From Ascaphus truei (Eukaryota; Chordata; Amphibia; Anura; Ascaphidae), in contig CM071573.1 of assembly GCA_036426205.1 (NCBI GenBank), positions 39,449,771 to 39,513,770 on the forward strand: a stretch of DNA of 64,000 nt, given 5' to 3'. Positions within the stretch are counted from its first letter, which is position 1. Every line of letters starts with the position of its first letter. Positions 1-64,000 of this stretch are shown in pieces. The notes beneath the pieces are model-generated. The model worked only from the letters and a program-made list of their open reading frames with translations, ran no database searches and was not told where the DNA came from. Made by a program: the position numbers and the translations under genes.

Positions 1-140
1 TGTGTGTGTGTATAAATACACACACACATATATATGTGTGGGTGTATTTATACACACACACACACACACACACATATGAATATGTGAATAATGCATATAT
101 ATGTATATTTATATATATATATATATTCACATACACATAT
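1..140. repeat. TG/TA microsatellite
   Basis: Mixed runs of tg, ca and ta dinucleotides fill the left edge of the window. No coding meaning. The repeat may continue beyond the window. Confidence 0.9.
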
Positions 141-1170
141 ATATTAATATGATATTTAAAAATTTGAGAAAAGGGCAGGGGATAAAGAAAACAATTAGTA
201 ATTATAAAAGAGTACTGACGGCTGTAGCAACAATAATTGCTTGACACCCCTATCCATTTCATAAGCGGACTGTAATTAAACTCCAGTTAGGGATTTCTAA
301 CCTTTTTGTCAACAGGTTTATTTGCTACATTAAGTGAAAATTAGAGCTCTGGTGTTGTTTTGCCATTTATGAAAGATGTAGTTAACATCATGCTGTGTAT
401 TTCTGTAATAAGGAAGTTAAGTATGAGCGCTTTCCCATATCATTATATGAAATATCCCTAAAGCCCTTGATAAATAGTCACACGAGCAAAGCCAAGTGGT
501 GTATGTAAGCAGCGCCCCCTGGTGGATCTCACGGCCCATAACATGGAAAGTCTTGCAAATACTAAGAAAAAGAGACTATAAAAAGTAATACTTTATTAAT
601 AAAACTCAGTGATTAATCGGACTACATGGGCGTATTCATAATTTTGTTGGAGCATTTTATGAGTCATACATGTTATGCCTCACTTAGCCCTACCCTTATA
701 TACATATCATAGTTAGAATGTTAGCGGAGACAAAAAATAATTTCACGAAGCTGCTTTATATGTAATAGCTAAGAAAAAAAATCAAGATAAACATAATGCC
801 AACATCATAGAAATGGTGCCTTATTCTTTAACTGACCAGTCCAAATAAATTGGGGGGAGGTTAACAGTGGAAATGTACATTTATCAAAAGGATTCTGCAA
901 ATGTGTGTGTATGTGACGTTGTGTTCCACTGGCTATAAGAAGGTGATCATGATCAGTGAGCAAGTTTTATCACAGCCCTGTTACATTAACTCTTTCACTG
1001 CTGAGCAATTGTTGACCCCATTAGAGAAGTCCCCAAAATACTTGCATTTCTACGTTACAGACGATGATTTGTGTTGTTTGTGCTAGTTAGGACTTATATA
1101 GTAGCCGTTCAGCGCTTCAGCTAACACCAAGAGATGCCTATTTGAATGACAAATATTTGTAAAGCTATAT
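141..1170. other. Unannotated AT-rich sequence
   Basis: No protein similarity, no paired repeat ends and no RNA gene seen, apart from the CTCF-like site listed separately. The short open frames here are what chance would give. Confidence 0.6.
512..525 (-). promoter_or_regulatory. CTCF-like binding site
   Basis: The minus strand reads CCACCAGGGGGCGC, which matches the core consensus of the vertebrate insulator protein CTCF. It is a GC-rich island in AT-rich surroundings and is not inside any repeat I can recognise. A 14-base match can arise by chance, and binding cannot be judged from sequence alone. Confidence 0.45.
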
Positions 1171-1172
1171 AT

Positions 1173-1173
<1 letters not shown>

Positions 1174-1247
<74 letters not shown>

Positions 1248-1300
1248 ACACACCCACACACCCACACACACCCACACACCCACACACACCCACACACACG
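1174..1300. repeat. CA microsatellite with CACCCA variants
   Basis: About 125 bases of ca repeat. The right half is interrupted by regular ccc triplets. The His-Thr and Cys-Val open frames across it are repeat translation, not genes. Confidence 0.95.
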
Positions 1301-1836
1301 TATGTATTGCTACACAGGTACACAGATTACTTTACCTTTATCCCTGTATGGGATAATATGAAAGTGATCTCTCAAGTCTTGGAATCCTTAATTCGCTCCT
1401 CATATTGATTGCAGAGGGGCCAAGCCAGCTAAAGGGGCTGAGAGTGTCTTAAGGATGTAAGAACATTAGCATGCTGCTAGTGCCAGCATAACGCAGCACT
1501 GCAGATCCCTGTTACTCATACCTACTGTACTACAGGAGATAGCTGTACAGTACATGACTAGCTTCCCTAAGGCAATTCAAATCTTTTCTACCAATATGAG
1601 GCTTATGTATCAAAATCTCATTGCTGCACAATCGATGCAAAGCTAATGTCATCAATGCACCAGATTCAGCAATAGGGGGGAAATCAGATGGAAGCAACAA
1701 GATGTATTTGGTCAAGTCTCACTGTTGTATTTGCACTATTTCTAACCTCCGTGTTGTCTGTTATTTGTTTCAGGGGCGAAGAACAAATGCAGTGAATCAT
1801 TTCATGAGGATCTATCCATTTTGTATATGTTTATAA

Positions 1837-1991
1837 CAAGGGGTGGCCAACTCCAGTCCTCAAGAGCTACCAACAGGTCAGGTTTTCAGGATACCCAGGT
1901 CAGGGTCCCAGGTGGCTCCTGCGCTAAAGCAGGGTTATTCTGAAAACATGACCGGTTGGTGGCACTTGAAGACTGAAGTTGGCCACCCCTA
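1837..1991. mobile_element. hAT-type palindromic MITE
   Basis: A 155-bp element with ends resembling CAGGGGTGGCCAACTCCAG and its inverse. It is flanked by a perfect 8-bp target duplication, GTTTATAA, at 1829-1836 and 1992-1999. The two halves are inverted copies of each other. Eight-base duplications and CAGGGG ends are typical of hAT transposons. Relatives lie at 7274, 10039, 39984 and 58763. No transposase is encoded, so a hAT enzyme elsewhere must have mobilised it. Confidence 0.85.
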
Positions 1992-1999
1992 GTTTATAA

Positions 2000-3045
2000 G
2001 AATATAGTCAAAAACTTTATTACAATGCTGACTATTTAAATCTGACTAGGGAATATATTTTTTAGGCAATATTTAGCAATATTTAGAAGAAGGTTCTGAT
2101 TCCACACACATCCATTTTCACACTCTACATTAAAAAAAAAACATATATTCTAATTTTATTGGTAAAAATGTGTATTCTACACGTCACAGATCTCTGTAAA
2201 ACTCACCCTGAACAAACTCTAAAACAATGCGAAACCTGCCATGTGCAACGCATGCTGTCGCTTGATGCTTAAACTTAAGTAATATCCTTGTTTGAAACAT
2301 TACAGAATAACACAATTATCACAACTCTTCCAAAACGTGTGATGTATCAAAGTGTCCCGTCTGCACAACTTGCGCTAAACATGTATAACCGAAACCAATC
2401 TTATTGCGTTGAATGTTATATATAACCCCGGTGCATTGAGTTTATCGCAGTTTTGCAGTCGGTACATTTTGACACATTAATCACACTTATGCGCTATGTT
2501 TCTTTTTTGTTTAGGATGTTGATTCGATATTTTTGCCCTAATATTCCCTATTTGTAATTTTATAAGGGTTGCTTGTTTAAACCAATTTAGATATAATGTA
2601 TGCGGAAGGTTTTTAAGTACATTACAAGTCTGTCTGCCTTTGACATTCATAAAGTGTTTAATATCATTATCAGCGTCTCTTGGTTATTTGAAAGAAATTA
2701 TATAGAGACAGAAACGTTTGATTGCATTGCACAATAGATTATAATAACGAAAGTCGCTTCCATAGGTGAAAATACACTATTTTATAGTCACCAATTTGCA
2801 ATCAACTAATGTAATTCGATTTGCAATAATTTTCTTAAAATCCTGATTATTTCAGATGTAAAAAACAATGAGAAAAAATTATAAATTAAAAATCAGAGAA
2901 TAAAGGCACCATTTATTTTTGACAATAACCTCCCCTGCCCGTCTCTGTGGAGGTCTAGGAGGTAAATTCGATTTAATTATACTTACAGTTTAAAATTAAT
3001 CTTAAACGGCAAATACACATTATCAATATTTCTATAATAAATATG
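2000..3045. other. Unannotated AT-rich sequence
   Basis: I see no supportable gene, paired ends or known repeat here. Confidence 0.55.
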
Positions 3046-3067
3046 CAATGTGGCGCCTGGTGTGTGG

Positions 3068-3089
3068 GTTGTGTGTGTGTGTGTGTGTG

Positions 3090-3119
<30 letters not shown>
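3068..3119. repeat. TG microsatellite
   Basis: About 50 bases of tg repeat directly left of the palindromic element at 3121. Confidence 0.95.
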
Positions 3120-3120
<1 letters not shown>

Positions 3121-3123
<3 letters not shown>

Positions 3124-3220
3124 TATATATATATGCAATATTTTCATGTTACAGAACTCGATTATTTCCTTGAAATGTTTCCTAATATTTTTTCCTGTCA
3201 ATAATATATTTCCTTTTTTA

Positions 3221-3278
<58 letters not shown>

Positions 3279-3405
3279 TCTATATATTATATATATATAA
3301 TAAAAAGGAATATATATGACAGAAAAAATATTAGAGAAAATTTTGTTTTTTTCAGGAACTATCGACGTTCTGTAACATGAAAATATTGCATATATATATA
3401 TATAA
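3121..3405. mobile_element. Palindromic MITE with a TA-repeat loop
   Basis: The outer part of the left arm (GCAATATTTTCATGTTACAG, 3135-3154) recurs inverted at the right end (about 3375-3394). Similarity continues inward, with gaps, to a central run of about 75 bases of ta at 3222-3299. The arms then match around aggaatatatatgacagaaaaaatatta-type sequence. The whole can fold into one long hairpin. No target duplication is clear because both ends sit in ta repeats. The family is unknown to me. Confidence 0.7.
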
Positions 3406-3592
3406 AATGGGGTTGGGTTTTCAGCTTCCTAAAATTGTGTATGTGAAATTGTGTGTGTGTATCTAAAGTAGTGTTCCTGCTGTAAAACTGCGCAGCACTA
3501 CACAAGAATAAGAAGAAAGCAAAAGATTTATAGAAGACAAAAATCTTACTGAAAATAAATTGTTTCCTTTGATAAATGTGGTGCTGTGTTGT

Positions 3593-3640
3593 AATAATAA
3601 TAATAGTAGTAATAATAATAATAATAATAATAATAATGAC
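3593..3640. repeat. TAA trinucleotide microsatellite
   Basis: A run of aat/taa triplets with two tag interruptions. Confidence 0.9.
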
Positions 3641-5240
3641 ATTACATATCGCTGTTCTTTATGTAATTGTTAAGAAATGAACCACTGAGAATACAAATAT
3701 GTGTATATTATTACCAATGGAATAAATGTACAAACGCGTATGTGAGTTATTTAAAATATTTAAAAAATAAATGAAGAATGCTTTATTTTCACTTATTTAT
3801 TCGTTAAAAAATACATCAACCACCATTCCGATTTACCTGAATTAATATGGAGTAATGCTATTTACTCATTGTATTGCTCATCAGATAAAAATAGTTGATT
3901 GGAAAATCATATCAGCTTTTCATATTCACAGGGGAACTGCACAACGCGTTTTTCTGTCGGACTGGAACACTGTTTTGTGTTGTTTAATTACATACAACTT
4001 GGATTTTCCTGACACTTTTCATGGAGCATTAACAGATTTCCAAAATAAATACTGTATTCTGCCCATCTTCATCAACACATGCATTTGTGATGCATCTTAC
4101 ACAATATGTATGCAGACTATGCATTGGTAGACTCATTGTATATAGTGTTCAAAATTATTTCTGACTCAGGGCTTTTATTAGCATACTTCCTTGCCTATCC
4201 TAGCTGTATACTGACCCTGATATGCCACGTGTTGATAACTGGGATTCCTCGTCACCTTGGAGTCACCTTGGAGTCCTTCATTCCTCCTTGTGTCCTCACC
4301 AGAGAGCTTTATTTGTGTGTTCGCGATGTAATATTGCTAAATGAGCCTTTTCATGCAATTAGTATAGCAATTGTAATAAGAAGTTGACAGAGATGAGTGA
4401 TCAACTGTTCTCACCCTGTGTACTGTAGTTACTTTTCTGCTATGGCCACTTTAATGGTTGAAGAAGTCACTTGCTGGCAGATCCCTGCTGCATGGGGTGA
4501 GCTGTTTCTCCCCATTTATAGAGGGTCTGTCGTTGAGTTGCAGGTTTCTCCAGTTGCCAGTGGGTAATACACACAGACTACGAGAAATAAAACTTCTGGT
4601 TGAAAACAAATCTTAATCATAATTTCTGGAAACGAAACTAAAAAAATGGGATCAATTGTAATGAATGTGTCTAGGGTAAGCGATGAATCTTAAAAATATG
4701 GGAAACTACTCTGAAACATTTGATCAAACCAGGATACTGAGAATGTAGGCATCTTTGCAAATATTGACTCATTTTAAATGCAGAATTGAAAGCATTCTAT
4801 ACATGAAAGTTACTTATATAATCAGAAATACATGCTAACATTTCTATTCACATGCTCTTGGAAAATTGGATATATCCATCAGCAAGCACATATAATTTTT
4901 TTTTTAAACTATGTATTCGCTGGAAGTGTGAAAAGTTGCAGCTTTTCCAGTTCACATGAGTTGGTGTTGATTACAATATCTTACATTATCTTACGAAAGA
5001 AGGATTGGGATGTTTAAACGAAGCAAGCAGTTACAGGGTTAAAGTTTTAATTCACACGGGAAAGACAGCTACATTAATGCAGGAAGATGCAGCACCTAGC
5101 AAACCTTTCCTGAGGCCAGAGCTCAGCTGGACAATATCTGTGAAAGCTTAGCGTAAATCCGAGACCATCCTTGCTAAACTAGAAGCTGTGTAACCTGAGG
5201 GTGTACAGCAGAGGCTAAGATTTCGACCCAGAAAGGGGAC
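3641..5240. other. Unannotated sequence
   Basis: Open frames of up to 93 codons occur at 3855-4387, but none resembles a protein I know and they overlap in different frames. I see no repeat ends. Treated as non-coding. Confidence 0.5.
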
Positions 5241-5249
5241 CGTTAGATT

Positions 5250-5660
5250 GTAAGCTCTGTGGGGCAGGGATTTTCTATGGTCTGAATTTATAACTCATGC
5301 ACTTATTTCATTCTCATTCCTTGTCATGCATTATGTTTTTGTGTGAAGCGCACAATATTAACAATTATATTCTTTACTTGCATAGCGCTGACAATGTACC
5401 CAGCAATGTACAAATTGTTTTACTGGCACTATTCCCTGCACAAAAGAGCTTGCAATCTAATATTGGTGCCTGGTCCAAAATATGTATGTATGTATGTCTT
5501 TATTTATGTAGCGCCATTAGTGTACATAGCGCTTCCCAGCAGTAATACACGTGACAATCATATAAATAACAAATAATACAAATAACAGATCAAGGGAATA
5601 AGTGCTTCAGATATAAAAGTAAAATTTCGGAAGAGGAGTCCCTGTTCCGAAAAGTTTACA
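5250..5660 (+). repeat. LINE/SINE 3'-tail-like fragments
   Basis: Three pieces resemble the 3' tails of L2/CR1-type LINEs and the SINEs that copy them: a gattgtaagctctgtggggcaggga stretch near 5248-5273, a catagcgctgacaatgtac stretch near 5384, and a related tgtacatagcgcttccc stretch near 5521. None has a complete end. A fragment of the same kind occurs near 60074. Confidence 0.5.
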
Positions 5661-5689
5661 ATCTACATTGGTGACATTATATAAAATAA

Positions 5690-5949
5690 ATGTATACATA
5701 AAGTACAATATATACATACAGTATAATTTATACATGCATTATACTATATATTAGGAGAAGGAGTGGCTCAGTGAGAAAGACACTGACTGGCCAATGTCGG
5801 CTCCTTGTGACCTTGGGCAAGTCACTTTATCTCCCTGTGCCCCAGGCACCAAAAACATAGATTGTAAACTCCACGCGGCAGGGACCTGTGCCTGAAAAAT
5901 GTCTCTGTAAAGCGCTGCGTAAAACTAGCAGCGCTATACAAGGACATGC

Positions 5950-5985
<36 letters not shown>

Positions 5986-6240
5986 CATACTGTATAATTT
6001 ATACATACAATATCATTTATACATACAGTATAATTTATACATACATATTACATTATAATACATACATATGAATTTATACATACCATATCATTTCATCACA
6101 TATCAGTAGAATTTATACATCTACAATATCATTTATACTACGTATAATTTATACAAGATCAATTTATATTATACATTATACATACATATAATTATACATA
6201 CAGTATAATTTAGACATACAGTATAATTTATACATACACG
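5690..6240. repeat. AT-rich minisatellite split by a SINE
   Basis: A unit of about 20 bases (atacagtataatttatacat and variants) recurs imperfectly on both sides of the CORE-SINE: about 5690-5755 on the left and about 5985-6240 on the right. The simplest reading is that the SINE landed in the array and the array later changed length on both sides. Confidence 0.75.
5752..5984 (+). mobile_element. CORE-SINE (MIR-like) with ATT tail
   Basis: This short RNA-polymerase-III retroposon begins with a tRNA-like A box (gtggctcagtgag, about 5763-5775). It contains the widely conserved core TGACCTTGGGCAAGTCACTT at 5808-5827, and then a LINE-like tail with gattgtaaactc. It ends in a run of att triplets. 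I cannot find a B box, and the gap between A box and core is short, so an internal deletion is likely and the copy could not be transcribed normally. CORE-SINEs depend on an L2-type LINE for copying. Confidence 0.85.
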
Positions 6241-6361
6241 CAGAAGACTGAAGTCTGACTTAGTGATTATAATATTTTTCATATTATTATTATATTATTA
6301 TATTGTTACCACTACTAATCATCTCTAGTAATTGTATAGAAACAATACATATGCAGTAAAT

Positions 6362-6454
<93 letters not shown>

Positions 6455-6463
6455 CAAACACAC
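6362..6463. repeat. CA microsatellite
   Basis: About 100 bases of ca repeat with one broken register near 6406. Long His-Thr and Cys-Val frames across it are artefacts. Confidence 0.95.
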
Positions 6464-6780
6464 ACGTTATGGTGGGTACAAAAAGTGACAAAACACCTCC
6501 ACAGCAAAGCATATAGCAAATGGAAATATTACTGTATGCTCATCTGCATGTCTTAGACAAGTCTGCAACCCCACCTTTCACCATTATCACCCAGCACACA
6601 GCACTTCCACTGCAGCAAGGGATTCTGGGAAATGACATGCAAATGAACACACAGTGCCACCTTTTGCTTTAAAACCATTCAACATGGTCACCTATAGACT
6701 TAAGCTTGCTGCATGGTCACAGCTTTGAGCACAGCCAGGGTTAAGATGCATAGCCAGTAAACCCACCCACAGTCTGTCTG
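6464..6780 (+). repeat. Dispersed repeat, TTATGGTGGGTA family
   Basis: The segment starts gttatggtgggtac, passes through aaagcatatagcaaatggaaatatt and continues to acagccaggg. The same order of blocks is found inverted at 42080-42241, in part at 38310-38460, and as a short fragment at 60237-60290. It follows a ca microsatellite directly. I see no coding capacity and cannot name the class. Confidence 0.65.
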
Positions 6781-6906
6781 TGTCTCTTTTTCAATACAAA
6801 TAACTTGTGATCAACTTACCTGTGTGCTGTCCCTTGATGTTGTGCTTCAACCGGTATTGTATGGTCTATTCTTGTGTAATGGGATAAGCACTAAACATTG
6901 TTTACT

Positions 6907-7208
6907 TTCCAGTGGAGTGCCGGCTGTTTTTTTTGGATTATATATATATAGTGGCACTCCACTGAAAGTGGTATCCCGCCTGCTGGGAGCAAACCGCTGG
7001 GGACTGGAATGCAGAAAAGATGGAAGCCGGCAATCCACCACTTAGAAAAAAGAAATAAAGTTTATTGCAAAACTGTCACCATTTCAGCTCTCTGCAGGAG
7101 AGAGTTCTCGCCCTGGGAAAAGCTTCTGTACAGAGCCAAAACGTTCACAGTTTTGCAATAAAGTTTATTTATTTTTCTAAGTCCTGGGGTGCCTGCTTCC
7201 ATCTTTTC
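6907..7208 (+). mobile_element. Copy H1: inverted-duplication element with degenerate hammerhead-like motif
   Basis: The arms at about 7014-7075 and 7145-7208 are inverted copies carrying aataaagtttattgcaaaactgt and a gatggaagc block. Between them, at about 7111-7147, lies a weakened form of the recurrent motif: gggaaaagct, a short stem, then caaaacgttcac. A second small inverted repeat (ggagtgcc and ggcactcc, 6914-6960) encloses a T run and a ta repeat, like the tails of sister copies. Boundaries and target duplication are unclear. Confidence 0.55.
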
Positions 7209-7273
7209 TCTCCCTCCCTCTCTCCCTCTCTCTCAATCTCTCCATGTGTGTGTATATCCATATATATATTCAG

Positions 7274-7347
7274 TACCACCTGTGCTGAAGCAGGGATAGC
7301 CTTAAAAACCTGACCTGTTGGTAACTCATGAAGACTGGAGTTGCGTA
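7274..7347 (-). mobile_element. Half of a hAT palindromic MITE
   Basis: This piece matches one half of the family seen complete at 1837 and 58763: accacctgtgctgaagcaggg, then ctgacctgttgg, then agactggagttgcg. The other half is missing, probably through deletion. Confidence 0.65.
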
Positions 7348-8460
7348 CAGCTACAATAAGGGATTTATATCAAGGCAACAAAAGGTTGTGCTATGAGACA
7401 CTGCAAAGAATATGTGGATTTGTTTTAGCCTGTACCTGTGTCAATAACCTTCTTACATTTGACGCAGAGTGTGAGTTATTGAGGATTAGACCTAACAGAT
7501 ATTAAGAACAGGTGGAAAAAGATTGATAAATGCGTAGAATGTAATATGTCCCATTATAACATGTTCCCATAAGTCTCCTCCCATGTTATATTGGACACTT
7601 TATACTTTAATACCCCTCCCCTTCCTGCGATCAATACTGTCCCAATCACAGGATGACCTGTCCATGGTAAAATAGGTGTACAACATGTAAGCACATGGTG
7701 GACTTTTAATCAAAGCAGAACTGATACAAAAAGCAGCACTACATTTTATTTGATAGATATAGTGCTATTTTATCCATGTATTGCTCCATCTTCGGATCTG
7801 AAAGAGTTTGAATAAAGAGATCCCATTGTTGTCACTCCGGGACGCAGGCTCAATACAGATCCTCCCACTGTCACTAGTTTCCGGGATTCGGGATACTTGT
7901 CATGTCTTTTTTTGATTGAACTCAGACAATTGAAAGCTGTTTACTTAATGTCAGGATTTATTGACTCCTGTACAGTTCTGTGACCATGTTGTTCTTGGAG
8001 GAACCTGGTACATTATTTGCAAGCTGTTTGTACATTGTTTTTAAGGGGCCCAACTACAGTACTCACAAATCTTAATATGCATAACCTTTATGACCCCAAA
8101 GGTTCCTTTATTGACCCCCAAAGGTACTCTTGCTGCTAGACAGATTAAATAGACATGTATTCAGAGCAGTTCCTTAGTTACCTGGCATATACAGTGCAAA
8201 CTGCTCTTGACCTTCATGCCAGGTCCCAGCTGAGTAGGACAATGCAACTTCTCACCCTCTAATTCAGTTATGTTTGAATAGAAATATTGGCCCTGATTTG
8301 CTTGGAAAAGTTGACAAAACGTCAATAGTTTTATGTACAGAGCATGTTTTTTATTTCTCTCCACAGTTATTGTGTATGCTGCGTTCTGCTTTTAATTATA
8401 GATTATTTATGTGTCAATATAAAACTAGTGTCAGCGCACAATGCAAACACAATACTCTGC
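7348..8460. other. Unannotated sequence
   Basis: No protein similarity, repeat ends or RNA gene that I can support. Confidence 0.5.
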
Positions 8461-8464
8461 ATAA

Positions 8465-8840
8465 GGCCTCGGGCATGGTCAGCGCTTATGCGCTGACCCG
8501 TGCTGAGGCGCGCTGCTGCTCGGCACTGAGCCCCTGCAGCCGCAATGAGAGCGGCTTTAGCAGGGGCTCGTGCACGCTTCCGCACGCCTGCGGAAGCGTG
8601 TGTCTCACCGAGGCTTGAAAATTTGGCGCTCGCCGGAGCGCAGGGCCGGTCACGTGAGCGGTTCGCCCAATGAGGGCGAACCAGCTCTGTGACGTCACTG
8701 GCCCGCCCCCCGCCCCCGGCCCGCCCCCGGCCCGCCCCCGGCCCGCCCCATGACAGCGCGCTGTCTAAGGCCAGGGAAAGCACCCGTTTTCCCTGAGCCT
8801 CAGCGCGCCTCAGCACTGTAGAGGCACTATGTCCCAGGCC
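8465..8840. mobile_element. Harbinger-type MITE, GC-rich
   Basis: A 376-bp element ending in GGCCTCGGGCAT and, inverted, GGCCTGGGACAT. The flanking trinucleotides are TAA (8462-8464) and TTA (8841-8843), both forms of the TWA target used by PIF/Harbinger transposons. It is extremely GC- and CpG-rich in AT-rich DNA, with a tandem gcccgcccccg run at 8701-8749. It shares the internal inverted block GGTTCGCCC...GGGCGAACC with the element at 41107. The 137-codon frame across it on the minus strand is a composition artefact. It encodes no transposase. Confidence 0.75.
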
Positions 8841-8843
8841 TTA

Positions 8844-10038
8844 GACCATGTCCTGCCAGATGTACATGGCCGTGCAATGCACTTAGCTATAGTAACATTA
8901 ATGTGTCCCCATACAATTCAAACATACACATAGTACTCCCTCCTTATTTCATCTTATACAAATGCATCTCATATTTGTAACTACACTGGTGCAATCTTCA
9001 ACATGTGAACCTACAAACACCTACTGGTTTGTTTTGAGTTCACTCCCCTTTCTCGCAGTTCCAGGTGAAACTTCAGGGGAGAATGAGTGAATATTCACCA
9101 ATGCAGATTCATGAGATTTTATTTGCAGTGACCTGTCCTACCCCCATACATGAACTCCAGCACTTCCTATACATATGGGATCATCAATCAAAGGTTCCCA
9201 GCTGCAAATCTGGGCCAACAAGAAAACTTGCACCAAATTTTTCAAAGAAAAGCATATCATTAAAATCAATTATTTTCTTTCCTTTGATAAATCGGGTGCA
9301 GTATTTTTGGCCCAAATTTTCAGTCAGGTGACTTGGATGTTGACCCCGTTACTCTCTGACTGCCACTGAAAAATCCACCTAGGATTTAACTCATGCAGTG
9401 CCAGAGGGTCTGGCAGGGTATCATGTAGCAATGCTTTGCAAGATCCTCTTGCATTGAAGCGCTTAACAATGAATATTTAACCAAATAATGCACCAGTTAA
9501 TATAATAGAAAAAGCTGGGATCCCTTAACACAGCCCTGTTCTAACTGCAGCCCTTGGGCTCTCCCTGTTGGGATGGCAGAGCGGTGGCAATTTACTATGG
9601 TTATAGGTTAGGCCTTCAGTGCCAGAGAGATAATGCCTTCTTCAATGCATCGGTTTGCAATAAATTAAATGCCCCTCTGGTGCTGTTATTCTTTGTAATG
9701 GATTTCCCAATTACTGGGGTATTGATAATACCAGGCTTATCACGACGATGGGGAATTAAGGATGGGTACATTTGCACAGCTTGTAAGACTGGCTCCTAGA
9801 AGGCGTTGATGAAAAACAGGGTACAGAGTACAAGGCTATTGTAAGAAGTAAAAATAACGTGCCTTATTTACTACAAATATCTCTTCAGTGTGGCACCAGG
9901 AAACTGACCAGGAATGCTGAGCCAGTGATGCTTTGGTTGTCAGTAAATGTAACTCTAATACTATAAATACAACTATGAGAACATCCTTCAACACTCACTA
10001 GTTTAGAAGCCTGTGCAAGAGGGGTCCTCATTGCTACC
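8844..10038. other. Mostly unannotated; possible palindromic repeat
   Basis: At about 9180-9315 there is a loose inverted repeat (gatcatcaatcaaaggttcccagctgcaaat and its rough inverse) with a tttgataaat block. Similar blocks occur near 17412 and 38905. The rest shows nothing I can support. Confidence 0.4.
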
Positions 10039-10238
10039 CAGCACGGACGGCCACCTCCAGTCCTTAAGGGCCACCAGCAGATCAGGTTTTAAGGATATCC
10101 TTACTTCAGCACAGGTGGCTCTATCAGTGGATCCCTGCTTCACAACAGGTGGCTCAATCAGTGGCTCAGTCATAGACTGAGGGATATCCTTAAACCGACC
10201 TGTTGGCGGCCCTTGAGAACTGGTGTTGGCCACCCCTG
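10039..10238. mobile_element. hAT-type palindromic MITE, diverged
   Basis: About 200 bp of the same family as 1837. It holds the ctccagtccttaagggcc arm on the left and its inverse (ggcccttgagaactggtgttggcc) on the right. A duplicated internal block (tatcagtggatccctgcttca and atcagtggctcagtca) lies between them. I could not match an 8-bp target duplication. The left end is mutated. Confidence 0.7.
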
Positions 10239-12858
10239 CATTTTAGTATACATTAGAGGGGGGGGGGGGGATCATTTGCTGGAGTTATAGTTAAAGGGTC
10301 AACCACCCCTAGGACAAAAGTGTATTAATGGCACTGACATGTTAAAGGGGTCACATGTGGATGATCGATGTCTGCTACCCAAATCTGACACCTACAAATA
10401 ATTTTAAAATAATGTTAGTATATAAAGATGGTGAGGTGAGCTTTAGGAGGGCTTTGATTGTCCCTTTTTATGCACAGCCACTGTGTGTTCAACAAGAGTT
10501 TATACAACACGAGACCCCCCTACAGTTCGATTTATCCATTCACTGATAAGGGCAGTGTGGGATAAGAGTAAAGAAGACAGACGTACCCTTCCTTATTCAG
10601 AGGACAATAAAATATTCAGCTTGTAAATCATTTCCCCACAACAATGAACGCAGACAAAATCTTTTCTATTGGCATGGTTAGATTAGTTCAAGGAAGACAA
10701 TTAGAGTGTTAACTTTTTTTACAATAAGTTATTTTTTTTTGACTGTTACGTGGTATTGCACCTTTAAAGGAGCTGGGGCGTATTGTTTTTTGTATATTTG
10801 CGCTGCTTTTAGGCAGACATCCCAAATTGTGAGTGAACAATTGGAGAACTTTACGCTGCTTTCTATTTCACCTCCTACCTGGCAGTAAAAAGCATCCAAA
10901 CTCCTATCTTATCAAACAAAAAAACCTGCCCAAGTCTAGTTCACATTGCTTTTTATTGTTTAGCTTTAAGAAGATCCCCAAATTTGTAAAATAAAATAAA
11001 ATACCCCTTTGTTTCCCTTGCATGCAATTACAAAACTGCTGGCAGAGGAGCGTGAAATCTGGTCTTCAAAATGCCAGGAAACCTTAGCTTTAACTCGGCC
11101 AATAACATTTCATTTGGAGTTATGGAATTTGACCCAGTTTTTAATGTGTGTACCAGACCCACTTTGTAATGAATCACCACTCCCCAGTAATAACCCAATT
11201 CCAACAATTTATTTTGGAACATATGCATCAAAGGCTCCTGGCTGCGAAACCAGGGCACATGTGGACCACAAACCTGCACTGGATTCCCCAAATATAATGA
11301 ATTCAAATCCAATGTATTTCTGCGTTTATAGATATGGTGTTGCTTTGTCACTCCACTTTTGCAGCCGGGAGACATATGCACGTTGTTGTCGGGATTGAGT
11401 ATTAATCCTATCATACTTTCACCTGGTTGCAATATACTTTACTCCTAGTTCCTTTCTGAGCGTGGGGATACAACCGTGTGTCATTTCTGCATGACAGGAG
11501 ATAACTGACTAAAAGCTTCTGTAACCCACTTCCTATGTCCTGCACTCCCCACTCAATCCTTAAAAATCCCTTCTAATTTTTTATTTCAGTTTTTTCATTA
11601 TGTGGTTTTTTTCACCATCCGCATCAAGTGAATTAATTACAGTCCCCATAGCTCCCCATTAATACTCTTATTAGAATTATGATTGCAAAAGTCGCAATCT
11701 CCGATTTGGACTCTAGTCTCATAAATTGGCAGATCTTATGGGTGATACATGGACTTTTCCTAAATGAAATGATGTGGGATGTTATTAAGTCAAAAATAGA
11801 CTATTGTTATTCCCTCCCCAAATCCTGACATAGGGGTTCTCTGTCTTTCCTCTGTGAGGCTTCAAGGTGCAAATCCAGCTTTAAACATTACAACAAGCAA
11901 TACGAAGCTGGTAATACAGTAACCCCTCATCTGAGACCAGGTCTCACTTACGTTAATAACCCTTAGATTATCCTCTCATGTCAGCGCCTCTGGACTCCCT
12001 CCCCTGTAGGAAAGAACATGATTGGGAGCCAGGAACTTGGCTTTAAAACAATCTCTTAGCTAAGTGCTAGCTGCCCGGATCATGCGAGACAAGCTGGATG
12101 GCAGAGAAAAGCAATTTTTTTGTGGGTATAAAATTATTGGCTATACAATACACAAACCCTTTGGCGGGGCTTCATAACTTACACAGCAAAGCCGCAAGCA
12201 CAAATCATTTCTGTATCCTGTAACCCTTAACTGGCCGGGGTGAGGGGAACAGTGGGGGCTGGGAAATATGATCCAAGATGCAATTAGTTTCCTTAGTGTT
12301 AATGTGTTTTTAGATCTGCATGAAAGCCTCGTCACTGCAGAGATGGAAGAAGGAGACATTGCAATGGTCTGGCAGCACTTATTGCCCACTTCTGCATTCT
12401 TCAGAGGGGTAACACCTAACATCATCCAACAACCAGTATCACCAGTGCCACTGTGTGTGTCAGTGTGAGCACACCTGAGATTACGGTGACTTCCTATTGT
12501 TATTAGATTTGTACTATCATATCCCGCAGTACACTGGCTGTAACCGATTATAACATATATACAGGCCAAAAGGAGAAACCCCTGAAACAGAATTAATCTA
12601 TGACTTTCTGAAGCTCTAAACGTTGTATTCACATATTTCTGAAACTGAGGATCCTACTCCCCTCCACCTCCACATTGGGACAAGCTGTGTGACTGGACCA
12701 ATCCCCACCCTATGTGAGACCCTCCTCCCACCCCCAGAAAAACCTTAATGGCTTCAGCTGTCACACTGGGTCATAATCTATCCTGAGCCCCACCTTATCC
12801 TGCAATAAGCATCCACCTTACCTTCTTGTTTCAACATTGCCCCTCACTCCTTCTAGTT
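10239..12858. other. Unannotated sequence
   Basis: Frames of 129-163 codons occur at 11009-11432 and 12141-12632, but pairs of them overlap on opposite strands and none has a recognisable domain. A possible weak palindromic repeat with tttgcagccgggagaca lies near 11355. An 11-base G run starts near 10258. I see no supportable gene. Confidence 0.45.
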
Positions 12859-13209
12859 TAGGGGTGCTCAAACAGGGGGGCACGAGATTGTCTGCGGGGG
12901 GGGGGGGGGCACAGAGTTTACAGAGGCCCTGCGCGTTTCCCGAAGGCACTTAAATTAATTCCAGGGAAGCGGCGAAAGCCTCTGTAAACGAAACTAAACT
13001 GCACTTACCTTGGCTCAGACGGCTTCTGGAGATGCGTTGCCATGGCAACGCGGTGTCAAATGATGCAGCAGGTCATGTGACATCACACTGCCATGCCAAT
13101 GTGACGTTATAACGTCCATAACGCCGGAGCCGAGGTAGGGGGGGGGGGGGCGCACAGAGAGGTGGACAGTTGGCAGGGGGGCGCAGGGAATAAAGATTGC
13201 GCTCCCCTG
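12859..13209. mobile_element. hAT-type non-autonomous element, GC-rich
   Basis: A 351-bp element with imperfect ends, TAGGGGTGCTC and, inverted, CAGGGGAGCGC. Its flanks, ttctagtt (12851-12858) and ctctagag (13210-13217), share 5 of 8 bases, as expected of an old hAT insertion. Inside are G runs and a perfect inverted repeat, GCGTTGCCATGGCAACGC. The element at 54974 has the same kind of ends, composition and inner blocks. No coding capacity. Confidence 0.65.
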
Positions 13210-13212
13210 CTC

Positions 13213-13378
13213 TAGAGTGTAAGCTCTCACGAGCAGGGCCCTCATTTGTATCTGGTTGTGCATGTTTGTCTTCACCTGTATGTAACTGTTCATGTTTATG
13301 TAATGTACATAAGTCTGTACCCCATTGTACCGCGATCCAGAATATGTTGGTGCTTCACAAATAAACGATAATAATAAA
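13213..13378 (+). repeat. L2/SINE-like 3' tail
   Basis: This stretch carries gtgtaagctctcacgagcaggg, then tctgtaccccattgtaccgcg, then a short ataataa tail. That is the usual 3' end of L2-derived retroposons in amphibians. Only the 3' part is present. Confidence 0.6.
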
Positions 13379-14216
13379 TGTAGTCCCCTTTGGGTACTAC
13401 TAGTTAGTATAAGGGGTTAACAGCCTTAATGGGTTAACTGGGTGGGATCACTCAGGTTACCCCCTCAACATCATATCATGCAGGATGACTATGCAGAAAG
13501 GGATAGCCCTTCCTTTGTATGCCTTGTGACTAGTGATGTCACCATAAGGAGATAGAAGGGTATATATAGCTCCACCCAATGTTTTAGAAACAGGTTCCTC
13601 AGGGTTCAGACTGAAGCCTCGCCTTGAGTCCTGTAAATAGGTGTGTGTATAGTTACGTGTATTAAGGATGTCAGGTCACCATTCATTGTTTTCAGTTAAG
13701 GAACGTGCCCTATATAGTTAGCGCCTATATTAATGGCCGAAGATTGTTCTCTGGCCAGAAGAGGAGTGTGAATGTGCTCAGCAGGGAGTTCTCTGAGTAG
13801 AAGCTCTGGAGCATTATCGGATCGGCCCTACCAGAAAGCCCTCAGTAAACATCCGATCTGACAAGTATAGACTAAGAATGCCGTGCACCGAAACAGGATA
13901 ATGATCCCGCGGAATAGTATGTGTCCCCAAAAACAAGGGCCCAGCTGAGATAAGTCATTATTGAAGCTATGCAGTAGATTTCCAATCTAACCAATACTTT
14001 GGGGAAATAAGCCTAAATACCTCCCCAACGTAGGAGTGAGAGCTTCCTGGGGAAAAAAGCAGAGTAACCATATTGTTTGACACCAGTTAATGTCTATGTG
14101 AAGTCTGTCTGTTCGATGGCGAGCATTATGGACGGCTGTGAATAAAGCTCTAGTTTGTACTATAAACGTTCCTGGCGCCCATCCTTATTCTATCTGCATA
14201 TCCACACCCAGCCTGC
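13379..14216 (+). mobile_element. Putative solo LTR
   Basis: The segment starts TGTAGTCCCC. It has a TATA-like box (ggtatatatagctcc) near 13559 and a polyadenylation signal aataaa at 14141-14146, followed by a short pyrimidine-rich end. That spacing fits a retroviral-type LTR. No internal coding region adjoins it, so it may be a solo LTR left by recombination. The right end is a guess and I found no target duplication. Confidence 0.45.
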
Positions 14217-14259
14217 ACAGACCTCGCACCCTGAAAAGGTATGAGAACCGAAGCCCAGC

Positions 14260-14626
14260 CATGTATATATATATATACCCAACTCAATGTAAACTCCTTT
14301 AGAACTGGGCAAGGAAGGTTATATAAGCTTCACCGCATGGCTCATGGCACAGGTAGTGGCATCTTCAGCTCTTCCGTTAATACAGAACGTGATGACGCCG
14401 CACTCCGTGCAAAGAGAAAAATAGACGTCACAGATGGGTTCCCAGACAGATCATAATAAAATCTTCAAGCTTTATTTTGAAAACATCTCATTAAAATTGT
14501 GCACATGGATCCAACAACAGAAAAATTAGCCTAACGAGTTGTTTGCTGGACACAGCGTTCATCAGAGGCTCCACTAAACGTATATACAGATATCTTTAGT
14601 TATATAGGTATATATATATATAGTTG
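14260..14626 (-). mobile_element. Copy H2: hammerhead-like element between TA repeats
   Basis: On the minus strand the hammerhead-like motif (14530-14572) is followed by an aataaagc block, then ctctttgcacggagtgcggcg, then a ta repeat at the 3' end. Another ta repeat lies at the 5' side, so the element seems to have entered a ta-rich target and its target duplication cannot be read. The order motif, aataaa, T-rich, gagtgcg is the same as in the sister copies. Confidence 0.55.
14530..14572 (-). ncRNA. Hammerhead-like motif, copy H2
   Basis: Read on the minus strand: CTGATGA, one extra A, then a GCTG/CAGC stem with a tgtc loop (the preceding C lies outside the stem), then AAAC and a CGTTAGG end. 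The seven-base first core segment is intact. The G that should start the GAAA segment is replaced or lost, so catalysis is unlikely. Confidence 0.5.
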
Positions 14627-14646
14627 TTGGGTGCTATAACAGCATA

Positions 14647-14979
14647 CAGGCATACCCCGCATTAACGTACGCAATGGGACCGGAGCATGTATGTAAAGCG
14701 AAAATGTACTTAAAGTGAAGCACTGCCTTTTCCCCCACTTATCGATGCATGTACTGTTCTGCAATCATCATATACGTGCATAAGTGATGTAAATAACGCA
14801 TTTGTAACAGGCTCTATAGTCTCCCCGCTTGCGCACAGCTTCGGTACAGGTAGGGAGCCGGTATTGCTGTTCAGGACATGCTGACAGGCGCATGCGTGAG
14901 CTGCCGTTTGCCTCTTGGGCGATATGTACTTACTCGCGAGTGTACTTAAAGTGAGTGTACTTAAAGCGGGGTATGCCTG
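14647..14979. mobile_element. Tigger/pogo-type MITE
   Basis: A 333-bp element with exact 14-bp inverted ends, CAGGCATACCCCGC. It is flanked by the dinucleotide TA (14645-14646 and 14980-14981). The ends closely resemble those of Tigger elements of the Tc1/mariner superfamily, and the TA duplication fits. Inside are repeats of gtacttaaagtg. It encodes no transposase. Confidence 0.85.
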
Positions 14980-14989
14980 TATTACACTT

Positions 14990-15530
14990 AAAGGTGTTGG
15001 AAACCAGCAGAGAAGCAGTGAGATGGGACTTAGAAAAAAAATACATTTTTCCTGCATAGGATTGATGCCGGGAATCTCTGGAGCTGATATACATTAATAT
15101 TAGCACCAGAGACCCCTGGCATGAACCCTATGCAATAACAATGCATTTACAGTAAACTTCATTACCATAGCGGATAGCCTCGGGGACCCCCTACTTCCCG
15201 AGATACAGGCCCCGTTATGGGGTGCCGGTATCTCCTATGCATTTTATTCCCATGGTTATGTGACGTGGACATTTAAATGCATAGGAGATACCGGCACCCC
15301 ATAACGGGGTCTGTGTCTCGGGAAGTAAGGTGTCCCTGAGGCTATCCGCTATGGTAATGAAGTTTACTGTAAATGCATTGTTATTGCATAGGGTTCATGC
15401 CAGGGGTCTCTGGTGCTAATATTAATGTATATCAGCTCCAGAGATTCCCGGCATCAATCCAATGCAGGACATTTTTTTTGTTTTCTAAGTCCCATCTCGC
15501 CGCTTCTCTGCAGGTTTCCAACACCTTCAC
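14990..15530. mobile_element. 540-bp palindromic element
   Basis: The left arm starts ggtgttggaaacc at 14993, and the right arm ends with its exact inverse at 15513-15525. Matching blocks run inward over about 250 bases per arm to a centre near 15250-15270. Arm similarity is high, so the transcript could fold into one long hairpin. Both arms carry a catccagagattccc-type block and a gataccggcaccccataacgg-type block. It has no coding capacity and no clear target duplication. It is probably a non-autonomous DNA transposon of unknown family. Confidence 0.8.
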
Positions 15531-15545
15531 GCCAACTTTTTCTGG

Positions 15546-15830
15546 CATGAGGATCTTGTGATAAAATCACTATTCTAGAGCGGTGATAAGCGTTCAGAGC
15601 CTAATCACTGCTACTAGAATTGCACGAGTTTATGAACATGCCGAAAAGCGGCGATAAGTGGCTTATCACCGCTGCCTCTGTGATTTTTTTTATGACCAAT
15701 TTTTTTGGAGCGATTCAGTCTTTTATCAGCCACTTATCACTGCTTACTGAATAGCAGTAGGCATTTTGGGCGATAAGTGGTTGATAAGTGGCTTATGAAC
15801 GCTTACTGCATAGGCCCCATAGTGTCAATT
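15546..15830. repeat. Repeat with recurring ataagtggcttat blocks
   Basis: The block gataagtggcttat or its inverse occurs at least five times in 250 bases, in both orientations. It may be part of the neighbouring palindromic element or a separate MITE. Confidence 0.5.
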
Positions 15831-16385
15831 TGGTGGGCTCTGTATTCCCCAGTTCAATAAATCATTAGTGCTTTAGAGTTGCACAGTGCTTTACCAAACC
15901 ACACGTACCAGTAGCATGGTGGAGAGTTAAAAGATTTTAAATTGTTCTTTTTAATAATGGTGATTGCATAAACCACGCCAAGAAGGCCCGCATGATTTGC
16001 CTTAGTGTTGTGAGATCCCCGTTGTAGTTGTCAAGAACTCTCAAAAGTGACATTTTGGGCCCCACTGGCTCTCCTTCAAGGCCAACATTGGAGGAGCAGA
16101 TCTAGGCGCATGGAGTCATGTTTGCACATTGCATGCGCCCCTCAGCAGTTACCGGCTAAGAATCAGTGACACGTTGTGATAGGTTATTAACTAATTCTGT
16201 TTCTGGCACTGCAGATGTGCACTTGGCTCATTTCGTATATCAATTCAATACACATTTTCTGCTAAGCAGCCACTTTGCACAGAATAGGAGAACCGCATTT
16301 GGAACCAGAGAAAGCTGCTATAAGTTCCACAAGTTAACCTGATTCACTGCAGTGTAGCATGCACAAGAACCCCTGAGCAGCAGTG
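15831..16385. other. Unannotated sequence
   Basis: No gene or repeat ends seen. The last 15 bases form the left target duplication of copy H3. Confidence 0.5.
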
Positions 16386-16500
16386 TGATATGCTTAATGG
16401 TAGAAATGGATTGAAGGCGGTCACTGCATAATAGAACTCAGCCAGGAAAGGATTAAAATAAGCTTTATTTACGATGCTGCACATTACAGAGAGAGAATCT

Positions 16501-16533
16501 TGACGTTTCGTCTCGTCGTGAGACTTTATCAAA
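16501..16533 (-). ncRNA. Hammerhead-like motif, copy H3 left arm
   Basis: Minus strand: TTGATAA, extra A, stem GTCTC/GAGAC with loop acgac, then GAAACG. Relative to a hammerhead, the first core base (C) is T and the sixth (G) is A; the G change removes a catalytic residue. Confidence 0.5.
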
Positions 16534-16609
16534 GGGAACATTCTCTCAACAATGCAGGCAATCTAAATAGGAAGTTTAGATTGCCTGCATTGTTGAGAGA
16601 ATGTTACTC

Positions 16610-16645
16610 TTTGATAAAGTCTCACGACGAGACGAAACGCGTCAG
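16610..16645 (+). ncRNA. Hammerhead-like motif, copy H3 right arm
   Basis: Plus strand: TTGATAA, extra A, stem GTCTC/GAGAC with loop acgac, then GAAACGCGTCAG. It is the mirror of the left-arm motif and has the same two core changes. Confidence 0.5.
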
Positions 16646-17360
16646 AGATATTCTCTCTGTAATGTGCAGCATCGTGAAATAAAGCTGATTTTAATCCTTT
16701 CCTGGCTGAGTTCTATTATGCAGTGACCGCCTTCAATCCATTTCTACCATTTCCACTATCTGGCTGGAGCACGCTGGCGATCCTGCTGCTTAGGCAGCCG
16801 TGTATCCCTTCCAGTGTCTGACGTCCGCCCGCCAAGCGTGAGCAGCGTCGGAGCGCACGGCTTGCTGGGACCTGCCCAGAGAGGCAGTGAGACAACGCCA
16901 TACACCTCGCGGAGGACCTGTGGAGCAGTGAAAGGTGTGCAAGACGGGCACAGATGGCTGGGACCTGTCCTGGAGAAGCAGTGAGACGACACCATACACC
17001 ATACACTGCGTGGAGTGTTCGTGAAGCAGGGACAGGTGTATAAGACGGGCGGTGAGGAGATCGGGTCGGGTAAGGGCAGCGGATTTAGACTGCCGTGAGT
17101 TCATGAGGGAGGCTTCTAACGTGGCTTCCCCTCTTGCCTCTATCTATTTTCTGCTTATCAGCCCCCCACCCGGGTCAGTCTGTTATTCAACACCTCCCCC
17201 CAATTGATATTATTCATTTCATGGGTTATTCTGCAGCATAATTGCCTTAAAACTTTTCTATACATATAGAGGTTGCATGCTTACAAACAGTCTATTACAC
17301 TTGTTAGAGCACGGGACATTTGGGGTTCATCCCCCCTTTTTTTCCTGATATGCTTAATGG

Positions 17361-19203
17361 GCTATTGCAGTTTAATTAATGAGATTCTAAAATCAACAAA
17401 TTTAGCTATCCAGCTATGGAGATTTATTTACCAAAGTCTCGTGACTGCAAAACTAGGGCAACATCAGTAAAAAAAACAACAAAAGAAGCACATTGAATTG
17501 TATGGAATTTCCTCTCCGTGGTAAATCTGCTTCTGGTTTTGCACCAGTTTTGCATTTGAGAGACTTTGATAAATGAATGCCATAACATTTACTGTACCTT
17601 GTGTGTGACTCATCACAGCACCAACAGGAAGCCGGCAGTGATATACTCCGGGAACCATATATCTCTGGGCTACAGAAACCAGCATACAGATTTATCAGAG
17701 AAACAAAATCCATGTGCAACCCTGTGCTGTTCTGTAGGAACCCCCTTTTTGCCCCCGTTTTGCAGCCTGGAGACTTTGCTAAATAAACCCTATAGGAACT
17801 TGCCTGGATAAAAACAAATGTAAATAAGTAAATAATGCACATAATCATGATGAGCCCGGCTATATAAATAAACTAGAAAAGAATGCGGTCTTGTTAGAAA
17901 TGATTTATTTTCACTGTTCTCCAATGATCTTGAGTAAGTAATTGTGGTTCTTTTTGGCTCCTCTCCACTCCCCTGAGGTTATTCAGTGTCACTACTTGTA
18001 CACAAAAATAAACCATGCGTGTTGTTACTGGACCTATATTCCATATTCCTTGTAACTTATACAAACACAACTTGTTTTTGTTACAAATACATCCACGGTT
18101 TTCTCTATTTAGTGTCATTCACAGGGCCATCAAAACTCATGTTGTATATAGAGCTACATGTAGCATCCTACTGGTTAAAGAGGCACCATTTGAAGATACT
18201 AAACCTAACGTTTTTATGGCTGGAGAACAATGTGCAGTTTGTATCCAGTAGTGTAATTCTCTGATGGGTTTCACTTTCTTTTTTGGGTCAAATAAAAACT
18301 GGCAAAACAATAAAACTGCTCTGCAAAAGTAAACAGCGCTCTGTTTGTGTCGCTGACTGATCATTTTGCTGCCTATCCCGGCTATGAGAAGAGCAGCAGC
18401 AGCAGCAGTGACTTAACCATCGGAAAATACTAAGGTCCATGCAAGCTTTTCCCTAATATGGGAAATGTATTAGGATCACTAGGTGGAGATAGGGAGTTAC
18501 TTAAGGCAGATATTGTAGCAACAGATACCAACTGTAGGTGTTTCCCCTGATTCATGTGTCAATCAGACCGCCACCTTATTGCAATCTGTGGTGCACTACA
18601 GCGGCTCAAATAGCGTGACAGCCCCGCACCCTGCTCACGCGTGGCTGATTTAAAACACTGTCCGATTTTCCCACTGGTGGTTTGTGTACGTCCCAGTGTA
18701 GCACGCCACGGCTCGCAATAATGCTGTCGAAATCTGCGCCTACAGAATGTGTATCTCCCATCACATGCACCAAACATCCGCACCGAAGGATTTAATTACC
18801 TGGGGGCTTTTATTATATACAGACTGTCTGGAATGGATTTTGCAGTAAGCAGTGTTGACGGTAATGCAAACTAAGGATAACCCATGCATTGCTGTGTAAC
18901 CTGTTATCCTCTAGCAGACAGGAGTTTAGTAGGCAAAGAGCAGAAAAAGGGCTGTGTTAACACCTTTGTCACTAGGGAAATAACAGACCATTAAGAAAGG
19001 TAAGACCAGTAGCTCTTAGCATTCCACCTGCAAACAATACTGTGTCTGTTTAAGTCATCCGAAAGTCTCCAGGCCCCTTCAGAGCTTTCCAAATCTCAGC
19101 CACAACTGTGCAAAACAAAACATGCTTCTCATGAGCTCCAGGCCCAAACATATTCCCACTATACAGTATTCTTTTAATTATAGAAAGATACAATACTTTA
19201 GAT
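17361..19203. other. Mostly unannotated; palindromic repeat at 17412-17575
   Basis: At 17412-17575 the blocks accaaagtctcgtgactgcaaaac and, inverted, gttttgcatttgagagacttt form a loose palindrome. A related half lies at 17690-17785. Short frames here have no recognisable domain. A small cag-type triplet run lies near 18392. Nothing else is supportable. Confidence 0.45.
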
Positions 19204-19745
19204 CAGCTGTTTTCAACCATTTTTTTGTTAAGGAACCCTAGAATTATAATGCGAAATTCTGGGGAACCCCAACCTTCTCTCCCCCCCTTTCCTTCTTCCC
19301 TTCTTACAGTTCCCGTCATCTCCCACACTTACACACTTACAAACACACTCTCTCAACCTTTCACACTCACACACTTACACACTTACAAACACACACTCTC
19401 ACACTTAAACACTTACACACACACCCTCTCACACTTACACACACACACAAGCACACACACACATTTACACTTCCCCCTCTCACACTTACACACACACAAC
19501 TCTCTCCCATACTGCGCTGCTCTTGTCCGCATCTCCCTCCTCTGGTCAGACACGGATCCGGCGCTGACCGCAGGAGGAAGGTAATTGAAATGAATGTCGG
19601 GAGTCCCTGCCACACCACTGCTCGGGAGCCGCCATTGGGGTGCCGGCAAACCACAGGCCCTGGTTGTCCCAGCTCTCTCCCCCTCCCCCTTGTTGGCAGC
19701 GGAACCCTTGAGGGGTGCCAACGGAACACGGGTTGAAAATCACTG
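19204..19745. mobile_element. hAT-type non-autonomous element
   Basis: The ends read CAGCTGTTTTCAACC and, inverted, CAGTGATTTTCAACC. The flanking octamers, ctttagat (19196-19203) and ctcttgat (19746-19753), share 6 of 8 bases. The inside holds a long irregular array of acacttacacacac units (19320-19500) and a GC-rich part. It codes for nothing. Its end type matches the fragment at 54870-54954. Confidence 0.7.
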
Positions 19746-19771
19746 CTCTTGATACAGAGAGGAGCTTCTCT

Positions 19772-20960
19772 TTTCTTTTTTGTTTCAAATAGTTTTTATT
19801 ATTTTTTTCAGATCCGTGAAACAATAATAACAATAATAACAATAATAACAATAATAACAATAATAACATAAAAACCAAAAGACATAAGATAATCCTATCA
19901 GATGATAACAAAAAATTGTGCGGTATAATACAGTTCAGAGCAATACAATACCTTGCACTTCACATAAATAGACAAGAAAAGATAAAGAGGGGGGGGGGGG
20001 GGGGCGGACACCAACCTAGCTCTGAGACATATACTTATTCAGTACCAGATTTAGATTTCTACCTTATACCTCTTATGATGCATAGATAATATTGATAGTG
20101 TAGTATGGTGCGATGGGGGAGGTACCATTAGCGAAATATTATAGCTCAGACTTTGTTCATCATTGCTCATCCATCGGTAAACATCAATCATTAATCATTT
20201 ATCCTCAATCGTTAATCGTTAATCCAGGGTTCCCATGTCTTATAGAATCTGTCTGTGGAATGTTTAAAGAATGCCGATAACCTCTCCATTAACATTATAT
20301 CGTCAATCCTTCTTTCCACTGCTAGTCTGGAGGGGGAAAGGGGCTTTTCCAAGCAGCAGCTACCGAACATCTGGTGACTGTTAAAATATGATAGATTAGG
20401 CGTTTTGTTGTGTGAGTCACGTCCTCTATTGGTTTCGCTAGTAAATAGGTCAATGGTTCTAGAGGAATTTTGAGACCAGTTGTGAAATCAATAATTTCTT
20501 GAATATAAATCCAGAATGTTTGTATAATAGGGCAGTTCCACCAAATGTGGACCATATCTCCAACAAGGCCACACCCCCTCCAGCATCGATCAGAGGATTC
20601 GGGCTATATCTGTTTGAGCCTTTTTGGGGTAAGGTACTACTGGTAGATAATTTTATAAATGTTCTCCTTAGTTACAGTACATATGGATGTTCTAGACACG
20701 TTCTCCCAGATATCGCCCCAATCCTCCCTATCAATTTCTAGACCCAGGCCGTTGGCCCATTTGACCATGTACCCATGATCTGGAGTGTTTCCTGCTGCTT
20801 CGATCCCTGTGTCTATTTTTGTTATTAGGCTGTTCTGATGGTGAATTTTTTGCACAGGGACTCAAAATTGGAAGGTTCTGGGAGGTCGAGTGTCTTTGAA
20901 ATATGTGTAAAAAAATGTCTAATTTGAATGGACATAGCTGGGGAGTTAAATTTAGAAAAC
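19772..20960 (-). mobile_element. 5'-truncated L1-type LINE, 3' end
   Basis: Read on the minus strand, about 20855 to 20322 codes for the carboxy end of an L1 ORF2 protein. This includes the conserved HIWW..CP segment next to the cysteine-rich zinc knuckle. The 3' untranslated part follows, with a G/C homopolymer near 19988-20004, a nine-base aacaataat microsatellite (19825-19868), and an A-rich 3' end at about 19772-19812. Reverse transcriptase and endonuclease are missing, as expected of a 5'-truncated copy. Frameshifts split the reading frame. Confidence 0.75.
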
Positions 20961-21004
20961 ATACAGAACCCCTATAAGCTCATATTGAATACCCAAAATA
21001 ACCA

Positions 21005-21106
21005 CCAACACACACACACCCAACAAACAACACACACACACACACACACAACAACACACACACCACACCACACCACACACACACACACACACACACCACA
21101 CCCACA

Positions 21107-21140
<34 letters not shown>
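21005..21140. repeat. CA microsatellite
   Basis: Interrupted ca/cca repeat directly at the 3' end of the Penelope-like element. Frames across it are artefacts. Confidence 0.95.
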
Positions 21141-21145
<5 letters not shown>

Positions 21146-21330
21146 GTGTAACAGAGCAGATGGCACACAGATACAGATGAAGACAGGTGCTAGTCCCATA
21201 TGAATAAATATAATCAAAGGCTCCTTACCAGGCAGACCAAAGAGTCCAGAGAATCCAAAGTATACACAGCAAGGAAGAGACAGCACACTTAGTAACAAAA
21301 AAGAATTGTATTAAATAGCAGGCACATACA

Positions 21331-21370
21331 CCAACGTTTCGGTCCTAGGAACAGGACCTTTATCAAGGGA
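21331..21370 (-). ncRNA. Hammerhead-like motif of the Penelope-like element
   Basis: Minus strand: CCC, TTGATAA, extra A, stem GGTCC/GGACC with loop tgttccta, then GAAACGTTGG. The stem differs in sequence from those of H3 and H5 but pairs perfectly. The same core bases are altered as in H3. It lies about 650 bases after the endonuclease stop codon. Confidence 0.6.
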
Positions 21371-22022
21371 GTGCTCAACACAAATGACCATCACCACCTA
21401 TATATACACATAACTAACTACCTAATTAAAACCAAAACTGCACACACCTGTGTGACTGCAGCCATCTCCGGCGAGGAACCGATGACGTCATCGCCACGCG
21501 TCTATCACATGTGCTCACAGCAGTAAGGAGCATCATGAGTAACTGGGGAAACTAAGGGAACACCCCCTCAGCCAAGAATCAGCCTCTACTGCGCATGTGT
21601 GACGCTCAAGTCCCAGGCTGCCTCGCAATGACAGGCAACAGGAAGGAGAGGGAGGAGGGGGGGGGGCGAAGTGCTCCGTGAAAACAGCTAGAAAGCGCAT
21701 GGATATAGAGGCAGCAGCCAGCATAACATATAAACAATAAAAATGCATAGAAAACCACCAAAGTGCAAACATCACGGCTGGGCAAAAGGACAACAGGGAA
21801 AGGGGGAATAAAAGGGAGGGGGGAGAGGGGAAAGGGAGGGGAGGAAGGTGGGAAGCAGGGATAGAAAGACATGGTAGAAAATAAAGTGACAAAAGATGAA
21901 TGAAGGGCAAAACCATGCAAGCCAATAATGAGGACAATGCCAAAAGGCAGAATACCAAAAATCAGAAAAAAGAAACATCCAACACAATGATCACATATGG
22001 AGGACACTAGAAAATGACATTC

Positions 22023-22800
22023 TTAAATAAAACATCCAAGTCTGAAGTCCTCGTTAAGGCCAAACGGTGACATAGTTTTAAGATCGTGTATCATTTTAGC
22101 CTCCAATTGCAGCAGAAGTCTACTACGATCACCACCTCGAGACGAGGTGTCAGCTTGTAAGATGAGCATACACCTTAAAGTCGACAGACTGTGTTTTTCC
22201 TGTTTAAAATGTCTTGCCACAGGGAGAAGTTTGTAATCCTCCCCTGTGTTCGAGTCCAACAGCGCTTTCCTAATTGTAGATCTATGAACAGCCATGCGTT
22301 CTTTCAACATACGGCTAGTTTTGCCTATGTAATAAAGCCGACACGGACATCTGATGAAATACACGATGAATCTCGTCTCACAATTCATGGGGGTTTTGAT
22401 GTGTATTGATTTTCCAGTGTGTGGATGGGCATAGGTTTGGCCAATCTGTAAAAAGCCACAGTTAATACATCCATGACTTTTATACACACCAGGCTTCTTA
22501 TGTAGCCATGTTGTTGTAGGTGCATATTTGTTCGATGGATCAGCCTCCACGAGAAAGTCCCTCAGGTTTCTACGCCGACGATAGCACATCCTAGGTGGTA
22601 CCTGACAGATATTGCCTTTTTTGGGGTCATTGCTCAAGATGTTTCAGTTCTTTCTAATACTACGTTTGATGACATTAGATGTGGTAGTAAAGGTACTACT
22701 GATGTTGATGCGGCTGGTCTCTATTCCGGCAATACGTGGTGAGAGGAGAGAATTCCTATCCACGCCCCTAGCTTTAATGAGGGCCATATCAATTTCTGAT
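22023..22800 (-). pseudogene. Penelope-like polyprotein, GIY-YIG endonuclease end
   Basis: The product would be the carboxy-terminal part of a Penelope-type reverse transcriptase-endonuclease, which nicks target DNA and copies its RNA there. Visible motifs: a linker with YRRRRNLRDFLV (YRR..NLRD..V is typical of the Neptune group), a CXXC pair in HGCINCG, then VYFIRCPC and YYIGKT, which make up the GIY-YIG signature. A later basic segment follows, with a histidine in AVHRS. One in-frame TGA at 22641-22643 interrupts an otherwise continuous frame. The reverse transcriptase domain itself lies outside the preserved part. Confidence 0.8.
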
Positions 22801-22820
22801 ATATATATATATGTGTGTGT

Positions 22821-23218
22821 TGCAGGGGACATGCAATCACACACGCAGGTTCTCTTGACAAGGCTTCTTTATTGAGCCTTAAAAACATACAGTACACAAA
22901 ACAAAATAGCTTCTCTTCAGCATACAAAAACAAAATAGCTTCTCTTCAGCAGACAAAAACAAAATAGCTTCTCTTCAGCATAGAAACAAGGCAGCTTCTC
23001 TTCAGCATGCAGGACACAGACAGTTCATCACACATGGACTTTGAAAAACTGACCTTATAGCAGTAATCTTTTCAGTATTTCAGTCCTGTCTCCTGACCAG
23101 CTAGCTTGCATGTGTGTACAGCCTGGGGTTTTTAAAAGACCTTGATTATGCAGCTGGGGTCAGACTAATTAAGCAGCCCTTCTCAACTGAAACTTAACCT
23201 CGTCACTGCTGCACTGCA
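22821..23218 (-). mobile_element. 3' LTR of the Gmr1-type element
   Basis: On the minus strand the segment begins TGCAGTGCAG and ends GTCCCCTGCA, so its ends carry a short TGCAG/CTGCA inverted repeat. It has a polyadenylation signal (aataaag, near 22869-22876 on this strand) and four tandem copies of a 28-33 base unit, tgaagagaagctattttg, at about 22898-23015. It follows the RNase H stop codon directly, but I see no clear polypurine tract. No matching 5' LTR is present. It appears to have landed in a ta/tg repeat inside the Penelope-like element. Confidence 0.55.
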
Positions 23219-23221
23219 AGC

Positions 23222-23700
23222 CTAAACATAGGTTTGCCAGGTATATGGCTGGTGACGTTCATTCACCCTGTCACATTCCTCCCCTGTTAGTGTGGGGCTG
23301 GGGCCACACACAGCTGAAGCCCGACCATCCACTCCTTCTCTAGAAAAGAAGTCAGCATTTGCATTTTCTTTTCCAGGCCTGTGCTGAATCTCAAATGAGA
23401 AGGGTTGGAGGGCCATATACCACCTGGTCAATCTAGTATTGGAGTCCTTTATACTATTTAACCACTTCAATGGAGCATGGTCCGTCACCAGAGTAAAATG
23501 GACTCCTGCCAGGTAATGTCTCAAAGCCTCGATTGCCCACTTTACTGCGAGGCACTCCTTCTCAATCACTGAGTAGTTTTTTTCCCTCTGGAACAATATC
23601 CTACTCAGAAAAAGGATCGGATGTTCCACTCCCACAAACTGTTGTGAAAATACTGCCCCTAGCCCTATCTCTGATGCATCGGTTTGCACTACAAAAGGCC
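23222..23700 (-). pseudogene. RNase H of the Gmr1-type element
   Basis: RNase H removes the RNA strand during cDNA synthesis. Residues TDASEIGLGAV, KECLAVKWAIEALRHYL, TDHAPLKWL and HRPGKENANAD match Ty3/Gypsy RNase H, including its catalytic acids. The frame stays open for about 155 codons to a stop at 23222. The link back to the reverse transcriptase (23700-23830) is out of frame. Confidence 0.8.
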
Positions 23701-23823
23701 TGTTGAAGTCTGGGCTTCTAAGGACGGGACCCTCTCATAGACACCTTTTTATGTCCTCAAAGGCTCTCTGACACTCCCTTGACCATACCACTTGTGTAGG
23801 GGCACACTTTTTTGTGAGGTCCG

Positions 23824-24960
23824 TTAATGGGGCTGCAACTTCCGAGTAGTTGGGGATGAACCTGCTAAACCCAGCAGAGAGCGTACCTGTGTTTTTGTTT
23901 GGGGGGTCGGAACTTCTTTGAGGGCAACTACCTTGTCGGCTAGTGGCCTTACTTTTCCACCTCCCACTGCATACCCTAAGTATTTGGTTTCCGCCTTACC
24001 TAAGGCACATTTCTTATGGTTGGCTGTGAGCCCTGCCTCTCTTAGAGATTTGAGGACCGCTTTCAGCCTATTTCGATGGGCCCGCCAGTGTTTACTATAA
24101 ATGACAATGTCATCTAGGTAGGCTGCGGCATAACCACTGTGGGGTCTCAGCACTTTATCCATGAGTCTCTGGATGAGTAGCTGGGGCTCCATGCAGTCCA
24201 AATGGCATTATCACAAACTGGTATAAACCCATGGGAGTGGAAAAGGCTGTTTTGCACTTGAACTTTTCCTCTAAAGGTATTTGCCAGTATCCTTTTGTTA
24301 AGTCCAGCGTGGATATATATTCCGCGTTACCAAGGGCGTCAATTAACTCGTCCACCCTTGGTATCGGATATGCGTCAAACTTGGATACCGCATTGACCTT
24401 TCGGAGGTCCACACAAAATCTTACCTTCCCATTGGGTTTAGGGACCATAACTAGTGGACTACACCACTCACTGCATGATTCCTCAATCACTCCTAAGTGT
24501 AACATTTCTTGTACCTCCTTCTCTACCAGGGCCCTACGACTTTCAGGCAACCTATAAGGACGGGAACGTATTTTTACNNNNNNNNNNNNNNNNNNNNNNN
24601 NNNNNNNNNGTTAGGGACCATAACTAGTGGACTACACCACTCACTGCATGATTCCTCAATCACTCCTAAGTGTAACATTTCTTGTACCTCCTTCTCTACC
24701 AGGGCCCTACGACTTTCAGGCAACCTATAAGGACGGGAACGTACGTTTACCCCAGGTGCTGTCTCGATCACATGTGAAATTAAATTAGTTTGCCCTGGCA
24801 AATCAGAAAAAACATCATGGAATTGTGTAATTATTTCTAACAAGTCCCCTTTTTGTTCAAAGGACAACTGTCTACCCATTGGGATTTTATCGTCACCCAC
24901 GATGTTCTCCCGTGGAGGCTGAGGACCCAAGTCCGTTTCTTCCTCCACCGGGTGGATGAA
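23824..24960 (-). pseudogene. Reverse transcriptase of the Gmr1-type element
   Basis: Reading on the minus strand, the domain shows VIEESCSEWCSPLVMVPK, then CVDLRKVNAVSKFDAYPIPR, then LDLTKGYWQIPL, then MPFGLHGAPAT. After a frameshift near 24175 comes the catalytic YLDDIVIYS box. A thumb-like segment with KCALGKAETKYLGY follows. An assembly gap at 24578-24609 interrupts the domain, and about 130 bases appear on both sides of it. The true locus is therefore shorter than the sequence shown. Confidence 0.85.
24578..24609. other. Assembly gap with duplicated flanks
   Basis: A run of 32 N. The roughly 130 bases before it (24442-24570) recur almost exactly after it (24613-24743). This is best explained by two contig ends that overlap but were not merged. 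Confidence 0.95.
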
Positions 24961-25054
24961 TAGAGACCGCTGCATCTTCCAGGGTTTCAGCAAGTTTACA
25001 TGGTAAATTTGTTTACCCTTCCTGGACCCTGGTTGAGCAATCTCGTAATCCACA

Positions 25055-25946
25055 TCACCCGTGCGGCAGAGTACTTCGAATGGGCCCTGCCATTTTGCTA
25101 GGTGTTTGATCATTTTGATTGTAATGTCTCTCCTGACTGTCCTGGGCTGATATAAGATTCTCCCTAGCAAAATGCCCGACCACATCTAGGCGCTTCTTAA
25201 GGTCCAATACATATTGCTGGGTATTCTTAGAAGGGGACCGCTGTTCCTCCCAGGACTCCTTTAGAAGGTCTAGGATACCCCGGGGTTGGCGGCCATACAG
25301 CAGTTCAAATGGAGAGAATCCCGTGGAGGCCTGGGGAACTTCCCGCACTGCAAAAAGCAGAAAAGGGAGAAGTTAATCCCAGGCTCTCTTCTCTGAATCT
25401 ACAAATTTCCTCAGCATCCCTTTTAGAGTTCGGTTAAATCTTTCCACCAATCCGTCAGTCTGTGGATGGTAGACCGATGTCCTAACAGACTTGACCTCTA
25501 GTAATTTTAAGACATCCTTCATCAGTTTAGCCATAAAATTTGTACCTTGGTCTGTCAACATAACCTGGTGAAATCCAACCCTTGAGAACAGCTCCAACAA
25601 CTTGTTGGCTACTTGCTTCGCCATTGCTGTTATCAGGGGGAACGCCCTCGGATATCTTGTTGCATAGTCAACTATTACAAGAATAAACCTGTGTCCTTTC
25701 GCAGAAGGTTCTAGAGGTCCTACCAGTCTCACCCCAACCCTCTCAAAGGGAACTGACACCAAGGGTAGAGGACCCAAGGGGCTGTTTTTGTCCCTTCAGA
25801 CTAGTTAGCTGGCACTCCGGACATGCCGCCCATAACTTAGCAATATCACTATGCATCCTGGCAAATAGAATCGGGACGAAATCCGGTCCAATTTTTATCT
25901 CTGCCAAGGTAACCACCCCAAGGGACGTATGGGCTAGAGTGAACAC
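25055..25946 (-). pseudogene. Integrase of the Gmr1-type element
   Basis: Integrase joins the cDNA to host DNA. The zinc-binding start is decayed: CPECQ remains, but the paired histidines and first cysteine are not all present. The catalytic core is clear, with aspartates in VDYATRYPRAF and TDQGTNF and the glutamate in HPQTDGLVERFNRTL. A conserved GFSPFELLYGR segment follows, and then a QGPFEV...YHVNLLKPW carboxy module. Frameshifts near 25775 and 25350 split it into three frames. It runs without a break into the reverse transcriptase below. Confidence 0.8.
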
Positions 25947-26689
25947 AGATTTAACAAACGCCTGGGAATCACTATCTGTCTGGTGACCTCCCCTGTTTGT
26001 GTCTGCCTATTCACCCATACAGGATATCATTTGATCATTCAAAATGGGGGAATACTATCACTCCCTGTTGTTATCAATATCTGCTCATCGATTTTTACAC
26101 CACCCTATCATACTGTCTAGCAAGGACTGGGTCTTCCCTTGCCTCTGGTGAAAATCAGGGAGGTATAGATCTGGTAAATCTCCAGGGCCCATATCCCCCT
26201 CCCTCTGGCCATCCCCAGCCATCATTTGTGACTTCTGCTACTAAATGGTCACCTGGAGACCCAGATTTCTGCAACCAGTTTCTATTTGTCAAAGCGTCTT
26301 TGCTTTCGAGTCTTTGGAACCCCGGTGTCTACTGGGAAAAAAGTCTGCCGAGAAGGGGAACAGTTTGCCAGGGTTCTCCTGAGCCATAGAATAAGGCTCC
26401 TCATGAGAGACTGGAGCCATTAGGTCTGAAAAGAAAGGCCAGTCCCGGCGAGCACAACGAGGGCAGGGAGCCAGAGAGCAACTCCTACTTCAGGTAGGCC
26501 CTCCTGACCTTTTACCTGTAGCCGGATTTTGGCCGTTGGTACCGTTTTACATCGGTGTGTATACATTCTATACTCCATGGAGAATCAAAAGAACACACGT
26601 TAGGCGGTAACAGTTCCTGGAAGACCAGAGTTTGCCCATTGCTCGAATCTACAAGGGCATGGTCGGTTTTTTTCCCCCCCTAAACTAGT

Positions 26690-27050
26690 TGTTCCAGGTA
26701 ATGGCTGGTGACTTCATCATGTCACCCTGTCACGATTGTGTATAATGTTCAAAGAGGAGTGCTACTAGCATGGCAATATCCATTTAAAACCAGAGACAGA
26801 ACATGAAACACAGACTGCCAGTGCTACATCCAAGACACAATACACGGTACAGTTTTTCCCCCATCCTAAACATAGGTTTGCCAGGTATATGGCTGGTGAC
26901 GTTCATTCACCCTGTCACAGTGTGTATAAGTGTCAAAGAGGAGTGCTACTAAGCATGGCAATATACATTTAAAACCAGAGACAGAACATGAAACACAGAC
27001 TGAGCCCAGTGCTACATCCAATGACACAAATACACGGTACAGGGCATATA
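26690..27050 (-). repeat. 185-bp tandem duplication upstream of the Gmr1-type element
   Basis: Two copies of a block, about 26733-26860 and 26917-27045, share aaagaggagtgctacta, then aaaaccagagacagaacatg, then acacggtacag. Between and before them are pieces almost identical to the RNase H carboxy end at 23222-23275 (ggtatatggctggtgacgttc), each followed on the minus strand by a purine run such as gggggaaaaa. This looks like nested or rearranged element ends (pol end, polypurine tract, LTR start). The exact structure is unclear. Confidence 0.6.
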
Positions 27051-27544
27051 ATAAATATATATATATAATAATATATATTATATATCTTTTGATTATGGTC
27101 TTTTAGTTTAACTCTTTGCCAAATTGTTTGTAAGCCCTTGAGCCCCTCCAAGGCAGACCACGTCTCAAGGTCCTACACTAATATAAATTCTTAATAACCT
27201 GTACATTACCAGGAAGAATGATTTATAATAAATCAGTCAAAAACAGACACTGTGTATGAACATTTGCTATAGAGGGACACTTTATATGTTCACACTAATG
27301 CAAACATATGTGCTGTGAATATATGTAATTACAATACCAACTTTACATGCAACCTGAAGCTATTCATGTGAGGGGTTATTGACTTATAGCACTTATCTAT
27401 GGATTAACCTCTGAAGTGCTGTACCTCCCACATAGAGCTTTTTTGGTCATCATTCCACTGCCAGCATTGCAAGCACACCGGTTATTTTCACATTTTAATT
27501 GTTTTTTAATCCGTTTAGAGTTAGTGTCGTGTTTTAAGTGTTAT
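27051..27544. other. Unannotated AT-rich sequence
   Basis: It begins with a ta microsatellite (27055-27085). I see no gene and no paired ends in the rest. Confidence 0.5.
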
Positions 27545-27860
27545 GAATTATAAATAAAGATTTGTCATTTTGCCATTTGGCGTTTTAGTGGTAATTGTCC
27601 GCCCACAGCGATGGGCGCAGTTACTTACCTGAAATTAGGTTGATCTAACCTTTTTGTACTTGGGGCATTTGAGCCCAGCTATTTACCTAGCCTTGTGTGC
27701 AGATAATGAGGATCTCGGGGGAGAACTCCATACCTCCTCTTTTCTGTTTTTGTATGTGTTAACTTTATCCTCTTTGCACCGGCTATAAATAGAGTATTAT
27801 CATACTCTCAACATCTGTATATATTATTTGGGTGAGCGGTAGACTATAAGTTGTGTTTAC
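27545..27860 (+). mobile_element. Truncated relative of copy H5
   Basis: Blocks ccatttggcgttttagtggt, then a hairpin-like cccacagcgatgggc, then gagaactcc, then ctttgcaccggct, then ggtgagcggtagac occur in the same order as on the minus strand of 28790-29080. It is therefore a second, inverted copy of the 3' half of element H5. The hammerhead-like motif and 5' half are missing. Confidence 0.65.
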
Positions 27861-28440
27861 TATCTTGCTAGAGGTCCAGATGGGTAGACTGGCTCGCATT
27901 CCATTTGCCTATGGGGGGTTACAGAAATGAGACCCCAGAGTTCTACTGCGCATGTGCCAGCTAGCAGGGGGGCCTGTCCTAAAATGTGTTTCCCCATCAA
28001 AGATTGACTGGAGATAATGGGAAACCAATCACAGGTACTTAAGGTTAGGGATAGAGGGACAAAAGGTATATAAACTGCTGTTCCCCATATATCCTTTGTT
28101 GTTGTTGTTAGTTGTTCATGGTCTTCGTTTGCTGCTATGATTACCTGATACCATCTGAATTGCTGCCTGATTGCTGAGAAGAAATGCTATGCAATGTCTT
28201 GGCATGATGGAGAGTGCTGTATGAAACTGCCAGTCCAGATGGAACTGTTTTCATTATTTTCATCTTTTAAGTAAGTGTCTATATTTTGCTGTTATTTGTA
28301 CATTTTTTGTGTGTTCACCTTGATCAAGGAATAAATTATATTTTATCATATCGAAGTCTCGTCCCAGTTCAAACCCAGGTATATATATTTATATATATTT
28401 TTGGTGTAAATTACAGCCTGTCACAAGCTACCGTGACAGT
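27861..28440 (+). mobile_element. Putative LTR fragment
   Basis: Contains a TATA-like box (ggtatataaactgctg, about 28067), a polyadenylation signal (aataaatt, about 28331), a pyrimidine-rich stretch and an end reading ctaccgtgaca at about 28428-28438. The layout resembles a Gypsy LTR. The L1 reading frame resumes immediately to the right. The left boundary is uncertain. Confidence 0.4.
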
Positions 28441-28765
28441 GAGATATGCCCGATGAGAGTTTATATTTTATTTTAGCTTTGTTCCGCATATTTAAAGTCA
28501 GCTTTATTGGCCCCATGATCAGTGTTTTCTTACTGGACCCCCTTTTCTATTCTTTCCAGAGTGAGAGTGGTAGAGGGGAGTCGTTTGATTATTGAGACTC
28601 TATATCTACCCAACAGATTTGATTCGGGATGACATTCCACATCACATCTTGCCTAAGCTGGGCAGCCTGGTAGTAGCATGTCAGATCCGGGACTCCCAAT
28701 TATTCCTTATCTCTAGAGGCCAACACCACCAATCTAGCCACTCTGGCTCACTTGCCTTGCCAGAT

Positions 28766-29610
28766 AAATGTAAATATATATAACTTGTGAGATACCGCTC
28801 ACCACAATAATGAATACAGTCAGATAGCATGTAATATAGTGTAATTACAGCTGGTGCAAAGGGGATAGTAATGACAGACACAGACACATAAGGAGACAGA
28901 GAGTTCTCCTACAAAATCCCCATTAACTGCACAACAAAGCTGAAGATGGTCTTCAGGGTTCAAATACCCACTATATAAGTAACTAGAAAAGCTGTAAGGG
29001 GTACAGATAAGCAACCGCTCCCAGCACTGTGGGAGGGCAGTTACCACTAAAAGCCAAATGGCCAAAAATAATAAATACTTTAATAATCAACCAAAACGGC
29101 GCATAATTAATGACGCATACTCAATACTAACGTAAAAACAACTAAAACACATAAAGGGTGGCACCCGGTGAAGGCATATCTGAGGGTAATTCCACAATAA
29201 CTAGGTATAAATCCCTTTACTAGGTACTCCGATCGCAGATGATGAGACAGGGTGTATAAATCGATGTCAGGATGTGAATAATGATCATAGCCTCTTATCT
29301 CAGGGTGGGGTGCAGGTACGAGTGAAAATCAATAGGTGGATGCTGTAAGTTAGGGAAACAAATCAGGAATCAATCCTGTTCAATATGTCCCATAGTCAAT
29401 AACACTAAGTGTATGAACAGCATTAAGCACAACGCGCCATGTGTAAGCACAATGCATATACGATTCCAAGCCCACCGCTCCCCACCGCATCAAAACGATC
29501 TCACCCGTTACTCCTCCTCCACGACGTCAATGCAATGACGTCATGCCGACGTACGTTTCGCGCATAAGGGTCTGGCGCTTTCTCAAGGTGGGAGGACAAA
29601 ATGTAAATAT
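28766..29610 (-). mobile_element. Copy H5: complete hammerhead-like element inside an L1
   Basis: The element covers 28778-29598. It is flanked by a 12-bp direct repeat, AAATGTAAATAT, at 28766-28777 and 29599-29610. L1 coding sequence continues on both sides, which proves the insertion. On the minus strand the motif is close to the 5' end (29550-29591). About 450 bases further come an attaaag...tttattattttt block, a ccatttggc block and a cccacagtgctggg hairpin-like piece, and the element ends with gtgagcggtatctcac and a short ta run. No ORF is recognised. A truncated inverted relative lies at 27545. Confidence 0.75.
29550..29591 (-). ncRNA. Hammerhead-like motif, copy H5
   Basis: Minus strand: CCACC, TTGAGAA, extra A, stem GCGC/GCGC with loop cagacccttat, then GAAACGTACG. 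The stem again differs from other copies but pairs. The core carries the same first-base and sixth-base changes as H3 and H4. Confidence 0.5.
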
Positions 29611-31431
29611 CCTGTTCTGTAGGTCTTTTAGTTTGCTTTTGGGACATGGGTCAAGAGTGTTTGGAAAAGATATAGTAGCCTGGGTAATACATTCATCTTT
29701 ATTGAGGTAATTCTACCTATCCATGATATTTGATGCTTGTTCCACTCTAGTAGGTCTTTTCTAATTTTATCAATTAGGGGGGGTAGTTGCATTGGTATAG
29801 TTTATCGTACTCGTTAGTGATGTTAACCCCTATGTACTTAATATGGGAGACTCACCATTTATACTTTTTTTTAAAATTAGGAACCTAATTTTGGCATTTG
29901 GGAGAGAAATATTTAGGGCCTCTGACTTGTCATTATTGATCTTATAACCTGATAGTTCACCGAATTTTAACAATAATTTCTGTAGGTTTGGGAGTGAGAC
30001 TAGAGGGTTGGCCAGGGTCAGGATAACATTGTCTGCAAACAATGAGATTTTATAGTTTCTTTGTCCTATAACTATCCCTTGAATATCTGAGTTCAATTTG
30101 ATCTTAGATGCTAGGGATTCGATTGAGAGGGCAAAGAAGAGAGGAGATGAGGGGCATCCCTGTCTCGTTCCATTTTGATATCTATAGGTTCTAGTTTGGT
30201 CCCTGGTAATTTAACTAGTGCTCTAGGGGACTGATACAGGGCTCTCACCCCTTCCAGGAAGGGGCCCACAAAACAAAAAACTGCATAGTGCTATCCAAGA
30301 ACCTCCAGTCGATTCTATCGAAAGCCTTTTCTGCATCCAGACTCAGCAGAATGGCCGTGGTCTTAGTTGCATTGGTATGTTCTATTATGTCTATACTTTT
30401 CCTCGTGTTATTGGAGGCTTGCCTGCTGGAGACAAAGCCCAGCTGATTTATGTGTATTAACCTAGGTAGGATAGGATTTAGCCTGTTGACCAGAATTTTA
30501 CAGTATAGTTTTATGTCTGAATTTAGGAGTAAGATAGGCCTGTAACTGCCGCATTCGAGGGGGTCACAACCTGCTTTATGTATAATGGCAAGGTTAGCTG
30601 TAGTCATTGTTGTTGGGATTGACATCCTTTCCATAAAAAGAATTAAACATCTCTAAGAGATATGGTGAAATAGTTGGGAGACATGTTTTATAATAGTTAT
30701 TGGAGACCCCACCTGGGCTTGGAGATTTAGCATTCTTGAGGTTTTTGACTGCGTTAGCCAGTTCTATCTGTGTGATTTTCCCATTTAGGCTTATTTGTTT
30801 AGCCATGGTTAGTTTGGGTAGATTGCAGGTTTCTAGATAATTTGCCATAGCCTCTGAATTTGACAGCAGTGGGCAGCCCCCTGACCTATTTAAATTATAT
30901 AAATTCGTATAAAAACTTGCGAATTCGCGTGCAATCTCCTCTTCATCATATGATGTCTCTCCATTAAAGCGTCTAATGGGGGAGATTTGTTTTCTGTTTT
31001 TTAGACCCCTCAATTGTCTAGCTAATAATCTGTCTGCTTTGTTCCCTGTATCGTAATATAGCTGTCTAGTCCACATTAGTGCTTTTTCAACCTCTTCTAC
31101 TTGTATTTTTTTAGTTCTAATCTTGTGTCGGTCAGAGCTTTGTATAGTTCCTTTGGTCTTAGTTGATGTTCTTGTTCTAAGTTACATATCTTTTATGTCA
31201 GTTCTTTACACAATTTCTGTCTGATTTTCTTCTTATGGATGGCTATTCAGATTGACTCCTCGTATGGTAGCTTTATGGGTTTCTCATAACATTGCAGTAG
31301 AGTCTACTGAACCTTTATTAAGACTGAAGTATTCTTCTAAGGAAGATTTTTTTTTTTTTTTACATCTTTCGGATAATTTAGGAGGGATTCATTTAACCTC
31401 TAATGAAATAGATTGCTTCGTGTGAAAGGGG

Positions 31432-31700
31432 ATGGCTATATCACATGGTATTACAGCCAATGGGATTGAAGACAATCCCATTGGTTGCTGTACCATGTGA
31501 TAGGTCACATTAGTTCAAAAGGATGTGACATCATCCCTTAAAGTGACATCGCATCCTTTTGAACTAATGTGACCTATCACATGGTACAGCAACCAATGGG
31601 ATTTTCTTCAATCCCATTGGCTGTAATACCATGTGATATAGCCATGTGGTTTTAAGGATGTGACGTACCTCCCTTGGAGATGACGTTACATCCTTAAAAA
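31432..31700. mobile_element. Nested palindromic element
   Basis: The main palindrome spans 31432-31647: GGCTATATCACATGGTATTA at the left returns inverted at the right end, with a centre near 31538. Each arm contains its own hairpin (aatgggattg...caatcccatt). A second small palindrome at 31652-31700 (aaggatgtgacgt...acgttacatcctt) repeats the central block of the first. It lies where the L1 reading frame breaks off, so it probably inserted there. Family unknown. Confidence 0.75.
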
Positions 31701-32507
31701 AAAAAGAGGCGGGCACATGATACAGCGTCCAATCAAAAGTATTTTTTCACTTAGCCCCATCAGCCTTCCTCTGTTAATAAAGTCTTTTTTCAGTTAGCCC
31801 CATCAGCCTTCCTCTGTTCGTTTTTGCTGTGCTGCTGCTTCACCTCCCATGGGAGGATTTCACTTCATTTCTGTCTGCTGCAAGCACGTCGGGTTGCTGT
31901 TGTTCCTGAGCCTTTCATTACGGTCCCACGCTGTGTCCTGTCGATCCGGAGTGACGTCATAGCCGCCGGTCACGCGACCACCCACTGCGACGGAGCAGTT
32001 GGCGGCAAGAAGAACTACATCATTTCGCAGAGCCACGGCTCCACACACTGATTCTACAGCCTACATCAGACAGAGTGGCTACAGAATTCACCAGAGACCC
32101 GACGGACCAACAAGCGACATGGGCCATCAAGTCACGACACTGCCCACTTCATCTAAACAGTGAGTCTTTCTATCTCAGTGCTACTAGAGCTCATTCGGAG
32201 CCAGCTGCTGGGAAAGACAACGTATAAATGTTAAATGCTTAAGTGCATATTCATGTGGAGTGAGTAATCAATATCAATTGACTGTATTTGGAGTAATACA
32301 CAACAGCACCCGTCATTCTTCTGAGCACCTGATGGGTTCAAACATTGTGTTTTACCCGTGTACATGTCAGTTTCTTATCCAGATGGTTTTGACATTTACA
32401 GGCATTTTTGTCATTGGTAGTAACTTAGAGAGTCACTTGAACTTTTGACGTACATAATATTTTTAGATCGTCATATATATTCATCTGAGGTCACTCATGG
32501 CAATTTA
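31701..32507. other. Unassigned sequence with a short tandem duplication
   Basis: The block cttagccccatcagccttcct occurs at about 31750 and again, with one change, at about 31796, separated by aataaagtctttt. A CpG-rich part follows at 31890-32030. I see no coding similarity. It may belong to the same insertion as the palindrome to its left. Confidence 0.4.
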
Positions 32508-32643
32508 CGGGGGTGGGATGGGAGGTGGGGTGGAGGGGGTTGGAGGGATAGGAAGGGGGGAGGTGGGTAGGGTGGGCGGAGGGAGGCAGGGGGAGAGGGA
32601 GGGGGGAGGGGGGGGAGGGAGGGGGAGAGAGAGGAGGGGGGAG
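32508..32643 (+). repeat. G-rich purine tract
   Basis: About 135 bases made almost entirely of g and a, with many runs of three to eight g. This has strong potential for G-quadruplex or triplex structure. It sits beside the carboxy end of L1 ORF1, so it may be part of the L1 inter-ORF or inserted sequence. Confidence 0.85.
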
Positions 32644-32699
32644 CATCCGTGAAATTTTCAAGCCTGTCGCGTTGGTCAAGCTTGCCAGCCTTGGGGGAG

Positions 32700-33483
32700 C
32701 CCTTAATCCTAAGGTTCCGCCCCCTTGCGAGCTAGTTCCATCTCAAATTGGGGAAAGGTTTGTATCCTTGATGTTGTTGTTGGTTGGGGGACATCTGAAT
32801 TTAGGTTTCACTTGGCGGATCTTTGTTGGTTATGGCCAACCAATCTTTCTGACATTCGAGGCGGTCCTCCCTGGCGGTTCACTCTCTGTGGTTTCGGCTG
32901 CAGCTGTGGTTCACTGGTGGCCTGAGAAGGTGATAGGCCAATTGCTTGCAAGAAGTTCTCTGATCCTTCTGTGTACCGGAGGGCGCTCTGTTTTCCATTC
33001 CTTATCACAGATAGCTTGAACAGAAAGCACCACCGGTATTTAATTCCCTTTTCCCCCAGGAGTGAGGTTAGCGGTTTCAGCTCCCTGCGACATGCCACGG
33101 TGACGCTTGAGAGATCATTGAAAATTTGTAGGTTGGAGTTTCAAAGGCAGTATCACCATTTATTCTGCAGCAGTTAATAATCCGGTCTTTTGTGGAATAA
33201 TGGTGGAGTCTCACTATAACATCCCTTGCTCTTTTAGGATATCCTGATCTAGGTCTAAAGCTCTATGAGCCTGGTCCATTTCTAGATCTCGTTCCTCTGT
33301 GGTTGGATCGATTGCAGAGAAGAGCCTGATGAGATAGGGACGTAGGTCTTCCACAAGGACCGTCTCAGGTATGTTTCTGACTCTGATGTTTTGTCTTCTT
33401 TCTCTATTCTCATGGTCTTCCTTGTGTATTAGTATTTTGAGATGTGTTGCCACCCCAAAATGTAATAACCATTTGTGGGGCAA
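32700..33483 (-). pseudogene. L1-type ORF1 (RNA-binding protein)
   Basis: ORF1 protein coats LINE RNA and acts as a nucleic-acid chaperone. On the minus strand, 33483-33214 shows ENRERRQNIRVRNIPETV and DQAHRAL, typical of the central RNA-recognition domain. After a frameshift, 33098-32808 shows CRRELKPLTSLLGEKGIKYR and WCF..KLSV, typical of the carboxy-terminal domain. The coiled-coil start is not readable. It belongs with the ORF2 remnant at 28445-31430, since order and strand agree. Confidence 0.75.
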
Positions 33484-33489
33484 TAAATG

Positions 33490-34110
33490 ACGTGACCTAG
33501 GGATTAAGTCTCTGGACTCTAAAAATGCATTAAATCGTAGTAGACATCGGAATGAACTTTTCTGTTAAACATTTTCTTTGTCTGTCTTGTTATTTTCAGT
33601 CGACTGAATAGAATTGATTTCTTCCGTCTCTTTTCAGGCATGAGTGAGGCATAAACGTCCAACAAATATTTAATCTAATATGAGTAACAACCTGCATTAA
33701 AATAGTTATAAAGTGCATTGAAATTGATTGTTTGTTTCTTAGTGGTAGATCCTCAGAGGGTCTCTCATTTTCTAAGGTTATGTTATTTCATTTTAATGTA
33801 TTCATATCCGTAACGTATATCCCCAAAGCTGCTTAACGCTATGTTATTCAGCCATTAACCTTACAAATAAGGGAACATTACATTATAACGGACCTTAGGC
33901 TTCTTTATATGCAAATCATATGGTAATGAGCACTTTACCTACCAATGGAGATCCTCAGACCTAAAGAGCCAAAGAGCCTACAGCGGAAAAGGGAAGGTCT
34001 TAAGTGGTACCCGTAGGAATCGACTGAGTGTCGGAATTAACCCTTTAATAACCCTATTCTAACAGATATATTGTGGACATATAAAAATGGCTGAAACAAA
34101 GCAACAATTT
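33490..34110. other. Unannotated sequence
   Basis: No domain, paired ends or RNA gene seen. Confidence 0.5.
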
Positions 34111-34111
34111 A

Positions 34112-36340
34112 ATATTTTTTTTAAAACTCTTTCTTTATTGAAAGTTTTATGAGAAGGTTGCAGAAAAGAAAAGAGGGTTGGGGGGAGGCTGGTACACATC
34201 ATATACATTTTACAATTCAATTATATTCACAGACATCTCAGAACAGTGCACAAGTCTTTATAGTAACTTACTTAGACAAACCTGTATATTGAACTCTTCA
34301 TTAAGAGAGCAGATAGAAGGTAAAACTCCCCAGAGAATACTAAATATGCCCTCGGGTTATTACATGTTGTGAAACTTCCCATGGATGCCACGCATTGCAG
34401 AACTTATCACAGGTTCCGTTTAGTAGGCGAGTGAGCCACTGCATCAAGTTAACTTATTGCAGTTTATGAAGAATTATATTAAAGGGAAGGGGTTCTTACT
34501 ATTTCCAATATTTTGCAATTACACACCTAGTAGTGGGCAGAATATGAGAGATTAGGATCTGGGATGGTTTGGGGATTCTCTGAACTTTCGTATGCAGGAG
34601 TGCAATAAACGGATTCCTTGGTATCTCAAATCTGGTTACAGATGTAATAGTTGTAGAGAAAAGAGGAAACTGGTGCACAGTCCAATGAAGTGGGTCCCAT
34701 GATAACAAAAATAAATGTTTATTGATGTGAAAACATCCAACAAACGGAGGAGAGCAACCTCCTACGCGTTTCGAAACGCATAGGAGGTTGCTCTCCTCCA
34801 TTTGTTGGATGTTTTCACATTAATAAACATTTATTTTTGTTATCATGGGACCCACTTCATTGGACAGTGCGCCAGTTTCCTCTTTTCTCTACAGCTATCC
34901 ATGTCTACTTGGCTGCACGTCTACCAGGAATCCAAAGGACCAGTGCAATATGTAAGTACTTTTAACACTTTGAGGGGGACCATCCCCATTGGAGGTATTA
35001 TGGGGGTTTATTGCTTGCCCCTACCTCAGGGATCTTTTGGCCCCACAGAGGATGTTATGTCTTATTAGCCTGAGTTCCTTTCTCCATCATTTGTGTGATC
35101 AAACACTGGAGCGCAGTTGTCACTATAAATTTTTACAGATGTAATAGTGTCAAAAGTTCGAGACCATGTGGCGGAGATTTGGGGGCACAACCACCAGATG
35201 TGGGACATTGTCCCAATCTCCCCACAGTCCCTCCAGCATCTGTTGGAAACCTTTTGGAAATTTTTGTGGCGTCTCATAGGAACCATATACCAACGGAAAA
35301 TAATTTTGTATCCATTTTCTTTTATGTTTGTACAAATTGAACTGTATTGGTAAATATAATTTTCCATTCCTCAAGTGAAAGAGTCGTGCCAAAAATCCTT
35401 CTCCCAGTTTAACATATATTAAATTTTAGTGTCGGGATACACCTTGGAGAAGGTTATAGATGATGGTTCAACCTTTTATACAAGAGGAGCCTAGACATAA
35501 TTGTTCAAATCTAGTAGGATTATTTAGTTCCCCCCCCCCCGGAGGATCAAAGAAAGCAAAACATGTGTTAGCTGGAGAAACCTATATAGTTACAAGTTAG
35601 GGAGACCATAGTGTGTTCGTACTGTATGTTTGCTAAAGATTGTAATGTTCCTAATTCAAACAAATGGGTTATTCTGGGTATACCTATATCTCACCAATTA
35701 GAGAAACTCTAAGTATGATTTCCAGCTAGAAACTTTGGGTTAAAAAATAATGGTTGAAGAGAGGAGGAAGACCGTGTCAGCCCCACCTTCATGGCCCCTT
35801 TATACTAGTAGAAAAGGGAGCATTGGATGGAAGTCACATCGCAGGCCTCCCTAGAATGTACAGAGTTGGGTACCAAAAGCAAGTTGGCGAGAGGAAGGGA
35901 TAGTAATAGTGTACGTTCAATTTCTACCCAGCGTTTAGGGTCGGTAGCTTTATGAAAGTCAATGAGGGCGGCGCTCTTAGCCACTACTAGATATAATTTG
36001 AAGTTGAGGAAGGCTAGGCCTTCCATATTTGTAGGCCTTTGTAAAATAGATGTGGCTGTTCTTGTTCGAGCCAAATTAAATTATTTATTTTTGACTGATC
36101 GGTGTTCAGATCCTTTTGGGAATTGTAAACTGAAGTGCCTGGAAAATATATAGCAACCTAGGTAACATATTCGTTTTAACTGCAGCAAATCTGCCCAACC
36201 ATTATATCTCTGTTCTATCCAACATTTTTAAACAATATTATCACAATCTTTAGAATTTAAATACAAATGAGAGCACTGATCAGATAAAAGCTTCCCTTAT
36301 GGATACATTGTTTTAGTAGTCTCTCTATTCCCAAGATTAA
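34112..36340 (-). mobile_element. L1-type LINE, 3' half
   Basis: Minus strand: an A-rich 3' end with aataaag near 34125-34140, then the ORF2 carboxy end split by copy H6. The zinc-knuckle segment (35300-35150: CWRDCG, MSHIWW, CP) and an upstream part near 36074-35990 (GLAFLNFKLY, like the GGLxLPN motif of L1) are clear, and further upstream is a decayed GWADLLQLK region near 36200. A C run at 35531-35540 lies inside it. The opposite-strand L1 segment starting at 36345 supplies the missing reverse transcriptase, which suggests a 5'-inverted copy. Confidence 0.75.
34636..35147 (+). mobile_element. Copy H6: inverted-duplication element with 15-bp target duplication
   Basis: The element covers 34651-35132. 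The perfect direct repeat TTACAGATGTAATAG flanks it at 34636-34650 and 35133-35147, and L1 sequence continues on both sides. The first 243 bases form a near-perfect palindrome centred on TTTCGAAA at 34772. Each arm begins at the CGAAACGC.TAGGAGG half of the recurrent motif and ends with gtgcgccagtttcctctttt. The first half of the motif is absent, so the fusion point lies exactly within it. A single-copy tail of about 240 bases follows. Confidence 0.8.
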
Positions 36341-36344
36341 TGAC

Positions 36345-37390
36345 ACAGACTTGGCATCATTATAACTCAGGAGGAAATCAAATCTGCCATTAATGATCTT
36401 AAACTCTCAAAATCTCCAGGTCCAGGCGTCATCTCCAATACATTTTATAAGACTATTGCAGATATACTATCCCCTCACCTTGCCAGTGTGTTTAATAAAT
36501 GTATTTCCCTGGGTAAATTTCCGCCTGAGGTGCTGCAGGCGACCATGGTCACTATCCCACAGGGAGGTAAAGATCATAATATTTACTCAAACTCTAGACC
36601 CAAATCTTTACTTAATACTGAAACAAAACTATACGCTAAAATTCTTGCCATTCATCTGGGAATGGTCCTCCCTTCTCTGATGCATCCTGATCAGATGGGT
36701 TTCATACCCAAGAGGCAATCCACAGATAATACTGTACTAAGAAAAATATAGATTTTATACATAATGTGCAGTTAAAGAAAACTCCCCTAGTTCTTCTTTC
36801 TTTGGAGAAGGCCTTCGACAGGTTAAATTGGCAGTACTGTACATGTTAAAGTGTTGAGGGCATTTGGTATTGAGGGAGTTTTTTGGGAGCTATTTGGGCT
36901 CTCTATGGATCCCAATCTGCGAGGGTGAATGCAGCCAGGATTATCTCCAAAACCTTTCCCTTATTTTATGGTACACTCTGTCCCTGCTGATGTTTGCATT
37001 GGCTATGAGCCTTTGGCCATTAATATAAGGAATAGCCCAGACATGTCAGGAATCACCTTAGGTCAGAATGAATACAAACTCAGATGATATTTTATTAACA
37101 TTAACAAACCCAGTAATCTCTCTGCCAAATTTACAAGTATTACATAATTTCAGTAAAATCTCAGATTATAAAAGTAATGAAAATAAATGTCAGGCTCTCA
37201 CTATTGGGGTGCAGCAAAAATTGGGGCGCGGGGGGGGGGGTGGTGATCTTTGATTCTTCGTTCTCATTCCACTAGAAAAACATTCCATAAAATATCTGGG
37301 CAGCCATATTACTATGGAGCCATCTGACCTTTTTCAGGAAAATTACCCTCCTTTGTTTAAAACACTTGCAAGAGATTTTTTTTTTAAAGC
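36345..37390 (+). mobile_element. L1-type reverse transcriptase segment, opposite strand
   Basis: Plus strand: EEIKSAINDL and KSPGPG (about 36365-36425), a region with LLNTETKLYAKILA (36600-36650), HPDQMGFIPKRQSTDN (36690-36735), LEKAFDRLNW (about 36801), DDILLTLTNP (from about 37080) and KYLGSH (about 37290). This is the L1 palm domain with several frameshifts. A G run sits at 37229-37239. It stops near LARDF at about 37378. The minus-strand neighbour starts at roughly the next part of the protein, as expected of a twin-primed, 5'-inverted insertion. Confidence 0.75.
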
Positions 37391-38880
37391 GATTAACTAT
37401 AATATGTTGTTTAATAATGAAAGTGAATAATAGATGTGTTTATGTGGCTTACTATTGTATATATATCATTTATGGTATAAAGTATGAGTTTGCCAGAATG
37501 AATCTACATAGGAGAAAATGATTTCCAAAAAGACAGAAGTAACTAAAATAATATTTAATTACACACAATTCAGGCACTGTTAATAAAAAAAATATATTTT
37601 TTAACATATATCATATTCTAACTAGTATAATATACAAACGTTCCCTAATAATGTTCTTTCCCAAAGCGCATGTGTGGTGTATTTTATTAGGATATGTAAT
37701 CACCGTTCATCCAGGTAACGTTACCTTGGATCTTACTTTTGCATATAATTAGCCTTGAGGATACCCGATAATAAGGAGGAAAATAAGATCCAGTTACCTA
37801 TTTTGGGACCGTTACGTTATTTGCACAGAATCAGCGACCTTCTTAGGGTCTAACTCCTTCCTTGCTTGTTCCTGTTTGTTTCTACATCTAAAACTCCCAA
37901 GCCCGACAGATAAAATGCTACAAGGTGTCCGTGTAAAAGGCAAAACCTACCACTTTGCAACGTCCCTAGCTCATTCTTTTCATGCAGTTTGTATCAAGTA
38001 TGTTTAATTTTGTGGCATATTTACATAAGGTTAAAGAAACACAGGTTATGTATCAACTTACTGAAGTTCAGGCCTCTAAAAGAAGATGAGGTTAATGTCA
38101 TCTTAGACATGGTACTTCAAATCCACACAATTGAAAGAGAGAAGTGACATGTTACAGGTTCAAACACATGGTAGCTCTGTCCTAACTCCTTCTATGAACA
38201 TTTAAGTCAACATAACACAAAGCATTTTCATATATTGACGCTAAGAGACGCAATGTGGAGAACCATATGTATTAGATGTACTCAGTTTACATTATCTTTT
38301 CAGTAAATGAAAATACGGTGTGTGGTGTATTTGCATGTCTCAGACAGGTCTGCAACACTATCGGTGTTACCCCATTATCCCCATTATCGGTTAGCAAACA
38401 GTGCTTCCACTGCAGCCAGGGATTCTGGGTAATGACATGCAATTGAGCACATGAGCATTTCAATGCCCTTATTTATGAGGAACAGTTGAATCATATTTCA
38501 GTGGATGTTAAAAAAAATTGCAGGTTACATACAAGTCCAGATCTCATATATTTTTTTTGTATAAACTGGCTTTGCATTATTCACCTTGTTAACTTAAGTG
38601 ATTGCAAAATCTTCCAACATTTTCCTGTTTAAAGAAATATTGCCAAGCAAAGGAAGAGTTAAAAGGACTTGGTCTGATTCTAAGGCATATTATGTAAACA
38701 TCTTAACTTCTCTAGCATGATCCACTGCATTGTAGACCAAACAAATTAGTAGGGACTGGATGTCATGGCTGTTTCTTTTTATTAGATAAAGGTAAAACTG
38801 TGTGCCAATTAACAAGAGACATGATGTCAAATATATCTCTGGGATGTGTGTGATTTCTTACAATTCAATTCATGAATTTT
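37391..38880. other. Mostly unannotated; TTATGGTGGG-family piece at 38310-38460
   Basis: At 38310-38460 the blocks tttgcatgtctcagacaggtc and cttccactgcagccagggatt match the family at 6464. The rest is AT-rich, with no gene or paired ends. Confidence 0.5.
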
Positions 38881-38904
38881 ATCCACAACAGTTATTGGAG
38901 ACTA

Positions 38905-39062
38905 TGGGGCATATGGATCAAGGTAAAAATGGTGCTATTCTTGGGCAAAAAAAAGGTCTCAAACAAAACAAATCCTCTTATTTTCAATGGGATTTTTTTT
39001 CCTTTGATACATATGGTGCAGGTCTTTTGCTGTAAAATTGCACCACATTTGCCTTGATACAT
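38905..39062. repeat. Palindromic repeat
   Basis: The left part gcatatggatcaaggtaaaaatggtgc returns inverted as gcaccacatttgccttgatac on the right, with a ctttgatacatatggtgcag block between. It resembles the loose palindromes at 9180 and 17412. Probably a small MITE. Confidence 0.5.
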
Positions 39063-39983
39063 TATTGAATAGAAGTTAAGATCTTGCATCTTATGGGGAA
39101 TCTCCCCCATACCCCCTTTTGTTTTACACTCAAACGTCTATCAATGCATCATAGTACGGTGGTACTGACTCCATTTGGATCTCTTGTATGAGCCTTTGAC
39201 TTCTGGATTGGATATAGGAAGAGTTAGGGAAGAGGTATTTCTTTGGCACACCTATTTTAGTAGCATATATCAATTTCTGTATCTAAATCATACCTATTGT
39301 TTTCTTTCTCTTAGCATTCAAAAACTGTGCAAAATCTGAGATGGCATAAAGTCCTTAGACTTTTATATGTAGTAGAAAATATGTTGTATATATTACATAT
39401 CAACTGCTTTATAAATTATAGCGAGGTTGGTCCTGAAGAATCTCTGACGAAATAAACCCAGAACACATTTTTATGTAGTGATACGTAAGGCAGTAGAAAC
39501 TATTTTGAATGTACTACATATCCATTTATTTGTAAGTAGTTTATAAATAGATTTTCATACAAATTGTTTCCGAAATAAAAAAAAACACAATATACTTTTT
39601 TTATGTCGTTATGTGAAAGGTGGAGGTGTGTATGGTAATGTCCTACTCTATGAGTAAATAGCATTAATAATTTGAATGCTGCGTGTTTGTGTAACTACAT
39701 ACTTACAAATAGAGATACTGTAGGTGTGAGGTTATGAGCGTGGAGAAAATGTCGTATACAAGCAAAAACTCAACTTAGTTTGAACAAATATGCTCCCCAT
39801 GGACCACATATAATGTTAACTAGATGAATTAATAAAGGCCATGGTGAAAATATTGTGAAAGCTTAATGGCCTGCATAACCAGATGACATATATAAGACAA
39901 CTCTGACGTTTTGTTCAAGGGTGACTTCTGTTCCCCCTTTTGTATCTAAAGCTCCCGCCTTAAACCTTTGTCACTCCCTGTTT
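39063..39983. other. Unannotated sequence
   Basis: No gene, repeat ends or RNA seen. Confidence 0.5.
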
Positions 39984-40122
39984 TCAGGATATCCCTGCTT
40001 CAGCACATGTAGCTCAATCAGTGGCTCAGTCAAAGCCATTGATTGAGCCACCTGTGCTGAAGCTAGAATATCCTGAAAACCTGACCTGTTGAGGGGTCTT
40101 GAGGACTGAGTTTGGGAACCCC
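39984..40122. mobile_element. hAT-type palindromic MITE, variant
   Basis: It shares the central arms of the 1837 family (ttcaggatatccctgcttcagc and its inverse). Its right end is ttgggaacccctg, which is different from the ccacccctg ends of the other copies. The left end is diverged. No target duplication found. Confidence 0.65.
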
Positions 40123-40829
40123 TGTGTTACTCAATGTTTAGTTTTACATTTGTGACTATCTGGTGACTTTCATAAAATTGTGTACGTTTGAACAGGACTT
40201 TTGTTGGATTTTGACATTTTTTATGAATCTTTCGCGAAACTCACTAATTTTGCGAATATTCATTTATGCGGAAAGATGAAAAAACACAAGAAACTCCTGT
40301 GTTAAAAAGAGGCTGGGGACAAATGATTTTCAAAGACATATACTATATATTTATAACAGAGTTCAGAAAAATAGCAATCACAGGGCTTACTTTAAGAATT
40401 AAGATGAATAAGCTGAATACGTTTTTAATTTGACATCAAAAGCTGAACATTTAATGTTAGCCTTGTGGATATATGTAGCTTTCTCCAGAAATATACATAT
40501 GAATGAAGAAAGACTATGGCAGCAATATCAATAATGTAGAAAGGCTGGCTGATTTATTAGACAGTTGGGGGGAAATGAATAATATCAACCAGCTAGGAGC
40601 AATTTTACAATTTATGGGCGATCAGGATTAAAATAAAGAAGATTAAGTTATCTGTTAGCACAGTTTGTGGGTCATGTAAGAAATTGTAAAAAAAATGTAA
40701 GAAATTGCAAAGAAAAGGAAAAAAACAACTTTAAACATATGTGGTTTTAACAGTATTTTCACAATAAAAAAGGAATGGGAAGGTATCTTTATGACTTATC
40801 ACTTCCAACTAGTTTAAAAGTGTAACAAT
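40123..40829. other. Unannotated AT-rich sequence
   Basis: Nothing supportable. It ends at the left target duplication of copy H7. Confidence 0.5.
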
Positions 40830-41796
40830 GTAAATCAGTATAAGAGGTGAATGTCCAGAGATGGGGACGGAGCACTGCTGAAAAATACAGGGGCTAACAC
40901 CATGTGAGAGTTAAAAAATTATGTTTTAATGATGTGGCATGTAGGGAACCAATTCTGACGCGTCAGTTGTTATCATGTTCCCTACATGCCACATCATTAA
41001 AACATAATTTTTTAACTCTCCCATGGTGTTAGCCCCTGTATTTTTCAGCGTGCTCCGTCCCCATCTCTGAATGTTCACCTCGCACGCATCAGGACAAGCT
41101 GCCTAAGGCTGCGGTCCCAGTGATCACTGTGCCACGTGCGCCAGGCGGGGGGTGGGGGGGCGGCGCGTGCACAGCGCACCCGCGATCTGCAGTCTTTAGG
41201 GAGAGAGGGAGATTGCGATGGGAGGGGGCGTGGGCGGGGTTTTGCGGGGGCGTGGCCATGACCTCACGCGGCTGGTTCGCCCTCATTGGGTGAACCGCCG
41301 GCGGGGGCGTGGCCACGCCTCTGTCGCCAGTTCTGAACTCAATTCCATTGAGTTAAAAAAAACTGCGAGTACAGCGCGGCTGCACCTTCAGCGGGAAGGT
41401 GAGTACTGGGCCCAGCCCCATTGAGGGGCGGTGCTTACACGCACAGCGCCCGCCGAGGTGTGCGCTGTAGCAGTGACTGGGACCGCAGCCTAATGTGAGT
41501 ACTGTTTTTTCTACACTAATTGACTGTGGAGGAATTGACCAACATTGGTGTTACTCTAGGTGTGTCCAGTGGAGTCCTTCCATTGTATTATGCTTTGTAC
41601 CTCCACTACATGGACAGTTATTGCTATTAACTCCTCATATGAGATGCAGATACACTGGGTCTATCAGTCTCACTGGGCTTAAACTCAGAACTTGTCCTAT
41701 ACATACTCATACTCATGATGCAAGACTTATTGGAATACATGTTTCCTGTGGATACTGAGCACCGTTACTTGGAACCTTTTCGTAAATCAGTATAAG
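40830..41796 (+). mobile_element. Copy H7: inverted-duplication element with 15-bp target duplication
   Basis: The element covers 40845-41781 and is flanked by the perfect direct repeat GTAAATCAGTATAAG at 40830-40844 and 41782-41796. Its first 240 bases are a palindrome (40846-40948 with 40970-41083) centred on ctgacgcgtcag, which resembles the ACGCGTCAG end of the H3 motif. The arms contain the T-rich block and the tgctccgtcccc block typical of sister tails. A Harbinger MITE is nested at 41107-41490. The single-copy tail continues to 41781. Confidence 0.75.
41107..41490. mobile_element. Harbinger-type MITE, GC-rich, nested in H7
   Basis: A 384-bp element with inverted ends GGCTGCGGTCCCAGT. 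It is flanked by TAA on both sides (41104-41106 and 41491-41493), the TWA target of PIF/Harbinger transposons. It is very CpG-rich. It carries GGTTCGCCCTCATTGGG near 41273, shared with the element at 8465. It must be younger than H7, because H7's target duplications lie outside it. It codes for no transposase. Confidence 0.85.
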
Positions 41797-42059
41797 TTAT
41801 GCTACGGGATACAACTAAATACATTATCCCCTGTACACAGCACTAAAGGAAGAGAGATTACTGTTTCACCCAGTCATACCTGTTATACATACATATATAT
41901 ATTTCTTTTTTTGTTGTGATTACATCTCGTAATACTTCTGTATATGTATTTCAAACAGCTGTTTATAAAAGTAAAATAGAAATTAAAAATGAAATAGAGA
42001 TAGGTGAATTTATGAAACTGGTGGATTTTGAATATTCTTAACTGGCAAAAGTTGTGAAA

Positions 42060-42241
42060 ATTGCACACACTTCCCTTAAACCACTATTGCTTCAAATCCA
42101 TTTTGACATGGAGCCCTATAACTTATGCTTGCTGCATTGCACAGCTTTCAGCACATGCAAATGAGCACACAGCAATATTTCCATTTGCTATATGCTTTAC
42201 GGTGGAGGTTTTTTTTGTCACTTTTTTTTACCCACCATAAC
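42060..42241 (-). repeat. TTATGGTGGGTA-family repeat, inverted copy
   Basis: Minus strand: ttatggtgggtaaaaaaaag, then aaagcatatagcaaatggaaatatt, then tgctcatttgcatgtgctga. Same block order as 6464-6780. It ends exactly at the TTAA of the next element. Confidence 0.65.
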
Positions 42242-42245
42242 TTAA

Positions 42246-42580
42246 AGCTGCAGTTCAGGCAATATCCTGCATGTGTGTTTTTTAATAAATCAGTTCTGTA
42301 GTAAGAAAAAATACTTTTAGCATTTTTTGTTTTAAAAACAACAACTTTGAAAGACCAATTTTCTTGTATTCTATTTTAACAAGCATGCTTGTTCCGATAG
42401 CAACGATTTACATTCCCCATATTTAAAGATGTCGCCAAACTTCGCCGATCAGTAGACGGAGAACGAATTGACCGGCAGCTATGCAGTTTTTTAGGTAAGT
42501 AGAGATTGCACAACTGAAACTATTGAAGTTAAAAAACAAAACTAAAAAAACAAACAAAAACGGGAGCCTGAACTGCAGCT
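42246..42580. mobile_element. TTAA-target MITE (Kolobok- or piggyBac-type)
   Basis: A 335-bp element with exact inverted ends AGCTGCAGTTCAGGC. It is flanked by TTAA at 42242-42245 and 42581-42584. The four-base TTAA duplication is the mark of Kolobok and piggyBac transposons; which of the two supplied the enzyme cannot be told here. It has no coding capacity. Confidence 0.8.
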
Positions 42581-42714
42581 TTAACTAGTCCTTGAGGACT
42601 GGAGTTGGTCTCTTCTGCTTTACAGACTTCTGTTATCTCAGGCTCTTCAAATACAATCTAGAAGAGAGATGACAGATTTTGTCAGACGAGTGTAACAAAT
42701 TAATCATCAGACAA

Positions 42715-42717
<3 letters not shown>

Positions 42718-42800
<83 letters not shown>

Positions 42801-43487
42801 AATCTTATGCGATGTATCTGTTTTCGGTTCACGAATGGCCTCACCACATTCAGTCCAATCACATATAGTTTTAATATATATTGTTTACATATATTCAATT
42901 GTTATGACCTACACAATATTTATTCACAATAGAGTGTCACTTTAAATAATATACAATTACATATGCATATTCACATAAACACATAACATCACAGATATTC
43001 ACATTTAGTTATATATATTTAGTTATATATATTTAGATCATACACAGTTAGTTTCATTAATACCACACAAGACTAATTATTTAATTTTTATGCTACACAC
43101 ACATGACACACACACACAACATTATATGATTCATGCTGAGATTTCTTCTGTTCTTGCTTAAAAATATCCTTTGCTGCACCAACGGCTCCAACTGTAATCC
43201 ACATACCTGAAAATTAAATAATGGATAATATCAGGTACATATACTACTAATTGGTAAGTGGGACTCTAATCCACATAATATTCTAACAATTGGTATTCTA
43301 TCAACAATTATTTAGGTTACTGCTACTGGTGTCAGGTATTCAGGTCTTTAAAGTAAAATCTTGGGGTTAATATGGTTTGTTAATTAACTCTACACTTGGT
43401 AGAATCTCCAATTCTTGATACATTATTTCTTATTAATATAGATATATATATATAATTATATATATATATTATATATATATATAATTG

Positions 43488-43519
<32 letters not shown>

Positions 43520-43962
43520 TATATAAAAATTATATATCAGTGTATATGTACAATTTTTCAAATTCTCATTTGGTTCCTATACCTAATCCAACTACTAATC
43601 ATAAAAAGAGATTATTAATACTAATCTTAATTCTGACTTAAATTCTAGACAAAAATTACTCACCCATTTGTACTAATGAATTGGTATACTATCCTTATGG
43701 TTAACAATTTCAAACAATATTTTGTGAAATTTTCAACTATTTAAACATATATTTTGTGAAAATACGAGCTATTTAAACACCAATTTGATCAAATTTTTTT
43801 AAAGATTTAGTGCGGTCCTCATAATCAGTCTATTGGGATTGTTATTGAATGATGTTTAATGTAATAGACTGGTTAAACCTTTGTAATCAACTCATTAATT
43901 GACTCGTTAATATATGCAAATTTCCTTGATATAAATACTATGGAGGGGCATCCAATGGGTAT
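42718..43962. other. AT-rich region with two TA microsatellites
   Basis: ta repeats at 42718-42796 and 43436-43516. The rest is AT-rich, without gene or paired ends that I can support. Confidence 0.6.
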
Positions 43963-44001
43963 CCCCTGATGAAGTCATGATAGATGACGAAACGCGTAGG
44001 G
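43963..44001 (+). ncRNA. Hammerhead-like motif, copy H8
   Basis: In order: CCC, CTGATGA, extra A, stem GTCAT/ATGAC with loop gatag, GAAAC, GC, GTA, GGG. Except for the extra A after the first core segment, this is a complete type-I hammerhead layout: CCC and GGG would form a three-pair stem I, A and C after GAA pair with GT in a minimal stem III, and GTA would be the cleavage triplet. All conserved core bases are present. The extra A and very short stems I and III make activity uncertain. Confidence 0.6.
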
Positions 44002-44405
44002 CGTGGCTAAGACGGAGGTGTCACTTTCCCACGGACACTACCACTGCTGTTTGAGAGACACTGCAGGTTGTGTGAGGCAAAGAAGAAGTTTGGATCCTTT
44101 TCCCCCGGTGGCGCATTGATCAGAAGAAGGGAACTGAAGGTGTTGATTCCCAGAGGGACTTCCTGTGCGGGGCACCCGACCTGAGGGACGCCACTTCCGG
44201 TTGTTCGAACCACGCGGAGAAAAAACAGGAGAAGGACACCATTGCTGATATCGGACGGCAGTACTGGCTTATGAGAGCCTATCTCATACCTGCTTTTAAA
44301 CCCTGTACTTTTGTGAGTGGGCATTTGACTGTTTTTATTGTTCTATAAACTAAATTGTTATACTTTAATGCACTAGGTGTGCGCCTGTTTCTTTTCTTTT
44401 TTCAT
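43963..44405 (+). mobile_element. Copy H8: element with the best-preserved hammerhead-like motif
   Basis: It starts with the motif at 43963-44001. A GC-rich part follows, then a block with ttaatgcactaggtgtgcgcctgtttcttttctttttt (44363-44403), matching the gtgcgcc plus T-rich end of H6 and H10. The 5' and 3' limits and the target duplication could not be fixed. No ORF with known domains. Confidence 0.55.
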
Positions 44406-44796
44406 AGGTATCAACAGGGAGTAGTGACCCCTTTGAAACGGGCTGCCTTTTACCTGGATGCTTTATTTTGGAACAGGACTCTGTGTTTTTTAAGGTTTTT
44501 TAAGTTTTAATGCATTTGCTTTTTAATTCATCCACTTTTATATTATTTTTTTTTTATTATTTTCATTTATATTTAGTTTATATGTAAATTTTATTAATCA
44601 ATAAAGTATTAGGATATTGATATTGAACATTTACACATTTCAATATATAAACGTAAAATCCTTGGTCAATAGTGGTTTTAGTATATTATACCCACTTTCG
44701 CCACCCCATTGGATGCATTCATAGTTAGGTTAACTTAATCACAGTTTTGTTAAGGTTATAATAGAGACGCTACTTCGTTTCTTTTCTGTTTTGTTT

Positions 44797-44828
<32 letters not shown>
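44406..44828. other. AT-rich sequence with TA microsatellite
   Basis: ta repeat at 44801-44837. A block ccccattggatgc near 44705 is an inverted match to gcatccaatggg at 43949, which may mark the ends of an unnamed element that contains H8. Confidence 0.4.
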
Positions 44829-44840
<12 letters not shown>

Positions 44841-44905
44841 CAGAATAAATGAGTTCTCCAGTATTCGGTGATACCTTTTTTATTGGACTAACAATTTATG
44901 TCATA

Positions 44906-44943
44906 GGACAAGCTTTCGAGAGTTATCCTCTCTTCTTCAGGTC
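44906..44943 (-). ncRNA. Hammerhead-like motif, copy H9
   Basis: Minus strand: CTGAAGA, extra A, stem GAGAG/CTCTC with loop gataa, GAAA, GCTT, GTC. The first core segment fits the hammerhead pattern CTGANGA exactly, because its fifth position is free, and GTC is the most common cleavage triplet. The same extra A is present as in the other copies. Confidence 0.55.
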
Positions 44944-45092
44944 AAGCAATACTGATATACAAATGAATCTATGGCTAAAACAGTGTGGAGAGAGGAAAAA
45001 AAACACCTTATCTACAGTAAATATCTGTTGTTTTTGTTGTTGTTGTTTTTTCCCTCTCTCCACACTGTTTTAGCCATAGATTCATTTGTATA

Positions 45093-45489
45093 CTGCACCG
45101 ACACACTTTATTCGAGCAAATACCCAGTATGTACCTGGAAGATACCTGGAATGCGCCGCTCCTCACCTCTGACAAGCCCCGTTGTGTTTGCCTTCCCAGC
45201 CTGGGTTCATGCCTGGCTGACGGGCGGCTGATCTGTTAAATGATAATGATTAGGATTTAATAGGCTGCAATGCTTCGCGTGTCTACCAGATGGCATAAAT
45301 TCATGAATTGTAATGCAGTATATATATATATACTGTGCAGTATTGCAGCCAGCGGGAATAAAATGCTTCAATCCCTGCCTGGAAAATACCTCAATGCACT
45401 CGGGCAGAAAACAGTCACAAACCTCAATACACCCGGGTATACCCGAATTCGTGGGACTAGCCGAGCTCGAATAAAGTGTGTCGCCAGTG
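45093..45489. mobile_element. TA-target MITE nested in H9
   Basis: A 397-bp element flanked by TA (45091-45092 and 45490-45491). Its ends share GACACACTTTATTCGAGC in inverted orientation, preceded by CTGCACC at one end and CACTGGC at the other. The palindrome of H9 gives the empty-site sequence, so the TA duplication is certain. The ends are nearly those of the MITE at 50841. A TA target fits Tc1/mariner-like or related transposons. No ORF. Confidence 0.85.
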
Positions 45490-45520
45490 TATCAGTATTG
45501 CTTGACCTGAAGCATCTACT

Positions 45521-46330
45521 ACTGATGCCCGAGCAAGGGACGCAAGGGACGCTGGTCTGTATTGGGATTCCCCTACTGCCCTGCTTATTCTTCATCTGCA
45601 GTGTGCTTTGCCCCTGGGTTGCTATATCCTGACCCCTGCTTATCCTCAGTATTATCTCACCATTGAGGACAAATCTTGAGTGCTACCAGTACTCTATTTG
45701 GACTCCCTCCCTTAGCTGTTCAATCCATAGGTGCAGCACCAAACTGGCATCAGTTTATTCATCTCATTTGCAGCACCTTGCAGGGTCATTTGTACATATA
45801 TCTGAGTGGCTTTGTTTACATTATTTATGATCTTTCTCCTTGCCAGTTAGGTATTCATGCTGTGTGTTTTAGTATGCTTATTATTATACCCATTAACCGT
45901 GCCTTTCATGTTTATGTTACTTCATGCAATATTCTGAGTATATTTCTCATCCTTGCTGCTTGACTAGCAGGCATTTGAGGTATTACTATCTTTCATGTGG
46001 TCTGGTCTATTTAATACCTTTTTCAGATCGGCCGATCTTAGTTTCATTACTGGGGGAATTATTCTTTCCCCTGGTTTTGTTATGCCATACTTGAACCTTT
46101 ATGTATTGGTTTTCAACAGACCTTCATGTGATTTGGTGCATAATCAATGTGACTTGTTGCTATATTTATAACCGTATTTACGCACAGCAATTTATTATGT
46201 GGTAGTTGTTTGGGTCTGTCTTGTGTGTTTTTTTATTTCTCATTGCTAATAAAGTACATTTTTTCATTTTTCAATAGATATTGTTTGAGTGAACCTTTTT
46301 GATCCTTCTTTTTTCTTTTCATGTTTCATA
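45521..46330. other. Unannotated sequence
   Basis: A 95-codon open frame at 45676-45963 has no recognisable domain. No repeat ends seen. Confidence 0.5.
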
Positions 46331-46411
46331 TATATAGTTATATACAGTTATATATAGTTATTGTCTATATATATATATACTATATATATAGTTATTGTCT
46401 ATATATATATA
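46331..46411. repeat. TA-rich microsatellite
   Basis: Runs of ta with repeated tagttattgtc inserts. It is the insertion site of the Gypsy element; the same ta repeat continues at 54674. Confidence 0.9.
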
Positions 46412-47502
46412 TGTAGCCGGGACCCTCTTTCCACCCTTTTCGGTTGTTATGGGTGGGTATGCTGCAGTTAAGGAACACTCCGATAACGGAGGTTCCGCAA
46501 TAGGGAGCCGCCATGTTGTGGTTGGCGTCAGCGCAGACTTAGCCTAGCAGAGGTTGCGCATGCGCAGATCGAGGGGGAGGAAAAGCCCACAAAGGAGGTA
46601 GAGCACGACGGGTCCCAGCAGCCCCTGCGGGTCCCCGTGAGGTGCCTGGACCAATGAGGTGCGAGGCCAGGAGCAAAAGGAAGTGGTTGCGCGCACGTGG
46701 GGGGAGAGTTGGTGGGAGAGGAGAGGAGAAGGAGCTTCGGTGTGGGGAGGCAGACCGCCCCCTACCTAGGCCGCATGCTCCAGGCCCAGTTAGGCCCTGA
46801 GTCCCCGTAGAGACAAGCGGAGCTAGGGACTGGCCATAGTTAGGTTCCGGTTCCCTTTATTGCCACACTCACCACCGGGACAGTTCTAAGTGAGCGGGAG
46901 GTCTGGGCTCAGACCCCACTTTTGAGCCGCAGCGTGTCTGGGTGGGATCGCCCTAGACACCTACGGGTAACGTAATCTACACCTCGCTGATCCTTTGTGA
47001 AGATTGTAGCCACACCGGGTACTGGAGTGCCCGGCAGGTAATTCTAAAGTGCACCAACGGTACCATCTTTCACTCAGGACACAGTGGCTGCGCAGTCACA
47101 CTCATACACATTCATTGACTCACTTGAGGGTGGGAGAACTATTCCCAAGGGGAACTGGACATGGGGTGGGATCACCCGGTGAAGGGAGATGGGAGGGTGA
47201 GCGTTCAGTGAGACGCCGAGTATAGTGTCTCCTCTAGGGAGGGACACCTGTTGGTATAACATATATAGTAATGCAAGTAAAGTGATTGGTTAAGGGATAT
47301 TCCTGTGTGTGTGTGTTATGTACATAAGTCCTGCGAAGACCCACTTCTCCTCGGGCGGAAGCTGTCGCAGGTGGAGGCACTGCACCGAGTTATAGGCATT
47401 GTGTGTACCCCAGGCTCTCCGTGGCAGAGGCTCAGACCCTGTGAGCCTACAGGTAATACAGCATATGGTAGTGGCCTGTGTTCGCTAGGAACCAGGGCTA
47501 CA
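46412..47502 (+). mobile_element. 5' LTR of the Ty3/Gypsy element
   Basis: It begins TGTAGCC and ends GGCTACA, a perfect 7-bp inverted end pair with the usual TG...CA. Length 1091 bp. It carries about 30 bp (46770-46800) that the 3' LTR lacks. By eye the two LTRs differ at about 25 positions, roughly 2-2.5 percent, so the insertion is moderately old. It provides promoter and polyadenylation functions, but I cannot mark a clear TATA box. Confidence 0.9.
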
Positions 47503-47522
47503 TTTGGAGGCGCTGCTGAGAT
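47503..47522 (+). promoter_or_regulatory. Primer-binding site region
   Basis: Directly after the LTR the sequence reads tttggaggcgctgctgagat. By position, TGGAGGCGCTG would pair with the 3' end of the tRNA primer. I cannot say which tRNA. Confidence 0.6.
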
Positions 47523-47563
47523 CTTAGACCTGGGGTGCCCCTTGAGACAAAATTACCGCCACA

Positions 47564-48760
47564 ATGGCCCTTCCGTCCCGTCAGGAAATACGTGACTGGG
47601 CGCGGCAAATGCGCACGCCTGCCCGCCGCGCTGTAGTTGTGACACGAGTACCTATGGCGTTAGCTTTAGAGACTTTGAAAATGGCTCTACGACAACTACC
47701 GGGTTTTGCCAAAGCCCGCCTAGTTTATGTGCTCATAGACCAAGATGCTAAATGGAGCACTTTGCTAGTAGATTGCCGGCGAGACCTAGTAGTATTAGAA
47801 CCTGCCGTCCCTCAATATCTGCCGCTGCCCGATGCTCCACCTGGCGGAAGCCCTTTTGTCTATCCACTTCGGGACCCTCCTGTGGGGGAACTAGATGATG
47901 ATGACCCCACACTTCCTTTTGCTCACTACCCCGCGAGCGAGGTGGCCAGCTGTCAGTCAGAATCTAGCTATCCTGGGTCTAGCGCATCCGCCGAAGTAGG
48001 GGTGCGTAGTGATATGCTGCGGAAACTCAATGACAAGATAGACCAGTTAACCGTCCCCTCCAGCCTACCGGCGTTAGTAGAAGCACCTACCTTAGCCACA
48101 CATTCACAAAGCTACCGGAAATTAAAGGCCTTCTCGGGGACGCTACCTGTGCCCACGGGAGAGGATGGGATAGACCCGTGGAAGGAGCACACTAGGGGAG
48201 TAATGGAGGAATGGTCTTGCACCGACGTGGTGAAACGGCAATGACTCATGGAGTGCTTATGACCCCCGGCGTCCACATTGATCAGCATTCATCGAGAGCA
48301 GTACCCCGACCTAACCGCTCGTATGATGATCGAGTTCCTGGTTGAGGCATATAGCGTGACTGAGGATGATGGGGCCTTGTGGGCCAAATACTATGCCATC
48401 ATCAAAAGAATGGTGAAGACCGAGTGCAAATCTCCCTTGGGCCCCTGTTGCATCATAAATATGTGGCCGCCTCCCAGATGGACGAATACCTCCGCAGACA
48501 ATACCTACGAGGGTCCAATCCTACTCACCCTATAGCAAACATGATTCGCGACAACCTAACTCGAGGGCCCCCTCCCTCGTTTATCAAACTCTTACAGCAA
48601 GTCAAAGAGCACGAGACGCATCTTATGCTTCACTCTCCCCAGAAGGCTAAAACAGTCAGCAGCACTAAGCCAAAGGAAGTGCTGAAAAGAAGGAGGACCC
48701 ACCGGACAAACCAGGTCCCGAACGGCCGAAATACGCTGGACGAACCTCGCCTCCGTATGA
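47564..48760 (+). pseudogene. Gag of the Ty3/Gypsy element, PNMA/Arc-like capsid
   Basis: Gag forms the particle that packages the element's RNA. The start at 47564 is the first ATG after the primer site. The first 75 residues (EIRDWARQM, AVVVTRVP, then a DCRRDLVVLE segment) resemble the RRM-like start of PNMA proteins. From about residue 188, FSGTLPVPTGEDGID.W, EEW and the following EHREQYPDL-type helices resemble the PNMA/Arc capsid lobes. A TGA at 48242-48244 and a frameshift between about 48400 and 48480 break it. The zinc knuckle lies in the next frame. The PNMA likeness is from pattern recognition and not from a search. Confidence 0.65.
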
Positions 48761-48782
48761 CCGCCGTACCCCACCCCGGGAT

Positions 48783-49559
48783 ATGTCCTGCTACAAATGC
48801 AGGAAGAAAGGACATATCTCCTACGATTGTCGGATGGGAGAGTCTCGCCACCGAAGCCCGTCCCGCAAGAAGTTCACGTCCCAGGCCATGGTCTGCGGTG
48901 TGTATGCGGTCGGGCCAGAAACTCCGGTGTCAACCCAAAGTGGCGAAGACCCCGAAGAGGAGGGTAACCGCGTGGGACCGGTAGCGTTGATCCAGGTGTT
49001 AGTGGACGGGATTTACTCCTCCGCACTACTGGACACGGGGTCTCAAGTCACCATCATATATCGGGGGTTCTATGATCGACACCTCCAGAAGCGGCCTCTG
49101 AGAGCGGCAGGGCATATCAAAGTACGAGGCTTAAGCAATGACGACTACCCCATCGATGGGCTGGTGACCATAGATCTGGAGATACAGCAGCTCAACACAG
49201 GGAAGTCTCACCCTATGAAGGTGGACGCTTTGGTGTGCCCCGAACCCAAAGATACACCTAAGTACCCAATCATCCTAGGCACGAATGCGGACATTGTACA
49301 AGCCGTCATCCGGGCCTATCTACACGAAGCCAACGAACTGCCCATGTCCTGCCTACAGTTGCAGCTGGTCCAGGTGGATCCAGTTCCTCCTCTATCCCCA
49401 TCGGAGGACTGCGGACTGTTGTTCTACGGATGGGGAGGGTTGACCAGACTCTTACCCGGCGAGACACAGAGGGTACCCGCCTGGTGTGCCTACGCTGAAC
49501 GAATAGACGAGGAGCAGCTGTTTTCTTTCGAAAGCACACCCGAAGAAGATGTCCGCTGA
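48783..49559 (+). pseudogene. Zinc knuckle and aspartic protease of the Ty3/Gypsy element
   Basis: The frame opens with a canonical CCHC knuckle, CYKCRKKGHISYDC (48789-48830), which binds the RNA during packaging. About 75 residues later comes LLDTGSQVTI (catalytic DTG near 49031), the active site of a retroviral-type protease that cuts the polyprotein. A GTNADIVQA segment follows. The frame ends with TGA at 49557-49559. It is offset from gag, so a frameshift occurred between about 48700 and 48785, or the original expression used one. Confidence 0.85.
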
Positions 49560-49701
49560 GGATATCTGCTAGTGACGGAATTCCGGGAGTGGCCAACAGC
49601 CATTCCCCATCGAATTTATGTGATGGTGCAGAATCTTTCACCCTTCCCCCTGGCCATCGACGCGGGGACAGCGAATAGGGAGAATTTACCCCGTCAGCTC
49701 G

Positions 49702-50840
49702 GTGGATGAAACCGTACAGGTAAAGACTACCAGAGTGGACGAACCCGGATCGCCGTTAGATTTTGACTTCGGTTCATCCGGACTGTCGGACGCCTGGAAA
49801 GAACGATTACGAGTACAGCTGGAAGAACGACGATCAGTATTCTCTACTAGGGAAATGGATGTGGGGTGTAGTCGCAACGCCCAACACACCATTCGGATGA
49901 CTGATACCAAACCCTTCCGGGAGCGTTCCCGTCGGCTAACCCCTAGTGACGTAGAGGATGTACGAGCTGCGATCAACGAAATGGAAGAAGCCGGAATTGT
50001 CACAGAATCACGAAGCCCTTACGCCTCACCCATAGTGGTCGTGCGAAAGAAGAATGGGACCGTGAGGTTGTGTGTTGACTACCAGACACTGAACAATCGA
50101 ACGGTACCGGACCAGTATAATCTTCCCTGCATAGAAGAAATCCTGGATACCCTACATGGGAGCCAATGGTTCAGTGTCTTGGACCTTCGGTCCGGCTACT
50201 ACCAAGTACCTATGAGCCAGAGGATCAAGAGAAGACGGCGTTCGTCTGCCCCCTAGGGTTCTATCAATTCACATGTATGCCCCAAGGCATATGTGGTGCC
50301 CCCGCCACCTTCCAGCGGCTAATGGAGAAGACTCTAGGTGACTTGAACCCCCGAGAATGCCTCGTGTATTTAGATGACATCATAGACTTCGGGAAAACCC
50401 TGGAAGAGCACGAGGCTTGACTCTTGAAAGAACTTGACCGATTAGCGCAAGAAGGGATCAAACTCTCCTTGGATAAATGCCATTTCTGCCGGACCTCTGT
50501 GACTTACGTGGGACACATAGTGTCCGGCGAGGGAATTGCCACGGACCCCGCCAAGATAGAAGCTGTTGTCAATTGGCCCCGCCCTGACAATGTGGGGAAG
50601 TTGCGGTCGTTCCTGGGGTTCTGCGGCTACTATCGCAGGTTCGTGGAGAGGTACTCCAGGCGGGCTAAAGCCCTCAACGGCCTCCTCAAAATATATCCGG
50701 AGGACACAGGCCGGAAGGTCACACCTGCCCGACAGTCCTTCGGGGACAAATGGACACCCGAGTGTGCCTTTACGGATCTGAAACAGAGTCTGACAGCGGC
50801 ACCCGTGCTGGCCTATACCAACCCCGAACAACCGTACATA
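49702..50840 (+). pseudogene. Reverse transcriptase of the Ty3/Gypsy element
   Basis: Visible motifs in order: EAGIVTESRSPYASPIVVV, CVDYQTLNN, SVLDLRSGYYQVPM, CMPQGICGAPATFQ, the catalytic VYLDDII box near 50365, and KCHFCRTSVTYVGHIVS followed by LRSFLGFCGYYRRF. The part up to about 50230 is in one frame; the rest is shifted. A TGA at 50418-50420 adds a stop. The reading runs on into RNase H, where the MITE at 50841 interrupts it. Confidence 0.85.
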
Positions 50841-51200
50841 CACTGGCGACACGCTTTATTGCGCATCGGCCAGATCCGCAAGCCGGGAGATTTCCCGGCT
50901 TGCTAGTGGCCGCCCCTCGGCGTGCCGCGCGTCATAGACGCGCGGTCACGCGTCTTCGGGAGCGTGCGCCCCCTGCACGCGCGTCCAGGGGCTCCCCGAG
51001 GGAGCCCTGGTGTCCCGCGATCGCGGGACAGCGGCAGGGGGTTCCGGGGGACCCGGCGGACCCGGCAGCGGTAGGGAGAGCGCCCCGATCGGAGGGCGCT
51101 CTTCCGCTGCTTCGGCGCGCGCCCGTCACTCTCGGGCGTGCGCCAGGCTACTGCTGCGGCACAGAACGGGCAAATGCTCGAATAAACTGTGCCGCAGCAG
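50841..51200. mobile_element. TA-target MITE inside the RNase H region, GC-rich
   Basis: A 360-bp element flanked by TA (50839-50840 and 51201-51202). Its inverted ends share the pattern GCG.CAC..TTTATT and match the family of the MITE at 45093. The inside is very GC-rich with several short perfect palindromes, such as tcccgcgatcgcggga near 51014. Host coding similarity stops exactly at its left edge and resumes at its right edge in a frame offset by its length. The insertion destroyed the RNase H domain. Confidence 0.85.
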
Positions 51201-51202
51201 TA

Positions 51203-51870
51203 CTACATGTGGATGCTAGCCTCAACGGCCTAGGAGCAGTATTACATCAAAAGTATCCCGAGGGGTTGCGACCTGTAGCGTATATCAGCCGCAGTCTTAC
51301 TGCGGTGGACCGAAACTACCCCATGCACAAACTCGAGTTCTTGGCCCTCAAGTGGGCCATTGTGGACAAACTTCGTGATTATTTGTACGGTGTGTCGTTC
51401 GAGGTGCGGACCGACAATAATCCCCTCACCTATATCATGACCTCCGCCAAACTCGACGCGGCCGGGCATCGCTGGTTGGCCGCTCTATTCAATTACACTT
51501 TCACCTTGAAATACAAGCCAGGCCCCCTGAACATTGGAGCGGACGCCCTGTCTAGGCGACCAGGGCTGGCCACTACTCCTGACGAAGATCAGTGGGAAGA
51601 AATTCCGGGACCCGGAATAAGGGCCCTATGTGGTACAGCTGCCATAGTCAATGACCAAGTGGCATTTTCCGAATTACGAGTGGCTGACTCTCTAGGGTGC
51701 ACCTCAAATGCTATCCCGGAAGCCTATCGAGACCCCAGTGGTATGCATGTTACGCCAGACAAGATCATCACCTGGAAAGATATGGTACGATACCAAGAAC
51801 AAGACCCGGTCGCAAGGGCCATTCTTTATGCCCTCCGACAAAATCGCCCGGCCCTGGACAGGCCCCGGGG
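51203..51870 (+). pseudogene. RNase H of the Ty3/Gypsy element
   Basis: After the MITE, HVDASLNGLGAVL carries the first catalytic aspartate. YPMHKLEFLALKWAI follows with the glutamate, then VRTDNNPLTYI with the second aspartate, and LNIGADALSRRP near the end, as in Ty3/Gypsy RNase H. A spacer leads to a frameshift near 51865, where the integrase frame takes over. The domain start lies left of the MITE at about 50760-50840. Confidence 0.85.
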
Positions 51871-53517
51871 GATGTAGGAGGTCTACTGATGCGGGAAGCT
51901 GACAAATTTGAAATACGAGACAATTTGCTATACCGAGTTGTGGAGTATCATAATCACCCGAACAGAAGACAATTAGTACTGCCAAAAAGACTACAGTACT
52001 TGGTACTGAAGGCTCTACACGATGAACACGGCCATTTGGGGGTAGACAAGACTTTTGGACTAGTGAGAGAAAGGGTTTTCTGGCCAAAGATGAGAGAAGC
52101 AGTAGAGTATCACTGCCAACGATGTGTGCGGTGTATTCAGCGGAAGACCTTACCCACCAGGGCCGCCCCAATGGGCCACTTAAAAAGTACGGGACCCATG
52201 GACTTAGTATGTATGGACTTCCTGTGTATCGAACCTGATAGCCGTGGCATAGGGAATGTGTTGGTCATCACGGATCACTGTACCCGATACGCCCAGGCCT
52301 TTCCGACCAAAGATCAAAAAGCCATTACGGTGGCCAAAGTGCTCTGGGAGAAGTACTTTATGCATTATGGGCTTCCTCAACGCCTCCATTCAGATCAAGG
52401 AAGAGACTTTGAAAGCAAGTTAATAAAAGAACTGCTGAAACTATTGCATATCAATAAGTCCCGCACTATTCCATACCACCCCAAAGGGGATGCACTGACG
52501 GAAAGATTCAACCATACTTTACTAGACATGTTAGGCACGTTAACGGGGGTGGAAAAGACTGAATGGAGTCGGCATGTGGAAACATTAGTGCATGCTTACA
52601 ATTGCACGCGACACGATTCCACCGGGTTCTCCCCCTACTTTCTCATGTTTGGCCGAGAAGCTAGACTGCCTGTGGACATATGGTTGAGAGTCTCCACGGA
52701 TGGAGTGCATAATACTACACATTTCCGCTATGTGCAGCGATTGCAAGAGAATCTGCAACGGGCCTACCGAAAAGCCGAGAAGTCCACCAAAAAACTGAAT
52801 GCCGGGAATAAAAGGCGGTATGATCATAAAGTTAAACACAGAGACATTAAACCTGGCGATGCAGTGCTTCTCCGTAACCTGGGAGTACCGGGGAAACATA
52901 AGTTGGCTGACCGATGGCGGGAGGGAGTGTATGAGGTAGCCTCTCAAATGCCTGGCCTTCCAGTCTACCGCATTAAAGACTCGGAGGGCCGGGTGAAGAC
53001 CTGGCATCGGAATCATTTACTCCCTATTCCCCGAGTGGAGGAGGGGGATTTGGAATGGCCGTCATCCTCGTTGGATGGGGAGATATCAATGGAAGAAGAA
53101 GAGTCAGGTAACTCCGATGTTCCGGAAGATCCACAAGAGGGAACCTCTCAAAGGGGCCCTCAACAGAGAGCACCTCCCGGCGGAGCTTCGGGTAAAGGGC
53201 ACCGGGAGCGCTCGCCCCAGGGGATGGCTCCGAAAGATTCAGAGTTGGACCCACTGAGCCCGTGCTTCGTACCCATTCATGACAATGTAGAGATCGCAAC
53301 CCCCTCAAGGGAAGAACTCCAGGTGCAAGACTCAGATAGTCACTCTCCCGCGGGAGTGACCGAACAGCAGTTAAGGCGAAGTCAGAGGAATGGGCAACCT
53401 CCAATGAGGATGGCCTACGATCAGCTTGGGGCACCCCACTATGAGGCTCAGCAGTGGGCTCGCAATCGAGTGAAATCAGTAATTGTGATGTTTAGTGAGA
53501 TGTACAATCTGATTTAG
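51870..53517 (+). pseudogene. Integrase of the Ty3/Gypsy element
   Basis: The longest intact frame in the window. The zinc-binding HHCC module is complete: HDEHGHLG with CQRCVRC (52018-52135). The core has its aspartates in VCMDFLCI and HSDQGRDF and the glutamate in GDALTERFNHTL, all three catalytic acids. A conserved STGFSPYFLMFGR segment and a carboxy module ending WHRNHLLPIP (about 53000-53030) follow, then a long Pro/Gly/Glu-rich tail to 53517. There is no chromodomain and no env gene after it. This part alone still looks translatable, though the frame upstream is broken. Confidence 0.9.
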
Positions 53518-53601
53518 AGGAAGAATGTTATTTAGGCATTTTCCATTATATAACGTTGTGCCAGTTTAAGGTATCGTCCAAGCGGGGACGTTGGAATCCG
53601 C

Positions 53602-53612
53602 AGGGGGGAGGA
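53602..53612 (+). promoter_or_regulatory. Polypurine tract
   Basis: aggggggagga lies directly before the 3' LTR, where second-strand cDNA synthesis is primed. Confidence 0.85.
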
Positions 53613-54673
53613 TGTAGCCGGGACCCTCTTTCCACCCTTTTCGGTTGTTATGGGTGGGTATGCTGCAGTTAAAGGAACACTCCGATAACGGAGGTTCCGC
53701 AATAGGGAGCCGCCATGTTGTGGTTGGTGTCAGCGCAGACTTAGCCTAGCAGAGGTTGCGCATGCGCAGATCGAGGGGGAGGAAAAGCCCGTGAAGGAGG
53801 TAGAGCACGACGGGTCCCAGCAGCCCCCGCGGGTCCCCGTGAGGTGCCTGGACCAATGAGGTGCGAGGCCAGGAGCAAAAGGAAGTGGTTGCGCGCACGT
53901 GGGGGGAGAGTTGGTGGGAGAGGAGAGGAGAAGGAGATTCGGTGTGGGGAGGCAGACTGCCCCCTACCTAGTCCCCGTAGAGACAAGCAGAGCTAGGGAC
54001 TGGCCATAGTTAGGTTCCGGTTCCCTTTATTGCCACACTCTCACCACCGGGACAGTTCTAAGTGAGCGGGAGGTCTGGGCTCAGACCCCGCTTTTGAGCT
54101 ACAGCGTGTCTGGGTGGGATCGCCCTAGACACCTATGGGTAACGTCATCTACACCTCGCTGATCCTTTGTGAAGATTGTAGCCACACCGGGTACTGGAGT
54201 GCCCGGCAGGTAATTCTAAAGTGCACCAACGGTACCATCTTTCACTCACGACACAGTGGCTGCGCAGTCACACTCATACACATTCATTGACTCACTTGAG
54301 GGTGGGAGAACTATTACCAAGGGAAACTGGACATGGGGTGGGATCACCCGGTGAAGGGAGATGGGAGGGTGAGCGTTCAGCGAGACGCCGAGTATAGTGT
54401 CTCCTCAAGGGAGGGACACCTGTTGGTATAACATATATATTAATGCAAGTAAAGTTGATTGGTTAAGGGATATTGCTGTATGTGTGTTATGTACATAAGT
54501 CCTGCGAAGACCCACTTCCCCTCGGGCGGAAGCTGTCGCAGGTGGAGGCGCTGCACCGAGTTATAGGCATTGTGTGTACCCCAGGCTCTCTGTGGCAGAG
54601 GCTCAGACCCTGTGAGCCTACAGGTAATACAGCATATGGTAGTGGCCTGTGTTCGCTAGGAACCAGGGCTACA
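53613..54673 (+). mobile_element. 3' LTR of the Ty3/Gypsy element
   Basis: 1061 bp with the same TGTAGCC/GGCTACA ends as the 5' LTR. It lacks about 30 bases after ccccctaccta that the 5' copy has. The flank is tata on both sides (46408-46411, 54674-54677), a weak target duplication because the site is a ta repeat. Confidence 0.9.
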
Positions 54674-54740
54674 TATATATATACACCACACACACATATA
54701 TATATATATACACCACACATATATATATATATATATTTAC
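54674..54740. repeat. TA/CA microsatellite
   Basis: Continuation of the ta-rich insertion site, with two cacacac inserts. Confidence 0.9.
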
Positions 54741-54869
54741 ATGTCATAACAAGGGTTAAATCACATTTCTGGACCTCAGCCCAGTTAACCCCTTGTCTCC
54801 CTGGTGAGGTCAGGGGATGGCCAAATGGGGTGTAACCCCTTTAATCCCGGGCCACCCCCTTTCTCCCTC

Positions 54870-54954
54870 TACAACCAGAAAATTGCAGGGAACCCTTTAG
54901 AGAGGTCTGGGGAACCCAAGGGTTCCTAGGAACCCTGGTTGAAAAACACTGATT
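54870..54954. mobile_element. hAT-type end fragment
   Basis: It ends ggaaccctggttgaaaaacactg, the inverse of a CAGTGTTTTTCAACC end like that of 19204-19745. No opposite end is visible. Confidence 0.5.
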
Positions 54955-54973
54955 TAGGGGATGATTCATAGAC

Positions 54974-55279
54974 CAGGGGTGCAAAACGTTTTGATCCTGC
55001 GCCCCCCTGCCTGCTCACCTTCCGGCTCATGCACCCCCTCCTACTCGGCTCCGGTGTCAAATGACATTGCCATACCAACGCGACATCACGTGACCCCGCG
55101 GTGTCATTTGACGTCGGTTTACCATGGCGACGCATCGCCGAAGACCAGGTAGGAGAAGCTGCTGAGGCCTTGCGCGGTCACCCGGCATTTAATTTAAATG
55201 CCCAGTGGGAGAGCGTGGGACCTCTGTAGCCACCGCACCCCCCCTGGAAAATCTCCCGCCCCCCACTTTGCGCCCCCTG
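54974..55279. mobile_element. hAT-type non-autonomous element
   Basis: A 306-bp element with ends CAGGGGTGCAAA and, inverted, CAGGGGGCGCAAA. The flanking octamers, tcatagac (54966-54973) and acgtagac (55280-55287), share 6 of 8 bases. Inner blocks (ggtgtcaaatgac, ccatggcgacgc) match the element at 12859. No transposase. Confidence 0.75.
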
Positions 55280-55287
55280 ACGTAGAC

Positions 55288-56344
55288 CATTAAGTATCTG
55301 AGCAATTGCCTCTAGGTGCACTTTTGAGGACCTTTAAACACAGACCCCTTAGGCTGCAGAATGTATTAACGGTTCAACTAAAGAGGCCAATAGCTTCACA
55401 CCATAACCATCCACTCAACTTTTGGGTAATATAAATATGACCACTTGAATCTAATAATTCTTCTTTAAAGCAAAGCCTAATGAAGGCCAGATGGTTGTGC
55501 CTCATGCAGGTTGCAGAAATCACTCATTACTGCTCTTTTAATTTATCAGGGCTCCCTTTCCATTGCTCTGCTCTTGAAAAAAATAATCAGAAACAGCTTC
55601 ATTTCAGCCCTCTGCAATTTAATTTATATATATATATATATATATATATAATCTTTTTATTTTTTTGTAAAAGAGCATTTATCTCCAGTTTAGAATATTG
55701 CTGTTATTTCCAGTAACTGGGGCAGGGAAGGTGTCCCAGATTGGATAGCTTTTATTGAACCACATTTAATATAAGGAGGAGTGTTCTACAAGGTATGTTT
55801 TCTGGGTGATTTAGACATATGGTTTCCATATACAGGCAGAAGATGGCAAGCACATGCTTTACCTTTGAGTTAACCTTTTGGAGGGCTCCCCATTCCTTCC
55901 AAAGAATTTCTATGAAGAGCTCCAGAGAAAGAGAAAATATGTTTGTTAGAATGATAGGGATGTTCAACATCAATTCAAACCACATTTGCCTTTTTAATAT
56001 AAAACCAGCCATGTGTTTGTTTTACTAGTTTTATTGCTTCTTCATGTTCAACTCACCCTCATATGCCCCTGTATTTCTGTGGGAATTAATATCCATGGTA
56101 CTGTGTATGTTTCTTGCCACCTGGTATACTATTAAAAAGAGAGTATAGTGCCGTGTTTTTACCTGATATAAAGAGTGTCACGTGTCTATTCCCAAAACAT
56201 CCCGTGACATTAGATTAGAGGTTCTTGATTGCAGGTCACCTTAGCAGTAATAATACCAATGATGACCACCAAAGTGACATCGCTGTTTTCATTGAGATAA
56301 AAAAAAAAAAAAGGTTTAACACATTCCCTCCAGAGGTATCTGCT
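55288..56344. other. Mostly unannotated; TA microsatellite at 55626-55650
   Basis: The frames at 55752-56028 have no known domain and overlap on opposite strands. No paired ends seen. Confidence 0.5.
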
Positions 56345-56712
56345 ATAAACCTCTGGCAGGTGAAAGAATTGGGGTGCTCCAACCCGCAGCTACTCCATCC
56401 AGTATATAAATAATATTATTATAGACCCTGGAGAAACCAGTGGGAGTGGGTAGGTGCTTTAAGACTTGTAAGTATCAGTGACAATAAGTCAAGCTTAACC
56501 ATAATAGTCTGAACCAATGAACCCCACTCAAAGGTTATACTCCTTGATAAAGGACCCGTTGGTCCGAAACGCGTAGGAGGATTTTGCCTGTGTCCCCCAA
56601 GGGGTGATTTTGTCTCATACCATGCTGAAATAAAAGAAAACTTTTTGTTCCACACCTGGCTCCCTGGCTGTGCGCCATTCGTTTTTTGCTGTTGGATAAA
56701 CCTCTGGCAGGT
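56345..56712 (+). mobile_element. Copy H10: complete 334-bp hammerhead-like element
   Basis: The element covers 56362-56695. A perfect 17-bp direct repeat, ATAAACCTCTGGCAGGT, flanks it at 56345-56361 and 56696-56712. It is the smallest complete copy and has no inverted duplication. The motif lies in the middle (56540-56579), followed by aaataaaagaaaactttttg and the ctgtgcgccattcgttttttgctg end shared with H6 and H8. With no ORF and no A tail, it is a good type copy for the family. Confidence 0.8.
56540..56579 (+). ncRNA. Hammerhead-like motif, copy H10
   Basis: In order: CTCC, TTGATAA, extra A, stem GGACC/GGTCC with loop cgtt, GAAAC, GC, GTA, GGAG. CTCC and GGAG pair as stem I. The first core base is T instead of C and the sixth is A instead of G; loss of that G removes a catalytic group. 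Confidence 0.55.
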
Positions 56713-56943
56713 AAGGGGTTAATACATATTTGTCGTTCTGGGCCTTCCACACTGATATGTTGGTAGTAACAAAAATCAAGTGATTGCAGGATACAGCAAG
56801 GTGTGTAAAGACCCCCGGGACCAGCAGGGAGATTTATTAGCAGGAGTCATATGTGCAAAATGTAGTTTGTCATCAAACAAAACACTATATACATGTCAAA
56901 GCAACAAGCATTTAACCAGAGCTTGACATTAGAAGTATTAAGT

Positions 56944-57036
56944 TCAAACAGGTAATAATAAAAGCCTCAGATATTAAAAAAAAAAAAAAATCAAACAGGT
57001 AATAATAAAAGCCTCAGATATTAAAAAAAAAAAAAA
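56944..57036. repeat. Tandem duplication of 46-47 bases with A runs
   Basis: Two nearly identical units, tcaaacaggtaataataaaagcctcagatatt plus 14-15 A, stand directly side by side. Either a very recent duplication or an assembly slip in the A run. Confidence 0.9.
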
Positions 57037-58754
57037 AGAAAAGAAAAAGCTATATGTAAGGATCAGGGATTCCCCGATAGTCCAAGTTAAACTCTGTTCC
57101 ATTCTCACTGACTTCCAACTGCAGGATCAGGGCGAGTCTGAAGTCAAACATTGATCCTGTAGCAAATTGATTTTTTTGCTTTGATAAGATGCATATTTCT
57201 CTGCCCCAGTGTTGCAACCAGAACGCCGATAGAAGTCTCTCTCTCGCCCTCCTGTCTCTCCCTCCTCCCCACTCTCTTCTCCCCCCCCCCCCCCCCCCCT
57301 CTCTCTCTCTGCCCTCCTCTCCCCTCCTCTCTTTCATCAGGGTGACATCATACCATTCTTACCCTAAAACCTTGTTAAAAAGGATTACAAAAAATGCCTG
57401 TTTTAAAAACATATGGTTGAGAGTCTGAGTCAGCCCCATCAATCACAACAGAGCTTGTCATTAGGAGAAAGCTTAGGACATCCCCCTGAATTCCTGTCCT
57501 TACATACTGACTATTTTATTTGGGTGAATGGTAATTAGAGGTTGTGAGCCTGAGCCAAGCTCTGGACCTGAAACAATCCAAGGGAGAGATTTCTATTACG
57601 TTAACACTCCACACTTTCCTTGGCTGGCTCTCTGGGCTCACTCAGTGCCAAGATAAAGGTTATCTTTCCTATCTTCAAACGAAGTCCCCTCATGTTTGGA
57701 GTAAAGGCTGTTGAATCCATGACACTTTATCTTAGCATTATAGGAAACTCATTTGGGAGATTTTTCCCCTGATTAATTAAGCCTCAAGGCTCCAGGGCTA
57801 ATGCACTTTCACTGCTATGTGTCCCTTTGTGTTGGTCTATTATAAATCTATTGGTACCATTTCTTTTTCGTCACTTGCCTAATCCCATGCCTTCTTTTCA
57901 TGTGTAGTAATTATTAACATCTGCTTTATGAGCTTGGATTGTGAGCAGTTTGCAAGGGCAGTATTTTTTTTATACAGAACAATGACAACAGCTGTTTCAT
58001 TTAGCCTTGGGCTAGGACTTCCTGTTCAGTCTGCATCTGCCCTCCTGTGTCCAATTTAGGTTTCAGGGTTTTCTTGCTCTGACCTTGCTATATGTTTAAG
58101 AAGAATTTTTAACTTAACACTCTGCCCAGTGTGTTGTAGCTTAGAGGTCAGTGGATTCGTAGCGATTGCTTGGAAAGATGTACTTTCTTCAGGAACCTTT
58201 GGGAAACAGCAGATTTCCATTCCTTTAACAAAGTTGTGTTTGTCTCTGATGTCATTAGAAAACTACAGCTAAAATGAGTCTTTAAATGTAATTAAAAGAC
58301 CAGCGTTTAGCACTAGATGGTAAGCTCAGCGGATCAGAGACGCTCTCTCTTGATAAACTACCATAGTAAATGATATACAATAATCCTATTTGTCAGTTTG
58401 GAGTGTTGATGCTTGTACTGTTACATTGTGTTTTTATACGCAATGTTTTTTTGTTGACAAAAAAGTAGTTTAAACATATTATACAAGCAAGTGTTCTGTT
58501 AAACACCTTTGACTTGAAATACCAGCAATAAGGCAATTGTGAACTATACACTTCAGAGGTCCCCTCCAGGATAATCAAATACTTTGGTAATTCCTAAACG
58601 GCCCCTTTTAAATGGGAATCAAATGTGACATGCCTAGGAGATATTAAAACTAGAGATCAGATGTCAGACTTGTGTCTCTACGGAGTAAAGGGGTTAAAAA
58701 AAACACTGGGATCCTGGGAAATGTATTTGTAAGGTTGGGAAATGTGATTTATTT
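57037..58754. other. Unannotated sequence with a pyrimidine tract
   Basis: At 57236-57330 a ct-rich tract includes about 20 consecutive C. The rest shows no gene or repeat ends that I can support. Confidence 0.5.
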
Positions 58755-58762
58755 CCCCAGAC

Positions 58763-58930
58763 CAGGGGTGGGCAACTCCAGTCCTCAAGGGCCACCAACA
58801 GGTCAGTTTTTCAGAATATCCCTGCTTCTGCATAGGTGGCTCAATCATTGAGCCACTAGTGCAGAAGCAGGGATATCTGAAAGCCTGACCCTGGTCGGTG
58901 GACGTTGAGGACTGGAGTTGCCCACCCCTG
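58763..58930. mobile_element. hAT-type palindromic MITE
   Basis: A 168-bp copy with ends CAGGGGTGGGCAACTCCAGT and its inverse. The flanking octamers ccccagac and ccccggag share 6 of 8 bases. It is the most regular member of the family seen at 1837. Confidence 0.85.
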
Positions 58931-58938
58931 CCCCGGAG

Positions 58939-60100
58939 TGACCCTGTTCAATGCATACGTGCCTTAAGATTTCTAAGGCACCGTCTAGTTCAAAGTAGTG
59001 TCCGTATTGCAATGCGGGCTTATAATACCTTTTTACAGACCAACATGAGATAAATGTATAATGTATAATCTACATAATGTATGATAGAAAATTAAACCAT
59101 GTACTAAACTACTCTTGAAACTAAAACATTGTAAGTGTTCCCTGCCCAGAATAGGAGCAAGACGCGTTTTAGCAGTAAACACATAATTAGAAATTCATAT
59201 TTTAATGGGCATACTACAAGATATTATTCAAATATTTCCATTACTTGGTGCCATTTCTTGGCTGCCAAAGTAGCCCAAATTACGATTTTTTTTAATGTAC
59301 ATGTAATAAGATAACATGGATAATGGGATAATTATTGGCGATAGTAAATTAATCTCTATAATAAAAACATGCTAAATTGTATTTTAAAAGAATAATTCAT
59401 AATAATCAAAAACACTAGCTAGAGCACCATTTTTTTTAAAATTCAATTTGAATAGAAAAAAATACTTTTTGAATATATATGACTATATATGAGTTTCCCC
59501 TGACAGCGAGTAGGATTCACAAATAATATATCATTTTAACAATACGCCGAGTTATTGTCACGTTAGACATTTTCTGGTCCTCTGTGTGAAATTGCACTGA
59601 AGATGTTCGTCCACATAATGTCCGTTTTTCCTGAAGGTCTTTAAATTGAGTTCCTGTTTTATACACACCCAGGGTCAGGGAGGGACTTATAAAGTAAGAT
59701 TAAAGGAGATTATTGATCTCTGACTCCTACTAGCCTTTGTTAATTGGGTGAGTGCACCTGAACTTGGTGTGAGGGAAAGAAGAGGGCATACTGGCCATGT
59801 CCAAAGCTGTCCTCTGTAATGACCAGTCACTGATCAGTCATATCGGTGGCTCTTACATGTCAAGACAATTTCCTTTGATAAATTAACATCCGCTCCTAAC
59901 CCTGCAAGACATTCCAGTGCAGGGAAGGTTCATTTTCCTGCAGGCACAAGGGGAAAACTGCTGTTTATTTAATTTTATTGGCAGTAACTTGTTATTCTGC
60001 AAGGATACACCTCGTTCAAATAGAATGGAGATATGCGAGTTCGTTTAAATATGTGAACTAACCAACTACATTAATGTACATAGCGCTTCACAGTATGGTA
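58939..60100. other. Unannotated AT-rich sequence
   Basis: No gene seen. Near 60074 a short tgtacatagcgcttcacag piece matches the LINE/SINE tail fragments at 5384-5540. Confidence 0.5.
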
Positions 60101-60102
60101 TA

Positions 60103-60105
60103 TAT

Positions 60106-60144
<39 letters not shown>

Positions 60145-60165
60145 GATATATATTATATATATATA

Positions 60166-60219
<54 letters not shown>

Positions 60220-60398
60220 CGTTTAAGTTATTTAATTTGGTGGGGTCAAAAATTACAAAAATCCTCCACAGTAAATAAAGCATATTCATGAATCATTATT
60301 CATTATTCATACCAACGTTTTTATTTCTAGCACGTACTTGCGAGGCGGAACAAACACAATTAAATACAGAAATCCATCTCTGAAGTGTGGTGTGTGTG

Positions 60399-60431
<33 letters not shown>

Positions 60432-60448
60432 TTTGTGTGTGTGTGTGT

Positions 60449-60481
<33 letters not shown>

Positions 60482-60482
60482 A
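60103..60482. repeat. TA and TG microsatellites with a repeat fragment between
   Basis: ta repeat at 60103-60215 and tg repeat at 60386-60482. Between them, 60237-60290 (ggtggggtcaaaaattac, atcctccacagtaaataaagcat) is a degraded piece of the TTATGGTGGG family. Confidence 0.8.
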
Positions 60483-60719
60483 CTCACACTTTTCTTTACG
60501 GTATTTTATTGTTTCGTATTAGACAATTTCAAGTAAAACCATGAACTATCTATATATATGTACGGCTTTTACTAAAATATTTTACAAATTCTTTCGAATT
60601 AGTGGAAATTAAAAGTACCGAATGTAATTACTTTCAATAGGATTTTTGGTTTTCTTTCTGGAATCGGGTGGGGGTTTTTTTAGCATAGCCCATCATCCCT
60701 CTAATAATAAGTATTTATA

Positions 60720-60760
60720 TTATATATATATATATATAGATAATATAAAGATATATATAG

Positions 60761-60806
<46 letters not shown>

Positions 60807-60841
60807 ACACACACACACACCACACACACAACCACACAAAC

Positions 60842-60875
<34 letters not shown>

Positions 60876-60940
60876 CATATATATATATATACACATATAT
60901 ATATATATACACATATATACATATACACACACACACGCAA
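60720..60940. repeat. Compound TA/CA microsatellite
   Basis: About 220 bases of ta, ca and cca repeats. All frames across it are repeat translations. Confidence 0.95.
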
Positions 60941-61059
60941 TGCACACAACGTGTTAATAAAAAGACCCACGGTTAATGTAGAAAATAAGACCATTGCTTT
61001 CTTCTGTATGATTTCTATGTGTAAATCCTGTGCTGTTTTTTTGCGGTGCAGACTGCAGT

Positions 61060-61423
61060 ACAGTAGTAATAATAATAATAATAGTAGGTCTCAGTGATGT
61101 GCAGTTACCCAGCTTGTTGAGACAGGATACTGCTTGCTTTGCATTGGTCAGTATAGGATCTAGCAGGGAAATCTGTGTAAAGTGCTTATTCCCACCCCCC
61201 CCCCCCCCCATTATACAATTATATTATCCAGATAACGCAAACTGAAGCAAAGAAAGGGCAGGGAAATCGGCAGACTTTGCAAACAGGAGATACAGGAAAT
61301 AATCAGCAATGTGTTTATTTGACCATTTAACCATTACTGTGGTGACTAATAGTTTTCTCACGTAAATAACTTTCAGCAAGTTACTGAATAATGTGCAGCT
61401 TGGGAAATTAGAAAAACATTACA

Positions 61424-61455
<32 letters not shown>

Positions 61456-62440
61456 AGTAATATCGATAATTTCCGCCTTTAATATTATTATTGTTGTTAT
61501 AATTTTATTATCTGAATTAGTTTTATTTATTTCGATGGTTAAGCTCCTTGGAACATTGACTAAATTGTGAAGTTTTACAGATAAAGAATAAAATCTCGTG
61601 ATCGTGAACAGCCTGTTCATATATTACATTCTGCTAAATACATACTAAAATGCCAATTTATTTATTTACTCCCCAGAGAGTATTCGACCCTTTTCCTGAG
61701 AATAACAGACCCTCCGTGTCAATGTAGGGGTTAAGGAGTCTTTATTCCTGTAGGCCTAGCTTATCCGAGGCTGGTAAAGTTTATGTTATTAAAAAACAAA
61801 CAAAATCATCCCAGAAAAATGCCATCGCAGTATAGTGTTGAAAATATCTGATCTGCAGTCTTTAGATCCAATGAAGGGTTTTTGTTTGTGATTTTCCCAG
61901 CTGAGCTGTCAGGGATCTGAACCCAAAGAGTGACAAGCTTTGGATAACAGGCAGGACAAACTAGCATTTTGTTGTTTATTACTTGGGAACAATAATTATA
62001 TTTATTCTCAGTGCCAAATATTTAAAGTATGATCAATAGCACAATAACACAATCTGAAGTGTGCAGTATTAGCAAATTGTTTTCTTGCTGGGGCTATGGT
62101 ATGAAATTACCCTGCTGACCTTACACTATGTGTATAGAATATGTTAGAGATAGTATATGTATTATACAGTGCTAATGTATATAGTGTCTGTATGCTGAGT
62201 TCAGTGCACATACGCTTCTTGTACTTTACATCTGGGAGAGAAACATATCACAAACATATCACTGAGTAGAAGTATTTCTGCGCTGGCTGTCTGTATAACT
62301 TGCTCCCCTTATTGTGGGAGCTGCAGTAAGGTTCTGTGTAGGTACAAAGTTTGGGGTATAAACGGGATTGGATACATCCGATAACTTAACTGCATGTGGT
62401 AATGTTCTTTGACTTTCACTATCCACCCAATATCAAGATA
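61060..62440. other. Unannotated sequence with TAA microsatellites
   Basis: aat/taa runs at 61062-61086 and 61424-61454 and a C run at 61194-61209. No gene or paired ends seen. Confidence 0.55.
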
Positions 62441-62442
62441 TA

Positions 62443-62463
62443 TGTGTGTGTGTATATGTGTGT

Positions 62464-62516
<53 letters not shown>

Positions 62517-62545
62517 CGTGTGTGTGTATATATATATATTCACAT
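62443..62545. repeat. TG microsatellite
   Basis: tg repeat with ta ends. Confidence 0.95.
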
Positions 62546-62759
62546 ATGATATACACACAGAGAGATACACATATGGTAATATTGTACACACATAATTAAT
62601 ATGCACGTGTTTCTTACTTACTGTAGCCGCTCTGCAGATTCTGGATTCTGAATTTACCATATAAAGTACTTGGTGCCCTATTCATTTCACTTCGCAAATG
62701 GCTCTAATTAAAACGTCATTAGCAGATCAAGCTTTACATTAGTTTAGAGACTTTTTCTT

Positions 62760-62955
62760 TCTTTTTTTTTTTTTTTTTTTTTTTTACTAATTCCCACATG
62801 TCTGTTATACCCCTGCTTTAAATTCTAGGATTTTTTTTTGCTGCAATATCTTTGTCCAGTCACTTATACATTTCTGTATCGTGTGGGCGTTCGCCCTCTT
62901 TATTTCGTCCCTCCTTGAAAAATACACTAATATATATTATAGATATATATAATAT

Positions 62956-62987
<32 letters not shown>

Positions 62988-62991
62988 ATTA

Positions 62992-63030
<39 letters not shown>

Positions 63031-63060
63031 AATAGTATATAATATATATATATATTCCAT
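62760..63060. repeat. T run and TA microsatellite
   Basis: A run of 20 or more T at 62763-62785, and ta repeats at 62932-63055. Confidence 0.9.
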
Positions 63061-64000
63061 GTATAAATAAAATTCTTTTATTCTGAAACATTCTGATTAT
63101 TCTAAAGTGAGATAACAGGAGAGAAAAATGTCCAGTCTTGGGGAAACCTTATTGTTCATAACAGTGAAGCAGTCCTATTAGCCCACATCAGGAAACTAAA
63201 CGTGTTATGTTATATTTCTTTTTAGTGCCAGAAAAAAAAATATACATGAATGACAAATGTTAAACACAATAAGAGGACATCCAATTATTCTGGTACTGCT
63301 AATTCATAGTTCATGTGTACATAATATCAGATTTCTACACAAACTGCAGATCCAATTTTATACATCTGTTTCTGGGTTTGGCTATTCTTGGAAAGTTGAA
63401 TTTTTAACATTGACAGCCAATGACATGACAATTACATACAAGTGCTGAATGTCAAAGTGCCCTGTGTGCATGCTGGATACAGAGGTTATTTATTGTTCGA
63501 TACTTCAACTGCATGCTTTTTAATGTTTTAATGTATCTAGTAAAGGCGTACAAGTATCTGAGCATTACGATTGAATGTCATGTCCCTCTGTTATTTGGTC
63601 ACACATTATACACAACAACAAACAGTGACTTGAATTGAGCTCTTGTCTATGCCAGTGGAACATTGTGATTTATGTATTTTTCACTGCATGCCAGATTTTC
63701 CTTCTGTCAAACTCAACAGTTTAGTGTCACCAGTTAAACTGCTGTGTGTTTGTGATATGTAATGAGCACAAAGTGTGAGGGGAGAGAATGACATGTCATA
63801 GATTGACAGCCACAGAGAAGTGATTTGGGGACTACTTTTTTTTTGGAACAAATGTTTACACATTATTATTAATACATATTTTAAATAAAAACGAATCTAA
63901 TTTCATATTAAGACATCAGAAGGTGAGATGATCTTACATCAATGTTTACCAAATTATGATGAATATTAATATTATTAATGTTCCTGTGTGGTTTTAATAC
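63061..64000. other. Unannotated AT-rich sequence
   Basis: No gene, repeat ends or RNA seen up to the window edge. Confidence 0.55.

Follow-up and report, generated by a model that had tools for sequence, protein, structure and literature searches.

The window, i.e. the whole 64-kb stretch of Ascaphus truei DNA that was analysed, carries short motifs with the organization of hammerhead ribozymes, several palindromes and part of an open reading frame of a Penelope-like element (PLE) (Table 1). Both strands were scanned for YTGANRA followed by an A, a stem with four or more Watson-Crick pairs and GAAA. The first core bases of the seven matches lie at +16611, +43966, +56544, -44940, -29586, -21366 and -16532, compared with a mean of 0.027 matches in 150 dinucleotide-preserving shuffles (146 with 0 matches and 4 with 1). 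The matches at -16532 and +16611 are the arms of one palindrome, which brings the independent sites to six (H3, H4, H5, H8, H9 and H10). A first-pass annotation of this DNA had proposed at least seven sites sharing the motif and named seven stems. The scan bears out the number, with H2 not among its matches: the stems of the six independent sites are confirmed, while H2 lacks G12 and looks decayed. H2 also has an extra C and is absent from the 18 matches, up to E 5, given in the window by a covariance model built from the seven sites. It was ruled out as a good copy on these three grounds and is probably a decayed one, because a possible stem I (GCCT/AGGC, seen by eye) and an upstream TATATA are kept.

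Table 1. Hammerhead motifs and associated features of the window, in order of position.
Feature	Position	Strand	Description
H2 (GCTG/CAGC), probably decayed	14529-14569	-	best candidate; core at 14565; extra C, no G12
Head-to-head palindrome	16396-16751		bears both H3 hammerheads, facing outward
H3 partner arm	16495-16538	-	core and stem II as in H3, ACGU; proximal stem I mostly lost
H3 hammerhead	16595-16657	+	ACGCGU; predicted cut after C16643
H10 hammerhead	21331-21368	-	stem I CC/GG proximal, UUGAUAA, extra A, GGUCCU/AGGACC, ACGU; predicted cut after U21333
C-terminal GIY-YIG part of Penelope-like ORF	22026-22643	-	Pfam E 7e-4; protein relatives
H5 hammerhead	29546-29588	-	stem I CC/GG only, UUGAGAA, extra A, GCGC/GCGC, ACGUACGU; predicted cut after C29548
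Head-to-head palindrome	34647-34898		126-nt arms, 95% complementary, no spacer
TATAAA box	43930-43935	+	36 nt upstream of H8 core
H8 hammerhead	43963-44001	+	CCC, CTGATGA, extra A, GTCAT/ATGAC, GAA, ACGCGT, A, GGG
H8 stem I, 5' strand	43963-43965	+	CCC
H8 core; extra A	43966-43972; 43973	+	CTGATGA; A
H8 stem II; loop	43974-43978/43984-43988; 43979-43983	+	GTCAT/ATGAC
H8 GAA; stem III strand; base 17; stem I, 3' strand	43989-43991; 43992-43997; 43998; 43999-44001	+	GAA; ACGCGT; A; GGG
H9 hammerhead	44907-44943	-	stem I GAC/GUC, CUGAAGA, extra A, GAGAG/CUCUC, AGCU; predicted cut after U44910
H4 hammerhead	56540-56579	+	stem I CUCC/GGAG, UUGAUAA, extra A, GGACC/GGUCC, ACGCGU; predicted cut after A56575

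The sites share a common anatomy. A short covarying stem I leads into the core, which is followed by one extra A after A9, a covarying stem II and GAA; a self-complementary strand (ACGU, ACGCGU or ACGUACGU) then replaces the stem III hairpin and precedes a base 17 that is rarely G and the other strand of stem I. The core reads CUGANGA or UUGANAA, so that either C3-G8 or U3-A8 is kept, as is the case in all seven window sites. For H8, the coordinates given earlier are exact, and the stem I and GTA that this copy was said to offer are seen as CCC/GGG and as ACGCGT followed by A43998, after which cleavage is predicted. The fullest stem I is that of H3, with CUCU/AGAG, an internal loop and then GAGAGAAU/AUUCUCUC. 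The lowest-energy fold of H8 competes with stem I, and that of H5 lacks stem II.

The hammerhead structure applied to the seven window sites, two of which are related, has 97.6% of its cells paired. Its covariation score is 1.095, whereas shuffles give 0.256 and slid versions of the structure 0.048-0.214. The covariance model from these sites recovers all seven at E <= 8e-8, by construction, and has no further match in the window at E below 1. Chance matches were drawn from IMG/VR viral contigs with a nearly identical consensus (two scans, 120 stretches from each). A stem of at least 4 bp was present in 5/240 of them, among the matches listed, showing that the stem is no by-product of the consensus. 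A stricter pattern had no match in viral contigs and 5 matches in bacterial genomes.

The motif is very abundant in the A. truei genome. The pattern YTGANRAAGN{8,25}CGAAACG matches 71,061 places (35,472 + 35,589) of the 2.82-Gb assembly, while the reversed pattern, used as control, matches 400. The strands CUGANGA and GAAA sit around stem II in the seven window sites and in these genomic sites, which agrees with the earlier identification of the constant parts as the two core strands of the hammerhead. The departures from the CUGANGA core are U3-A8 for C3-G8 in about half of the sampled copies and the extra base before stem II. Covariation was assessed in a sample from 100 listed places, all on contig C1. 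Leaving out C1:2426982 and 13 places beyond C1:3.43 Mb, 86 were taken and one identical sequence was dropped, which yielded 85 sites. These are related to some extent, and the covariation figures are therefore no strict probabilities.

Pair 1 of stem II is set by the search pattern. Pairs 2-5 are Watson-Crick in 80/85, 69/85, 69/80 and 52/70 sites, where the margins (base composition) predict 22.7, 22.3, 29.5 and 18.8, and each of these positions features all four Watson-Crick types. Pairs 6 and 7 are at expectation (14/44 vs 11.6 and 3/15 vs 2.9). Contiguous pairing, with G-U counted, sums to 324 compared to a mean of 127 and a maximum of 159 in 2,000 permutations (n = 77, with 53 distinct 5' strands). 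Stem II is a real covarying helix. The change of stem sequence with conservation of pairing, first noticed in the window, extends to the genomic alignment that had been suggested as a check, in which the two stem halves vary together across the 85 sites far above expectation.

The sites were chosen without regard to the C3-G8 pair, stem I and the stem III strand, apart from Y3 and R8, which are fixed by the pattern. Positions 3 and 8 form C-G in 35 sites, U-A in 44, C-A in 4 and U-G in 2 (Fisher p 5e-17), and of the 36,145 genomic sites that have G8, 34,057 have C3. The strand after GAA is self-complementary in most of the 85 sites (ACGCGT 47, ACGT 22, ACGTACGT 2, ACGCGCGCGT 2), and in 73 such a strand is followed by A, C or U; the other 12 have no such strand or a G next to it. 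When base 17 is counted freely it is A in 28 sites, U in 36, C in 9 and G in 3, with 9 sites lacking a self-complementary strand, i.e. G occurs in 3 of 76. The three exceptions look like decayed ACGTNCGT. Across the genome ACGCGTG follows the motif at 788 places (control 1). Many of those listed form a single family, TTGAGAAAGGGC..GCCCGAAACGCGTG, in which perhaps another register is in use or the copies are inactive.

Stem I was analysed in the 73 sites that have both a self-complementary strand and an A, C or U after it. At offset 0, positions 1-4 pair in 62, 59, 50 and 34 of them compared to 47, 36, 21 and 19 expected, while six other offsets are mostly at expectation. The largest off-register excesses are 37 vs 21 (offset +3, position 3) and 28 vs 20 (offset +2, position 2), with a further one of 30 vs 23 (offset -2, position 4). 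Contiguous stem I pairs amount to 213, against 113 when permuted and a maximum of 145 in 2,000 permutations. Fewer than three contiguous pairs are found in stem II of 20/85 sites and in stem I of 24/73; together with the 12/85 sites that lack a self-complementary strand with A, C or U at position 17, this shows that many copies are decayed. Within one molecule stem III would be limited to 2-4 bp or to a very tight loop. Since its strand is usually self-complementary, dimers are predicted, and these could form stem III.

The A inserted after A9 is nearly fixed in the core (71,061 sites, control 400). Cores with no inserted base (YTGANRAG..) number 3,045 (control 1,208) and those with C, G or T instead of A number 1,802 (control 900), a count that shares members with the previous one when GG comes next. 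An added A between A9 and G10.1 is likewise described in the plus hammerhead of chrysanthemum chlorotic mottle viroid (PMC3705267). In that study A10 moderately slows trans-cleavage, C or G is strongly detrimental and U is 3-4 times faster. The viroid motif is a full hammerhead with loop-loop contacts, in contrast to the self-complementary stem III of the present motifs, which belong to retroelements.

Linkage to PLE genes is seen both inside and outside the window. The core of H10 begins 660 nt past the GIY-YIG part, on the same strand. The Pfam match of this part (20.3 bits) is just under the cut-off of 22.6; the part is 76% identical over 85 amino acids to an A. truei protein, and a PDB sequence search with it gave no match. 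Used as a tblastn query, it matched seven loci outside the window at E <= 1.5e-7 (L269, L272, L258, L270, L263, L275 and L325; matches L248 and L249 overlap L258 and were dropped), and all seven matches are followed 56-3,474 nt downstream by a hammerhead on the same strand. Two weaker matches, the second one of L275 (E 2.6e-6) and L259 (E 3e-4), have hammerheads on the opposite strand only. The loci were picked around hammerheads, which biases nearness and leaves order and strand unbiased. Locus L270 has a reverse transcriptase frame (807-1937), a GIY-YIG match (2355-2708) and then a hammerhead. Pfam found no RVT_1 in this frame; it has 115 relatives, many with PF00078, the best being a Xenopus tropicalis reverse transcriptase (45% identity), and is 35% identical over 231 amino acids to a reverse transcriptase of Anolis carolinensis. 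From its motifs we take it to be of the Penelope type. The succession of a telomerase-like reverse transcriptase and GIY-YIG that defines PLEs is thus present at L270, though in interrupted frames. At L258 the GIY-YIG frame, 52% identical to a Xenopus laevis GIY-YIG protein, is surrounded by 322 bp that are 100% identical at both ends.

The arrangement of the copies is also that of PLEs. Of 27 hammerheads, taken from the window and 20 long regions, 10 are accompanied by an inverted copy in their own region and occupy 7 places; 17 have none in the region examined, and no site (0/27) has a direct-repeat copy within its region. These 10 sites and the ends of L258 reproduce the pseudo-LTR (pLTR) arrangement of PLEs in inverted form. 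The 34647-34898 palindrome has its centre, TTTC|GAAAC, inside the motif, so that both arms start at the motif's 3' half; it is perhaps the junction of two cDNAs at the ribozyme. Inverted pLTRs and head-to-head junction palindromes are described as frequent in Penelope elements (PMC3846280). Three further palindromes of the window (15035-15484, 31432-31645 and 40877-41049) are near-perfect fold-backs with arms 94-99% complementary, and no hammerhead half was seen at their ends or centres.

Putative transcription signals are phased with the motif. TATAWA peaks 30-49 nt upstream of the core, with 26 starts over 73 sites compared to 0-4 per 10-nt bin elsewhere, and is present at -75 to -25 in 20/73 sites vs 6 at -175 to -125; overlapping matches are included in these counts, as are related sites. 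Given how far a TATA box usually lies from the start site, transcription would begin at stem I or just before it. AATAAA has 28 starts within 220 nt downstream and 20 upstream (72-73 sites). Among the downstream ones 17 fall in the nearest 60 nt, vs 1 upstream, and this AATAAA is possibly a polyadenylation signal. Outside the core a MAFFT alignment of the long flanks revealed little in common.

The sites are very probably minimal type I hammerhead ribozymes of PLEs, located in pLTRs and in truncated copies. In the mechanism that can be proposed, the TATA box just upstream would start transcription near stem I. The transcript would then carry a ribozyme at its 5' end and a second one in the 3' pLTR. 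Pairing of two copies through the self-complementary stem III, within a single RNA or between two RNAs, would build an active dimer that cuts after base 17. From tandem or read-through transcripts, cutting may then free element RNA of unit length. In PAc of Anolis, the one PLE tested in vitro, the ribozyme showed no cleavage without protein and insertion did not require it; RNA ends at the cut site were not detected (PMC11167929). The need for protein and the dispensable ribozyme count against a simple role in processing. A more tentative idea, of low probability, is that a whole lineage of hammerheads, with tens of thousands of copies in one vertebrate genome, a fixed A10 and C3-G8/U3-A8 switching, has its ribozyme positioned by the TATA box at the very 5' end of the element RNA. 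Its self-complementary stem III would let the 5' and 3' copies sense each other and confine cutting to cases in which two pLTRs are present, as a check of completeness.

An alternative of low probability is that the hammerhead fold persists by descent and presently serves for protein binding or as a packaging signal, and hardly cleaves in vivo, if at all. The lack of effect of PAc catalytic mutants on insertion and RNA-seq data without cleaved ends would fit such a function (PMC11167929), as would the slowing of the viroid hammerhead by the extra A (PMC3705267), while the C3-G8 covariation, the scarcity of G17 and the register of stem I are demands of catalysis rather than of a binding hairpin.

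The interpretation as PLE ribozymes has also to be confronted with a second hammerhead family of the same genome. Many of the listed places with no inserted base belong to this other family, CTGATGAGACCC..GGTCGAAAC, a canonical type I hammerhead in which CTGATGA runs straight into stem II without the extra A. Of 344,898 first-look candidates, 74 were scored with the Rfam model Hammerhead_1 (RF00163), with at least 42 matches above the cut-off; 14 control genomes gave none. Canonical loci lie on C6, C4, C12 and C5 of this genome (L336-L339). Rfam searches of the window gave no match at gathering and no hammerhead at E <= 1, where the 49 matches, to microRNA families and one scaRNA, are all below cut-off and were taken for inverted and simple repeats. 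No hammerhead family was detected at E <= 1 in nine extra-A loci either. The extra-A form is missed by the Rfam models, RF00163 included. Of the hammerhead models, whose use on the window and genome had been recommended in the first-pass annotation, RF00163 fails on the extra-A form and the seven-site model recovers its own seven. The genome therefore carries two kinds of hammerhead, and the window holds the extra-A kind. That its sites are canonical type I retrozyme hammerheads of the newt-satellite type, and not PLE motifs, is very improbable and was rejected: the genome does possess such a family, but this one has no extra A, the Rfam searches of the extra-A loci and the window were negative, and the absence of direct-repeat copies in the 27 sites is at odds with tandem repeats.

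An equally faint chance is left to a DNA-level hairpin, such as the end of a DNA transposon, with an accidental RNA reading; the copies within head-to-head palindromes invite this view, which was rejected because the linked genes are reverse transcriptase and GIY-YIG parts and the C3-G8 covariation and stem I register would be left unexplained, while most sites (17/27) lack an inverted copy in the region examined and such palindromes are known from PLEs (PMC3846280).

As PLE ribozymes, the A. truei sites are no new system. They are new members of the published minimal type I hammerheads of PLEs, numerous in animals (PMC6155905, PMC7761336, PMC7229834) and originally described by Cervera and de la Pena (2014) and by Lunse, Weinberg and Breaker (2017). 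The published motifs, PAc among them (PMC11167929), likewise have stem I, stem II and the core with no proper stem III, and linkage to reverse transcriptase and GIY-YIG; dimer cleavage is expected for them and their C3-G8 pair is essential. Dimer cleavage of PLE variants is the title subject of Lunse 2017 and is called possible in PMC7761336. Compared to these hammerheads, as portrayed in the papers that cite the original descriptions, the extra A is here the rule and U3-A8 occupies half of the copies. These two traits, with A10 nearly fixed, and the promoter phasing may be new details. A literature search retrieved no paper on the C3-G8 pair of hammerheads, nor on an extra A in retrotransposon hammerheads.

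Amphibian retrozymes and newt satellite hammerheads resemble the present motifs in being of type I, more active as dimers and present in very many copies, and they have a very weak helix III with a palindromic tetraloop (PMC7229834). The axolotl has 126,247 motifs, and those with the palindromic tetraloop cut better as dimers (PMC7229834). Retrozymes differ in being tandem repeats of non-autonomous elements (PMC7229834), and the retrozyme-like form of the A. truei genome lacks the extra A. The Penelope pLTR of Adineta vaga shares the TATA box, the inverted pLTRs and the head-to-head palindromes, while the words hammerhead and ribozyme are absent from its description (PMC3846280).

A single genome here offers tens of thousands of natural variants of one ribozyme core. 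They reveal which pair of the core is free to switch, and that near-fixation is possible for an insertion that slows a viroid ribozyme. Should cleavage be confirmed, the role of the Penelope ribozyme becomes directly testable by way of the TATA phasing and the self-complementary stem III.

Several copies have a GTGCGCC-like word further downstream of the motif. A tRNA scan of the window found none. Frames of the LTR-retrotransposon type lie at 47546-53514 (+), with integrase domains in 51688-53514, and at 23225-25795 (-), with an integrase C-terminal domain in 24577-25185. LINE-like reverse transcriptase frames occupy 29833-31181 (-), with RVT_1 in 29833-30210, and the H5 copy seems to be placed just after them, as if inserted there.
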